Positions 1-49,058 of a stretch of 49,058 bases of DNA are shown here, in pieces. This DNA is from a virus. The stretch covers positions 1-49,058 of the IMG/VR virus record IMGVR_UViG_3300032309_000169. One strand, written 5' to 3'. The position numbers and the translations under genes were made by a program. Each line of letters opens with the position of its first letter. Position 1 is the first letter of the stretch. A model generated the notes under the pieces. It was not told the origin of the DNA, did not search any database, and saw nothing but the letters and a program-made list of their open reading frames with translations.

Positions 1-40
1 CAATGCTCTTATTCTCCAGTATAAACATCATGTTTAAATA

Positions 41-49
41 TGATATAAT
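41..49 (+). promoter_or_regulatory. extended -10 promoter for the first tail-fibre gene
   Basis: The sequence TGATATAAT is a perfect TATAAT with the extended -10 TG dinucleotide. No good -35 hexamer lies 17-18 bases upstream. A Shine-Dalgarno-like AAAGGTGAT follows, before the ATG at 70. The same TGnTATAAT arrangement recurs before many genes of this window, which supports it as a real phage promoter element. Confidence 0.55.
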
Positions 50-69
50 TTAAAAAGGTGATAGTATAA

Positions 70-1200
70 ATGGCTGGTATTCTAATCCACGATGTGTCTG
101 GTTATCCAGGCGAAGAATATAATTTAAAAATTCCTTCGCTAACTGATACAGCGAATATTCAAGAAGCAATGATGTTGTTTCACTACGGAATTGACAACTA
201 TGATGGAACAGGTCAACCAGCAGCACAAAGCGTATTTGGAAACCTAAAAGATTTTGACGATCGTATTGCTGAACTTGAAGCATCAGAAGTTGTTGCTTTA
301 ACAGGAACAGCAAATCAAATTACAGCATCTGGTTCTGTAGGAACCGTAACTGTAAGCCTTCCAAGCACAATAATCACACCTGGAAGATTAACCACAACAA
401 CACACTTATCAGTAGGTGGCTCAGCCTCATTTACTGGAAACGTATCCTTATCTGGATCTGCTGCAATAGTTGGAAACACAACAATTGGTGGAACTTTAAT
501 TGTTACTGGAGCAACCACTAACTCTTCAAACTTAACAGTAGGAAGCGGAAGTGCAAACTTCCTCAACGTAACTGGATCTGGATCATTCACAAGACAACTA
601 AATGCTTTAAGAGGTATTAACATTTTTGCTGACTCAACAGCAAGAGATGCCGCAATAACATCACCAACTGCAGGAGTTGAGGTTTACTTAACTGGTGCAA
701 GTGCTGGATATGTTTATAATGGTGCTACTTGGGTAGAATCTGTTTCTGCAACAAGCACAACAACTTTAACAAACAAAACTTTAACAACTCCACTAATCAA
801 TGCTGGTATCTTGGCTTCACCAGAAGAAAGAATTAGCATATCTTCTACATCAGCATCAGGAACTACAAACATAGATTTAATTTCAACAACTGTTAAAAAC
901 TTTACTTCAAACGCTGCTGCAAACTGGACATTTAACTTTAGAGGTGATGCATCTACTACACTAAACTCAATACTAACAACAGGAGATGCAATCACTTGTG
1001 CAATCATGGTTCCACAAGGCACAACAGCATATTACCCAACAGCAGTTACAGTTGACGGCAATGCTTTAACACCTAAGTACCAAGGCGGAGACGCTCCGTC
1101 AGCGGGCAACGCATCAAGTACAGATGTTTATTCTTATACTATAATTAAAACAGGTGACGCCACATTCTCAGTATTTGGCTCACAGAGTCAGTTTAAGTAA
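70..1200 (+). CDS. tail fibre-like structural protein
   Basis: This 376-residue protein has a short N-terminal region (about residues 1-80), then a Ser/Thr/Gly/Val-rich stretch of short beta-like repeats (about 90-190, for example TGNVSLSGSA and VGSGSANF). A TLTNKTLTTPLI segment follows near residue 236; this kind of TNKTL motif is common in phage tail-fibre proteins. A C-terminal beta-rich domain completes it. No catalytic motif, signal peptide or membrane segment is seen. It is followed after 11 bases by a glycine-rich adhesin-like gene, so both probably build an outer tail or capsid appendage. Assignment rests on composition and neighbours, not on a recognised named family. Confidence 0.6.
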   Translation: MAGILIHDVSGYPGEEYNLKIPSLTDTANIQEAMMLFHYGIDNYDGTGQPAAQSVFGNLKDFDDRIAELEASEVVALTGTANQITASGSVGTVTVSLPSTIITPGRLTTTTHLSVGGSASFTGNVSLSGSAAIVGNTTIGGTLIVTGATTNSSNLTVGSGSANFLNVTGSGSFTRQLNALRGINIFADSTARDAAITSPTAGVEVYLTGASAGYVYNGATWVESVSATSTTTLTNKTLTTPLINAGILASPEERISISSTSASGTTNIDLISTTVKNFTSNAAANWTFNFRGDASTTLNSILTTGDAITCAIMVPQGTTAYYPTAVTVDGNALTPKYQGGDAPSAGNASSTDVYSYTIIKTGDATFSVFGSQSQFK

Positions 1201-1211
1201 GAAGGGAATTT

Positions 1212-2252
1212 ATGCCTATATTATCAGCAGTCGGTGGAGACGCTGCAAGAAATTATGGATTAACATCAGCAGGAAGACGCTTTAAAGGCGGAGATGTAAC
1301 TACTACTGATTTATTAACAATGACAAAATCAATGACTACTTCTGTTGCTACAATTCCAACAAGTGGTGGAAACTTAGTTGTAAATGGTGTATCTCTTGGA
1401 GTTTATGATTATAGAGTAGTTAAAGGTGCTCATACAATATCTTCTTTTACCGCAACAGATTATTTTACAGTAACACAAGATAGCAGATCTGCTTTTGTTA
1501 TTTTTGATAATAATTTAACTATTAATAATGGTATTACTTTTACCCCTTCAGTTCGTAAATTATTTTTATGCATGTATGTTAAAGGAAATTTAACTTTAAA
1601 TGGAAGTATTTCTATGACATCACGAGGAGCAAATCATTCTTCAAGTGGTGGAAGTAATTTGGCTGCTGGAACAATTCGTTTAGCAAATGGAACATATAGT
1701 GGTGTAAGTAATCCAGAAGTTCCTGCTGCAGGTGCTGCTTCAAATTCTTCTGGTACTGCTGGACAAAGTGGTGGTGGAGGTCACGGATCTAATGGATTTG
1801 CTGCTTCTGGTGCTGCTGGAACTGCTGGTACTTCTTATACAGGAGGAACTGGTGGATCTGGGGGTTCTGATTTTCATAACGGAAATCCTGGTACTGCAAA
1901 TGGTGGGCCTGGTGGATGTCAAGGTGCTTGCGGAAATGGTTCAATTGGTGGAGGTGCTGGAAACCCTGGTGGATGTGGATGTGGACATCATGGAGATGGT
2001 AGATCAGGTGGATCTGGAACTGGTGGAACTATAATTATTTTTGTAGATGGAACTTTTTCAGGAGCAGGTTCTGTTGTTTCAAATGGTGTAGACGGTGGAA
2101 TTAATGCTCCAAATGGTCCAGGTGGAGGAAGTGGTGGTGGATCTATTACAATTTTTGCAAGAACAGATAGTGGACCAACTCCAACTTCAAGTGGTGGAAC
2201 CCATAGAGGGGGAAGTGGAACAGCACGTAAACTGTCCATAGTTGCATCATGA
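1212..2252 (+). CDS. glycine-rich adhesin-like structural protein
   Basis: This 346-residue protein has a beta-rich N-terminal half (about 1-135) and a very glycine-rich C-terminal half (about 140-340) made of GG, GSGG, GGPGG and GGAG runs. Near residues 235-260 lies a Cys/His cluster (GGCQGAC, GGCGCGHHGDG). Glycine-rich runs of this type form packed polyglycine-II helices in known phage adhesins such as the T-even gp38 class, so a role at the tip of a fibre is plausible; that is inference. The ATG at 1212 follows GAAGGGA. The stop overlaps the start of the next gene by four bases (ATGA), suggesting translational coupling. Confidence 0.55.
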   Translation: MPILSAVGGDAARNYGLTSAGRRFKGGDVTTTDLLTMTKSMTTSVATIPTSGGNLVVNGVSLGVYDYRVVKGAHTISSFTATDYFTVTQDSRSAFVIFDNNLTINNGITFTPSVRKLFLCMYVKGNLTLNGSISMTSRGANHSSSGGSNLAAGTIRLANGTYSGVSNPEVPAAGAASNSSGTAGQSGGGGHGSNGFAASGAAGTAGTSYTGGTGGSGGSDFHNGNPGTANGGPGGCQGACGNGSIGGGAGNPGGCGCGHHGDGRSGGSGTGGTIIIFVDGTFSGAGSVVSNGVDGGINAPNGPGGGSGGGSITIFARTDSGPTPTSSGGTHRGGSGTARKLSIVAS

Positions 2253-2632
2253 CATACGACTTTACTGATAAAACACTTTCATACTTTTTTTACAATGTTT
2301 ACGGAGATGCAGATTCTCTTTTAGCAAGTAAATCAGAAAATATTATAGGTATTCCTTTTGGTTGGACTGAATCTATAGAAGAAAATAGACAATCTGTTTT
2401 GACTAGTTTAGGTGCTACAGTTTCAGAATTACCATCTTTGGCTTTTTGGGTAGATCAATACGAATTTCAAAGATTTGATATTGTTTATAATGAAAATGTA
2501 ACTGAAAATGTTAATGCTCATTGGGAAGTATTAAGTATACCTAGAAGCATTGAAGGTACTTGGACATGGGAAAAAATTCAAACAAAAATAGATACTTGGA
2601 AAGCAAATAAAACAGGTTCAATTAACGATTGA
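2249..2632 (+). CDS. hypothetical protein, fibre-region
   Basis: I do not recognise this 127-residue protein. It is rich in aromatic and acidic residues (FFYNVYGDADSLL near the N terminus, several Trp near the C terminus: FWVDQYEF, HWEVL, TWTWEKI). It has no signal peptide or membrane segment. It starts inside the last codons of the glycine-rich adhesin-like gene (ATGA overlap), so it is probably co-translated with it and could be a small appendage subunit or fibre chaperone. Its stop codon is part of the -35 element of the next promoter. Confidence 0.55.
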   Translation: MTYDFTDKTLSYFFYNVYGDADSLLASKSENIIGIPFGWTESIEENRQSVLTSLGATVSELPSLAFWVDQYEFQRFDIVYNENVTENVNAHWEVLSIPRSIEGTWTWEKIQTKIDTWKANKTGSIND

Positions 2633-2657
2633 CATATTAGCCTATTTCTGATAAAAT
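2629..2657 (+). promoter_or_regulatory. near-consensus sigma70-type promoter
   Basis: TTGACA (2629-2634), a 17-base spacer and TAAAAT (2652-2657) preceded by TGA (extended -10). It sits between the fibre genes and the gene at 2679; the -35 overlaps the upstream TGA stop. It predicts a transcript starting near 2664, with an AAGG Shine-Dalgarno just downstream. Confidence 0.8.
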
Positions 2658-2678
2658 ATTATCAAGGTTAGGACTATT

Positions 2679-3383
2679 TTGAGTAAAAAAATTAAATTCT
2701 TTTCTAAAGATATTTTTGTTAATACTTCTATTGCCCCATATGTTCCTTCTAAAAAATATATTCCTGATTGGTATAAAGATTCTAAGGCTTGGATTAATGG
2801 GGATAAGTTTAAATTAGATCATAATAGGATACCTGAGAAGGATATTAAGTTATGTATACCATTTTTAGATTCATTATCTTCTGGATATACCCTCGAACTT
2901 TGGTGTGACATTTATATTAAACAAGAAGAAAGTGGTCCATTAATAACTTGGTTTGATCAATCTTTTCCTCCTGTGTCAATGAGAAACCCTGAAGTTGCTA
3001 AACTTTTACCAACACCATTAGGATGTCACAGTAATCAATTTACTTGGTCTATGCCTTGGGGAATTCAGACTCCTCCTGGATATAGTTTAATTGCTTCTCA
3101 TCCACATAATAGATTTGATCTTCCTTTTGTTACATTGACTGGAATTGTAGATGCAGAATCTGGAATTGCTGGTGGAAACCATCCTGTGTTCTTTAGTAAT
3201 ACTTTTGAAGGGTTGGTTCCTGCTGGGACTCCTATTGTTCAAATATTACCTTTTAAGCGTGAAAATTGGAAATCAGAATTGGTAGAAGATAGTAATTTTT
3301 ATAGGGATATGCAGTGGAGGGTAAGTAAAGTTTTATCTGGTGCCTATAAAAAAACTATGTGGCATAAGAAAAAGTTTGACTAA
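2679..3383 (+). CDS. hypothetical protein with dUTPase/dCTP deaminase-like sandwich pattern
   Basis: This 234-residue protein has a TTG start preceded by AAGGTTAGGA. I do not recognise a named family with certainty. Residues 132-195 read like the beta-barrel core of trimeric dUTPase/dCTP deaminase proteins: PPGYSLIAS, then TGIVDAESG (154-162), then AGTPIVQILPF (182-192), matching the usual order of a P-x-G-Y strand, a G-x-I/V-D turn and a G-x-x-I-x-Q-I/L-x-x strand. The usual catalytic RSS motif is not evident (HPHNRFDL stands at the corresponding place), so dUTPase activity is doubtful. The N-terminal third is lysine- and tryptophan-rich. It has its own strong promoter and stands apart from the structural operons. 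Confidence 0.5.
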   Translation: MSKKIKFFSKDIFVNTSIAPYVPSKKYIPDWYKDSKAWINGDKFKLDHNRIPEKDIKLCIPFLDSLSSGYTLELWCDIYIKQEESGPLITWFDQSFPPVSMRNPEVAKLLPTPLGCHSNQFTWSMPWGIQTPPGYSLIASHPHNRFDLPFVTLTGIVDAESGIAGGNHPVFFSNTFEGLVPAGTPIVQILPFKRENWKSELVEDSNFYRDMQWRVSKVLSGAYKKTMWHKKKFD

Positions 3384-3405
3384 AGTACCTTGAAGGGTAT
3401 ATAAT
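3376..3405 (+). promoter_or_regulatory. near-consensus promoter for the holin gene
   Basis: TTGACT (3376-3381), an 18-base spacer and a perfect TATAAT (3400-3405). The -35 overlaps the end of the preceding gene. Predicted transcription starts near 3412, followed by the strong Shine-Dalgarno AAAGGAGGAT and the ATG at 3439. With the terminator at 3693 this makes a stand-alone holin unit. Confidence 0.8.
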
Positions 3406-3438
3406 ATACATAACAAGATATCCTAAAGGAGGATACTA

Positions 3439-3678
3439 ATGGAATCATTACTAAATAAGAAAGTATTAGAGTCTGCTCTAAACGCTTTCGTAATTGCACT
3501 AGTTACACAATTTGTGGACTCAGGTGCAGATGTTTCTGCTTTATCAGGAGATGCCCTAGGCACAATCCTAAATTCAGCAGTTGCAGCAGCAGCATGGGTT
3601 GTAATCCGTGCAGTAAATCCAAGAGATACCAAATTCGGTATTGGTGCGGTAGCAGTAAAGGCTTCCAAAAAGAAATAA
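3439..3678 (+). CDS. putative holin
   Basis: This 79-residue protein has two hydrophobic segments, about residues 11-27 (ALNAFVIALVTQFV) and 44-60 (LNSAVAAAAWVVIRAV), separated by an acidic turn (DSGADVSALSGD), and a basic tail ending KASKKK. Size, two candidate membrane spans and a charged C terminus fit small phage holins, resembling the r1t-type holins of phages of Gram-positive hosts. In that role it would open the cytoplasmic membrane to time lysis. It is preceded by a very strong Shine-Dalgarno, transcribed from its own promoter and closed by an intrinsic terminator. A lytic transglycosylase gene lies 1.7 kb downstream on the other strand. Another small membrane protein role cannot be excluded. 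Confidence 0.65.
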   Translation: MESLLNKKVLESALNAFVIALVTQFVDSGADVSALSGDALGTILNSAVAAAAWVVIRAVNPRDTKFGIGAVAVKASKKK

Positions 3679-3692
3679 GTCCTGATACAATT

Positions 3693-3726
3693 GAGGGGGT
3701 AGTTTAAATACTGCTCCCTCTTTTTA
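3693..3726 (+). terminator. intrinsic terminator after holin gene
   Basis: An 11-pair stem GAGGGGGTAGT / ACTGCTCCCTC (two G-T wobbles) with loop TTAAAT is followed directly by TTTTTAT. It lies 15 bases after the holin stop and should end the holin transcript. Confidence 0.88.
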
Positions 3727-3739
3727 TAGAAAGTAGATA

Positions 3740-4828
3740 ATGGCAAAACCAACAATATCGTTCTTGACCTATGATTGGTCTTTTGGAACTCAACCTCTTC
3801 AACCTAATGGGTGTGCTTGGTATAGATGCTATCTACCAATGCAACAATTAAAAAAAGATAAATATGAAACAGGAATGGGTTTTCCTGGTTTTAATGATGA
3901 TCATGGTTTTGGTATTTTAATTCCTGACAATAAAGCAATACATGGTTGGGATATAGTTGTTTTAAAACTTATTATGATTGACAGGGTAGTAGAACAAGTA
4001 GATAAAGCATTAGCAATGGGACAAAAGATAGTAGTTGATTTAGATGACCATATGGAAGGTCTTGCTAAAACAAATCTTGCTCATACTATGACTAGTCCTG
4101 AAAAGAATCCTAAAAATAATAGAGATCATTATTTAAAGATTATTGAAAAGGCTACAGCGTTAATTACTTCTACCCCTTTCTTAAAAGAGTTTTATGAAAA
4201 GAAACATCCTGGTAAACCAATATACCTAGTTCGTAACGGTATTGATTTAGATAGATGGAAGATAAGAAATGATCATTCTGGACACCTTCCAACTTATGGT
4301 TGGGTTGGTGCAACTCCGTGGCGTAGTAATGACTTAGAGATTTTAAATCCATTGTTTGGACAATTTATAAAAGATAGGCATGTTAAATTTCATCATTCTG
4401 GAAGCATTGTAAATGCACCAAAAGTATCTGATCAAATAGGAATAGATCCTTCTCTTTTTAGCCATGAACCAATGAAACCAATTATGACTTATCCAGAAAT
4501 GTTTAGAAAGATAGATGTTGGTATTGTTCCATTAAACAATGTAGAGTTTAATGACGCTAAGTCTTTTGTTAAAGGTTTAGAGTATGCTGCTGCGGGAATT
4601 CCTTTCATAGCAAGCCCATCTCCAGAGTACAGTTACTTTGCAGAAAAAGGGGTAGGAAGAATAGCCAATACTCAAGAAGAGTGGGTATCTCATGCTGAAG
4701 AACTATTAGATCCAAAGGTAAGAAAAGAAGAAAGACTTAGAAATAGACAAATAGTTAAAGAACAATTTAGTATGGAACAAAGAGGACTTGACTGGGAAGA
4801 AGTCTTTGATAAAATTCTTGCGTTATAA
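3740..4828 (+). CDS. glycosyltransferase, GT-B fold (GT4-like)
   Basis: This 362-residue protein has the layout of a GT-B glycosyltransferase. The N-terminal Rossmann half contains IVVDLDDHMEGL (97-108). The linker NGIDLDRW (166-173) is typical of GT4 enzymes. The C-terminal donor-binding half contains YGWVGATPW (186-194), DVGIVPL (259-265) and KSFVKGLEYAAAGIPFIAS (274-292), the usual nucleotide-sugar site with acidic residues near 269 and 281. It would transfer a sugar from a nucleotide-sugar donor; the acceptor is unknown. Because it sits among appendage and lysis genes, glycosylation of phage virion proteins is the leading idea; modification of the host surface or of DNA is possible. No signal peptide is seen. 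It follows the holin terminator. Confidence 0.8.
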   Translation: MAKPTISFLTYDWSFGTQPLQPNGCAWYRCYLPMQQLKKDKYETGMGFPGFNDDHGFGILIPDNKAIHGWDIVVLKLIMIDRVVEQVDKALAMGQKIVVDLDDHMEGLAKTNLAHTMTSPEKNPKNNRDHYLKIIEKATALITSTPFLKEFYEKKHPGKPIYLVRNGIDLDRWKIRNDHSGHLPTYGWVGATPWRSNDLEILNPLFGQFIKDRHVKFHHSGSIVNAPKVSDQIGIDPSLFSHEPMKPIMTYPEMFRKIDVGIVPLNNVEFNDAKSFVKGLEYAAAGIPFIASPSPEYSYFAEKGVGRIANTQEEWVSHAEELLDPKVRKEERLRNRQIVKEQFSMEQRGLDWEEVFDKILAL

Positions 4829-4829
4829 T
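4824..4829 (+). promoter_or_regulatory. -10 element for a probably leaderless gene
   Basis: TATAAT lies so that only six bases separate it from the ATG at 4836. Transcription normally starts about seven bases after the -10, so the message would begin at or next to the start codon. It includes the stop codon of the glycosyltransferase gene. The -35 is weak. Confidence 0.4.
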
Positions 4830-4835
4830 TAATAC

Positions 4836-5345
4836 ATGGCCAAAATATTTATTAGTCATCCAGAAGAATTAAAAGATTTTGCTTTAGGCATTAATAACTT
4901 TTTAAGAAAAAATAGTGGACATCGTATGGCCATTTATGAAGATCAGGCTGACCTACAAATCATACTCACCCAAGATTGGGCTGGGGGTAGTAAAGGTTTA
5001 GATATTTTAGTATATGACGATAATGAAGATATTATTAATTTAGGTAAGACTATAGTTGATATTTTTAAGAATGAGGGTATACTTTCTCAATACCCCAAAA
5101 AAGCCCAGGGAGAGGCAAATAAGCCGACTTTAGTGGTTAGGGTAGGTAGACTTAACGAAACGATAGATACAGCCAAATGGTCCGTTTTAGTAGCCGAGGG
5201 TATAGTAAGATTTTATAATCCAGAGTTTATTAAATTTCAAGAAGAGTCAACAGTAAAAAGATCAGAAGATAAAACATATTACGATAGAGCCTTTAATCAA
5301 AATGCTACTAGTAATGCTTCTTTAATATTTAAAAAGAAAAACTAG
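4836..5345 (+). CDS. hypothetical protein, weak amidase_3-like pattern
   Basis: I do not recognise this 169-residue protein with confidence. The pattern SGHRMAIYEDQADL (27-40), GGSKGLDILVYDD (50-62) and PTLVVRVGRLNETIDTAKWS (97-116) faintly follows the order of strands in N-acetylmuramoyl-L-alanine amidases of the Amidase_3 type. The zinc ligands (His, Glu, His) are not clearly in place, so it may be an inactive relative or a chance resemblance. It has no signal peptide or membrane segment and a basic C terminus (IFKKKN). It lacks a clear Shine-Dalgarno and starts six bases after a TATAAT. It converges with the transglycosylase gene, their stop codons sharing CTAG. Confidence 0.5.
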   Translation: MAKIFISHPEELKDFALGINNFLRKNSGHRMAIYEDQADLQIILTQDWAGGSKGLDILVYDDNEDIINLGKTIVDIFKNEGILSQYPKKAQGEANKPTLVVRVGRLNETIDTAKWSVLVAEGIVRFYNPEFIKFQEESTVKRSEDKTYYDRAFNQNATSNASLIFKKKN

Positions 5346-5851
5346 TACCAGCCGTTACGGTATCTGAAATCCCAGGCTTTGCAGCCATCACCATAAACAA
5401 CCTTGACATATTCAACCATTGCATCTATTTGATCATAAGGATTTTTAGTCTTTTTAGAATCTACTAGTCCCCAAGTACTATTTAAAAATTGACCAATACC
5501 AAATGCTGTTGATCTAGAATTTTGAGCATGAGGATTCCATTTACTTTCTTTGTCAACAATATTAAAATAACAAAGTTCTTCTCTTTCAGGAACTATATCT
5601 TTTAAATATTCTTGGTACGCAGCAATAGCAGCGTCTGATTTAGGATCTTCAAATCTAGCCTTAGATCTTGCTGCAACAGCACTAGAAGACTCTCTAGCGG
5701 CTTGTACAGCCCCTAAAACACTTGAAGTGGTCTGTCCTTCTGGGACGACCACTAACGGTTCTGCGGGGTATTGAATATATGACCTATCCAGTCGATTTAT
5801 ATAAGTACCTATAACAATAAATAACAATAAAAATAATAAAACTTTCTTCAT
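5342..5851 (-). CDS. membrane-anchored lytic transglycosylase (SLT/lysozyme-like)
   Basis: This 169-residue protein has an N-terminal hydrophobic anchor or uncleaved signal (about residues 4-17, LLFLLLFIVIGTYI) and an alanine-rich helical linker (45-90). A C-terminal lysozyme-like domain (about 92-169) follows, with DKESKWNPHAQ (catalytic Glu about 102), STAFGIGQFLNSTW and an aromatic C terminus. This is the pattern of the aggregation-promoting-factor/SLT-like domain of Gram-positive bacteria and their phages; it cleaves the glycan strands of peptidoglycan. The ATG at 5851 is preferred over the TTG at 5854 because GGGAGGT lies eight bases upstream. It is transcribed against the late genes from its own promoter and is a good endolysin candidate paired with the holin. 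A virion-associated wall hydrolase is the alternative. Confidence 0.8.
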   Translation of the reverse strand: MKKVLLFLLLFIVIGTYINRLDRSYIQYPAEPLVVVPEGQTTSSVLGAVQAARESSSAVAARSKARFEDPKSDAAIAAYQEYLKDIVPEREELCYFNIVDKESKWNPHAQNSRSTAFGIGQFLNSTWGLVDSKKTKNPYDQIDAMVEYVKVVYGDGCKAWDFRYRNGWY

Positions 5852-5883
5852 CAAGTTACCTCCCAGAAGAAATAGGTATATCT

Positions 5884-5913
5884 AGTATAACCCATAAAAG
5901 CAATATAAGTCAA
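5884..5913 (-). promoter_or_regulatory. minus-strand promoter for the lytic transglycosylase
   Basis: Read on the minus strand: TTGACT (5913-5908), an 18-base spacer and TATACT (5889-5884). Predicted transcription starts near 5877, about 25 bases before the start codon, with the Shine-Dalgarno GGGAGGT in between. Confidence 0.75.
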
Positions 5914-5936
5914 CATTTTTAGTATTTTTATAAAAC

Positions 5937-6062
5937 TTGACATTTTTAGCACTTTGTGCTATTGACCATATATTATATATTTATATATATTTATTATATT
6001 ATTTATATATTATTTATTTATATTATATATATTTAATCTATTCCCGCCCTATCCACCCTTTA
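5937..6062. other. AT-only island with flanking palindrome and G-rich patch
   Basis: This intergenic stretch holds TTGACA (5937), a perfect palindrome (5947-5961) and a second TTGACC (5963). A run of about 75 bases made almost only of A and T (about 5969-6040) follows. It ends in a C-rich patch on the + strand (CCCGCCCTATCCACCC), that is GGG/GG/GGG/GGG on the minus strand just after the 6066-6299 gene. No gene fits here. Possible roles are an easily melted element such as an origin, a strong bidirectional regulatory region, or an AT-rich terminator zone; none is proven. Confidence 0.6.
5947..5961. repeat. perfect palindrome TAGCAC-TTT-GTGCTA
   Basis: Six-base inverted repeats with a three-base loop lie between a TTGACA (5937-5942) and a TTGACC (5963-5968). 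It has no T-run after it on either strand, so an operator for a dimeric DNA-binding protein is more likely than a terminator. Confidence 0.6.
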
Positions 6063-6065
6063 ATT

Positions 6066-6299
6066 TTATCTTTGATTTAACTCTTTGTCAATAGTATCTT
6101 TGATATATTTTTCTGAATCTATACCAAGTCTGAAATCTGCATCGCAGTCAGTACACCTGAAATATACTTCCATATTATCATCTACCCTTGAATATGTAAA
6201 GTGACCCTTACCCAAAACGTCTAGTGGACATTGAACCCTACTAGCAAGATTCTTGTTTACAATGTTTGTGAAATAATTCACTTCCTGTATTGATAACAT
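6066..6299 (-). CDS. small zinc-finger-like protein
   Basis: This 77-residue protein has potential metal ligands at C24 (VQCPLD), H33, C49 and C52 (RCTDC), giving a CxnHxnCxxC zinc-ribbon-like core, flanked by charged helices. Such small phage proteins often bind nucleic acid or host proteins, but no specific function can be assigned. Its ATG has a good Shine-Dalgarno (AAAGGAG, eight bases upstream on the minus strand). It is divergent from nrdJ, and the nrdJ promoter lies in the short gap between them. It is separated from the downstream transglycosylase by the AT-only island, so it may belong to another unit. Confidence 0.65.
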   Translation of the reverse strand: MLSIQEVNYFTNIVNKNLASRVQCPLDVLGKGHFTYSRVDDNMEVYFRCTDCDADFRLGIDSEKYIKDTIDKELNQR

Positions 6300-6303
6300 T
6301 TAT

Positions 6304-6332
6304 TTGACTCCTTTCATAAACTCGTGTAGAAT
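6304..6332 (+). promoter_or_regulatory. near-consensus promoter for nrdJ
   Basis: TTGACT (6304-6309), a 17-base spacer and TAGAAT (6327-6332). It lies in the gap between the divergent zinc-finger gene and nrdJ. Predicted transcription starts near 6339. No recognisable cobalamin riboswitch fits in the roughly 30-base leader. Confidence 0.8.
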
Positions 6333-6367
6333 ACTATTATCCCACAAATCAAAAGGACGTGTTTATT

Positions 6368-8311
6368 TTGTCATTTATTAACGAAAACGGATCAATCACC
6401 GATCCATACAAAAACTTTATTCATATTTCTAGGTACGCTAGATGGGTACCAGATTTAAACAGAAGAGAAACCTGGGTAGAAACAGTTTCTCGATTGATGA
6501 ATTTTATGAAAGACCATTTAGTATTGAACTATGGCTATAGCCCAAATGCAAAAATATTTGATGAAGTAAAAGAAGCAATTTTAAATCACAAAGTAATGCC
6601 TTCAATGAGAGCATTAATGACTGCAGGTCCAGCATTAGAACGTGATCACATCGGTGCATACAATTGTTCTTTTATCGCAGTAGATAGTCCAAGATCATTT
6701 GACGAAGCAATGTACATTTTGATGAATGGTACAGGAGTTGGATTTAGCGTTGAAGCAAAATATGTAAACGAACTTCCAATTGTTGCAGAATCATTTAATC
6801 AAACAGCAACAACTATTGTTGTAGAAGATTCTAAACTTGGTTGGGCAAAAGCGTTTAAAGAATTAATTGCTTTACTGTATCAAGGTCAAATTCCAAATTG
6901 GGATATGTCTAAAGTTCGTCCATCAGGTGCAAGACTAAAAACTTTTGGTGGTCGTGCTTCAGGACCAGGACCTCTTAATGCATTATTTATGTTTACTGTT
7001 GATACATTTAGAAATGCAGCAGGTAGAAAATTAAAATCAATTGAAGCACATGACTTAATGTGTAAAGTTGGAGAAGTTGTTGTTGTAGGAGGAGTACGCC
7101 GTAGTGCATTAATTAGTCTTTCAAATCTTGATGACTTTGAAATGGCAAAAGCAAAAAGCGGATCATGGTGGGAAACTCAATCACAACGATCTTTAGCAAA
7201 CAACTCTGCTGTGTATCACAACAAACCAAACACCGCACAATTCTTACGTGAGTGGAGAAATCTTTATGAATCAAAATCTGGAGAACGTGGAATCTTTAAT
7301 ATGGATTCTGTTCGCAAACACGTTGAATCATTTGGTCGCAGAGATGCTTCATTAGTAGCAGGAACAAACCCATGTGGAGAAATTATTCTTCGTCCGAACG
7401 AATTTTGTAATTTAACAGAAGTAGTTATTTCTGCAGAAGACACAAAAGAAGATTTGTTAGAAAAAGTTAGATTGGCAACAATACTTGGAACATGGCAATC
7501 AACACTTACCGATTTCAAATATATTCGTAAATCTTGGAAAGATAACTGTGAAGAAGAAAGACTTCTTGGAGTTTCCTTAACAGGAATTTATGGAAATAAA
7601 ATTACATCTACTGCTGGAAAAGCATTAGAACAATTATTAACCGACATGAGATTAGAAGCAGTAAAAACAAATCAAGGAGAAGCAAAGAAATTAAACATTA
7701 ATCCTTCAGCATCTATTACTTGTGTTAAGCCATCTGGAACAGTAAGTCAACTAGTTGGTGTATCAAGTGGCATTCATCCTTGGTATTCAGAATATTACAT
7801 TAGAAGCGTACGTGGATCAAACAATGATCCATTAACACAATTCTTAAAAGATTCTGGTATTCCAAATGAACCAGATATTATGAAACCAGATCAAACTACT
7901 GTATTTTATTTTCCACAAAAGGCTCCAAAGAATGCAACAATAACTAAGGACCTAACAGCAATTGATCATTTAGAAATGTGGAAAACTTATAGAACACATT
8001 GGACAGAACACAACCCAAGTGTAACAATCAATGTCCACGAAGATGAATGGTTAAGAGTTGGAGCATGGGTATTTGATAACTTTGATTCAATCGGTGGAGT
8101 ATCATTTTTACCAGCCAGCGAACACACTTACAAACAAGCCCCATATCAAGAGGTATTAAAAGAAGAATATGAACAATGGTTAAATAAGATGCCTTCTAAT
8201 ATTCAATGGGAAATGCTTTCATTCTATGAAAAAGAAGACGGAACTACTGGATCTCAAGAACTATCCTGCGTTGCAGGGGAATGTGAAATAGTAGACATCA
8301 CAAAGTCCTAA
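6368..8311 (+). CDS. nrdJ: adenosylcobalamin-dependent class II ribonucleotide reductase
   Basis: This enzyme reduces ribonucleotides to deoxyribonucleotides with a coenzyme B12 radical, supplying DNA precursors. It looks like the monomeric (Lactobacillus leichmannii) type. Numbered from an alternative GTG at 6359, it has GAYNCSF (C103) and FCNLTEV (C350) as the redox Cys pair. NPCGEI (337-342) supplies the catalytic Cys, Asn and Glu. A second-half substrate loop carries KPSGTVSQLVG, and a C-terminal ELSCVAGEC pair passes electrons from thioredoxin. At about 650 residues it is short compared with the roughly 740-residue Lactobacillus enzyme. I choose TTG at 6368 because AAAAGGA lies ten bases upstream; GTG at 6359 is only one base from it. 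It is the only nucleotide-metabolism gene among structural genes. No thioredoxin gene is seen nearby, so a host one is presumably used. Confidence 0.92.
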   Translation: MSFINENGSITDPYKNFIHISRYARWVPDLNRRETWVETVSRLMNFMKDHLVLNYGYSPNAKIFDEVKEAILNHKVMPSMRALMTAGPALERDHIGAYNCSFIAVDSPRSFDEAMYILMNGTGVGFSVEAKYVNELPIVAESFNQTATTIVVEDSKLGWAKAFKELIALLYQGQIPNWDMSKVRPSGARLKTFGGRASGPGPLNALFMFTVDTFRNAAGRKLKSIEAHDLMCKVGEVVVVGGVRRSALISLSNLDDFEMAKAKSGSWWETQSQRSLANNSAVYHNKPNTAQFLREWRNLYESKSGERGIFNMDSVRKHVESFGRRDASLVAGTNPCGEIILRPNEFCNLTEVVISAEDTKEDLLEKVRLATILGTWQSTLTDFKYIRKSWKDNCEEERLLGVSLTGIYGNKITSTAGKALEQLLTDMRLEAVKTNQGEAKKLNINPSASITCVKPSGTVSQLVGVSSGIHPWYSEYYIRSVRGSNNDPLTQFLKDSGIPNEPDIMKPDQTTVFYFPQKAPKNATITKDLTAIDHLEMWKTYRTHWTEHNPSVTINVHEDEWLRVGAWVFDNFDSIGGVSFLPASEHTYKQAPYQEVLKEEYEQWLNKMPSNIQWEMLSFYEKEDGTTGSQELSCVAGECEIVDITKS

Positions 8312-8322
8312 CATGCTAAAAT
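8292..8322 (+). promoter_or_regulatory. extended -10 promoter for the giant structural gene
   Basis: TAAAAT (8317-8322) is preceded by TGC (extended -10), with TAGACA (8292-8297) 19 bases upstream as a possible weak -35. A GAGGT Shine-Dalgarno follows before the ATG at 8338. Confidence 0.5.
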
Positions 8323-8337
8323 AGATTAGAGGTAAAC

Positions 8338-11300
8338 ATGTCACAAAGAATCTCTAATCTATTTGCATCTAGAGCATTTTCAGAACACCCACTTGCTCTG
8401 TGGTCATTAGATGATGAACTATCCTTTATATCCTTACTCGATCAAACTCACAAAAATATCCTAAATTGGGAATTGGGAAATTCAGATGAGTTAGTAGGAT
8501 TAGACTCTGCTGGAAACAAGCCACTTCCAAATGAAATATCATCAATGGTTATACCAGTTACAGCATCTCCTCAATATATGGACTTTTTAAGTCCTAATTT
8601 AAATTTAGATTTAACAAAAGATCAAGATAAAACTACTGTAACAATATCTGCATTTTTGTATGCTTTTGAATCCGCTATTCAAAGTATTGAAATAGGATTT
8701 GCCTATAAAAACAACAATGAACAAAATTATGAATATAGTATTAGTCAAATTACAGCAAGAGAAAAAGAATGGTTAAAAGCAACACACACCATTGATCTTC
8801 CATTAAAAGACTCTGTAAAAGGATATTTAAAAATTTACTATTCTGGAAATATTATTGGAAATGATTATGCTGTTGAGGTTAACGCTTTATCGATAGGTCA
8901 GTGGTCAGAAGTTTTTCATTCTGAAAGCACTGGAGTAATACCAACTAACTTAGCCGATTCAGTTTTAAATTCTTTAATACCAAACGCAGATCCACTTGGA
9001 TTAAAAGTTGTAGTAGCAGACGCTTATGGATTACTAGAAGGAAAAAGTGGATATTACTTTGTAGACAATAATAAAATGCTTGCAGTAAATTATGGATTAC
9101 CCATGGCTTTTGGTTCAGATAACGTTACTAAGATATATCAATCAGTTACAGAAGGGGTTCCATCTATAGTTTTTCCTGGGCAAGGATTTTTAAACAGGGC
9201 GGGAATTAATAAACAGTATAGTGTTGAATTTTGGTTAAGACTTTATACAAACTCATCTACACCAATAAGAATATTTGGTCCATTAACCTCTAATGATGGT
9301 TTATATGTTGAAGAAGAATTTTTAACAATTAGAATTGGAAGATATACAAAGTCTCATTATATTGGTAAATGGTTTAGACCAATGCTAGTTCATTTAAGAT
9401 ATAACGAAGACAACTTTAGTGTTTTAATTAATGGAGATACAGTTATATCTATTGAAATAGATCAAGAATATATATCCTTTCCTTTTCCAAGAGAAGACTG
9501 GTTAGCATTTTACGGTAATGATAATATTAATCCATTTGAAATAGATTCTTTTGCAATCTATCCATACATATACCCAAACCAGTTGGCAAAGAAAAAATAT
9601 GTATCTGGACAAGGAGTTGTTAACGTTGAAAACATTATTAACAACTTTGGTGGAGAATCAGTTTATATAGATTTTCCATTTGCTAATTATTCTTCAACTA
9701 TTAATTACCCAAACATGACAGGATGGAACGCTGGATTTTTTAATAACCTAGAGTCTAATTCTAAATTTTTATCATTTCCAAACTATACTCTTCCAGAATT
9801 TGTTTACGTAGGAGAAGACTTAGCAATTTTTGATTTATCAGTAGATTACAGAACTTGGCTAGAAGTAAATGAAAGAACTTGGGAATATTGGAAAAACAAC
9901 GATTGGCAAACAATGAGGATTCTTGCAGCAGCAGATCCTTTATATGATAACTTAATTTTACAAGATGGAGACTATACATTTATTAAATTAAAGCCAAATG
10001 ATTTATACAACGAATTAAATGGATCAATATACTTTGACTCAATGAACCCAACAGACTCAGCAGTTAAATCTATATTTTCAATTTTTAGAGCACCAGATCA
10101 ATTACCAGCAGAGCCAGAAATTGTTATGCAGTTTACAAGTAAAGTAAGTTTTAATAATTTTAGAATAGAGTTAGATACAGATGGATTAAACTACTACTAT
10201 AACGAAGTTTTGTTAGTAAATAAAGAAGTAAGTGCTAGTGCAGACTTTATTGCTGGAATAGAACTAGACACATTAAACTCAACATACTCATCTTTGATTG
10301 GAAACTTTTTTGCAAGCCCACAAAATCTATCTTTAAATATTGGCGGGTTTGAAGGAAATACATTTACAGGAAGAATATATAAAACAAACTTTAATAATAA
10401 ACTATTTACAAACAAAGACTTGCTAAACTATATTGATCAAGATGGAACATTTAGTACGGACATAGATACTTACATTATTAAGTATGTTGGAAACTATACA
10501 CATCATATTATTAAAACACAAGATGCCCTTGTAGAAGACATTGGGTGTGTTGGATATTGGGAAGACTCTATTCCATTTAGTTATTTTGCTAAACAGGTAA
10601 AAGATGAAGGACAGAATGATTACTACGATTTAGATATGTTGCAATTTAATATAGATCATACATCTCCAGTGGTTACAACAGGTTTACCAACAGAAACTGA
10701 AAATACTGCCTTAAAGGTAAGTACTTATATTACTATTCAAGACTATGCTTCGGTAGGTAAAAAACCATATACTGATTATATAAGCACAGAAGCAATTAAA
10801 GAAAATAGAATCTTAGAAGTTGATAACTATACCTATGGTCAAATTGTAAATACAAAATTTGAAGTAGTAGATGGAACAATTATATTCCCTCCAAAAGACC
10901 AAGTAGACTTTGAAGACTATTACATAACCACACACATAGAACTAAAAACCGAGGGTATATTAAACAAGTCAGTTAAACTTAAAAACATGTCTTATTCATC
11001 CCTAGCCTATGATGAAAAATCATTCTATCCAATCAATACAAGAACAGGAAATAAGATATACCCATTCCATAGACTAGATGATGCATATGTATTTAAAACA
11101 AGAAACCCTTTCAAGATCTATAAAGACTCTACCCCATACATGCATCTAACTTCAGATTCAGGCATATCGGTAATACCATACGATATACAAGGTGATCGTG
11201 GATTAACAATACCTATAAATAATCAAAAGTCTCCAGAGTATACTTTGGGGGGTATTCAATTTTGGTTAATGTACAACAAAGACTATACTATTGATCAAAG

Positions 11301-11907
11301 AACAAAAGTGGGAAGAATAAAAACCTCTTCAACAACATTAGATATATACATGGAAACAGAAACAGGAAATAAAAGAGGTACCTTAAAACTTTACAATGTT
11401 GAAACAGGCCTAGAAGATACAAATTCTATATTCTATCAAAATGGAAGGGTAGTAACTAATCCAGTAATAGAACCACTAAATTGGACATCTATAATCATAG
11501 CCTTTGCTGAAGATATAAGCCTAAATAGCCAAACAGGACAATTTGAAATATATGAAGGATTCGTTTATAACAATATTGCAATGTTTAATAAATCAGCAAC
11601 TATCTTTGGTAGCATTATTGATGCTAGAGATTGGAATGATATAAAATCTACTATTGTTGACGTTCCTGGACCAAATGACCCTGTTGTTAACAACTCTTGG
11701 AATAGTTGGACTAACTATAACTGGAGAGAAGTCTGGTTAACTGAAGATATAATCTCCTTTACCGTTAATGGAGAAGAGATTCATCAGTCACTTTTTGGTT
11801 TATCTAGAGCAACAATTAATGATACTTCAGTTCTATCTTTAAATTCTGACTCATTTAGAATACTAAGTAATGCAGATTGGATATTGTACGAAGGCAAAGT
11901 TGTATAA
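8338..11907 (+). CDS. giant LamG/concanavalin-like structural protein
   Basis: This 1189-residue beta-rich protein contains at least two segments with the look of LamG/concanavalin A-like jelly rolls. One is about residues 295-400 (QYSVEFWLRLYTNS, FSVLINGDTVIS, DWLAFYG). The other is about 960-1110 (GIQFWLMYNKDYT, LDIYMETETG, LNWTSIIIAF). Such domains bind sugars or other surface ligands. No signal peptide or membrane span is seen. It has its own promoter and lies directly upstream of the portal and head genes, an odd place for a tail adhesin. It may be a minor tail protein, a capsid decoration or a second receptor-binding protein. Domain calls are by eye only. Confidence 0.6.
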   Translation: MSQRISNLFASRAFSEHPLALWSLDDELSFISLLDQTHKNILNWELGNSDELVGLDSAGNKPLPNEISSMVIPVTASPQYMDFLSPNLNLDLTKDQDKTTVTISAFLYAFESAIQSIEIGFAYKNNNEQNYEYSISQITAREKEWLKATHTIDLPLKDSVKGYLKIYYSGNIIGNDYAVEVNALSIGQWSEVFHSESTGVIPTNLADSVLNSLIPNADPLGLKVVVADAYGLLEGKSGYYFVDNNKMLAVNYGLPMAFGSDNVTKIYQSVTEGVPSIVFPGQGFLNRAGINKQYSVEFWLRLYTNSSTPIRIFGPLTSNDGLYVEEEFLTIRIGRYTKSHYIGKWFRPMLVHLRYNEDNFSVLINGDTVISIEIDQEYISFPFPREDWLAFYGNDNINPFEIDSFAIYPYIYPNQLAKKKYVSGQGVVNVENIINNFGGESVYIDFPFANYSSTINYPNMTGWNAGFFNNLESNSKFLSFPNYTLPEFVYVGEDLAIFDLSVDYRTWLEVNERTWEYWKNNDWQTMRILAAADPLYDNLILQDGDYTFIKLKPNDLYNELNGSIYFDSMNPTDSAVKSIFSIFRAPDQLPAEPEIVMQFTSKVSFNNFRIELDTDGLNYYYNEVLLVNKEVSASADFIAGIELDTLNSTYSSLIGNFFASPQNLSLNIGGFEGNTFTGRIYKTNFNNKLFTNKDLLNYIDQDGTFSTDIDTYIIKYVGNYTHHIIKTQDALVEDIGCVGYWEDSIPFSYFAKQVKDEGQNDYYDLDMLQFNIDHTSPVVTTGLPTETENTALKVSTYITIQDYASVGKKPYTDYISTEAIKENRILEVDNYTYGQIVNTKFEVVDGTIIFPPKDQVDFEDYYITTHIELKTEGILNKSVKLKNMSYSSLAYDEKSFYPINTRTGNKIYPFHRLDDAYVFKTRNPFKIYKDSTPYMHLTSDSGISVIPYDIQGDRGLTIPINNQKSPEYTLGGIQFWLMYNKDYTIDQRTKVGRIKTSSTTLDIYMETETGNKRGTLKLYNVETGLEDTNSIFYQNGRVVTNPVIEPLNWTSIIIAFAEDISLNSQTGQFEIYEGFVYNNIAMFNKSATIFGSIIDARDWNDIKSTIVDVPGPNDPVVNNSWNSWTNYNWREVWLTEDIISFTVNGEEIHQSLFGLSRATINDTSVLSLNSDSFRILSNADWILYEGKVV

Positions 11908-11928
11908 TTTGATTTAATGTGGTACAAT
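11900..11928 (+). promoter_or_regulatory. promoter for a probably leaderless head gene
   Basis: TACAAT (11923-11928) is preceded by TGG (extended -10), with TTGTAT (11900-11905) 17 bases upstream. The ATG at 11936 is seven bases after the -10, so the transcript should start at the start codon. Confidence 0.5.
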
Positions 11929-11935
11929 TATGTAT

Positions 11936-12301
11936 ATGAAAAAGCCACAAAACCCAAAAGATGGTAATAGTAAGTTAACAGTTCTTGAAAAACAACAAAG
12001 ATATGGCCTATATGTATGGCAAATGAACCACAATGGAAAAGCATTTGGGGATGGAAGAGGCAACGTTATGAACATTCCAGGTGATCAATACGATTTAGTA
12101 AAGATGGCTAAAGTAAAAGAAGCAGCACGTTACTATGGAGCACCAGAAGGAAAGGTTATTTTTATGCCAGGGGTAAGAAGAGTTTCAGATATGGAACATT
12201 CAGAACAACTAGGTAGAATGAAAGAAGGATACATCGCTAGTGAAACAGACATTGGAGCATGGATGGATGCAGAGAAAGGTTTAAAAGCAAATGGAGAATG
12301 A
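11936..12301 (+). CDS. hypothetical protein upstream of portal
   Basis: I do not recognise this 121-residue basic protein (N terminus KKPQNPKDGNSK; central KMAKVKEAARYYGAPEGK). No membrane segment is seen. There is no Shine-Dalgarno. The ATG at 11936 is placed seven bases after a -10 box and is preferred over the ATG at 11930, which would lie upstream of the predicted transcription start. Its end overlaps the portal gene by 11 bases, so it is likely part of head assembly. It is too small and lacks ATPase motifs for a large terminase; a small-terminase role is not supported by any visible DNA-binding motif. Confidence 0.55.
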   Translation: MKKPQNPKDGNSKLTVLEKQQRYGLYVWQMNHNGKAFGDGRGNVMNIPGDQYDLVKMAKVKEAARYYGAPEGKVIFMPGVRRVSDMEHSEQLGRMKEGYIASETDIGAWMDAEKGLKANGE

Positions 12302-13853
12302 GCAATTAGAATCTATTGCAAGAATAGATAATTTAGACAAAATGGAAAAATCTATCAAATCAGATGACTTTATGATAGATGCTGAAATAGCAAAATCTTA
12401 TGACGGACTAGATAGTAACTTTAAAAGAAGAGCGTCTAGAAACTTAAATAAAGCCTTTATGGGGCAAGAAGATAGTGGATCAAAGCAACTATTCCCAGAA
12501 ATGGATCTTGTTACCGCTTATGGCCTTTATGACGTTGTAGTACCACCATACAACCTAGATGAACTAGCATACTTTTACGAAAACTCATTTGCTAACCATG
12601 CTGCCGTTAATGCAAAGGTATCAAACATAGTAGGACTTGGATACTCTTTTGAAGTAACGGATTCTACAATGGCAAGACTTGAAGATGCAGATTCAGAAGA
12701 ATCATTAATGAGAGCACAAAGAAAAATTCAAAGATCAAAAGCATCTATGGCTGAATGGTTAGAAAGTTTAAATGATGAAGACACATTTAGTCATATCCTA
12801 GAAAAAGTATACACAGATGTTGAATCAATTGGAAACGGATATATTGAAATTGGACGTAAAGTAAATGGAGACATTGGTTACGTTGGACATATCCCAGCCA
12901 CAACAATTCGTGTTAGAAGAATGCGTGATGGATACATTCAAATTGTAAACCAAAGAGTTGTATTCTTTAGAAACTTTCAAGGTATAGAAGATCAAAACCC
13001 TATAACCACAGATAGAAGACCAAACGAATTAATCCATATTAAAAAGTACTCACCAAAAACATCATACTATGGTGTTCCAGATACCGTAGCAGCCGCAACC
13101 TCAATGGTTGGAGATAATTTGGCGGGTAAGTATAATATTGATTACTTTGAAAACAAAGCAGTTCCAAGATATATAGTATCCCTAAAAGGTGCAAAACTAT
13201 CTGTTGATGCAGAAGATAAGTTATTTAGATTCTTACAATCAGGACTTCGTGGTCAAAACCATAGAACACTTTATATCCCACTTCCTGGAGATAGTCCAGA
13301 TAATAAGGTAGAGTTTGATATGAAAGCCATTGAAAGTGGTATTCAAGATGGATCATTTGAAAAGTATCGTAAGTCAAATCGTGATGATATCTTAATGGCT
13401 CATCAAGTTCCATTTTCTAAAGTAGGTGGAGGTGCTGGGGTATCAATTGCATCAGCCTTATCCTCAGATCGTACCTTTAAAGAACAAGTGGCCAGACCAG
13501 CACAAAGAAACCTTGAAAAGGTTATTAATAAAATCATTAAAGAAGAAACAGATATGCTACAATTTAAACTTAACGAACTCACTCTGACAGACGAAGTAAC
13601 ACAAAGTCAGATTGACGAAAGATACCTACGTATGCAGGTATTGGTTCCAAACGAAGTTCGTGAAAGACTTGGTTATCCTGTTCGTCCAGGTGGTCAAGAA
13701 CCAATAGTTCTAGGTTCACAAGCAAGGGCTGAGATAGCAGCACAAGCAAGTGGAAATAGGATGAGGGATCAACAAAGAACAGATAACGCAAGCGACTCTG
13801 TATCAACCACGTCTGGCAGAAATGCACAAGGCGAAGGTAGATCAAGTCAATAG
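12291..13853 (+). CDS. portal protein
   Basis: This 520-residue protein forms the dodecameric ring at the capsid vertex through which DNA enters and leaves. The pattern is typical of Phage_portal/PBSX-type portals: an N-terminal segment leading into LDELAYFYENSFANHAAVNAKVSNIVGLGY (given here only as landmarks near residues 85-120), then SIGNGYIEIGR, HIPATTIRVRR, ELIHIKKYSPKTSYYGVP and a long C-terminal helical region (DILMAHQVPFSKVG, then crown helices). A Ser/Gln-rich tail ends it. It is directly followed by the maturation protease and major capsid genes, the standard head-module order. Confidence 0.88.
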   Translation: MENEQLESIARIDNLDKMEKSIKSDDFMIDAEIAKSYDGLDSNFKRRASRNLNKAFMGQEDSGSKQLFPEMDLVTAYGLYDVVVPPYNLDELAYFYENSFANHAAVNAKVSNIVGLGYSFEVTDSTMARLEDADSEESLMRAQRKIQRSKASMAEWLESLNDEDTFSHILEKVYTDVESIGNGYIEIGRKVNGDIGYVGHIPATTIRVRRMRDGYIQIVNQRVVFFRNFQGIEDQNPITTDRRPNELIHIKKYSPKTSYYGVPDTVAAATSMVGDNLAGKYNIDYFENKAVPRYIVSLKGAKLSVDAEDKLFRFLQSGLRGQNHRTLYIPLPGDSPDNKVEFDMKAIESGIQDGSFEKYRKSNRDDILMAHQVPFSKVGGGAGVSIASALSSDRTFKEQVARPAQRNLEKVINKIIKEETDMLQFKLNELTLTDEVTQSQIDERYLRMQVLVPNEVRERLGYPVRPGGQEPIVLGSQARAEIAAQASGNRMRDQQRTDNASDSVSTTSGRNAQGEGRSSQ

Positions 13854-13888
13854 TTGTTATAAATTTTAAAGATCCTTAAAACACATTA

Positions 13889-13894
13889 TATAAT
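13889..13894 (+). promoter_or_regulatory. -10 element before the protease/scaffold gene
   Basis: A perfect TATAAT lies nine bases before the ATG at 13904, giving a leaderless or near-leaderless message. No TG extension and no convincing -35 are present, so this is tentative. Confidence 0.4.
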
Positions 13895-13903
13895 GGAACT
13901 AGT

Positions 13904-15298
13904 ATGACTAACATGCATAAAGCATTTTGGCACTCAGAAAAAGACAACATTACGTTGTCTATGCCAATTGCAAAAGTAGACAAAGAACGCAGAATCGTTT
14001 CAGGTTTTGCAACACTTGATAATGTCGACAAACAAGCAGACATTGTGCCAACAGACGTTAGCCTAAAAGCCTTTGAACGCTTTCGTGGCAATTTAAGAGA
14101 AATGCACATGCCAATTGCAGTAGGCAAGGTTGTGTCTTTCAAATCAGATCAATTTTATAACAAAGAAGAAGAAAAATTTTACAATGGAGTATACGTAGAT
14201 GCATACATTTCTAAAGGTGCTCAAGATACTTGGGAAAAAGTTCTTGATGGTACTCTTACTGGTTTTTCTATTGGTGGCAGTATCAATGATTCAGACAAAG
14301 CGTACAACTCCGAAATGGATAAAGAGATTCGTGTTATTAAAGACTATGACCTCCATGAACTCTCATTAGTAGATAATCCTGCTAATCAATTTGCAAATAT
14401 TCTTTCAATTCAAAAAGCCTCAAATGGTATAAATACTGTTGAAGGTATGATCACAAAAACATTATTTGAAAATGTTTACTGGTCAAAAGAATATCAAACA
14501 ATTAGACTTTCAAAAGAAGAAGATCCTCGTAATGATGAAGCCTGGGTTGGTTTCGTAGAATCAAACGATGTAGATAAGGTTTCTGTGATAAAAGGTTTAC
14601 TTAAGTCACAGGACACAGAACTTGGACAAAAATCCAAGACTGATCAAATTAATGAAGGAGGGAAGAATATGGCAAAAAAAGAACAAGTTGAAGCAACAGA
14701 AGTTGTTGCAGAAACAAAAGTAGAAAAAACTGTAAATACAGAAAGTGAGACTGTCGTTGTAGACGAAATTGTAAAGTCTGATAGTCCAGAAGAAACACCT
14801 GCTGAAGAAGCACCTGCTGCTGAAGAAGCACCTGCTGCTGAAGAAGCACCTGCTGCTGAAGAAGCACCTGCTGCTGAAGAAGCACCTGCTGCTGAAGAAG
14901 CAAAAGAAGTTTCTGAAGAAGTTGTTAAATCTGAAAATACAGAAGCCACTCCTGCACAAGAAGTTGCACAAGTTGACTTAGCAAAGGCTGTTGAAACAGT
15001 ACAAGCGTCTGTTAACGAAGTTAGCAAGTCCGTTGTAGCAGCAGTAGAAGAATTAGCAGCAGCCGTTAAATCAATTAACGACAAAGTTGCTGAAATGACA
15101 AAAGGCATTGAATCAGTTAAAGAGGAAGTTACTGGTGTAAAAAACAATGTTGAAGAGTTTGGAAAGCGTGTCGATGCAGTAGAAGATGACACAGCGGTCC
15201 GTAAATCTGGCGACCTCGGCGGGGTCGTACAGCAAAAAATACAAAAAAGGTCGATGTGGGGCGGGCGTTTCCTCAATTCCGCTGATCTATATCGTTAA
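13904..15298 (+). CDS. prohead maturation protease fused to scaffold
   Basis: This 464-residue protein has two parts. Residues about 15-180 match XkdF-like prohead serine proteases: IVSGFATLDNVDKQADIV, REMHMPIAVGK (His68), LTGFSIGGS (Ser122 is the likely nucleophile) and YDLHELSLVDNPA. The C-terminal part (about 255-464) is an acidic, repeat-bearing and coiled-coil scaffold: five EEAPAA repeats (301-330), then long heptad-like helices (VAAAVEELAAAVKSINDKVAE and so on). The protease cleaves scaffold and capsid proteins during head maturation; the scaffold directs shell assembly. An internal start at 14669 probably makes the scaffold alone. It sits between portal and major capsid genes. Confidence 0.85.
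   Translation: MTNMHKAFWHSEKDNITLSMPIAKVDKERRIVSGFATLDNVDKQADIVPTDVSLKAFERFRGNLREMHMPIAVGKVVSFKSDQFYNKEEEKFYNGVYVDAYISKGAQDTWEKVLDGTLTGFSIGGSINDSDKAYNSEMDKEIRVIKDYDLHELSLVDNPANQFANILSIQKASNGINTVEGMITKTLFENVYWSKEYQTIRLSKEEDPRNDEAWVGFVESNDVDKVSVIKGLLKSQDTELGQKSKTDQINEGGKNMAKKEQVEATEVVAETKVEKTVNTESETVVVDEIVKSDSPEETPAEEAPAAEEAPAAEEAPAAEEAPAAEEAPAAEEAKEVSEEVVKSENTEATPAQEVAQVDLAKAVETVQASVNEVSKSVVAAVEELAAAVKSINDKVAEMTKGIESVKEEVTGVKNNVEEFGKRVDAVEDDTAVRKSGDLGGVVQQKIQKRSMWGGRFLNSADLYR
14669..15298 (+). CDS. nested in-frame scaffold protein from internal start
   Basis: Inside the protease gene, in the same frame, an ATG at 14669 is preceded by AAGGAGGG (14655-14662) with six bases of spacing. This is a stronger ribosome site than that of the long gene itself. 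It would give a 209-residue protein beginning MAKKEQVEA, containing the EEAPAA repeats and the coiled coil but not the protease. In-frame scaffold genes nested in a protease gene are established in phage lambda (Nu3 within C). The need for many scaffold copies per protease explains the arrangement. The expression itself is inferred. Confidence 0.72.
   Translation: MAKKEQVEATEVVAETKVEKTVNTESETVVVDEIVKSDSPEETPAEEAPAAEEAPAAEEAPAAEEAPAAEEAPAAEEAKEVSEEVVKSENTEATPAQEVAQVDLAKAVETVQASVNEVSKSVVAAVEELAAAVKSINDKVAEMTKGIESVKEEVTGVKNNVEEFGKRVDAVEDDTAVRKSGDLGGVVQQKIQKRSMWGGRFLNSADLYR
14804..14893 (+). repeat. five 18-base tandem repeats encoding EEAPAA
   Basis: The unit GAAGAAGCACCTGCTGCT is repeated five times without a mismatch (14804-14893), flanked by partial copies. 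It encodes an acidic Pro/Ala-rich flexible linker between protease and coiled-coil scaffold. The DNA identity between units points to recent slippage expansion, so copy number may vary among relatives. Confidence 0.95.
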
Positions 15299-15321
15299 AT
15301 TCACTGGGAGGTGAAAAAAAT

Positions 15322-16305
15322 ATGTCAGAAGAAATTTTAAATAAGGCGGCTGTAACAGGAGTTATTGCTTCAGGAGGTATTGGTGGTGTTAGCACCCCAG
15401 CATCAGAACTTGGACCAGTAGGAACCGCAAAACCAGCAGATGGTGGAGGTATCTTAAATCCAGAACAGTCACGCCAATTTATCGAATACATCTTTGAACA
15501 ACAAGTTCTTGCTCGTGATGGTCGCCGTGTAACAATGCGTGGCAACACAGCAGAATTAGAAAAGATGAACGTTGGAGAACGTGTAATCCGTGCTGCTGCT
15601 CAAGCAGATGCGGCATACACAAATGCTGGAGTTACTTTCACAAAAGTCGAAATTACTACAAAGAAAGTTCGTCTTGATTGGGAAGTATCAACCGAAGCAC
15701 TAGAAGATAATATCGAAGGTGCAGCATTAGAAGATCACTTAGTTCGTACAATGACTCGTGCATTTGCAAACGATCTTGAAGATCTTGCAATCAACGGCAC
15801 AGGCTCAGGCACAAATACATTCCTTAACATTTTGGAAGGTTTTGTTGTTAAAGAACAAAGAGGTAATCGTGCAACTTATGGAACACGTATTGAAGACTTA
15901 CAAGCACTTGTGCTTGCAATGCCACGTAAATACCGTGCTTCTCGTTCAGCAATGAAGTTCTATGCTGATACCGAAACAGTAGCAGACATCATTAATGGTC
16001 TTGGTTCAAATGGTAACTTAAACACTGAAAGAATCGTAGAACGTGTTATCGATGGTGCAGCACCTCAAACAATTGGTGCTCCAATTCAATACCGTGTTCT
16101 TGGTCTTCCATTAGTTGAAGTTCCATTGATGCCAACAGGATTCGTGTCATTGACATTCCCAGAAAACCGTATTTGGGGATTCCAAAGAGACGTTACTGTT
16201 CATCGTGAATTCCAACCTAAGAAAGATACAGTAGAATATACTACTTTCTTACGTTTTGGTGCTCAAGTTGAAGAAGATGACGCAATTGCTTACATGAAGC
16301 AATAG
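15322..16305 (+). CDS. major capsid protein
   Basis: This 327-residue protein follows portal and protease/scaffold and is bracketed by a strong Shine-Dalgarno (GGGAGGTG) and a terminator. Its layout fits an HK97-type capsid: a flexible N-terminal arm (about 1-55), then RRVTMRGNTAELEKMNVGERV. TTKKVRLDWEVSTEALEDNIEG (about 113-135) reads as the spine-helix/E-loop region, followed by a long ALEDHLVRTMTRAFANDLEDLAINGTG helix region and a C-terminal IWGFQRDVTVHREFQPKKD strand typical of these proteins. Arginine codons are mostly CGT/CGC, unlike the AGA-rich neighbours, as expected for a highly made protein. It should form the icosahedral shell. Confidence 0.88.
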   Translation: MSEEILNKAAVTGVIASGGIGGVSTPASELGPVGTAKPADGGGILNPEQSRQFIEYIFEQQVLARDGRRVTMRGNTAELEKMNVGERVIRAAAQADAAYTNAGVTFTKVEITTKKVRLDWEVSTEALEDNIEGAALEDHLVRTMTRAFANDLEDLAINGTGSGTNTFLNILEGFVVKEQRGNRATYGTRIEDLQALVLAMPRKYRASRSAMKFYADTETVADIINGLGSNGNLNTERIVERVIDGAAPQTIGAPIQYRVLGLPLVEVPLMPTGFVSLTFPENRIWGFQRDVTVHREFQPKKDTVEYTTFLRFGAQVEEDDAIAYMKQ

Positions 16306-16323
16306 TTCTCTTTAAAACAACTC

Positions 16324-16366
16324 GAAGGGGGGACACGTAAAAATGTCCTCCCTTCAACTATTTTAT
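16324..16366 (+). terminator. intrinsic terminator after major capsid gene
   Basis: A 12-pair stem GAAGGGGGGACA / TGTCCTCCCTTC (one G-T pair) with loop CGTAAAAA lies 18 bases after the capsid stop, followed by AACTATTTTAT. The T-run is imperfect but the stem is strong. Confidence 0.8.
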
Positions 16367-16369
16367 AAA

Positions 16370-16378
16370 TGATATAAT
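16370..16378 (+). promoter_or_regulatory. extended -10 promoter for the connector genes
   Basis: TGATATAAT directly follows the capsid terminator and precedes the GGAGG ribosome site of the gene at 16395. No good -35 is seen. It would restart transcription for the head-tail connector operon. Confidence 0.55.
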
Positions 16379-16394
16379 AAACTTGGAGGATATT

Positions 16395-16580
16395 ATGTAC
16401 GAATCTAATAATAAAATTGCTTTATATGTTGAAAATGCAAGTGTTACTGATAAAGAATTAGGAAAGTTAATTCGTGGATATAATATCGTTTCAGAAGAAG
16501 TTGCAAATAAATGGGTAGATAAAAACATGAACATTAGAATTGCTACCCCACAGGAGGTAGCCGCCGCTTACGGCGTATAA
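16395..16580 (+). CDS. small hypothetical head-region protein
   Basis: This 61-residue protein (MYESNNKIAL...) has no recognised family. Its C-terminal half, with the segments ANKWVDKNMNIRIATPQE and VAAAYGV, looks like a short compact alpha/beta fold. The ATG at 16395 is chosen because GGAGG lies five bases upstream; a TTG at 16383 would lie before that site. It is placed between the major capsid gene and the first connector, where small head-decoration or connector-linked proteins often lie. Its last codons carry the Shine-Dalgarno and hairpin that control the next gene. Confidence 0.6.
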   Translation: MYESNNKIALYVENASVTDKELGKLIRGYNIVSEEVANKWVDKNMNIRIATPQEVAAAYGV

Positions 16581-16581
16581 T
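16552..16581 (+). promoter_or_regulatory. ribosome site split by a hairpin (SD-hairpin-ATG)
   Basis: A perfect AGGAGGT (16552-16558) lies 23 bases before the ATG at 16582, normally too far. Between them a GC hairpin CGCCG-CTTA-CGGCG (16562-16566 with 16571-16575) can fold. This leaves three plus six unpaired bases, a normal nine-base spacing. The same trick is known from phage T4 genes such as 25 and 38. No other Shine-Dalgarno is present for this gene. Confidence 0.65.
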
Positions 16582-17454
16582 ATGGAAATATTAAGACACA
16601 CAGACACAACAAGTTTAGTAGCAAGTTTTCAAGTTTCATCAAGTTCAGTTCATACATTAGAGTATGAAGACCTAATTACAGGACAATCTTATTCGGCATC
16701 AGCAACTCCATTATTTGGATCAGTTTCATTTACCTTAAATAGTAGATATTTAACATATACAGGAAACTTATCAGCCTCTGTTAAAAAATCAAATGGGGAT
16801 GTTGTTGTATTAACCAACATAGATGTAGTTAGACCATATTGCAATACAGACAACGTAGCCGCAGCATTAGACATAACTGACGGTAGCGAATTAGACTATG
16901 AAAGAATAGCAAGATATATCATAGACGCTCAAACACAAGGATTTCCTTTTGTAAGAAAAGAAAAAGAAGTAGTTGGTAATGGATCAGACTATCTACCAGT
17001 TGATGAAAAGATTTATAAAATTTACAAGGTTTATCAAAATGGATATTTGTTGTTTGATTCAACATCTCAAACAAATGAAGTAAATTTCTTGATAAGCAAA
17101 GATGGGACATCCATTATCTCAATAGATCCAGAAGTACCAGAGAATAAGATTAATTACAAACAAGTATGGAGAGAAAGATACTTAGATGCAGATTTTAACG
17201 AAGGATCAGAGTACATAATTGATGGAGATTTTGGTTGGAAGGTTATCCCTCAAGATGTGCAGGAAGCGTCAGAACTATTAATTCAAGACATGAAAAACAA
17301 TACTCTTCAATATGTTAATAGATACATAGAGTCATTTGACAACGATGATTATAAGATTAAGTTTGCTAAGGGTGCTTTAACAAATACAGGCAATGTTATA
17401 GTAGATAAAATCTTGGAGAAATACAGAAATAGAATTCGCCTCGGGGTGTTGTAA
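16582..17454 (+). CDS. head-tail connector (adaptor) protein
   Basis: This 290-residue protein has an N-terminal beta-rich domain (about 1-85: SLVASFQVSSSSVHTLEYEDL, SVSFTLNSRYLTYTG), not usual for simple adaptors. A region follows (about 95-290) with the mixed helix/strand layout of HK97 gp6-like connectors: NVAAALDITDGSELDYERIARYII, then the IYKIYKVYQNGYLLFD strand pair and a C-terminal helix bundle. It probably docks onto the portal ring. It lies first in a run of four neck genes in canonical order. Translation seems to use the hairpin-spaced ribosome site at 16552. Confidence 0.65.
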   Translation: MEILRHTDTTSLVASFQVSSSSVHTLEYEDLITGQSYSASATPLFGSVSFTLNSRYLTYTGNLSASVKKSNGDVVVLTNIDVVRPYCNTDNVAAALDITDGSELDYERIARYIIDAQTQGFPFVRKEKEVVGNGSDYLPVDEKIYKIYKVYQNGYLLFDSTSQTNEVNFLISKDGTSIISIDPEVPENKINYKQVWRERYLDADFNEGSEYIIDGDFGWKVIPQDVQEASELLIQDMKNNTLQYVNRYIESFDNDDYKIKFAKGALTNTGNVIVDKILEKYRNRIRLGVL

Positions 17455-17925
17455 ATGCTGCCTAATGCAACAGGTGGGTTAAACGATATAATGTTCCCAA
17501 TGACTGCAGACATATACTATGCAGATACAAAACAATTAGATTATGGCAATGTTGCAAAAACTTGGGTATTTGATAGAACTGTAAAATGTTCAGTTATTAC
17601 AGAACAATCTGGAGATCTTATTGGAGAATTAAAAACAAAAGGAACCGACTTTGTTTATGACTCTAGTAATTTTTTTAGAACACCAGAAGATTTAAGAAAG
17701 AAATCTAATGGCAAGTATTATCCAATAACCTCTATATCTATTACAAATATTAAAGATGCTTCAGGAACTGCTGTGTGGATTAATGGTTCTAACAAACCAA
17801 ATTCAGCAGATCCAGTAAGCACAAAGTATGAGGTAAAAACAATTGTTCCTACATTTAACTATGACAATACATTAAGATACTTAAGAGTATTTATAAGCAA
17901 GTCTCAAAATCAAAGGTGGGAATAA
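17455..17925 (+). CDS. head closure / stopper-like connector protein
   Basis: This 156-residue beta-rich protein (for example TADIYYADTKQLDYGN, TWVFDRTVKCSVI, KYYPITSISITNI) directly follows the adaptor gene with no gap. Position and size fit a head-tail stopper (SPP1 gp16/HK97 gp7-type role), which seals the portal after packaging. No motif proves it. The gene ends with TAATG shared with the next start. Confidence 0.55.
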   Translation: MLPNATGGLNDIMFPMTADIYYADTKQLDYGNVAKTWVFDRTVKCSVITEQSGDLIGELKTKGTDFVYDSSNFFRTPEDLRKKSNGKYYPITSISITNIKDASGTAVWINGSNKPNSADPVSTKYEVKTIVPTFNYDNTLRYLRVFISKSQNQRWE

Positions 17926-18611
17926 TGAAAGTTAAACTAGATGCTTCTGACTTAATCTCTACCTTAAGAAATACTGTTCAATACTCTGAATCATTTTTAA
18001 AAGAAGTAAAAAGAAGCGAGCCTAAAATAACTCAAAAACTTGCAGATACTTCTATTGTTGCTTTTTATGAATACATGGATGGGTTAGCAAGATCTCACCC
18101 TGGTATGTTTCATCACGTATACGAATGGGGACAAGTAGGAGATCCATTTGGAAGACTTTATGAACTAAATAGAACTTTAGCAAGAAACAATGCTACTATC
18201 AATGCAGACTTTTTATCATCAGAATCTATTTCACCAAATGGAACACAACCATTTTATGACAAGGCTCAAATTATGGAAGAGGGAAGCCCTGTCATAATAA
18301 ATGAAAAAGATGCTTCTGTTTTATTCTTTGAAATTAATGGAGAAGAATTTTTTAGACATGGACCTATTTATATAGCAAATCCTGGTGGAGGAGAAACAAG
18401 GGGAGCATTCCTTAAGGCCTATAATGATTTTTATAAGTTTTATTTCTCTAACTTTTATTTAAAGTCCATAAGGTTTTATGAACACTTTAATACTCCTCAA
18501 GAATTTATTAAGAACTTTAGATCAGCAGTTAAAAGCAAAAGTGGTGCTGCTTCAGCAGGTCGTAAAATGGCTTTATCATGGATTGAGTCAGCCCCAGGAG
18601 ATACAGTATGA
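17925..18611 (+). CDS. neck / minor tail component (HK97 gp10-like position)
   Basis: This 228-residue protein is the third gene of the neck run, placed where HK97 gp10-type tail-completion proteins lie. It has an N-terminal helix (LDASDLISTLRNTVQYSESFLKEV), a central HVYEWGQVGDPFGRLYEL segment and a C-terminal helical region with FYEHFNTPQEF. The ATG at 17925 (AGGTGGG upstream, overlapping the previous TAA) is preferred to the GTG at 17916. Function is inferred from gene order only. Confidence 0.55.
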   Translation: MKVKLDASDLISTLRNTVQYSESFLKEVKRSEPKITQKLADTSIVAFYEYMDGLARSHPGMFHHVYEWGQVGDPFGRLYELNRTLARNNATINADFLSSESISPNGTQPFYDKAQIMEEGSPVIINEKDASVLFFEINGEEFFRHGPIYIANPGGGETRGAFLKAYNDFYKFYFSNFYLKSIRFYEHFNTPQEFIKNFRSAVKSKSGAASAGRKMALSWIESAPGDTV

Positions 18612-19195
18612 AAATTTATAGACCAGAAAATATAATTAATAGATATGTTTGGGAACAGTTTAAAACTCAAGCCCCATCGTTCTACAACCTTTATCCACCA
18701 ACAGTTGGTGCCGATGACTTTATTCCATTCTTTCCAGCGGGTACAGGAAATATACCTCCTGAAATTATAGAGAATGATTTACCATATATAGTATTCGATA
18801 AGTTTACTAAAGTTAGAACTGGTAAATACAAATATTTTTATCCTATTAAAAGTGAGCAAATGAGATATACAATTTATGGTGGTTCTTTATATGGTTCTGC
18901 AACCAATGGTTCAGATAGATATGGGGTAACAATTAACTTAACTAGTCTTATCAGTGCTATCTTAGATAGAGAAGATGCTGCGGCAGAAGATATAAATACT
19001 TTCTCAAAGACATTGACAGATTATTCAGATCCAAATTATAATGAACTATTTAGATATAGATTTCATTGCATAAACGTTTTTCAATCAGGGTATGCAGAAA
19101 CTCAACAAGATGTATCTAACCTTATGGAATATAAGCCCTCTAGAGACCTTATTATTAAATATGATTATCATTCAAAACAATATAATGAGTCATAA
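18608..19195 (+). CDS. tail terminator-like protein
   Basis: This 195-residue protein is the last gene before the major tail protein, the usual site of the tail terminator that caps the tube. It shows the mixed pattern expected: ENIINRYVWEQFK helix, DLPYIVFDKFTK strand, YTIYGG, TINLTSLISAILDRED helix and a late RFHCINVFQSG strand. It overlaps the previous gene by four bases (ATGA), with AGGAG upstream. No signature motif is present, so the name rests on position and overall pattern. Confidence 0.55.
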   Translation: MKIYRPENIINRYVWEQFKTQAPSFYNLYPPTVGADDFIPFFPAGTGNIPPEIIENDLPYIVFDKFTKVRTGKYKYFYPIKSEQMRYTIYGGSLYGSATNGSDRYGVTINLTSLISAILDREDAAAEDINTFSKTLTDYSDPNYNELFRYRFHCINVFQSGYAETQQDVSNLMEYKPSRDLIIKYDYHSKQYNES

Positions 19196-19203
19196 AACCA
19201 CGA

Positions 19204-19265
19204 TATAATTAGAGTGAGGAAATCGCCCCACTTTTCCTATAAAATAAGGAAGGTGAAAAAAATAT
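19204..19265 (+). promoter_or_regulatory. promoter and structured leader of major tail gene
   Basis: TATAAT (19204-19209) lies after the tail terminator-like gene. The predicted leader contains GTGAGG/CCCCAC (19214-19231, one mismatch), then a weak TTCCT/AGGAA hairpin that includes part of the ribosome site AAGGAAGGTG. The -35 is poor. Start-site control by the second hairpin is possible but weakly supported. Confidence 0.4.
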
Positions 19266-19937
19266 ATGGCAACATTAGGTAATAGCAATAAGATTATCGT
19301 AGGTGCAGCACAGGTGTTCGTATCTACAGCAGGTGCTCTTGAATACTACTCAGGTTCAGGATCAGCAGCAGTCTACAACTTTGGTTCAGGTTCCGTATCA
19401 GCAATTCCAGCATTCGTGCCTGGAACACGCTATGCAGATACTCTAGAAGCAAATGCAAACTACAGAAACGTAGGATACACCATGAATGGTTTGGAATTAC
19501 AATTCCAACCAGATTTTGGTGAAGTTCAAGTAGATCAACTACTTGACGTAGCAAAACTTTACAAACAAGGTATGCAAGTTAATATGGTTACAGCATTCGC
19601 TGAAGCCACACTTGAAAACCTTCTTGTATCAGTTGCAGGCAAGAATGCAGATCTTTCAAACGGAGCAACACAAGACGTCTTAGTTATGAACTCAGGCGAA
19701 CTTGGTGAAGTTCCAGTTGAACGTGCACTTATTGCAGTTGGTCCAGGCTCTGGAGATCCAGATGCAATAGGAGCAGCAGCAGTAGAACGTGTTTACGTAG
19801 CACACCGTGCATTGTCAATCGACAATGTTACAGTTTCTGCAAAACGTGACGAACCTTCAATGTTTGAAGTTTCATTCAGATTACTACCAACAGCAAACGG
19901 TTCATACGGTAAAATCGTAGATCGTGTAGTTGGGTAA
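19266..19937 (+). CDS. major tail tube protein
   Basis: This 223-residue protein comes after the tail terminator and before the frameshifted chaperones, the standard place for the tube subunit. It is rich in small residues and beta patterns (AAQVFVSTAGALEYYSG, VGYTMNGLELQFQPDFGEV), has a KRDEPSMFEVSFRLLP strand near the end, and has a strong ribosome site (AAGGAAGGTG). Codons lean to CGT for Arg, as in the capsid gene. It is isolated by its own leader and terminator. It polymerises around the tape measure to make the non-contractile tail tube; no sheath gene is present. Confidence 0.82.
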   Translation: MATLGNSNKIIVGAAQVFVSTAGALEYYSGSGSAAVYNFGSGSVSAIPAFVPGTRYADTLEANANYRNVGYTMNGLELQFQPDFGEVQVDQLLDVAKLYKQGMQVNMVTAFAEATLENLLVSVAGKNADLSNGATQDVLVMNSGELGEVPVERALIAVGPGSGDPDAIGAAAVERVYVAHRALSIDNVTVSAKRDEPSMFEVSFRLLPTANGSYGKIVDRVVG

Positions 19938-19959
19938 TTACAACTAAATAGACACTTAG

Positions 19960-19987
19960 CCCACTCTCTTTTTGAGGGTGGGTTTTG
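19960..19987 (+). terminator. intrinsic terminator after major tail gene
   Basis: A nine-pair stem CCCACTCTC / GAGGGTGGG (one wobble) with loop TTTTT is followed by TTTTG. It lies 22 bases after the tail gene stop. Confidence 0.85.
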
Positions 19988-19996
19988 TGCTATAAT
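19988..19996 (+). promoter_or_regulatory. extended -10 promoter for the tail assembly operon
   Basis: TGCTATAAT directly follows the major tail terminator and precedes AGGAGGAT and the ATG at 20021. There is no good -35. It would start the chaperone and tape-measure operon. Confidence 0.55.
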
Positions 19997-20020
19997 TTTA
20001 GTATATCCATAGGAGGATAA

Positions 20021-20365
20021 ATGGCAACAAGTGTCTATGAAGTTGTAGAAATTGAATTAATTGACGGTACAAAATTAAGTCTAAGACCTTTAAGAATTTC
20101 TCTATTAAGAGATTTTATGAAAAAGTTTCAAGGCTTAGATAATATAGAAGTAGCATCTGATAATGATAAATCAATGGATTTATTGATGGATTGTATTACA
20201 ATTGCAATGCAACAATACAATGCAGAATTAGCAGATAAGAAAAAACTTGAAGATTTAGTAGATCTTCCAACAGTTTATAAAATTATTGAAATAGCCTCGG
20301 GGGTCAAACTCAATGACCCAAATTTACTAACGGCAGCGGCGGCGGCTCTAAGTGGTCAGAACTAG
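20021..20365 (+). CDS. tail assembly chaperone, short (G-type) form
   Basis: This 114-residue protein lies between the major tail and tape measure genes, the fixed place of the G/GT chaperones in long-tailed phages. It starts with VVEIELIDGTKLSLRPLRISLLRDFMKKF and ends in TAAAAALSGQN. A Shine-Dalgarno (AGGAGGAT) precedes it. Near its end a slippery heptamer allows part of the ribosomes to continue in the -1 frame, giving the longer product. The chaperones bind the tape measure during tube assembly and are absent from the virion. Confidence 0.85.
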   Translation: MATSVYEVVEIELIDGTKLSLRPLRISLLRDFMKKFQGLDNIEVASDNDKSMDLLMDCITIAMQQYNAELADKKKLEDLVDLPTVYKIIEIASGVKLNDPNLLTAAAAALSGQN

Positions 20366-20697
20366 ACCTCGTTGCCATAGAGTCTGAGGTATTTCTTCTT
20401 GGTAATTGGAAAGATTATCAGGAATTGGAGGACAGATTATCAATGCCTGAACTAGTGGCTATTCTCGAAGCAAAGAGAGAACAAGACCATATCACTAGAA
20501 AGTTTTCAGCAGCCCTTCAGGGTGTTGACATTGATAAAAACAAAGTTTCCAGCAATGAATGGGAGCGTCTCAAGGCTAAAGTTTATAGTAAAGGACAAAC
20601 TACTAATCCAAATGACATAGTAGCGTTGCAAGGTGTTGCCGCACAACGTGCTGGATTTGGAATAGGAAATGGCCTAGACTACGAGGTGATTAAATAG
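20021..20697 (+). CDS. tail assembly chaperone, frameshifted (GT-type) form
   Basis: A -1 shift at A-AAT-TTA (20320-20326) joins the first 102 codons to the -1 frame, which is open from just before the heptamer to TAG at 20695-20697. The product has 225 residues. After the shift the protein reads TNGSGGGSKWSELDL, then a helical T domain (EVFLLGNWKDYQELEDRLS, MPELVAILEAKREQDH, ... GNGLDYEVIK). A glycine-rich linker right after the shift is usual for GT proteins. The T part has no good start of its own. Its stop overlaps the GTG of the tape measure. Confidence 0.85.
20320..20376 (+). promoter_or_regulatory. programmed -1 ribosomal frameshift site
   Basis: The canonical heptamer AAATTTA is in the correct phase (cca-aat-tta in frame 0). 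Five bases later GGCAGCG (20332-20338) can pair with CGTTGCC (20370-20376, one G-T), forming a stimulatory stem with a GC-rich loop. The -1 frame has a stop (TGA at 20314-20316) just upstream, so the shift must occur in this short interval. Confidence 0.88.
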
Positions 20698-23600
20698 TGG
20701 TTGATGCACAGGCCAATATTAGGGTCAATCTAGATTCGGGTCAAGCACTTGCAGAATTAAAAGCCTTAGAAAAACAAATACAGTTTTTCAATAAAAGCAT
20801 TATTCAAGGATCTGCAGAAGCAGCAAGAATTCAAAATGAATTTTCTAGTAGTTTAATTCATAACATTAATGCTACTGGCAAATTTACTGCCTCAATGGGC
20901 AAGGTACATACAGAAACTGAAAGATTTACCAATGCCCTTGAAAAGAATAAATTATCTGCTAGAGAATACTTTAGATATTCTATGGCTTCCACAAAGTCTT
21001 TTGGAAAACTCTTTGGTAAAGAATTTGGAACTATTACAAAGGTTGCAGAAGAAAGAGTAAAATTATTACAGACTAGACATATTGAACTAGGTCGTGCCGC
21101 AGACGGTGCTATGAGAGCAGTTAAAATTGTTCCTAACTCTCTTGATTATTCCAAGCCTATTACTCAAATGCAACTTGCTATTCAAAAGCAACAAATTTTT
21201 AATAAACTATTAGATGCAGGAACAACTAAACTTTTAAACTTTGGTAAGAACACTCAATGGGCTGGCCGTCAGTTGATGGTTGGTTTTACTATCCCTCTTA
21301 CAATTCTTGGTAGTACAGCAATTAGAACATTTAAAGACATGGAAACCCAAGCCATTAGATTTAAAAAAGTATATGGAGATATTTTTACAACAACAGGAGA
21401 AACTAATGCTGCTTTAGAAAGCATTAAAAAACTTGCAGTAGAATACACAAAATATGGGGTATCAATTACAGATACTATTAAAATGGCTGCAGATGCAGCG
21501 GCTGCTGGTAATTCTGGAGCACAACTAGAGAGCGTTGTTTCTCAAGCAACTAAACTTTCAGTACTAGGTGGAGTAGCACAAGATCAAGCACTTGAAGCAA
21601 CAATAGCAATTCAAAACGCATTTGGTGCAACAGGAAAAGAATTAGATAAAACAATAAATTTCTTAAACGCCGTAGAAAACCAAACAGTAGTAGCCCTTGA
21701 TGACATTACTCAGGCTATTCCAAAAGTTGCACCAGTAATTCAACAACTTGGTGGAGATATTAGAGACTTAGCAGTATTTATGGCTGCAATGCAAGAAGGT
21801 GGAGTTAAGGCATCTGAAGCAGCAAACGCACTTAAATCAGGTCTTGCTTCTTTAATTAATCCAACTAGAGCAGCAAGTGAAATGGCTGCAGAATTAGGAA
21901 TTAATTTAAAAGGTATAGTAGAACAAAATGCTGGAGACTTAAAAGCAACAGTAATGACATTTGCTACAGCATTACAACCATTAGATGATTTAGCAAAAGC
22001 AAGATTAATTGAAACTATTTTTGGTAAATATCAATTTGCTAGACTTTCTACATTATTTGAAAACGTTGCTAAAAGCGGAACTCAGGCGTCTAGAGTAATG
22101 CAACTTGCAACCTCATCAACAGAAGAGTTGGGAATAATGGCAGAGCGAGAATTGGGTTTAACGGCAAATTCAGCAGCAGTAAAATTCCAAGCATCTGTTG
22201 AAAAACTTAAAGCAGCACTTGTTCCACTTGGTCAAGCATTTGCAGAAACATTAACTCCTATTATAGACTTTGCTACAAAAGCATTAGATAAATTTAATTC
22301 ATTTTCAGATGGAACTAAAAAAGGAATAGTTACATTAATAGCAGTTATTGGTGGTATAGGTCCAGTACTTTTGATGAGTATAGGTTTGATTGCAAATGGT
22401 ATTGCAAACATAGGCAAAGGTATAAATTTAGTTCGTAGAGGATATCAATCTTTAACTAGCGGTGGACAAGAACTTGGATTGTCTACACAATATTTAAGCA
22501 GTGAACAATTAGAAGCCTTATCAGTAGCAAACAATTTACATAATGTTCACGAAATTTTAACGGATCAGTTTGCATTAGAGGCAACCGCTTTAGCAAACTT
22601 AACTACAGTTTATAGACAAGCAAATGCAGCAGCAACAGCCTTTGCTTCAAGTAATCCACAATTTTTTGCACAAGGTGCAGCAGGTAAATTACAAAATCCT
22701 AAATTTGGAAAACGTATGGCTAAAGGTGGATGGGTTCCAGGAACTGGAAATAAAGATAGTGTTCCAACTGTTTTGATGCCTGGAGAATTTGTTGTTAATA
22801 AAAAAGCAGCACAGTCTAATTCTCAAACACTTGAGTCAATGAATAAAGGTGGACAAGTTTATAGATCACAAGGAACTCCTGCTTTTGGAAATTTTGTTGG
22901 CAGAAGCAAAGGTTCAGTTTCTAGACAAACTGATTCTGTTTCTTTGGTAGGACATTTACAAACTTCTGGATTACATTTAAGACAAGGTACAAAAAAAGAT
23001 AACGGAGCATATAGATATGCTGGTTATACAATGCTTGGTAATCAATCATTTAATCAATTAACACAAAATCGTGCAGCAGATATTAGACCAATTATGGGCG
23101 GTAGTGATGTAGAAGGTTATCCTATGTTTAGAAAAGAAGCAAAAGATATAGCATCACTCATTAGAACAAAAAAAGATTTGACTATAAATGAAAAGGTAGC
23201 ATTAAAAGTATTAGAAGCAGAATTAAAACAGTTTCCAAGTGATAGGGCTTGGCAAGGTGAGATGTCTAGAAGATATGCTCTTAACGCTGTTGCTGCTGAA
23301 GGATTAGATCCAACTTCTCCACAAGCAAAAGCATTAATGAAAGAGTTGGATGATAGTTTTAAAAAGGCTTCTTCTTCATCAAGAAATTCAAACCAATTAA
23401 CTGAAAGACTATATGCAAATGCTGATGACCTATGGGCAAGAGGAGTTCTTGGAGACAAAGGTATGGGCGTTAAAGCAAAAATGCTTCCACATAAAACATA
23501 TAGAGGTATGCCACTTGTACAATTGCTTGGAATGTTAAATGATCCAAACTTAGTTAGAGCACAAGGAAAATATGGGCTTACTGTTCCTAAATTCTTAAAT

Positions 23601-26600
23601 CCAAAATATGATAATGCTGGAAACTTAGTTAGTGTTTTAGATATGCCTATGAAAAAACAAACTGCTGGAGTAAGAACTACTTCACCAAGTCTTGGATCAA
23701 GGGCAAGATCAGCATCTCAAAAGCCATCATTAAAATTTGGTGCACTTGCAGCACTTGGAGCAACAGCAATTGGAACTGCGGCACAAGCAGCACAACGTCA
23801 AACTGGAACACCTTCATATGGAGAACAAGGTGTTACTCCAGCAATGTTAACTCCTGGAGAGTTTGTAGTTAATTCTAAGTCTGCACAAAAATTTGGGCCA
23901 CAATTACAAGGTATGAATCAAGGTGGCATGGTTTACAGAGCAGATCCAAGTGGACCAGGGTATGATTTTAAAGTTACAGATAGAAGATCATCTGCTCAAG
24001 GTATTAATACTACATCATCACAATCAAGTGCTTCTAGATCTTCAATGAGAGAATCTTTAAGTTCTGCAACTAGCACAATAGGTGGTGCTGGTAAAAAAGT
24101 TGCTGAAAGATTAATTACAGCATTAGGAAAAAATGAAACAGTAGTTGATAAAAATACAAAAATTTTAGACAATGGAATTAAACAGTCAGGAAGAATAGCA
24201 GCAAGACAAAGAATGTCAAGGGGAGCAAATACTGCTGGAATGATTGGTTTTGGAATTAGTGGTGCAGCAATGGCTGTGGGAATGATGAGTAAAGATGAAA
24301 AAACACAACAACTAGCAAACAACATATCTTTTGCTTCAGGAACAATTGGAAGTCTTGCAATGGCAATTCCTATGTTAATGAATCCTTTAGTAGCAATGAC
24401 TACAGCACTTATTGGAATTCCAGCCTCATTATACTTAATGAAAAAATCAATAGACAATGCTAGAAAAAATGGTTACGAATTTGCTCAATCAATGAGCAAT
24501 ACTTCAAAAGATTTAGAAGCAATGGGTGAAATGACTGGCAATATTTCTAGATCAGAAATAGCACAAAGACAAAAACAAAGTAGACTTTCTCCAATAAATC
24601 CACTTAAAAGTGATTTTGGAGATACATTTATTACTTCTGATTTGGGTAAAAAATTATTATCACAAACATCAGAGTTAACTAAAAATAATTTTGGTGCAAC
24701 TAGTGCAGAAATAATTGGATCTAAATTAGCAGACTATGTAGTAGAAGGATTGGTTGATCCAGCACAAGCACAGAGCATAGCAGAAGCAATAGGATTTTCT
24801 TTAGGAAGTGAAGATATAGCATTAAATATTAATGGAAAACTTCAAGAAATTATTGGAATTAATGGAAATGATTTATATAAAGATCCGTTGGAAGTAAGGA
24901 TAAGATTAATTCAAGAGTCTACTGCAATAAATCAAGATTTCGTAAACAGTATTGAAACTCAACTAAGTAAGGTTGATGCAGAACAAATTTGGTCAGATAG
25001 CGGATTTTATAATTTTTCTGGAATAGGTTCAAGTTTAGGCAAAGCAATTAGGGGAGAAGAAAGAGATTTATTAAAACTTGGTGATCTTTTGCTTGGTACA
25101 AACATGTTTAAAGATAGACAGGTTGCAAAACTTGCTGGTCAACAACTTGGGTATAATCAATCATTACTTCAAACTTCACAAAAAGCATTAGATACATATA
25201 ATAGTCAAACAGATGTTAAGAGACAAGAGTTTATTGAACAAGAAAAGATTTTAAGAAATGCAATAAGTAATACAAAAAATGCTAAAGATCAAATAACTTT
25301 ACAAGATAATTTAAATAGATTAATTAGAGATAGAAACGTTTTTGAAGAAAAGTATCAAGATGGCAGAGTTGAAATTGTAAATCAACAAAAACAATCTTTA
25401 GATTTTGTTATGAAAACTTTTAATGCTAATAAAAAATTGCAAGGTCAAATGTTAAAGGCAAGTTCAGAAGCGGTTACTGGTACATATAAAGGAACACCAT
25501 TAGAAGGAGTTGCTGGAGCGTTTGCTGCACAAGCAGAACAATTTAAGGATAAAGAAGTTACATTTTTAATTAATACTCAGGTGGCATCAGGCAATATTGG
25601 TTTAGAGGCCGCTATGTCTTTAATCAGCATAATGACTGGAAAAGATGGGAAATTGAATGAAGAGGGTATACAAAAGCAGATAACTCTTTATGCAGAAGCA
25701 AAGGGTATTGGTGTAGAAGGGTTGGATAGAATTTTATCTGCTACTACAGAAGTTCAAGACAGATTTAAAAGAGGAGAGACTATTAATCTCTTTAGAGATT
25801 TAAAACCAGAAGCATTTGATAGAGCAACTTCATTTTTAGAAACAGCAACAAACTTAAGTAATAAAGATGTAGACCTAACGGCAGTTGTTGATACCTTATC
25901 CATTGATCAAATGGTTGCGGCTGGAGAAGATATTGCAAAAATTAATAAAGAAATACCTGACAAAGTTACAAAAGAAGCCTTAATTAAATTTGCTCAATCA
26001 GATACAGATTTTGCAGGAATAGAAACAAATGTTGAATGGTTTGATTCTTTACCAGATGAACAAACTAAATTAGCAATTCAAGTTTATAGAACAGTGTTTG
26101 AAACAATAGATGCTGATAAAGTAAGACAAGATTTGATGGCACGAAATGCAGGACAAAACTCATCAAGCCTAGTTAGAGGTGGTGTTCCATTAAATGTTAC
26201 AGATGAAGAAGTGGTAGCAGAAACAGCAAGAAGAGCAGTAGATATTACTAAAAAATATTTTGGCCCAGGATCAATTTATACTAAAGGAATAGCAGATTTA
26301 GATACTGATACATCAGGTGGTGCAGGAGGAAGTACAAAAGCATTAACAACACAATTAATACAATTAAGAATGAAAGGTTTAGATCCAGCCGCTCTTGCTA
26401 CACTAGATAAAGCATCAGCCGATAAAATTTTAAATGGAACTACAAAACAACAAAAGAGTGCTATTGCAGCACTTAACGCTGAGTTAAGAGATCAAGCAAT
26501 TCAATTAGAAGTATTAAAGAGTGATCAAGAAGTATTGCAAGATACAATGGGTGCAACAACAGATGCTATATCTTCATATATTGATATGCTTCAACAAACA

Positions 26601-28067
26601 AGAATTAATCCAATTCAAGATCAAATAGATCAATATAACGAATTATCTAATGCTCAACAAAAACAAATGGATCTATATGGCAGAGGATTGCAACAACTGT
26701 CAGACAAAGAAGATAATATTAATAAACTATATGACGATAGAATCTCTGCAATTGATAAAGTAACACAAGCAAATGATAGAGCATTACAAAGACAACAAAA
26801 TCAAATTGATTTAGCATCAGCAATTGCTTCTGGTGATTTTGGAGCAGCAGCATCTGCAGCAGCAAATATATCTAATACTGAAGCACAAGCACAGTTAGAG
26901 GATGCACGTACTGCATTAGAACAACAACGTCAATCAGAATTGAAAGCATTAACTATAGAGGTTAATGGACAACTTTATACTCGTGAACAAATTGAAACAA
27001 ATATTAAAAATATTGAAGAATCTATTTATCAAACAAGTTTGTTAGTAAGACAAGAACAAGAAAAGATTGCCGTAATTGAAAAAACTATTACTGCAGAAAA
27101 AGAAAAACAACGTAAACTTCAAGTATTAACTCAAATGAGTCAACTGTCTACTCAAATGCAAACTACGGTAAATCAATCAGCACGTCAAGCAATGGGTGCT
27201 CAACTTGGATACTTAGGTCAATCAATAGGACTAAATCCAAACGATCCAACATCTATTGCAGCAACAAGTCAATCATTAGGAATAAATGTTCAAGCACTTG
27301 CTGATTCTATTTTAAGATCTCAACAAATTGCTACATTAACAGCAACAGAGTTTGCGATAGAAGCAGAGAAAGCAAAAAAGAAAGCAGGAGACTTATCAAG
27401 ATTTTACGGAGAGGCAAGTGTTGAAGGTAAAAATTCTCTTGCATATTTAACAACTTTAAATACCGCTTGGGCTGGAGATTCAAAGAAGAGCGGTCTTGGT
27501 GGTATGGTTTCTACAGGTAGAGATATTCTTTCTAGTCTATCTCAATCAGCAGATGCAATTAGAATTGGAAAAAATCAAATACAAAATTCAGTAGATAGTG
27601 CTTTAGCATCAATAAGATCTGCTAGAAGACCTTTTGCAATGGGTGGAAGCGTAAAAAGAATGGCAATGGGTGGAAATGTAAACTATAAAGGTTCTACAGA
27701 GCCAGCACCAGTAAGAATGGCAGTTGGAAACCTTGTGCCAGGACTTGGTAATACAGATCGTGTTCCAGCATTGTTAACACCTGGAGAATTTGTTGTTCGT
27801 AAGTCAGTAACAAAAGAAAACTTAGGATTGTTAAAAGCACTTAATGGTGACGTATTCCCACAAATGAGTGCGGGTATAGGAGCAAATGCTGTAATGGTTC
27901 CTATTACAAATACTAATATGGAAGGAAGCACAACACTGTATAATAATAACTATAGTGTAAATGTAAATGTTGCAGGAACAACTTCTACAGCAGATGAAGT
28001 TGCAAATGTTGTAATAAGAAAGATTAAGGGAATGAACGACAGAGGAATTAGAGGAAACAGATACTAA
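20697..28067 (+). CDS. tail tape measure protein
   Basis: At 2456 residues this is the longest gene; it sets tail length and is injected with the DNA. Residues about 190-410 match the conserved core of phage tape measure proteins (MVGFTIPLTILGSTAIRTF, NSGAQLESVVSQATKLS, VMAAMQEGGVKASEAANAL-like segment). Hydrophobic segments are near 540-575, 1180-1200 and 1215-1250. Three repeats of the form VPG-x-GN-x-D-x-VP-xx-L-x-PGEFVV occur near residues 680, 1048 and 2345. Between the first two lies an Arg/Lys-rich globular-looking insert (about 740-980). The C-terminal third is Gln/Ala-rich coiled coil. GTG start with GAGGTGAT upstream, overlapping the chaperone stop. Confidence 0.92.
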   Translation: MVDAQANIRVNLDSGQALAELKALEKQIQFFNKSIIQGSAEAARIQNEFSSSLIHNINATGKFTASMGKVHTETERFTNALEKNKLSAREYFRYSMASTKSFGKLFGKEFGTITKVAEERVKLLQTRHIELGRAADGAMRAVKIVPNSLDYSKPITQMQLAIQKQQIFNKLLDAGTTKLLNFGKNTQWAGRQLMVGFTIPLTILGSTAIRTFKDMETQAIRFKKVYGDIFTTTGETNAALESIKKLAVEYTKYGVSITDTIKMAADAAAAGNSGAQLESVVSQATKLSVLGGVAQDQALEATIAIQNAFGATGKELDKTINFLNAVENQTVVALDDITQAIPKVAPVIQQLGGDIRDLAVFMAAMQEGGVKASEAANALKSGLASLINPTRAASEMAAELGINLKGIVEQNAGDLKATVMTFATALQPLDDLAKARLIETIFGKYQFARLSTLFENVAKSGTQASRVMQLATSSTEELGIMAERELGLTANSAAVKFQASVEKLKAALVPLGQAFAETLTPIIDFATKALDKFNSFSDGTKKGIVTLIAVIGGIGPVLLMSIGLIANGIANIGKGINLVRRGYQSLTSGGQELGLSTQYLSSEQLEALSVANNLHNVHEILTDQFALEATALANLTTVYRQANAAATAFASSNPQFFAQGAAGKLQNPKFGKRMAKGGWVPGTGNKDSVPTVLMPGEFVVNKKAAQSNSQTLESMNKGGQVYRSQGTPAFGNFVGRSKGSVSRQTDSVSLVGHLQTSGLHLRQGTKKDNGAYRYAGYTMLGNQSFNQLTQNRAADIRPIMGGSDVEGYPMFRKEAKDIASLIRTKKDLTINEKVALKVLEAELKQFPSDRAWQGEMSRRYALNAVAAEGLDPTSPQAKALMKELDDSFKKASSSSRNSNQLTERLYANADDLWARGVLGDKGMGVKAKMLPHKTYRGMPLVQLLGMLNDPNLVRAQGKYGLTVPKFLNPKYDNAGNLVSVLDMPMKKQTAGVRTTSPSLGSRARSASQKPSLKFGALAALGATAIGTAAQAAQRQTGTPSYGEQGVTPAMLTPGEFVVNSKSAQKFGPQLQGMNQGGMVYRADPSGPGYDFKVTDRRSSAQGINTTSSQSSASRSSMRESLSSATSTIGGAGKKVAERLITALGKNETVVDKNTKILDNGIKQSGRIAARQRMSRGANTAGMIGFGISGAAMAVGMMSKDEKTQQLANNISFASGTIGSLAMAIPMLMNPLVAMTTALIGIPASLYLMKKSIDNARKNGYEFAQSMSNTSKDLEAMGEMTGNISRSEIAQRQKQSRLSPINPLKSDFGDTFITSDLGKKLLSQTSELTKNNFGATSAEIIGSKLADYVVEGLVDPAQAQSIAEAIGFSLGSEDIALNINGKLQEIIGINGNDLYKDPLEVRIRLIQESTAINQDFVNSIETQLSKVDAEQIWSDSGFYNFSGIGSSLGKAIRGEERDLLKLGDLLLGTNMFKDRQVAKLAGQQLGYNQSLLQTSQKALDTYNSQTDVKRQEFIEQEKILRNAISNTKNAKDQITLQDNLNRLIRDRNVFEEKYQDGRVEIVNQQKQSLDFVMKTFNANKKLQGQMLKASSEAVTGTYKGTPLEGVAGAFAAQAEQFKDKEVTFLINTQVASGNIGLEAAMSLISIMTGKDGKLNEEGIQKQITLYAEAKGIGVEGLDRILSATTEVQDRFKRGETINLFRDLKPEAFDRATSFLETATNLSNKDVDLTAVVDTLSIDQMVAAGEDIAKINKEIPDKVTKEALIKFAQSDTDFAGIETNVEWFDSLPDEQTKLAIQVYRTVFETIDADKVRQDLMARNAGQNSSSLVRGGVPLNVTDEEVVAETARRAVDITKKYFGPGSIYTKGIADLDTDTSGGAGGSTKALTTQLIQLRMKGLDPAALATLDKASADKILNGTTKQQKSAIAALNAELRDQAIQLEVLKSDQEVLQDTMGATTDAISSYIDMLQQTRINPIQDQIDQYNELSNAQQKQMDLYGRGLQQLSDKEDNINKLYDDRISAIDKVTQANDRALQRQQNQIDLASAIASGDFGAAASAAANISNTEAQAQLEDARTALEQQRQSELKALTIEVNGQLYTREQIETNIKNIEESIYQTSLLVRQEQEKIAVIEKTITAEKEKQRKLQVLTQMSQLSTQMQTTVNQSARQAMGAQLGYLGQSIGLNPNDPTSIAATSQSLGINVQALADSILRSQQIATLTATEFAIEAEKAKKKAGDLSRFYGEASVEGKNSLAYLTTLNTAWAGDSKKSGLGGMVSTGRDILSSLSQSADAIRIGKNQIQNSVDSALASIRSARRPFAMGGSVKRMAMGGNVNYKGSTEPAPVRMAVGNLVPGLGNTDRVPALLTPGEFVVRKSVTKENLGLLKALNGDVFPQMSAGIGANAVMVPITNTNMEGSTTLYNNNYSVNVNVAGTTSTADEVANVVIRKIKGMNDRGIRGNRY

Positions 28068-28657
28068 TGGCTACTAGCGGATATTTATTAGGAAGAAAAA
28101 GATTTAATAGACCACAGGGTGTTATCTGGGCGAATAATTCTGGAATTTTAAGTAATGGTATTGTTGTTCCTGACGGTGTTGAAGGTGAAGACTTTATAGT
28201 TCTATCGGATCACGGTAGAGGAGAACTTGGTTTTAATAAACAAAGAATTGAAAATAGAAAAAGACTTGTAAATGGAAATATGCGTTCTTATCATGTTGCA
28301 GATAAAGTAAGTGTATCTTGGTCATGGGATATGCTTCCTTCTAGAGCCTTTAGTAATGATCCAATTTTTAGTAATACAACAGGTAAGCAAACATCTCTTT
28401 CTCAAGAGTATACTGCTGACGGTGGTGCTGGTGGGGTAGATTTAATTAAATGGTATGAAGATAATCCTGGTTCATTTTATATGTTTTTAGCATATGATAG
28501 GTTTGATAAGTTTACTAGTTCTGCTTATGCAAATATGGATAAGTATAATGAAGTATTGGAAGTATATTTTTCTTCCTTTGACTATACCGTTGTTAAAAGA
28601 GGATCAACTAATACCCACGATTTTTTCAATGTGGATGTTTCTCTTGAGGAGGTCTAA
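28067..28657 (+). CDS. minor tail protein, distal-tail-like
   Basis: This 196-residue protein lies directly after the tape measure (one-base TAATG overlap), where the distal tail protein usually lies. It begins SGYLLGRKRFNRPQGVIWANNSG and contains VSVSWSWDMLPSRAF and LEVYFSSFDYTVVKRG, a beta-rich layout consistent with a ring-forming N-terminal tail-tip domain. No enzymatic motif is seen. It is followed by a much larger tail-tip protein with GAGGAGGT as ribosome site. Confidence 0.65.
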   Translation: MATSGYLLGRKRFNRPQGVIWANNSGILSNGIVVPDGVEGEDFIVLSDHGRGELGFNKQRIENRKRLVNGNMRSYHVADKVSVSWSWDMLPSRAFSNDPIFSNTTGKQTSLSQEYTADGGAGGVDLIKWYEDNPGSFYMFLAYDRFDKFTSSAYANMDKYNEVLEVYFSSFDYTVVKRGSTNTHDFFNVDVSLEEV

Positions 28658-31600
28658 TGTTTCAAGACGAAAACCTTCAAGAATATATTAAGACCCATAA
28701 CACACTAAGTATTCAATCATTTGTAGTTGCTGAATGGAACTTAAATGATTTGGAAAATGTTGCTAATTATGGTAACTATAGGTATCGTCCTACAAGTCAA
28801 ATAGTTAAATATAGAACAATGCCAAATTCATTTGATCCCAATGATGATGGCGACTTCTATAGTAACGCTCTTGAATCTACCAAGGTTTCAGAGTTTTTGA
28901 CTGACAAGGACGATGCTTTAATTATGTTCGTTGAACCAGAAAAAAATAGAGAATTGTTATTTAGTCTTAAAGAATGTTTTCAACCATTCAGACCTCGTTC
29001 TGGAATAAATAAGTTAATGTGGTTTAATAATAAATATATAGATAACATTCGTTCTGCACGTAGACCTAGATATTACATGGCTTCAAGAGATGATGAATTT
29101 AAATATTGGAGTTCTTATAGAAAAGAAGAGGGTATAGAAAGAGGATTATCTTCTACACAAGATCCTAATAATATTGGATATGCAATAGAAGACTCTGCTC
29201 CTTTTGTTGTTTATAATAATCCAGTTCCAACAAATAGAATTGTAGTAAAAATGCAAACAAATCTTGCAGAGGTATCTAGAGGAGAGATTAGAACTTTAGA
29301 TGGTTTAACTTTAAATGATCCACTTGGTGATAGAACAAAGTCAAGCATTCCTAAAAGATGGGCTGTTGAATATTTAGATGATCAAAACAATTGGGTAAAC
29401 GCTGCATCATTTAATGAAGACTCTTTAAGATCAGATGGATCAAATATAGTTTCTTGGGATGGGTATGTAGAACTGTATTATGGAATTAAAATACCAGATG
29501 AATATAAAGAACAATTTAACTTAGTTGATTATTTAAGTGCAAGTACACAACTTCCTATTGGGCTAATGAATGGCGAATCATATTTGGTTGGAGCAACAGA
29601 AGATAACTTAGGAACACTTTATACATGGAATACAGAAATATCTGATTGGGATCCTAATACTCCAGAGTATGGGTTTTCATTGTTAGAAGATTCTGACGTT
29701 AAGAGAACAGGTTTAGTTAGAGAGTTAACTAGTCCTAGATACTTTAACTTAGATGGTCGAAGGGTATATAGAGATGTAGTATATCTAAAAGGATTAAGAC
29801 TAGTAGTAGAAACACTTTATGGTCCTGAAACTACCTTTGATTTAATTGAACTATCTCCTAGATTAAAAGCAGATATATCAAACTATGTATCAGACTTTGA
29901 AATAAATAAGATTGTAAGTAATGATACAACAGGTCTTCCAGTAGGTGGACTATTAGCATCTAACGGCAATCTAAACCTTATGAATTATGATTCAGCCTTT
30001 AGTGAACAGAATGAGAATAGTTTAGTGTCTTCATACTTAAAACCAAATGTTAAATTTGATTTCTATGAAACAATTTTAGATGTAAACGGATATGACAAAT
30101 TTGTTCCTTTAAAAACTTTTTATGCCGAAGACTTTCCAAAGATTGCAGGAGGCATAAATGATGTGCCAATTACCCTTAGAGATTTTTTCTTTAGACTTGA
30201 AACAACAAAGGCACCAAGTTTATTTTTACAGAATACAACACTTACTTCAGCAATAGCAATTCTTTTAGATAATATTGGATTTAGCAATTATGTATTTAAT
30301 ACAATAACAAACGCAACAGACCCAGTTATTCCATACTTCTTCGTTGAACCAGATGTTAGCGTAGGAGAAGTGTTACAAAGATTAGCAGTGTCAACACAAA
30401 CAGCCATGTTCTTTGATGAATATAATAACTTTGTTTTAATGTCAAAAGAATATTTACTTCCTGAAGAGGGTGCAAGAACTACTGATTTAGAAATACTTGG
30501 AGAGACCTCTGAAAAGGGTATAGTTAATTTAACTAATATAGATAGTGCAGAAGTTACAATATTAAACTCAGGTAATATAAACTATACTACAAGATACATT
30601 CAAAGATCTCCTTCTAGTTTTAAACAAGGTCAATACTTTGACGAAGACAGAACTTATATTTATAAACCAGTTTTACTTTGGGAAGTGGCCTCTGATCAAC
30701 AACAAAAGACTATTAATGAAAAAGCAAAGAGTGCTCAGGGTTATACATTAGGAGCAACAGCAATAAATGCAAATCTGTCTTCTACACCTCCAAACGTTGT
30801 TAGTGGAGTAGTTGTAAATAATATTATAGACTTAGGAGAAAACATTTATTGGCTTCCAAGATTTCAAGGGTATCTATATGCAAATGGAGAAATTATTAGA
30901 TATGATGCAGTAGAGTATGCAATATCAGGATCTCAAAAAGAGTGGATAACTAGTAATCAAGAGTATCAAAAATATTTTGCCAATCTTCCTTTTAATGGAA
31001 AAATGTATCCTACTGGAAATATAAGAATTTATTCTGAACCATTTTATCAAGTTCTTAATCAAGGAACAGTTAATGAACAAGTTGTTTTTCAAGACGGAGA
31101 AGTAAAGGCTCATGGTCGTAGTCAATTTGGAACAGAGATAACTGAGCATTACGCTGGACTATCTTCTTACTGGAGTAATAATGCAAATGTTCGTGGATGT
31201 CAAATGAGATCAGAATATATATTTAATACTAAGCCAGTGTCTGGAATATCTTTTCCTCCTTTCCCAGCATTAGGAGATGCTGTTGGTGTTAATAACACAG
31301 CAGCACAACAATCAGTCCGTACAGGAATAATTGCTAACTTTAATAGAGAAACACTTCCAACAGACGATGCTCTTAAAGCACCAAAGTCAACAGACTCTGC
31401 AGTTGTTCAATCTTCTGCTTTAGTATTCTCTGGACCAACTCCAATTCCGCAGGGTATAAAGCCAAGAGATTTAGTATCTTATGTATACAAAGAAATAGAT
31501 AATGATTATACACACTTTGGAACTAGAATGAGAATTGTTGGAAAGAAAGGATCTACAACAGGTTCTCAAAATCCAGTTAACTCTACTGAATATTTTACAG

Positions 31601-32991
31601 TTACTTCAACTACAGATCAGCAGGCAACTTTGTCTGGAGGTTCTGGTGGTTTAGGTATTATGATTAATCCAGATAAAAACTATGGATACTTTTTTGAGAT
31701 AATGTCTTTAACTACAGACAACTTACAACAGTTTACAACAACAAATGAAACAACTGGGGAAACAACAGTTATACATAATATAATTTTTTATAAAGTAGTT
31801 CCAGGAACAGTTGATGGAGCAACTGCTGCAGTTCCTAAAAAACTATGGGGTGGAATAGGAAAAATTTTAGTAGATGAAGGAACACTAGTAGGGCAAGATA
31901 GACTTACAGCACAAAGCAATCCAACAGTTTATGATTTAGCGGTAGAGTATGAAGATATTGGAAGCGTAAGAAGATTTTATCTATATATCAATAATGCTAT
32001 TGTTGCAACAGTAGATGACGTTAGCCCATTGCCATGGTATAACGGAATGGCTTTGTTTACTAGAGGATCTTCAAAATGTATGTTTGAAAATATATATGCA
32101 TTAAAGAATGTTCAACAACAAGATGTGGGTGCTACCCTTGTTAAGAATATTAGAAATCAATATGGTAGATTAACCACTACAAGTATTTCCCAAGTGTTTG
32201 GTGATGAAGAATTAACTAGTTCTGAATCATTAAGAAAGTATTCTATATCTGGACTTATCCAGTCAACTCTTTTATCTGGTATTAGTGCAGGAGCAGCCCC
32301 TAAGTACAAAATATATTTTGAAGAATTTGGAACTATCTTTAGAGAATGTGCTTATTTTAATATTAGATATGATCAAGCCTACCCAGCATTAGTTGCAGTT
32401 ATTGCTCCTTCAATAAGTAAAGAAAAATCTTATACCATCTCTGGATTTAGAGCGGGTAGTTATGGAGCAGAGTTTTTAATATTTAATAACACAGATAAAC
32501 TTATGTCGTTAGATGAAACGACTGGAAACTATTTAAGAATTTTTGGAGTTACCTTTACTCAAAATACATCTAACGTATTGACCGTAGATGACTTCTTTAG
32601 AAAACGCTCAGATCAATCTGATCCAGTGTATGTAAATAATACTTTATACTCTCCACAGGTAGCACAAAAAACATATCAAAATATTCAGTTAAGTAGATCA
32701 AAGTATGGCAAAAGAGATTTCTCATTAGACTCTCCATATATTCAAAATGATGATACCGCAAATAACTTGATGTCTTGGATAGTAAGTAAGACTCTTAGAC
32801 AAAGAAAAAGGATTGGTTTAGAAACTTTTGGAACATCTCATCTTCAACTAGGAGATCTTGTTACAATAGACTATACCCTTCCTGATGGATATAAGTTTGT
32901 TGATCCAAAAACACAGTTTGTTGTTTCATCAATATCTTATAGAAGAAATCAAGAGGGGCCAACTACAGCAATTAAGGTGGTAGAAGTTTAA
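28657..32991 (+). CDS. large tail tip protein (hub/host-recognition)
   Basis: This 1444-residue protein is the second gene after the tape measure, where the baseplate hub or tail-associated lysin/central fibre lies. The N-terminal half (about 1-650) is mixed alpha/beta, with IRSARRPRYYMASRDDE, RIVVKMQTNLAEVSRGEIRTL and a hub-like region around LTSAIAILLDNIGFSNYVF and VLQRLAVSTQTAMFFDEYNNF (about 530-600), a pattern found in gp27-like hub domains. Residues about 930-1150 look like a concanavalin-type jelly roll (VYDLAVEYEDIGSVRRFYLYINN, GMALFTRGSSKCMFENIYAL). No peptidase motif is clear. It ends one base into the next gene's ATG. Confidence 0.68.
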   Translation: MFQDENLQEYIKTHNTLSIQSFVVAEWNLNDLENVANYGNYRYRPTSQIVKYRTMPNSFDPNDDGDFYSNALESTKVSEFLTDKDDALIMFVEPEKNRELLFSLKECFQPFRPRSGINKLMWFNNKYIDNIRSARRPRYYMASRDDEFKYWSSYRKEEGIERGLSSTQDPNNIGYAIEDSAPFVVYNNPVPTNRIVVKMQTNLAEVSRGEIRTLDGLTLNDPLGDRTKSSIPKRWAVEYLDDQNNWVNAASFNEDSLRSDGSNIVSWDGYVELYYGIKIPDEYKEQFNLVDYLSASTQLPIGLMNGESYLVGATEDNLGTLYTWNTEISDWDPNTPEYGFSLLEDSDVKRTGLVRELTSPRYFNLDGRRVYRDVVYLKGLRLVVETLYGPETTFDLIELSPRLKADISNYVSDFEINKIVSNDTTGLPVGGLLASNGNLNLMNYDSAFSEQNENSLVSSYLKPNVKFDFYETILDVNGYDKFVPLKTFYAEDFPKIAGGINDVPITLRDFFFRLETTKAPSLFLQNTTLTSAIAILLDNIGFSNYVFNTITNATDPVIPYFFVEPDVSVGEVLQRLAVSTQTAMFFDEYNNFVLMSKEYLLPEEGARTTDLEILGETSEKGIVNLTNIDSAEVTILNSGNINYTTRYIQRSPSSFKQGQYFDEDRTYIYKPVLLWEVASDQQQKTINEKAKSAQGYTLGATAINANLSSTPPNVVSGVVVNNIIDLGENIYWLPRFQGYLYANGEIIRYDAVEYAISGSQKEWITSNQEYQKYFANLPFNGKMYPTGNIRIYSEPFYQVLNQGTVNEQVVFQDGEVKAHGRSQFGTEITEHYAGLSSYWSNNANVRGCQMRSEYIFNTKPVSGISFPPFPALGDAVGVNNTAAQQSVRTGIIANFNRETLPTDDALKAPKSTDSAVVQSSALVFSGPTPIPQGIKPRDLVSYVYKEIDNDYTHFGTRMRIVGKKGSTTGSQNPVNSTEYFTVTSTTDQQATLSGGSGGLGIMINPDKNYGYFFEIMSLTTDNLQQFTTTNETTGETTVIHNIIFYKVVPGTVDGATAAVPKKLWGGIGKILVDEGTLVGQDRLTAQSNPTVYDLAVEYEDIGSVRRFYLYINNAIVATVDDVSPLPWYNGMALFTRGSSKCMFENIYALKNVQQQDVGATLVKNIRNQYGRLTTTSISQVFGDEELTSSESLRKYSISGLIQSTLLSGISAGAAPKYKIYFEEFGTIFRECAYFNIRYDQAYPALVAVIAPSISKEKSYTISGFRAGSYGAEFLIFNNTDKLMSLDETTGNYLRIFGVTFTQNTSNVLTVDDFFRKRSDQSDPVYVNNTLYSPQVAQKTYQNIQLSRSKYGKRDFSLDSPYIQNDDTANNLMSWIVSKTLRQRKRIGLETFGTSHLQLGDLVTIDYTLPDGYKFVDPKTQFVVSSISYRRNQEGPTTAIKVVEV

Positions 32992-33749
32992 TGGCAAAAA
33001 AACCAAGCAGACAAGAATATTTAGAAAAACAAGTAGAACTACTTCCTAAAGAACAACAAAAGGCTGCATTGGCAGATGTTAAGAAGGCTGCTAAGGGTGG
33101 TTTAACAAAAGATGAATTAGTTGCTATAGATAAAAAATTAAATACAACTTTGTATGGTGCAGATGCTCGTAGCGGTACAGCAGGAAGAGCACCTTGGTTA
33201 GAACCAGACGCTGTAACATTTTCAACCACAGTTTCAGTAGCAAGTAATAACTCTAACTTTACATATACTCCTCCAGATGTTGTAGTAAGAACTCCAACTA
33301 GAGACGTAGTTAATTTTACAGACGATTCTAACATAGGTGTAGAACTTATAACTAATCTATTGTTTGAAAACTTAGGGGCAAATGAATTAGTCAAATTTGA
33401 AAGACACGATACTATCGAGGGTACTAATGCAAATTATGACATCATATCTAATCTATCCTCAGTTAGAAAACAATTTGATCCAGCAAGTTTAATATCTAGA
33501 CAAAAGCCAGATAGATCCTATTTTGACATATTCAATATTAAACTAGAAGATAAACTACCTAGTCAAAAGTATTTACAAAACAATCCAAAGATAGATGGAA
33601 GTGGACAAGTAAATACTACAGACTATGTTTATATAGATTCAGTTGGTAACCTAGTTGTAGAATTAGTTAACATGAACTCTGATGAATTGGTAGAAGTAGA
33701 AATAGAGTCCAGTGGTACAATATATGTGGGGTACGAAATTGATTACTGA
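32991..33749 (+). CDS. minor tail protein, hypothetical
   Basis: I do not recognise this 252-residue protein. A charged helical N terminus (EYLEKQVELLPKEQQKAALAD, about 9-29) leads into a Gly/Thr-rich linker and a beta-rich body ending in VEIESSGTIYVGYEIDY. It lies between the tail tip and other minor tail genes and overlaps the next gene by up to 38 bases, so it is probably a tail-tip subunit. A good Shine-Dalgarno (AAGGTGG) precedes the ATG. Confidence 0.6.
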   Translation: MAKKPSRQEYLEKQVELLPKEQQKAALADVKKAAKGGLTKDELVAIDKKLNTTLYGADARSGTAGRAPWLEPDAVTFSTTVSVASNNSNFTYTPPDVVVRTPTRDVVNFTDDSNIGVELITNLLFENLGANELVKFERHDTIEGTNANYDIISNLSSVRKQFDPASLISRQKPDRSYFDIFNIKLEDKLPSQKYLQNNPKIDGSGQVNTTDYVYIDSVGNLVVELVNMNSDELVEVEIESSGTIYVGYEIDY

Positions 33750-34869
33750 TAGCGGAAAACAACTTGTAGCGAAATACTTACTTGGTCAGGCTCCTGCCTA
33801 TGCCTCTTATATAGCCGCTGGAGTAGGGTCTAAGGCCCTTTCAACAGAAGAGACAGTACTTATACCATCCGACAAAAACTCCCTCGATTTCGAGGTTTTT
33901 AGAGTTCCCATTACATCTAAAGGTTTTATCAAAGAAAATGGGGTAGAAAAAATTATCTTTAAAGCAGAAATGCCATCAGAACAAAGATATCAAATAACAG
34001 AATTAGGTGTATATCCAGCCGTTAGCAATTCAGTAGCAGGCAAATATGATAGTAAACTATTAGTAACTTTTTCTCCTACCGAACAGTGGCAGTATGTGCT
34101 AAATGGTAGTGCCTCTGCTGTACCATATCCGAACCAGGCTTTAGACAGTGATAACAATATAAGTGATGTGAATGCAGATATAGAAGATGTACTATTTATA
34201 AACTCTGACTCTACTATGTTTAATAACCAAACAAGAAAAGATAGAAATGAAGGTCCTAGATTTTTAAATACCTCTTTAATGATAAATGGTAGTGCCTCAT
34301 TCTTGACTGAAACTTTTACACCAACATCTAATTCCATATCTCTTGAAAATTCAAACATTGCTTTTGATCTTGGTCAAAATCTTCCAGATGATAAATTAAA
34401 GATTGCTTTATCATTGGTTAGCAAGTCTAGTGTTACAAACGCTAATCCTAGTCTAGTTAGAATAAAATTAGAATTTATTAATAACCTATCTGGTGTTGCT
34501 ATTGCCGCTCCAAAGGCTACATTAAAAATAAACTTAACTGATCAAGACTTTTTAGATGAATTTGATAATGTCAAAAGGTATATTATTGTAGAAAAGACTT
34601 TGTCACAATTTGTTAAAGATGATAATTTTTCATGGTCTAACATTAACTATATAAGAATTTATGCTACAGTTTTAGTTAATAATCAACCAACAGAAAATTA
34701 CTATATAGTATTTGATGGAATGCGTTTAGATAATTTAACATCTGAAAATCCTTTGTATAGTTTGTTTGCTTATAACTTATTAAAAACTGATGATGGATAC
34801 CCAATTCTTAAACAAGAAAATACAAGTAATTATATTGAGTATAGATTTGGAATTGGCGTTGATGGATAG
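33712..34869 (+). CDS. minor tail protein, fibre-like
   Basis: This 385-residue protein has an N-terminal region (about 8-110: LITDSGKQLVAKYLLGQAP, YIAAGVGSKAL, FRVPITSKGF, QITELGVYP) like the ITELGVF-type domain of phage tail fibre/collar proteins. A jelly-roll-like C-terminal part (ISLENSNIAFDLGQNL, LVRIKLEFINN, NYYIVFDGMRLDN) may bind carbohydrate. The start is uncertain: GTG at 33712 or ATG at 33724, both inside the previous gene. Fibre attachment to the tip is the likely job, by inference. Confidence 0.62.
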   Translation: MVQYMWGTKLITDSGKQLVAKYLLGQAPAYASYIAAGVGSKALSTEETVLIPSDKNSLDFEVFRVPITSKGFIKENGVEKIIFKAEMPSEQRYQITELGVYPAVSNSVAGKYDSKLLVTFSPTEQWQYVLNGSASAVPYPNQALDSDNNISDVNADIEDVLFINSDSTMFNNQTRKDRNEGPRFLNTSLMINGSASFLTETFTPTSNSISLENSNIAFDLGQNLPDDKLKIALSLVSKSSVTNANPSLVRIKLEFINNLSGVAIAAPKATLKINLTDQDFLDEFDNVKRYIIVEKTLSQFVKDDNFSWSNINYIRIYATVLVNNQPTENYYIVFDGMRLDNLTSENPLYSLFAYNLLKTDDGYPILKQENTSNYIEYRFGIGVDG

Positions 34870-35336
34870 TGGCAAAGTTCATTATTCCAATCAATAAACT
34901 GCCACCACCTTCTCAAGATGGTACTCAGAATTTAAGATTTAGAGTTACAACAGAAGATAAGAACAGTATATCTCAATGGTCTACAATATTTTCTTTAGAA
35001 AGTGTTGGACAAAAAGATCCAGATCAAGTAGAGTCTAATATTACAGCGTTAACTGAAGATGGACCATTTGAAGTTGTTTGGAATCCTAATGTGTCTACTT
35101 CGGTAAATAGTCATGGAATTGTTGATAACGAATTACAGGCTTATGATATTTTTGTTAAATGGAATTATGATGCAAGTTTTAATTATTTTGGTAGGGTAAC
35201 AGGAAACAAGGTTACTATCTATAAACCACTTCCTGCAACGTCTTTAAGAGTGATTGGACAACTGCCATCTCATCCAATTCCAACAGAACCAATTGTTATG
35301 TTTCAAATATTTGATACAGGGGTTGTTCCTTTATAA
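34869..35336 (+). CDS. minor tail protein with Fn3-like pattern
   Basis: This 155-residue protein starts with GTG overlapping the TAG of the previous gene. It reads NLRFRVTTEDKNSISQWSTIFSLE (about 20-43) and LQAYDIFVKWNYDASFNYFGRV (about 88-110), the strand order of two fibronectin-III/Ig-like domains that decorate many tails. It probably spaces or anchors a fibre. No ribosome site is obvious, so translation may depend on coupling. Its stop overlaps the start of the tailspike gene. Confidence 0.6.
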   Translation: MAKFIIPINKLPPPSQDGTQNLRFRVTTEDKNSISQWSTIFSLESVGQKDPDQVESNITALTEDGPFEVVWNPNVSTSVNSHGIVDNELQAYDIFVKWNYDASFNYFGRVTGNKVTIYKPLPATSLRVIGQLPSHPIPTEPIVMFQIFDTGVVPL

Positions 35337-37345
35337 TGGTATACCCACAAGTTTATAGTTCAGAAACTGGTCAATGGACAAGTCTTTTTGAAGATGCTAT
35401 ATCAATAGATACAATTAGTGGGGTAGATATAAACAACCCTCAAGAAGATGAATTGCTTAGATATGACTCTGCTTCTTCAAACTTTGTAAATGAATCTATT
35501 TCAGCAATTATTAACGGAAAAAATATTGCTCCAGCAACAGTTAACACTTCTGGCTTATCTACATTCAATAGTGCTTCAGTAATTAGCAATGCAAATATTA
35601 ATGGAAATCTTGTTGTTGGAAGTACTTTAACTGTAAACGGTGTTTTGATTACAGGATCATCTCCATCTGCAACAGTCACAACAGAGCAAATTCAAGATGC
35701 TGCTGCTCCACTATTTAATCATGCTTTTCACAATAACATTACAGCAACCTATGATGATGCTAATAATAGGATAGTTTTATCTGCATCTGCTTCTTCTGCG
35801 TCTGCAAGTGTGTCTACTGAAGATGTTCAAGATATTGTTGGACCTATGCTTGCACATTCAAATCATACAAATGCTTCAGCAACATATAACGATAGCACTG
35901 GTCAAATATTGATATCAGTCGCAACTCCAATAAATGGATCAAATCAAACAAACTTTTACGATGTGGTTAGAGATTATGGTGCAGTTGCTGGAGAAGCAAA
36001 CTCTGCAACTAAAATTCAAAACGCTTTAAATGCAGCAAGAGATGCTGGCACAGGAATAGTTTACATTCCAGCAGGAACATATAATGTTCAAAGTACTTTA
36101 CAAATATTTTCTGGAACTACTTTATATTTAACACCTAAAACAGTTATATTTAGACAATTTCCAACGTCTCCTTTGCTTGCTAACGGTGCTTATAATGCTA
36201 GTTATTCTGGGTATAGTGGTCAAAGTAATATTAGAATTGTAGGTGGTATATGGGAATCAAGAGGTGCAGCCTATCCAATTGAACCAGCAATGGGTATAAG
36301 TATTGGACATGCTACAGATGTTGTTATTCAAGATTTAACTATTTCAAATATTGGTGGATACCATGCTATTGAAATTAATTCAAGTAAAAATGTTAAGATA
36401 GAAAACTGTAGATTCACTGGATTTAAAGATACTGGAAACAGAGGATACTCTGAGGCAGTTCAGATAGATTATGCAGGAGAAGGTTTATTTGGATGGTTTG
36501 GTGCTTACGATGGTACACATTGTCAAGACATAGTTATTGATAAATGTTATTTTGGACCATCAGGTACAGCAGGAACAACTTCTTGGCCTTCAGGAATTGG
36601 AAGTCATTCTTACTTAGCAGGATCTTATCATAAAGATGTAAAATTTATAAATAATACTTTTGAAGATATGACTGAATATACGATTAGATCTTTTTGTGTA
36701 TACGACAATTTATTAATTAGTAAAAACATTATTAGAAATTGTTATGGTGGAATTGCTGTTGGATTAGATGGAAATAGAAATCATTCTTCAACTATATCTA
36801 ATACAACAATGTTAGGGTATGCTCCACAAGTTTCATACAACACTATTATAAGTGATAACATTATTGATAACTCAGGAACCTCTGGAGCCAGCGGTATATG
36901 GGTAATAAATGCTGAAAATGTAAATATAGTTAACAATGTTATTAAAGGCATAACAAGACAAAGTGATTATATTGCAGATGGAATCCTTGGTGTTAAAATT
37001 ATCAATGGAAACATATCTAATAACGTTTTACAAAATATTGCAAATGACGGTATAGATTTAAGAAAAAATTCAAGGAATGTTATGATATCTAACAATACTA
37101 CTATGAATGTTTCCCTAACTACTAACAATACATTTAGGCATATATATTTAAATGACGATGCTGACGATTGCTCTATTATATCTAATAGGGGATATAGAAC
37201 AGCCGCCAACATTGCTGCTCACGGAATGGAATTTACAAGCACTACCAATAATCTTAGAATTTTTGGAAACCAGTACGGTACTTCCGCTACTACTCCAATA
37301 CTTAATAACTCAGTTGGATCAAATACAACTGTGACTAACGCCTAA
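35336..37345 (+). CDS. tailspike with pectate-lyase-like beta-helix
   Basis: This 669-residue protein has an N-terminal head (about 1-200) with fibre-like repeats (LVVGSTLTVNGVLITGS) and two copies of a segment of the form EQIQDAAAPLFNH / EDVQDIVGPMLAHSNH. A right-handed parallel beta-helix follows, starting FYDVVRDYGAVAGEANSATK (about 202) and AGTGIVYIPAGTYNV, the hallmark of the Pectate_lyase_3 family. Later turns read NVKIENCRFTGF, DIVIDKCYFG, NTFEDMTEYTIRS and so on. Such spikes bind and usually cut surface polysaccharide. A candidate catalytic groove cannot be identified by eye. It is the main candidate for host-glycan recognition. Confidence 0.82.
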   Translation: MVYPQVYSSETGQWTSLFEDAISIDTISGVDINNPQEDELLRYDSASSNFVNESISAIINGKNIAPATVNTSGLSTFNSASVISNANINGNLVVGSTLTVNGVLITGSSPSATVTTEQIQDAAAPLFNHAFHNNITATYDDANNRIVLSASASSASASVSTEDVQDIVGPMLAHSNHTNASATYNDSTGQILISVATPINGSNQTNFYDVVRDYGAVAGEANSATKIQNALNAARDAGTGIVYIPAGTYNVQSTLQIFSGTTLYLTPKTVIFRQFPTSPLLANGAYNASYSGYSGQSNIRIVGGIWESRGAAYPIEPAMGISIGHATDVVIQDLTISNIGGYHAIEINSSKNVKIENCRFTGFKDTGNRGYSEAVQIDYAGEGLFGWFGAYDGTHCQDIVIDKCYFGPSGTAGTTSWPSGIGSHSYLAGSYHKDVKFINNTFEDMTEYTIRSFCVYDNLLISKNIIRNCYGGIAVGLDGNRNHSSTISNTTMLGYAPQVSYNTIISDNIIDNSGTSGASGIWVINAENVNIVNNVIKGITRQSDYIADGILGVKIINGNISNNVLQNIANDGIDLRKNSRNVMISNNTTMNVSLTTNNTFRHIYLNDDADDCSIISNRGYRTAANIAAHGMEFTSTTNNLRIFGNQYGTSATTPILNNSVGSNTTVTNA

Positions 37346-37347
37346 CA

Positions 37348-37356
37348 TGGTATACT
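37348..37356 (+). promoter_or_regulatory. extended -10 promoter, leaderless
   Basis: TGGTATACT lies three bases after the tailspike stop. The ATG at 37365 is eight bases after the -10, so the transcript would start at or next to the start codon. No Shine-Dalgarno is present. Confidence 0.45.
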
Positions 37357-37364
37357 AGATAATT

Positions 37365-37805
37365 ATGGCATCAATATCCCTACCCGAAAAAGGACAGCCA
37401 ATAGATGTTAATTACATCTATGAGATGGCTAGTCAAATAAACAGTCTAACAAATGCCCTTGCAGTTAGATCATCAAGTAGTTCTCAGGTAAACAAAGTTA
37501 CAGAGACCACAGGAAACCTAAGATTTTTTGCAGCAACGCTACCAGTATCAGCAAAAACTGCATCATCTACTGAAGTTATTGATATGCCAGACTTTAATTA
37601 TTCTAGTGCTGGATTTAAAACTGCACCAGTCGTAGTAGCAACAGTAGTTAATAACGGTGGAGTTAGTGGTGTTGACGCTGGAAACAGTGCAACAGTAATT
37701 CTTGACTCAGTTGGAACATCACAATCTACAGGTGTAATAAGATTTGGTTTATCTGGTGGTCTTAATATTAGCATTAACGTAATCGCATTAGGTATTCCTA
37801 CCTAA
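37365..37805 (+). CDS. small tail protein, possible receptor-binding tip
   Basis: This 146-residue protein has an N-terminal helix (VNYIYEMASQINSLTNALAV, about 15-34), a Ser-rich hinge, then a beta-sandwich-like C-terminal part (VIDMPDFNYSSAGFKTAPVVVATVVNN, ATVILDSVG, GVIRFGLSGGLNISINVIALG). A short coiled coil followed by a small sandwich resembles trimeric receptor-binding or lectin-like tips of phage tails. It has its own leaderless-type promoter and is the last structural gene before the replication module. Its stop lies in a palindrome. Confidence 0.55.
   Translation: MASISLPEKGQPIDVNYIYEMASQINSLTNALAVRSSSSSQVNKVTETTGNLRFFAATLPVSAKTASSTEVIDMPDFNYSSAGFKTAPVVVATVVNNGGVSGVDAGNSATVILDSVGTSQSTGVIRFGLSGGLNISINVIALGIPT
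37788..37805. repeat. palindrome at end of structural block
   Basis: TTAGGTA-TTCC-TACCTAA is a perfect seven-base inverted repeat covering the TAA stop, followed by TTTGTG and an extended -10. It may act as a weak terminator or an operator at the boundary between structural and replication genes. Confidence 0.6.
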
Positions 37806-37809
37806 TTTG

Positions 37810-37818
37810 TGATATAAT
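37810..37818 (+). promoter_or_regulatory. extended -10 promoter of the replication module
   Basis: TGATATAAT starts five bases after the stop codon of the tail gene, next to the palindrome. It precedes AAGGA and the ATG at 37846. No clear -35 is seen. It would start the DNA-metabolism operon. Confidence 0.6.
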
Positions 37819-37845
37819 CTTATAACATTTAAATTAAGGAAAAGT

Positions 37846-38043
37846 ATGATAAAGTGCTTAAAGTGCAACAAAGGAAGAATGTTTGTTGACAGAGTATTTT
37901 TATCACATAATCATTTAGAACTATATTGTTTGGCTTGTGGAAAAAGAGAGATGTATCAAAACCCAGAAAGACATGGTAAAAGAGCAGCATGGATAATGAA
38001 TTCAGAAAAGATAAGAGCGAAGAGATTAGGCAGCACGATCTAA
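37846..38043 (+). CDS. zinc-ribbon protein
   Basis: This 65-residue protein has two CxxC knuckles, CLKC (4-7) and CLAC (28-31), about 20 residues apart, the classic zinc ribbon. A basic C-terminal half (RHGKRAAWIMNSEKIRAKR) suggests nucleic-acid binding. AAGGA precedes its ATG. It is the first gene of the replication region and overlaps the following MerR-like gene by 55 bases in another frame. Transcription control is a plausible but unproven role. Confidence 0.7.
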   Translation: MIKCLKCNKGRMFVDRVFLSHNHLELYCLACGKREMYQNPERHGKRAAWIMNSEKIRAKRLGSTI

Positions 38044-38543
38044 AAAAAATAAAACCAAGTAAGGCTATATTCTTTTTAGACAAGAATCTTGTAAGACTAT
38101 TACATTATAATAGAGCAAACGATATATGTGAACTTTATAATTTTAATCTAGATAAAGAACAAACCATGTTGTATAGTGATTTTAAAAAACATAGAAGAAG
38201 AGCCTTTAATGTGGGCAGTACTTTAAAAATATTTAGAAGATCAAGAATGCAAATGGAAAGATGGATTGATTTAGGACTAATATCTCCACCAGTTGGAACT
38301 ACCCCAGGTGGTCAAAGAAAGTTTCAACAAATGTCTTATTTTTCAGAAGATGACCTATTTACAATTCGTGCAGTTCTTGCTACAATACATAAAGGAAGAC
38401 CTAGAAAAGATGGAAGAATTACTCCTCGTAAAGATCTTGTTACAGAGAAGGAGTTGCGTTCTTTGATAGGAGATAGTATAATGTTATATACGAAGACAGA
38501 GGATGGGCGGTTCATTCCTGTATGGCAAGAAGAAACGTGGTAG
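37989..38543 (+). CDS. MerR-like DNA-binding protein
   Basis: This 184-residue protein has a winged-helix pattern of the MerR class (about residues 72-130): VGSTLKIFRRSRMQMERWIDLGLISP, then PGGQRKF in the wing and FSEDDLFTIRAVLATIHKGRP. MerR proteins bind promoters as dimers. The N-terminal part (1-70) is charged and unlike MerR, and no effector-binding domain follows. It is a good candidate regulator of phage gene expression and could act on the palindromes described here. The ATG lies within the zinc-ribbon gene. Confidence 0.62.
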   Translation: MDNEFRKDKSEEIRQHDLKKIKPSKAIFFLDKNLVRLLHYNRANDICELYNFNLDKEQTMLYSDFKKHRRRAFNVGSTLKIFRRSRMQMERWIDLGLISPPVGTTPGGQRKFQQMSYFSEDDLFTIRAVLATIHKGRPRKDGRITPRKDLVTEKELRSLIGDSIMLYTKTEDGRFIPVWQEETW

Positions 38544-38546
38544 TCA

Positions 38547-38747
38547 ATGATTGACAAGACAACAGTAAATGTAACATTGGGTTACACATTAAATTTAGGA
38601 AACTTTCAAAGCCTTAGAGTTGATTTAGGTTGTACAGACTTTGTTCGTGATGGAGAGAATCACGAAGATGCTATGGAACGTGTCTATAAGTTTGTAGAAA
38701 CAAAAGTGGTAGAAAAAATTGAGGATGCGAAGAAAGAACTAGGGTAG
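38547..38747 (+). CDS. small conserved-looking phage protein
   Basis: This 66-residue protein reads VTLGYTLNLGNFQSLRVDLGCTD and ends in a charged helix (EDAMERVYKFVETKVVEKIEDAKKEL). The NFQS-x-RVD-x-G pattern followed by an amphipathic helix occurs in small proteins of phage replication regions, from memory, with unknown function. It is densely packed with its neighbours, and its TAG overlaps the GTG of the next gene. No function can be assigned. Confidence 0.6.
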   Translation: MIDKTTVNVTLGYTLNLGNFQSLRVDLGCTDFVRDGENHEDAMERVYKFVETKVVEKIEDAKKELG

Positions 38748-39052
38748 TGGCTGATCGTAAGAGTAGATACGCACTAATAACTAGATTTAAAAAACTTGCA
38801 TCTGAAAAAGATATAAAGTTAAACATAAATATACATGTAGAGCAGTGGGCATCTCAATCACTCATTGACTCTTACGGATTAGATGTTTGTTACGATATGA
38901 TTGATTATTATTTTGAAGTTTCAGAAACTCCAGATTGGAAATGGTTTACAAATCATGCAGATAAGGTATTTAAAAATTTGACTATAAGAGCAGAAGATGC
39001 TAGAATTAGATCGGTGCTTCGCAGTCAGGCGAAGAAATGGTTGGAGAATTAA
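38747..39052 (+). CDS. hypothetical protein preceding helicase (possible loader)
   Basis: This 101-residue, mostly helical and charged protein (RYALITRFKKLASEKDIKLN, QWASQSLIDSYGLDVCYDMIDYYF, SVLRSQAKKWLEN) starts with GTG overlapping the previous stop. It ends on the ATG of the DnaB-type helicase gene. Small proteins just upstream of phage replicative helicases are sometimes helicase loaders; this is inference from position, since no AAA+ motif is present. Confidence 0.5.
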   Translation: MADRKSRYALITRFKKLASEKDIKLNINIHVEQWASQSLIDSYGLDVCYDMIDYYFEVSETPDWKWFTNHADKVFKNLTIRAEDARIRSVLRSQAKKWLEN

Positions 39053-40278
39053 TGTCAGCAGAGTTAGAAGGCAAGGTATTATCTGCTGTACTGAAAGATA
39101 AACAGATACATGTATTGCTTCAAGCAAATCCAGATTCTTTATTTAAGACCCATAAAGATGTATGGGATTTTATTAGAAATTATCAAGAACAAAATAGTTC
39201 CGTACCACCAATTGATTTAGTTGTAGAAAAGTTTAGAGACTTTGATCCTGCAGGAGAAATTGGTGGAACCAAACATCATCTTGAAGAATTAAGAACTGAG
39301 CATTTACAAAGTAGTTTAAGTAATGTATTAATGGACACTGCTAGTAAATTAAAAAATAATCAACCAAACGAAGCCCTTAATAGTATTATTACTAAGACTT
39401 CTGAATTAAAAAGAATTACGGCAGACATTAGAGATGTTGATGCAGTTGACATTGAAGATGCTCTTGCTTACTACAAACATGTTAAGGAGATGAATGAAAA
39501 AGGTCTTGCAGGTATTAAAACAGGTCTTGCGGGTTTTGATAACTATCTTCCAGCGGGTATTGCTCCTGGTCAGTTTGGTATCCTTCTTGCTTATCCTGCT
39601 ATTGGCAAGTCTTGGCTTGCACTTTTTATGGCTGTTCAAGCATGGAAGAACGGAAGAAAACCATTAGTCCTATCTCTTGAAATGACAGAGACAGAAGTTC
39701 GTAATCGTGTATATACAATTATGGGACAAGGAATGTTTTCACATAGAAAGTTAAGTGCTGGAGTTGTAGATCCAGAATCTTTTAAATTATGGGGAGATCA
39801 ACATTTGAAGAATATGCCACCATTTCATATTGTATCTAACGATGGATTGGGAGAAGTTAGCCCATCAGTTTTAAGGGGTAAAGTAGATCAATATTCTCCA
39901 GATATAGTATTCGTTGATTATATTCAATTAATGCAATCAAACAACTATACAGATAATGAAGTAGTAAAGATTAAAAATATTTCTAGAGAGTTAAAGATCC
40001 TTGCAATATCCGAACAAGTTCCTATTGTTGCTATTGCATCCGCAACCCCAGACGATGCTACTGATATGTATAGTGTTCCATCTTTAGGTCAAGTTGCTTG
40101 GTCTAGACAGTTAGCCTATGATGCTGATTGGGTATTAGCATTGGGTAGAGCAGCAGGCAGTAGTATTCTAGAATGTATTTTTAGAAAGAATAGACATGGT
40201 TTTTCTGGAGAATTTATGATTGATATTGACTTTGACTCTGGAAGATTTATGTATAAGGATAATGAGGGGGCATCTTAA
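39052..40278 (+). CDS. dnaB: DnaB-like replicative DNA helicase
   Basis: This 408-residue RecA-fold helicase unwinds DNA at the fork. The N-terminal helical domain (1-125) is shorter than in cellular DnaB. The motor domain includes GIKTGLAGFDNYLPAGI (154-170), Walker A AYPAIGKS (180-187, Ala in place of the first Gly), the Lys/Glu switch LVLSLEMTETEV (205-216), Walker B DIVFVDYIQLM (284-294), and a late SRQLAYDADWVLALGR with RKNRHGFSG arginine/basic motif. The ATG at 39052 (GGAG upstream, overlapping the previous TAA) is preferred over 39037. The primase gene follows shortly. Confidence 0.85.
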   Translation: MSAELEGKVLSAVLKDKQIHVLLQANPDSLFKTHKDVWDFIRNYQEQNSSVPPIDLVVEKFRDFDPAGEIGGTKHHLEELRTEHLQSSLSNVLMDTASKLKNNQPNEALNSIITKTSELKRITADIRDVDAVDIEDALAYYKHVKEMNEKGLAGIKTGLAGFDNYLPAGIAPGQFGILLAYPAIGKSWLALFMAVQAWKNGRKPLVLSLEMTETEVRNRVYTIMGQGMFSHRKLSAGVVDPESFKLWGDQHLKNMPPFHIVSNDGLGEVSPSVLRGKVDQYSPDIVFVDYIQLMQSNNYTDNEVVKIKNISRELKILAISEQVPIVAIASATPDDATDMYSVPSLGQVAWSRQLAYDADWVLALGRAAGSSILECIFRKNRHGFSGEFMIDIDFDSGRFMYKDNEGAS

Positions 40279-40285
40279 ATACCAT

Positions 40286-40294
40286 TGATATAAT
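40286..40294 (+). promoter_or_regulatory. extended -10 promoter, leaderless
   Basis: TGATATAAT is followed by only six bases before the ATG at 40301, so the message should begin at the start codon. No Shine-Dalgarno is present for that gene. Confidence 0.5.
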
Positions 40295-40300
40295 TTAGGT

Positions 40301-40615
40301 ATGTCATACAATCATCGTAAGATTACTAAATTTGGTTTAGAGGGTGAGATCTTTGATGATGCAAAAATTCCTAAGATAAAAGATCAATACATTAACATGG
40401 TCTGCAACGGTATGAGAAACAAAGGATATGTTCCAAGATATGACATTGACCCAGACTTCACAATCAGTTATAATGGAAAGACATTTGAATTTAAACTATC
40501 AGTTTATGGAGTATACGTTGGAAAGAAGAAAGCAAAATGCGTAAAGGGAATAGACAAGAACCAAGTTATAACATCAACTACTACTCAGAATCTCAAATCA
40601 GAAGAAGTCTTCTAG
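40301..40615 (+). CDS. hypothetical protein upstream of primase
   Basis: I do not recognise this 104-residue protein. It has a basic N terminus (SYNHRKITKFGLEGEIFDD), then CNGMRNKGYVPRYDIDPDFTISYNGKTFEFKLSVYGVYVGKKKAKCV, a pattern of strands suggesting a small beta-rich fold. It ends in a Thr/Ser-rich tail that overlaps the primase start by about 79 bases in another frame. It appears leaderless from the promoter at 40286. Its place between helicase and primase suggests a replication accessory. Confidence 0.55.
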   Translation: MSYNHRKITKFGLEGEIFDDAKIPKIKDQYINMVCNGMRNKGYVPRYDIDPDFTISYNGKTFEFKLSVYGVYVGKKKAKCVKGIDKNQVITSTTTQNLKSEEVF

Positions 40616-41490
40616 CATCTGGAATAGATATAGTATCAGAAGTAGATATAGACTTTATTATATTTTGTCCATTTCACAGTAACAATAGAACCCCAGCAGC
40701 AGAAGTTCATAAAACTAATGGAATGTTTTATTGCTTTGCTTGTCAGGAAACAAAAAATTTAGAAGAAGTTATAATGGAAGCATCTGGTAGATCATTCTTT
40801 GAGGCTGCTAGACTTATTGATTCAAAATCAGATAGTAAAAATATTTTAGAGAATGTTACAGAGATGCTTGAAAAGAAAATAGATTTTGAAGAGTATGATT
40901 CTGAGATGATAGATAAATTAAATAGTAATGCTTTGAGTATGCAAAGAGCAGCAGATTATTATAAGTCAAGAAAGATAACTAAAGAAAGTGTCATTAAGTA
41001 TAAACTAGGATATTCAGATAAGCAAGATATGGTTACTATACCTGTTTATTCCCCAGATGGTTTGTGTCTTGGGTTTGTTGGAAGATCGGTAGAAGGTAAG
41101 GTGTTTAAGAATACTCCTGGTTTACAAAAAAGTAAAACTTTATTTAATTTACAAAGAGCAAAAAGACATGACAAGGTATTTGTTGTAGAGTCATCATTTG
41201 ATGCAATAAGATTAGAACAAGTCGGAGTCCACGCAGTTGCTACTTTGGGTGCAACAATATCAAAAGAACAAAGAAAACTTTTAAAACAATACTTTAATCA
41301 AGTTATAGTTTTAGGAGATAATGATGAGGCTGGAAAAAATATGTCTAAAAAAATGATAGATTTTTTTGGATCAGGATGTGTAGCACCTGAACTTCCAAAG
41401 GGTATAAAAGATGTTTCAGATCTGTCAGATGAAGACTTAAAGTCTTTCGTAGATAAGTTTGACAATCTACTATACTCTATGCTAAACTAG
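40537..41490 (+). CDS. dnaG: DNA primase (CHC2 zinc finger + Toprim)
   Basis: This 317-residue enzyme makes RNA primers for lagging-strand synthesis. The zinc finger has C44-PF-H47 and C66-FA-C69 (FCPFHSNNRTP, FYCFACQ). The catalytic core shows GYSDKQDMVTIPVYSPDG (about 158-174) and GFVGR. The Toprim motifs are VFVVESSFDAIRL (E218) and VIVLGDNDEAG (D261 and D263). It lacks the C-terminal helicase-binding domain of cellular DnaG, so it is a minimal phage form. The start is not certain: the ATG at 40537 lies within the preceding gene and has only a weak AGAAG-type ribosome site. Helicase upstream and SSB downstream complete the replisome. Confidence 0.85.
   Translation: MRKGNRQEPSYNINYYSESQIRRSLLASGIDIVSEVDIDFIIFCPFHSNNRTPAAEVHKTNGMFYCFACQETKNLEEVIMEASGRSFFEAARLIDSKSDSKNILENVTEMLEKKIDFEEYDSEMIDKLNSNALSMQRAADYYKSRKITKESVIKYKLGYSDKQDMVTIPVYSPDGLCLGFVGRSVEGKVFKNTPGLQKSKTLFNLQRAKRHDKVFVVESSFDAIRLEQVGVHAVATLGATISKEQRKLLKQYFNQVIVLGDNDEAGKNMSKKMIDFFGSGCVAPELPKGIKDVSDLSDEDLKSFVDKFDNLLYSMLN
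41459..41488 (+). promoter_or_regulatory. near-consensus promoter for the SSB gene
   Basis: TTGACA (41459-41464), an 18-base spacer and TAAACT (41483-41488) preceded by TGC (extended -10), inside the end of the primase gene. The leader (about 41495-41533) contains a TGCTC/GAGCA inverted repeat (41497-41513) and a good AAGGAG ribosome site. It gives the abundant SSB protein its own transcript. Confidence 0.7.
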
Positions 41491-41533
41491 GATAACTGCT
41501 CATATACAGAGCAAAACATTAAGGAGAAAAAGT

Positions 41534-42184
41534 ATGTCAATTATAAAAGGACTAAAAAATATTGAGGCTGCACTTGATAAGCCAAAATATGATTCAAACA
41601 GCCCAAAGATAAAGTGGCTAAAACTAGATGATGGTCAAAGTGTTCAAATTCGATTTGTAAGCGAATTAGATGCAGACTCTCCACACTATGATGAAAAGCG
41701 TGGACTTGCTATTGTTGTAAAGGAACACACAAATCCAAAAGACTACAAGCGTAAGGCTGTAGATACTATGGATACAGAAGGAAAAGACTGGGCAGAAGAA
41801 ATGCACCGTAAAGATCCTAAAGCAGGATGGTCAGCACGTCTTCGTTTTTATACAAATGTTTTAGTAGATGATGGAATCAATGAACCATACATTGCAGTAT
41901 GGAGCATGGGTGTTTCAAAATCTGCGACATTTAATACAATCAGAGAATACGCTTCTGAATCATCAAGTCTATCTAATATGTCTTGGAAATTAAAAAGAAA
42001 TGGAAAAGGTACAGAAACAACCTATACTTTAATTCCATTGAAACAAGATGCTGAACCATTTGATTGGTCCAAATTCGAATTTCCAAATATTGAGAATGCT
42101 TTGAAAAAAGTTCCGTACGCAGAACAAGAAGCATTTTACTTGGGATTTGATAATCCCGCTACCTCAACATCCGTTGACTGGTAA
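41534..42184 (+). CDS. ssb: single-stranded DNA-binding protein
   Basis: This 216-residue protein sits between primase and DNA polymerase. It starts with IKGLKNIEAALDKPKYDSN, then IKWLKLDDGQSVQIRFVSELDAD, a lead-in strand typical of the OB fold of T4 gp32/T7-like phage SSBs. HRKDPKAGWSARLRFYTNVLVDDG and PYIAVWSMGVSKSATFNTI follow as core strands. Aromatic and basic residues in these strands would contact DNA. The C terminus is fairly acidic and ends in an Asp-Trp. It should coat single-stranded DNA during replication and recombination. It has a dedicated promoter and a strong ribosome site. Confidence 0.72.
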   Translation: MSIIKGLKNIEAALDKPKYDSNSPKIKWLKLDDGQSVQIRFVSELDADSPHYDEKRGLAIVVKEHTNPKDYKRKAVDTMDTEGKDWAEEMHRKDPKAGWSARLRFYTNVLVDDGINEPYIAVWSMGVSKSATFNTIREYASESSSLSNMSWKLKRNGKGTETTYTLIPLKQDAEPFDWSKFEFPNIENALKKVPYAEQEAFYLGFDNPATSTSVDW

Positions 42185-42203
42185 ATAACTGAAAGGCTAT
42201 GGT

Positions 42204-45200
42204 TTGAATTACGTACCTCTGCACGTCCACACACACTATTCATTAATGGATGGCGTGGCAACACCTGAAGAGTATTGCAAACGTGCTAAAGTAAACGAAA
42301 TGCAAGCCATAGCCATTACAGATCATGGTGCACTATCTGGACATCGTCAAATGTATCGTGCAGCAAAAGCCGAGGGTATAAAGCCAATTCTTGGTATAGA
42401 AGGCTATATTACCCATAATAGATTTGACAAAAGAGATAAAGCAGAAAGAGGAAATAATCCTCTAGACTTAATTTATAATCATATTGTTATTCTTGCAAAG
42501 AATCAACAAGGTATAGAAAATTTAAACAAGTTAAATGAAATAGGTTGGACAGAAGGATTCTATAAAAAACCTAGAATTGACTTTGAGGTATTAGAAAAAT
42601 ATAAAGATGGCTTAATTGTCTTATCTGCCTGTATGTCTGGTTTGATTGCCAAAGCCTTAGAGCATAAAGAATATGCAGAAGCCAAAAGATTATTGAAATG
42701 GTTTAAAGATGTATTTAAAGATGACTTCTATGTAGAAGTTATGCCACATAATCCTAAAGAATTAAATATTGAACTACTTGAAATTGCAGATAGTATGGAA
42801 ATTAAATCAGTAGTTACTCCAGACTGTCATCATGCTACTAAAGATCAAAAGATTATTCAAGAAATTATGTTACTTTTAAATACTCATGCTAAGTTACAAA
42901 AAGATATCAAGTTTGAAAAATCTCAAAAGATAGATGATGTTATGAAAAGACTTGACTACTTATATGGCGAAGATAGACAGATGTCTTTTAGAACATTTGA
43001 TATCCATTTATTATCTTACGAAGAGATGAAGCAAGCCATGAATATGCAGGGTATTAATAGAGATGATATCTATAACAATACTATTGAGATTGCTAATAAG
43101 GTAGAAGAATATGATATTAAATCAGGATTAGATTTACTACCGACAAAAGTAGATAGCCCTAATAAAACATTAAGAGATTTGGTAATGAAAGGGTTAACTG
43201 ATAAAGGCCTTGCACACAAAGATGAATACTTAGATAGAGCATTAGAAGAACTAGATATTATTGAAAACAAAAATTTTGCTCCATACTTTTTGATTGTAAG
43301 TAATATGTTAAATTGGGCTAAAGGTCAAGGTATTCTAGTAGGTCCAGGTCGTGGATCTGCTGCAGGATCCTTAGTTTGCTATGCATTAGGTATTACTGAG
43401 ATTGATCCAATGGAATATGATTTACTCTTTTTTAGATTCGTAAACCCAGAACGTAATGACTTTCCAGATATTGATTCTGATATTGCAGATTCAAGACGTG
43501 ATGAACTTAAGGGGTACTTAGAAAAAGAATATGAAAATGTTGCTTCAATTGCTACATTCTTAATGTTTAAAGGAAAGGGTATTGTAAGAGATGTTTCTAG
43601 AGCATTTGATATACCTTTAGCAGATGTTAATAAAGTTTTAAAAACTGTAGATGATTGGGATGATTTTACTAAGTCTTCAACAGCACAGTGGTTTAGATTA
43701 AAATATCCAGAAGTTGTTATATATGGAGAGCAGTTACGTGGTCGCATTAGGGGAACAGGTATTCACGCTGCAGGTGTTGTAACTGCAAAGGAACCTATAT
43801 TTAAATATGCACCAATGGAAACAAGAACTTCTCCAGGAACTAAAGATCGTATTCCTGTAGTTGCTGTAGACATGGAAGAAGCGGCAGATATTGGTTTGAT
43901 TAAACTTGATGTTCTTGGTTTAAAAACATTAACAGTGGTTGACGATACATTGAAAGCAATTAAGGAACGTCATAAGATTACAATTAGATTAAATGAAATT
44001 GCACTAGATGATAAGCATGTTTATGAAATGTTGTCAGAAGGAAAAACTAAAGGTGTGTTCCAGTGCGAAGCAACGCCATACACAAACCTTTTAGTAAAGA
44101 TGAATGTGTCTAATCTAGATGAGTTAGCAGCCTCTAATGCTCTTGTAAGACCAGGTGCTATGAATACAATTGGTAAAGACTATCTACTTAGAAAGCATGG
44201 CAAGCAAGTTACAGAATATATTCATCCTATTATGCAAGAGTTCACAAAAGATACATATGGGTGTGTTCTATATCAAGAACAAGTTATGCAGGCTTGCGTA
44301 CATCTTGGTGGTATGACAATGGCAGATGCTGATAAAGTTAGAAAGATTATTGGTAAGAAAAAAGATGCTAAAGAATTTGATGAGTTTAAAGATAGATTTG
44401 TTGTTGGTGCATCAAAGCATATCACTCCATTTAAAGCAGAAGAACTATGGCACGACTTTGAGGCACACGCAGGGTATTCATTTAATAAGTCTCATGCTGT
44501 TGCATACTCAACATTATCTTACTGGACAGCATGGTTAAAGTATTACTATCCAACTGAATTCATGTATTCATTACTAAAGAATGAACAGGATAAAGATGCT
44601 AGAACTGAATACTTGATCGAGGCTAAACGTATGAATATTTCAGTTAAACTTCCTCACGTCAATGAATCTAATAGTGATTTTAAAATTGAGGGTAAGGGAA
44701 TTAGAATTGGACTATCTGCAATTAAGTGGATATCTGATGGAGTATCTCAAAAAATTATTGCCTACAGACCTTATAAAACAAAAGCAGAGTTTGTTGCTCT
44801 TGCATCTAAAAAGGGTAGTGGAATTAATTCTAGAGCAGTACAAGCATTAGATGCATTAGGTGCTTTAACATTTGATGATAATCCTAGAGATGATGTAAAG
44901 GTAAAAGAAAATCTGTATGAATATTTAAACTTGCCAGAATTTAAAACAACAGTTCCACCTCACTTTTATGCATATCTAAGTAGTGTAGAAGATTTTGACG
45001 AAGAGAATGTATTTATTTTAATGGGTGTTATAAAGAAGATTAAGCGTGGTAAAGGCTGGTCAAGGGTAGAGTTAATGGATAATACAGGTTTAATAGGTAT
45101 GTTTGATGATGAAGAAACAAAAATAGAACCAGGAAGAACTTATATTATTGCAGTTGCTGCAAATAGAATTATGGAAGCAGTTCCTGTAGATGAAATTAAA

Positions 45201-45482
45201 CAAAAATTTAATAATCCATTAATTAAGTTTTTAAATTATAAATCTTTACCATATGGCAATGATGAGAAATATGTGCTATCATTTAAGCCTAGAGTAACAA
45301 AAGCAGGAAAGAAGATGGCAAATATGATAGTTGCAGATGCCTCAAGAGATATGGAATCTATAGTTGTATTCCCAACAATGTTTTCTCAAGCATACATGAA
45401 ATGTGAACCAGGTAAAGCAAATAAAATGATTTTCGATCTAACAAAAGACGGAACTAAAACACTGAAAGAGGTAGGTCAATGA
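42204..45482 (+). CDS. dnaE: DNA polymerase III alpha subunit (DnaE-type)
   Basis: This 1092-residue family C replicative polymerase copies the phage genome. The N-terminal PHP domain has PLHVHTHYSLMDG (H7, H9, H11), ITDHGALSG, LSACMSG and DCHHATKD, so the metal site looks intact and may give proofreading. The palm contains GPGRGSAAGSLVCYALGIT and the catalytic FPDIDSDIADSRRDE (D422, D424), with the third Asp in IGLIKLDVLGLKTL (D569). Fingers and HhH regions follow (LVRPGAMNTIG, YQEQVMQA). An OB-fold-like part is near 930-990 (VFILMGVIKKIKRGKGWSRVEL). TTG start with AAAGG upstream. No separate proofreading exonuclease gene is seen. The gene overlaps recA by four bases. Confidence 0.93.
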   Translation: MNYVPLHVHTHYSLMDGVATPEEYCKRAKVNEMQAIAITDHGALSGHRQMYRAAKAEGIKPILGIEGYITHNRFDKRDKAERGNNPLDLIYNHIVILAKNQQGIENLNKLNEIGWTEGFYKKPRIDFEVLEKYKDGLIVLSACMSGLIAKALEHKEYAEAKRLLKWFKDVFKDDFYVEVMPHNPKELNIELLEIADSMEIKSVVTPDCHHATKDQKIIQEIMLLLNTHAKLQKDIKFEKSQKIDDVMKRLDYLYGEDRQMSFRTFDIHLLSYEEMKQAMNMQGINRDDIYNNTIEIANKVEEYDIKSGLDLLPTKVDSPNKTLRDLVMKGLTDKGLAHKDEYLDRALEELDIIENKNFAPYFLIVSNMLNWAKGQGILVGPGRGSAAGSLVCYALGITEIDPMEYDLLFFRFVNPERNDFPDIDSDIADSRRDELKGYLEKEYENVASIATFLMFKGKGIVRDVSRAFDIPLADVNKVLKTVDDWDDFTKSSTAQWFRLKYPEVVIYGEQLRGRIRGTGIHAAGVVTAKEPIFKYAPMETRTSPGTKDRIPVVAVDMEEAADIGLIKLDVLGLKTLTVVDDTLKAIKERHKITIRLNEIALDDKHVYEMLSEGKTKGVFQCEATPYTNLLVKMNVSNLDELAASNALVRPGAMNTIGKDYLLRKHGKQVTEYIHPIMQEFTKDTYGCVLYQEQVMQACVHLGGMTMADADKVRKIIGKKKDAKEFDEFKDRFVVGASKHITPFKAEELWHDFEAHAGYSFNKSHAVAYSTLSYWTAWLKYYYPTEFMYSLLKNEQDKDARTEYLIEAKRMNISVKLPHVNESNSDFKIEGKGIRIGLSAIKWISDGVSQKIIAYRPYKTKAEFVALASKKGSGINSRAVQALDALGALTFDDNPRDDVKVKENLYEYLNLPEFKTTVPPHFYAYLSSVEDFDEENVFILMGVIKKIKRGKGWSRVELMDNTGLIGMFDDEETKIEPGRTYIIAVAANRIMEAVPVDEIKQKFNNPLIKFLNYKSLPYGNDEKYVLSFKPRVTKAGKKMANMIVADASRDMESIVVFPTMFSQAYMKCEPGKANKMIFDLTKDGTKTLKEVGQ

Positions 45483-46483
45483 TATTAATAGATGAATTAT
45501 TATCACAACTAGATCCTAGTTTAAGAAAAAAATTAAGTATAGGAACAGATGTAGAAGTAAACAAACAAAAGACACCAAGCATTGGACTAACAAAAGCATT
45601 AAAGGGTGGATTTGCATATGGAAGACAGGTTTTAATTTGGGGTAACAAGTCTGCTGGTAAATCATCATTCTGTTTACAGATGATTGCTGAAGCACAAAAA
45701 GACGGCAAGTTATGTGCTTGGATAGATGCAGAACAATCATTTGATCCAGAGTGGGCTAGAAAACTTGGGGTAGATACAGATAAATTAATTTACTCAGAAG
45801 CAAGAACAGTTAATGATATGGTTGATGTTGCTACTCAACTAATGAAAGTAAAGGTTGATGTATTAATTGTAGATTCAATATCTGCACTGCTTCCTGCTAT
45901 TTACTTTGAAAAAGATTCTACAGAACTAAAACAACTTGAGAATACAAAGCAAATAGGTGCAGAAGCAAGGGATATGACTAACGCTGTTAAGATGCTTAAC
46001 TATGCAAATAATCAAGATAATCAAACTTTACTAATATTAATATCTCAACAAAGAAATAATATTGGTGCAATGTATGCAAGTCATCAACCAACTGGTGGAC
46101 ATGCCGTTAAGTTTTTCTCTAGCACAATTGTAAAGTTATGGTCAAGTGAATCAGAGAATCAAGCAATTAAAGGAAAAACTACAGTAGGTGATAAGGTTAT
46201 AGAATCTAAAATTGGTAGAACTGTAAATTGGAACATTGATTTTAATAAAACTGGTCCAGCATTTATTGGTGGTTCATATGATTTCTATTTTGATGCAGAC
46301 GTAGTTGGTGTAGACAAGGTTGCAGATCTTGTAGATACTGCAGAATTTTATGGAGTAATTGAAAAGGGTGGGGCTTGGTATACGGTTCTTGGAGAAAGAT
46401 TTCAGGGTAGAGCAAAAGTTGTTGAATACCTAAAAGAGAACCCAGATAAAGCCAAAGAGTTAGAAGCACTACTTGAACAATAA
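45479..46483 (+). CDS. recA: RecA-like recombinase
   Basis: This 334-residue protein catalyses strand exchange. Walker A is GNKSAGKS (55-62), the catalytic Glu lies in DAEQSFDPEW (83-92), Walker B is VDVLIVDSISALLP (126-139), the Gln switch is LLILISQQRNNIG (184-196), and the loop-L2 region with SHQPTGGHAVKFFSS (201-215) binds DNA. A C-terminal domain typical of RecA is present but short (YTVLGERFQGRAKVVEYLKENPDK). It overlaps the polymerase gene by ATGA, suggesting coupled translation. Its last codons overlap a small zinc-ribbon gene. Confidence 0.9.
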   Translation: MILIDELLSQLDPSLRKKLSIGTDVEVNKQKTPSIGLTKALKGGFAYGRQVLIWGNKSAGKSSFCLQMIAEAQKDGKLCAWIDAEQSFDPEWARKLGVDTDKLIYSEARTVNDMVDVATQLMKVKVDVLIVDSISALLPAIYFEKDSTELKQLENTKQIGAEARDMTNAVKMLNYANNQDNQTLLILISQQRNNIGAMYASHQPTGGHAVKFFSSTIVKLWSSESENQAIKGKTTVGDKVIESKIGRTVNWNIDFNKTGPAFIGGSYDFYFDADVVGVDKVADLVDTAEFYGVIEKGGAWYTVLGERFQGRAKVVEYLKENPDKAKELEALLEQ

Positions 46484-46631
46484 TTATAGTTTATATAATG
46501 GCAGTTTTGTATGCCATGAATGTAAGGCAATAGTTAAAACAGCAAGACTATATACAGAGAAAAGGGAATTAACTTGGATGTGTGCAGAAAAACATTTATC
46601 TAAAGTTGTATTTCCATCTAAGGGGTACTAA
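46473..46631 (+). CDS. small zinc-ribbon protein (52 aa, TTG start)
   Basis: This short gene fills the otherwise empty gap after recA. It is open from a TTG at 46473 to TAA at 46629-46631, which shares its last base with the next ATG (TAATG). The protein reads NGSFVCHECKAIVKTARLY and then ELTWMCAEKH, giving CxxC plus CxxxH ligands of a zinc ribbon. The next upstream in-frame stop is close, and no ATG is available near the start, so the TTG is the only good choice; its ribosome site is weak (TTAGAAG). The coding pattern and the exact stop/start overlap favour a real gene. Confidence 0.6.
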   Translation: MNNNYSLYNGSFVCHECKAIVKTARLYTEKRELTWMCAEKHLSKVVFPSKGY

Positions 46632-46921
46632 TGTCTGAGCGTGGAGAATTAAAGCGTATTAATGCCAAACAACATAAGAATTCTGGTAGGGGTATGGTAA
46701 AGGCAGACGGTAGTAATGAAGATTTTGTAATAGATGTTAAAGAATATTCTAAATCATTTTCTATTAATCAAGATGTTTGGTCAAAGATTGTTATGGACAC
46801 CATGAGTGTTGATAGATCAAAAGATCCAGCACTTATGATAGTTCTTGGTGAGGGGACAAAAAAGATTAGGCTTGCTATAATAGAGTGGGAAGTATTTGAA
46901 CAACTAAGAGAGAAGAAGTAA
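46631..46921 (+). CDS. putative small PD-(D/E)xK nuclease / Holliday junction resolvase
   Basis: This 96-residue protein has SGRGMVKADG (18-27), then DFVIDVKEYSKSFSINQDVWSKI (31-53): an acidic residue, the D-x-K core (D35, K37) and a following Ser-Lys helix. The strands LMIVLG and IRLAIIEWEVF come next. This order matches Hjc/RecU-like and other PD-(D/E)xK nucleases. In a recA, Cas4-type exonuclease and RuvC neighbourhood, junction cleavage is plausible. The family is small and divergent, so the call is tentative. AAGGGG precedes its ATG. Confidence 0.5.
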   Translation: MSERGELKRINAKQHKNSGRGMVKADGSNEDFVIDVKEYSKSFSINQDVWSKIVMDTMSVDRSKDPALMIVLGEGTKKIRLAIIEWEVFEQLREKK

Positions 46922-47232
46922 TGGAAACTACAGTAGAGTTATTGAATAAGGTCACAGAGTTTAACGAGATATCAGACTATATGCATGACGAGGAATTGAC
47001 AAAGGCGTTAGTTATTGTTGCTAAATTAATATCTAACCCAGATCTTCCTCCAGCAAAGGCTACATTATTAATTACACAACTACAGGCTTATGCTGCTAAG
47101 TTTGCTATGCTGGCTGCTTGGTATTCGCACGTCAAGAAAGATGATAGAGCAAAAAAGAATATGTACTATGCAATGAGAGAAGCAATCGATAAACTAGTCG
47201 ATGCCCTTAAATATAACGTTAGGACATTCTAA
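46921..47232 (+). CDS. hypothetical helical protein
   Basis: This 103-residue, all-helical-looking protein (TVELLNKVTEFNEISDYMHD, ELTKALVIVAKLIS, AKATLLITQLQAYAAKFAMLAAWYSHV, YYAMREAIDKLVDALKYNV) resembles small four-helix phage proteins of unknown function that lie next to recombination nucleases. It overlaps both neighbours by one base (TAATG), so it is part of a tightly coupled run. No function can be assigned; a cofactor of the adjacent nuclease is a guess. Confidence 0.6.
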   Translation: METTVELLNKVTEFNEISDYMHDEELTKALVIVAKLISNPDLPPAKATLLITQLQAYAAKFAMLAAWYSHVKKDDRAKKNMYYAMREAIDKLVDALKYNVRTF

Positions 47233-48005
47233 TGGCTAAATCATTAGTTAGTAAGATTGTAAAGAAAAAAGAAAGTCAAGTAGATTTATCTAAAATTGCT
47301 GACCATATAGAAGAAGGTCAGTTTAAAGTTAATACTAAATCTGGATTTACTCAGAAGAAAACCTTTAGTCCTTCTACTATTGTTTTTGGACAAGGACATT
47401 GTGCAAGATACTGGTACTTAGCATTTGAGGGTAATGAATGGGAAGAAAAGAATACTGGTATTAATTATGCAAATATGAATACTGGTACTACTAGCCATGA
47501 AAGAATCCAAAAGGCTTTAGATGCTCAGGGTATATTGGAATGGAGTGAAAAGCAAATCACTCATAGCGATCCTCCAATATTTGGTTATGCAGATGCTATG
47601 GTTAGTTTAGATGATCAATTAGTTTTACTTGAAATCAAAACCACTAAAGATGAAGCGTTCCAATATCATAAAAACAATGGACATGCAAGTTCTTATCATA
47701 TAGAACAACTTTTAATTTATATGAAAATACTAAAGCAAAAGGTTGGGGCTATTGTTTATGAATCAAAAAATACTCATGAGATATGTGTTGTTCCAGTAGT
47801 TGCTAACGAAAAGCACGTAGAGTTTATTGATTATCTATTTGATTGGATGCAAAAAACATACAAGGCTTTTCAAGATAAACAACTTCCAGAACGAGCATAT
47901 CGTGTAGGTTCTAAGGTTTGTGGATCTTGCCCACTAGAAAAGGTATGTGACTCTAGGGAGACAGGTGTAATAAAAATTGAGAGAAGAAAAGAAATTGAGC
48001 AATAA
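47232..48005 (+). CDS. Cas4-family / RecB-like exonuclease with Fe-S cluster
   Basis: This 257-residue protein has all key residues of Cas4-type 5'-3' single-strand exonucleases. The first cluster cysteine is C57 (GQGHCARYW) and the later ones are C230, C233 and C239 (VCGSCPLEKVC), together binding a 4Fe-4S cluster. The nuclease core has H89 (TTSHERI), D121 (GYADAM), E134-x-K136 (LLEIKTTKD) and Q159 (HIEQLLIYM). It would resect DNA ends for RecA-mediated recombination or DNA processing. Such enzymes are common in actinobacteriophages and need not be linked to CRISPR; no array or other cas gene is in the window. AGGA precedes the ATG. Confidence 0.88.
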   Translation: MAKSLVSKIVKKKESQVDLSKIADHIEEGQFKVNTKSGFTQKKTFSPSTIVFGQGHCARYWYLAFEGNEWEEKNTGINYANMNTGTTSHERIQKALDAQGILEWSEKQITHSDPPIFGYADAMVSLDDQLVLLEIKTTKDEAFQYHKNNGHASSYHIEQLLIYMKILKQKVGAIVYESKNTHEICVVPVVANEKHVEFIDYLFDWMQKTYKAFQDKQLPERAYRVGSKVCGSCPLEKVCDSRETGVIKIERRKEIEQ

Positions 48006-48291
48006 GATATGTCAATGGTGTGATGATTCATTTGATACAGTTAGTAAAAATCAAATCTACTGTTCACCAACATGTCGTGCTGAATCAACTAAGAAAAAAA
48101 TTGTTGAAAGATATCAAATTTCAAAATTTAAAGCAAGGGTTGGAAAAGAAAGAAGATGTGCTGGGGGTTGTAATACTTTGATTAGTGTTTATAACGATGC
48201 TGGCTTTTGCAATTCTTGTTTAGTAAATGATAAAAAGGTAGATAAGTTTATTAAAGAGTTAAAGGATTATTTTGATTATGAAGAAAAATAA
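47995..48291 (+). CDS. double zinc-finger protein
   Basis: From TTG at 47995 this is a 98-residue protein; a further TTG at 47977 would add six residues. It has a first finger of the form CQWC-x(13-15)-CSPTC and a second with CAGGC-x(13)-CNSC. The two treble-clef-like fingers are separated by a basic helix (RAESTKKKIVERYQISKFKARVGKERR). The HNH-like or recombination-associated fingers of phages look similar, but no catalytic HNH is present. It overlaps the Cas4-type gene and the RuvC-like gene, so it may work with these nucleases as a DNA-binding partner. Confidence 0.62.
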   Translation: MSNKICQWCDDSFDTVSKNQIYCSPTCRAESTKKKIVERYQISKFKARVGKERRCAGGCNTLISVYNDAGFCNSCLVNDKKVDKFIKELKDYFDYEEK

Positions 48292-48886
48292 ATTATTATA
48301 TATAGGTCAGCCTAAAAATATTCTTGCTATAGATGCATCAACTAACTCTATGGCTTTTTCAGTATACGTTGATGGAGTTTTAAAAAAGTATGGAAAGATT
48401 AATTTTCACGGCAGACATGTTTATGAAAAAACAGGAGATGCTTGTAGAAAATTAATTCCATTTTTAAAAGATTTTGATATAGATGCAGTAGTTATTGAAT
48501 CTGCAATTTATACTAACTCACAAAAAACTGCTATTAATCTTGCTATAGTTCAAGGTGCAATCATAGGATCTTCTCAGATGTCTGGAAATAGAACTGTAGT
48601 ATCTTGCTCACCAGTTGCTTGGCAAAATTGGATCGGCAATAAAAAATTAACTAAGCAAGAAAAGGAAGAGATTAAAGGAGCAAATCCAGGTCATTCATTT
48701 TCTTGGTATAAGCAAAAGGAAAGAGAAAAAAGAAAGCAAAGAACTATAAGAATAGTTAATATTGAATTTAGTACAAATATAGATGATGACGATGTAGCAG
48801 ATGCAGTTGCTATAGGTTGGTATTCAGTTAAAAACTGGAACAAGTTAGTTGACGAGCCTCATAACGTTGACAAAAAGCAAGGGTGA
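48278..48886 (+). CDS. RuvC-like Holliday junction resolvase
   Basis: This 202-residue RNase H-fold nuclease has ILAIDASTNSMAFSV (D19), AVVIESAIYTNSQKTA (E74) and NIDDDDVADAVAIGWY (D172, D175) as the metal-binding acids, in the RuvC order. It probably resolves branched replication and recombination intermediates before packaging. An alternative TTG start at 48272 has better spacing to AAAGGA and adds two residues. A basic insert (KQKEREKRKQR, near 145-155) may contact DNA. A strong promoter lies in its last codons. Confidence 0.75.
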   Translation: MKKNKLLYIGQPKNILAIDASTNSMAFSVYVDGVLKKYGKINFHGRHVYEKTGDACRKLIPFLKDFDIDAVVIESAIYTNSQKTAINLAIVQGAIIGSSQMSGNRTVVSCSPVAWQNWIGNKKLTKQEKEEIKGANPGHSFSWYKQKEREKRKQRTIRIVNIEFSTNIDDDDVADAVAIGWYSVKNWNKLVDEPHNVDKKQG

Positions 48887-48895
48887 TGATAAAAT
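48867..48895 (+). promoter_or_regulatory. near-consensus promoter overlapping an HTH gene start
   Basis: TTGACA (48867-48872), exactly 17 bases and TAAAAT (48890-48895) preceded by TGA. The -10 includes the first two bases of the ATG at 48894, so transcripts from it start inside the next small gene and would serve genes further on, beyond the window. Confidence 0.72.
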
Positions 48896-49046
48896 GAAGT
48901 TATATACAAGTGAAGCATGGCTAAAGAAAAGGATAAACCTTGATAAGAAAACTCCTAATGAAGTTGCTAAAGAATGCGGAGTTAGCCTCGAAACTATCTA
49001 TGTCTATATGGCCAAGTTCCAAATCAAAAAGTCAAAGAGAAAATAA
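48894..49046 (+). CDS. small helix-turn-helix protein
   Basis: This 50-residue protein reads EAWLKKRINLDKKTPNEVAKECGVSLETIYVYMAKFQIKK, a helix-turn-helix of the Xre/sigma-region-4 type (about residues 20-43), with a very basic tail. The ATG at 48894 has AAGGGTGAT about eight bases upstream and is preferred over a TTG at 48849 that lies inside the RuvC-like gene. It may bind DNA as a small regulator. A promoter covers its start codon. Confidence 0.65.
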   Translation: MKLYTSEAWLKKRINLDKKTPNEVAKECGVSLETIYVYMAKFQIKKSKRK

Positions 49047-49058
49047 TGGCTGACTATA
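49046..49058 (+). CDS. start of a gene cut by the window end
   Basis: An ATG overlaps the TAA of the HTH gene (TAATG) and begins MADY before the window ends. The overlap matches that of other genes here, so a further gene is expected. Nothing can be said about its product. Confidence 0.45.

Follow-up and report, generated by a model that had tools for sequence, protein, structure and literature searches.

Bacteriophage T4 offers the closest described counterparts of the start site analysed here. At the 26-25 junction of that phage, the Shine-Dalgarno (SD) sequence of gene 25 lies 27 nt from the AUG and a hairpin cuts this distance to 11, an arrangement worked out by Nivinskas (1999) and by Malys and Nivinskas (2009) and reviewed in PMC3014915; it is backed by reporter and DMS evidence, and one phage group has retained the element, which more distant relatives lack. 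For T4 gene 38 a hairpin reduces the spacing from 22 nt to 5, and the portion of PMC3014915 that treats this site contains no comparative series comparable to the present one. In the split ribosome-binding site (RBS) of E. coli thrS, the ribosome accommodates a hairpin without unfolding it (PMC3936740). A search of the open-access literature turned up no further phage case of a hairpin-accommodated SD.

To our knowledge, there are very few cases of such sites. A second arrangement that bears on the present locus is the coupling junction of the TAATG or TAA-N-ATG type, in which stop and start are adjacent or overlapping and the SD lies inside the upstream ORF. The locus resembles T4 gene 25 in its over-distant strong SD, its intervening hairpin, its position at a gene junction and its restriction to one phage group, and differs in the gene and phage lineage concerned, in an all-coding element with a stop beside the AUG, in the presence of two stem registers and an SD predicted to pair upstream, and in being known from sequence alone. 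With gene 38 it shares the shortening of SD spacing by a hairpin, in a different gene and a different sequence. Unlike thrS, with its large regulated 5′ UTR domain, it has, within an ORF, a 14–15-nt hairpin that separates a perfect SD from the AUG, and unlike the coupling junctions it has its SD 23–24 nt away with a conserved hairpin between.

The stretch of DNA analysed, hereafter the window, comprises 49,058 nt (positions 1–49,058 of IMG/VR virus record IMGVR_UViG_3300032309_000169), and the junction strand, read directly from it, is CCCCACAGGAGGTAGCCGCCGCTTACGGCGTATAATATGG (Table 1). The distant SD and the hairpin between it and the start codon (h2) are real: the preliminary description had placed AGGAGGT 23 bases before ATG 16582, or nine with the 14-nt hairpin folded out, and its coordinates and spacing were reproduced exactly. 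It had also called the hairpin a GC-rich exception, and h2 is indeed both the local GC maximum and the sole perfect all-GC 5-bp hairpin (loop 3–8) in the 49,058 bases. The AGGAGGT motif as such is not rare, with four copies in the window against 4.6 expected. The remaining strong SDs of the window mostly lie 3–13 nt before their starts, an upper limit that is partly by design because the survey was aimed mainly at spacings of 3–14. An Rfam search of the element gave no match above threshold. The earlier statement that there is no alternative ribosome site holds in so far as no SD nearer to ATG 16582 than AGGAGGT was found in the junction, but it ignored termination-reinitiation from an overlapping upstream ORF. 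Both the SD and h2 sit wholly inside the coding sequence of a 61-aa ORF that had been missed, which has its own SD (GGAGG, 16385–16389) and whose protein ends in ATPQEVAAAYGV; with a single base between its stop and the ATG, initiation without AGGAGGT is conceivable.

Table 1. Features around the start of the adaptor gene (positions in the window).
Feature	Position	Strand	Remarks
Terminator-like hairpin behind the major capsid gene	16324..16355	+	12 pairs, 7 GC, T-rich tail
Promoter-like TTATAAATGATATAAT	16363..16378	+	Most relatives keep the motif, small ORF present or absent
Small ORF, 61 aa, MYESNN...IATPQEVAAAYGV, then stop	16395..16580	+	Homologs L082–L161, alignment A2
Predicted SD-pairing stem h1, GCUACC/GGUAGC	16542..16561 (16542–16547/16556–16561)	+	Folding prediction, isolated RNA
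Shine-Dalgarno AGGAGGT	16552..16558	+	Codons CAG GAG GTA of the small ORF
Spacer hairpin h2, CGCCG-CUUA-CGGCG	16562..16575	+	Predicted −8.0 kcal/mol; arms CGCCG 16562–16566 and CGGCG 16571–16575, loop CTTA 16567–16570
Small-ORF stop TAA	16578..16580	+	1 nt ahead of the adaptor ATG
Head-to-tail adaptor gene, 290 aa	16582..17454	+	Start backed by MEIL/MEVL homologs

It seems likely to us that in this family of uncultured phages the adaptor gene has an accommodated, or split, RBS within the last codons of the upstream ORF, probably combined with translational coupling. The locus has three features of such a site, namely a distant strong SD with none closer, a hairpin lying wholly between SD and start, and compensating changes in relatives. 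The 30S subunit would pair with AGGAGGU, h2 would form in the interval separating the SD duplex from the start codon, reducing the spacing from 23–24 to about 9–12 nt, and the shortened spacing would let AUG 16582 reach the P site. Ribosomes finishing the small ORF would stop 0–2 nt before this AUG or overlapping it, and their passage may open h1, freeing the SD. Formation of h2 in the cell, its use by the ribosome and the coupling step are what we infer. Several considerations count against bridging: the nearness of stop and start could by itself lead to reinitiation, and this SD and hairpin are dispensed with in outgroups as well as in L162, L163 and L172; translation of the small ORF requires the ribosome to melt h2; and the SD itself is predicted to be paired, so h1 may mask it.

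Relatives were gathered as IMG/VR loci from adaptor and small-ORF searches, and the ingroup consists of clade A (the window and L001–L013) and its sister clade E (L026, L056, L070 and others), both of which keep the small ORF. AGGAGGT lies 23–24 nt from the ATG in 40/40 distinct ingroup sequences, and a foldable hairpin is present in all 40 distinct relatives that have the small ORF and a strong SD, with a folded spacing of 9 nt in the window and 9–12 nt among relatives. The clades differ in stem register and loop (5 bp with CUUA in A, 6 bp with a 3-nt loop in E) and are alike in folded spacing. The E-clade stems include GCCGAA/UUCGGU, GCUGAA/UUCGGC, GCUGAA/UUCAGC and GCCGUA/UACGGC, while the loop varies freely; 100% of cells are paired, two of the six pairs are changed on both sides (C-G/U-A and A-U/U-A), and the covariation score is reached by 3 of 500 shuffles. 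Clade A contributes a two-sided change from C-G to A-U, a covariation of one event only, in L006, where CGCCG/CGGCG has become AGCCG/CGGCU (GCC to GCA, plus Val to Leu); in L013 of the same clade the outer pair is lost to an A.G mismatch. Some amino-acid changes also leave pairs intact: E to V together with F to Y in L070/L117, and G to S in L098/L099. The covariation check suggested for the stem has thus yielded compensating changes at two pairs in E and one in A, and the relatives support selection on the hairpin. As for the original likening to T4 genes 25 and 38, it is partly supported, by these changes and by a stem kept beyond codon chance; it took account of neither the overlapping ORF in which the element is embedded nor the SD-pairing h1, and to that extent is incomplete.

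The strongest competing explanation, which we nevertheless regard as unlikely, is plain termination-reinitiation at the adjacent AUG, with the distant SD merely holding ribosomes and the hairpin arising as a by-product of peptide and codons. Stop and start are 0–2 nt apart or overlap throughout (in A, TAA precedes ATG by 1–2 nt; in E the junction is TAATG), outgroups with the same layout have neither SD nor hairpin, and the C-terminal peptide favours pairing; the peptides AAAYG and AExFG do so through the structure of their codons, which gives part of the pairing for free. How much is free can be gauged by synonymous recoding of the peptides of the ingroup, with codons drawn at the frequencies of the phages themselves (GCC 7–9%, GGC 10–12%, TAC and TTC 23–30%). 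For the window spacer, at −8.0 kcal/mol, 0 of 2000 same-peptide recodings fold as well (P < 0.0005), and a by-product origin of h2 is rejected there on this test; P is 0.001–0.007 for other A members, L117 and L098/L099, and 0.021–0.035 for the remaining E variants. Fisher combination for A, E and L070 gives about 3e-6 if these are independent, and since synonymous sites of the adaptor gene are near saturation (differences between representatives of 0.26–0.54, vs 0.46–0.48 at saturation), the main lineages are nearly independent of one another. Recoding yields AGGAGG in only 1.5–5% of draws, whereas 40 of 40 observed ingroup small ORFs have it. Over the last 11 small-ORF codons, synonymous divergence falls in the E clade (0.056 vs 0.248) and does not fall in the outgroup (0.326 vs 0.373), and permutation of synonymous columns in the E clade is significant for the codons of the SD, alone or combined with the stem. 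For the stem by itself the permutation result is weak (P = 0.03 in E relative to non-SD columns; not significant in A, a shallow clade where it is uninformative). A DNA pattern scan that required neither AGGAGG nor stem returned 48 copies that had both and 3 that had neither. Reinitiation with an incidental hairpin is thus opposed by the recoding nulls, by stem changes on both sides that include pair-keeping amino-acid changes, by the near-saturated adaptor sites, and by the fact that AGGAGG and hairpin occur or vanish together.

A less probable alternative still is a coupling switch in which h1 pairs the SD and keeps the adaptor RBS shut except when the small ORF is being translated, and in which h2 mainly shapes or stacks on h1 instead of bridging. 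The two stems do adjoin directly, h1 predicted at −8.6 and h2 at −8.0, and the 81-nt region is predicted to fold at −20.4 kcal/mol (z −4.26), as well as which none of 200 shuffles folds. Folding predictions pair the SD within h1 in the A clade, where h1 is invariant and exceeds codon chance (P 0.003–0.024), and leave it partly free in several E members. In the E clade, however, the codon-chance test places h1 within chance, and TCC variants, L109 and L140 among them, have a broken h1 but keep h2. That the hairpin serves ribosome slowing near the small-ORF stop, mRNA protection or frameshifting is very improbable, for although a stable stem does stand immediately ahead of the stop codon, neither a slippery site nor a terminator U-tract was seen at the junction, and the hairpin goes with the strong SD and does not occur in phages that lack the small ORF.

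The history of the accommodated RBS can be approached through the outgroups (L143–L161, L259–L292), in which the small-ORF homolog ends in ATPEEVAKEFGK or similar, with the codons GAA GAA GTT; those with such an end have no AGGAGG and no h2 hairpin, with the same stop-start layout, and folding at the junction is mostly weak or none (0 to −4.0). This SD and hairpin are likewise missing from L162, L163 and L172. Judging from these homologs, the C-terminal peptide is conserved for its own sake. Stop-start coupling, on which the accommodated SD would be overlaid, is probably ancestral. In clades B1 and B2 the small ORF is absent and TAAGGAGG or AGAGG stands at normal spacing, right after the promoter-like motif; the small ORF was not found elsewhere in B-type records of up to 66 kb, which are possibly fragments. 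The adaptor tree, some deep branches of which are only moderately supported, places the outgroups first, followed by L143, E, and then B2 with (A, B1), so that B1 and B2 sit on separate branches; because the outgroups have the small ORF, two losses would be the simplest reading.

Taken in this comparative setting, the element is real, conserved and beyond codon chance, and would be a new independent case of the rare T4 gene 25/38 class, its function being judged from sequence comparison. It is quite possible, and we propose it tentatively, that the conserved C-terminal end (ATP[QE]EVA..[FY]G) of a small protein from the virion region has been made by codon choice into a complete ribosome entry module for the next gene, with SD and length-compensating hairpin, that works with stop-start coupling, can be re-registered, and yields to a normal SD upon loss of the small ORF. 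The locus provides a natural comparative series: two registers, two-sided changes, outgroups in which neither this SD nor this hairpin occurs, and two clades that have no small ORF and whose SD is normal. The series is an argument that ribosomes are able to use hairpin-accommodated SDs in unrelated phages, and it shows that protein-coding sequence can carry such an element; gene finders that score SD spacing linearly will misjudge hairpin-bridged starts.

The small ORF lies between the major capsid gene (15322–16305, PF05065) and the adaptor gene, homologs of which are annotated as head-to-tail adaptor in Streptomyces phages at about 27% identity. Its protein has no match in Pfam or NCBIfam and only weak matches in PHROG (phrog_9487, function unknown), and a search of cellular genomes for a host found no relative. 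The terminator-like hairpin behind the capsid gene is the one found against 0.2 expected, and TTATAAATGATATAAT occurs as a single exact copy in the window; phages of A, E, B1 and most of B2 (e.g., L014, L026, L053) have it between the capsid gene and the one that follows, and it is promoter-like, perhaps a phage-specific or late promoter.

Several smaller observations were made along the way. The outgroup phages L154 (−6.2) and L157 have a different hairpin, CCAAAAGGCUUUUGG, at the end of the small-ORF homolog just before the stop, with no strong SD upstream. L145–L161 and L259–L292 have AAGGA in Lys-Glu codons about 15–16 nt before the next start, possibly a weaker SD that the ingroup lost as K-E became E-V or A-A. 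The Streptomyces phages Riptide and Wofford (L031 2900–3001, L032 2760–2857) have a terminator-like hairpin and a TATAAT box directly before the adaptor ATG, which suggests a leaderless or near-leaderless adaptor mRNA. In L026 an HNH-endonuclease-like ORF, recognized by eye (3430–3774; C..C...LDVDHIDGN...N..LC.NCH), lies between the capsid gene and the small ORF. Tandem EEAPAAEEAPAAEEAPAA repeats occur at 14640–14970 of the window, within the presumed capsid protease/scaffold protein (13904–15298).
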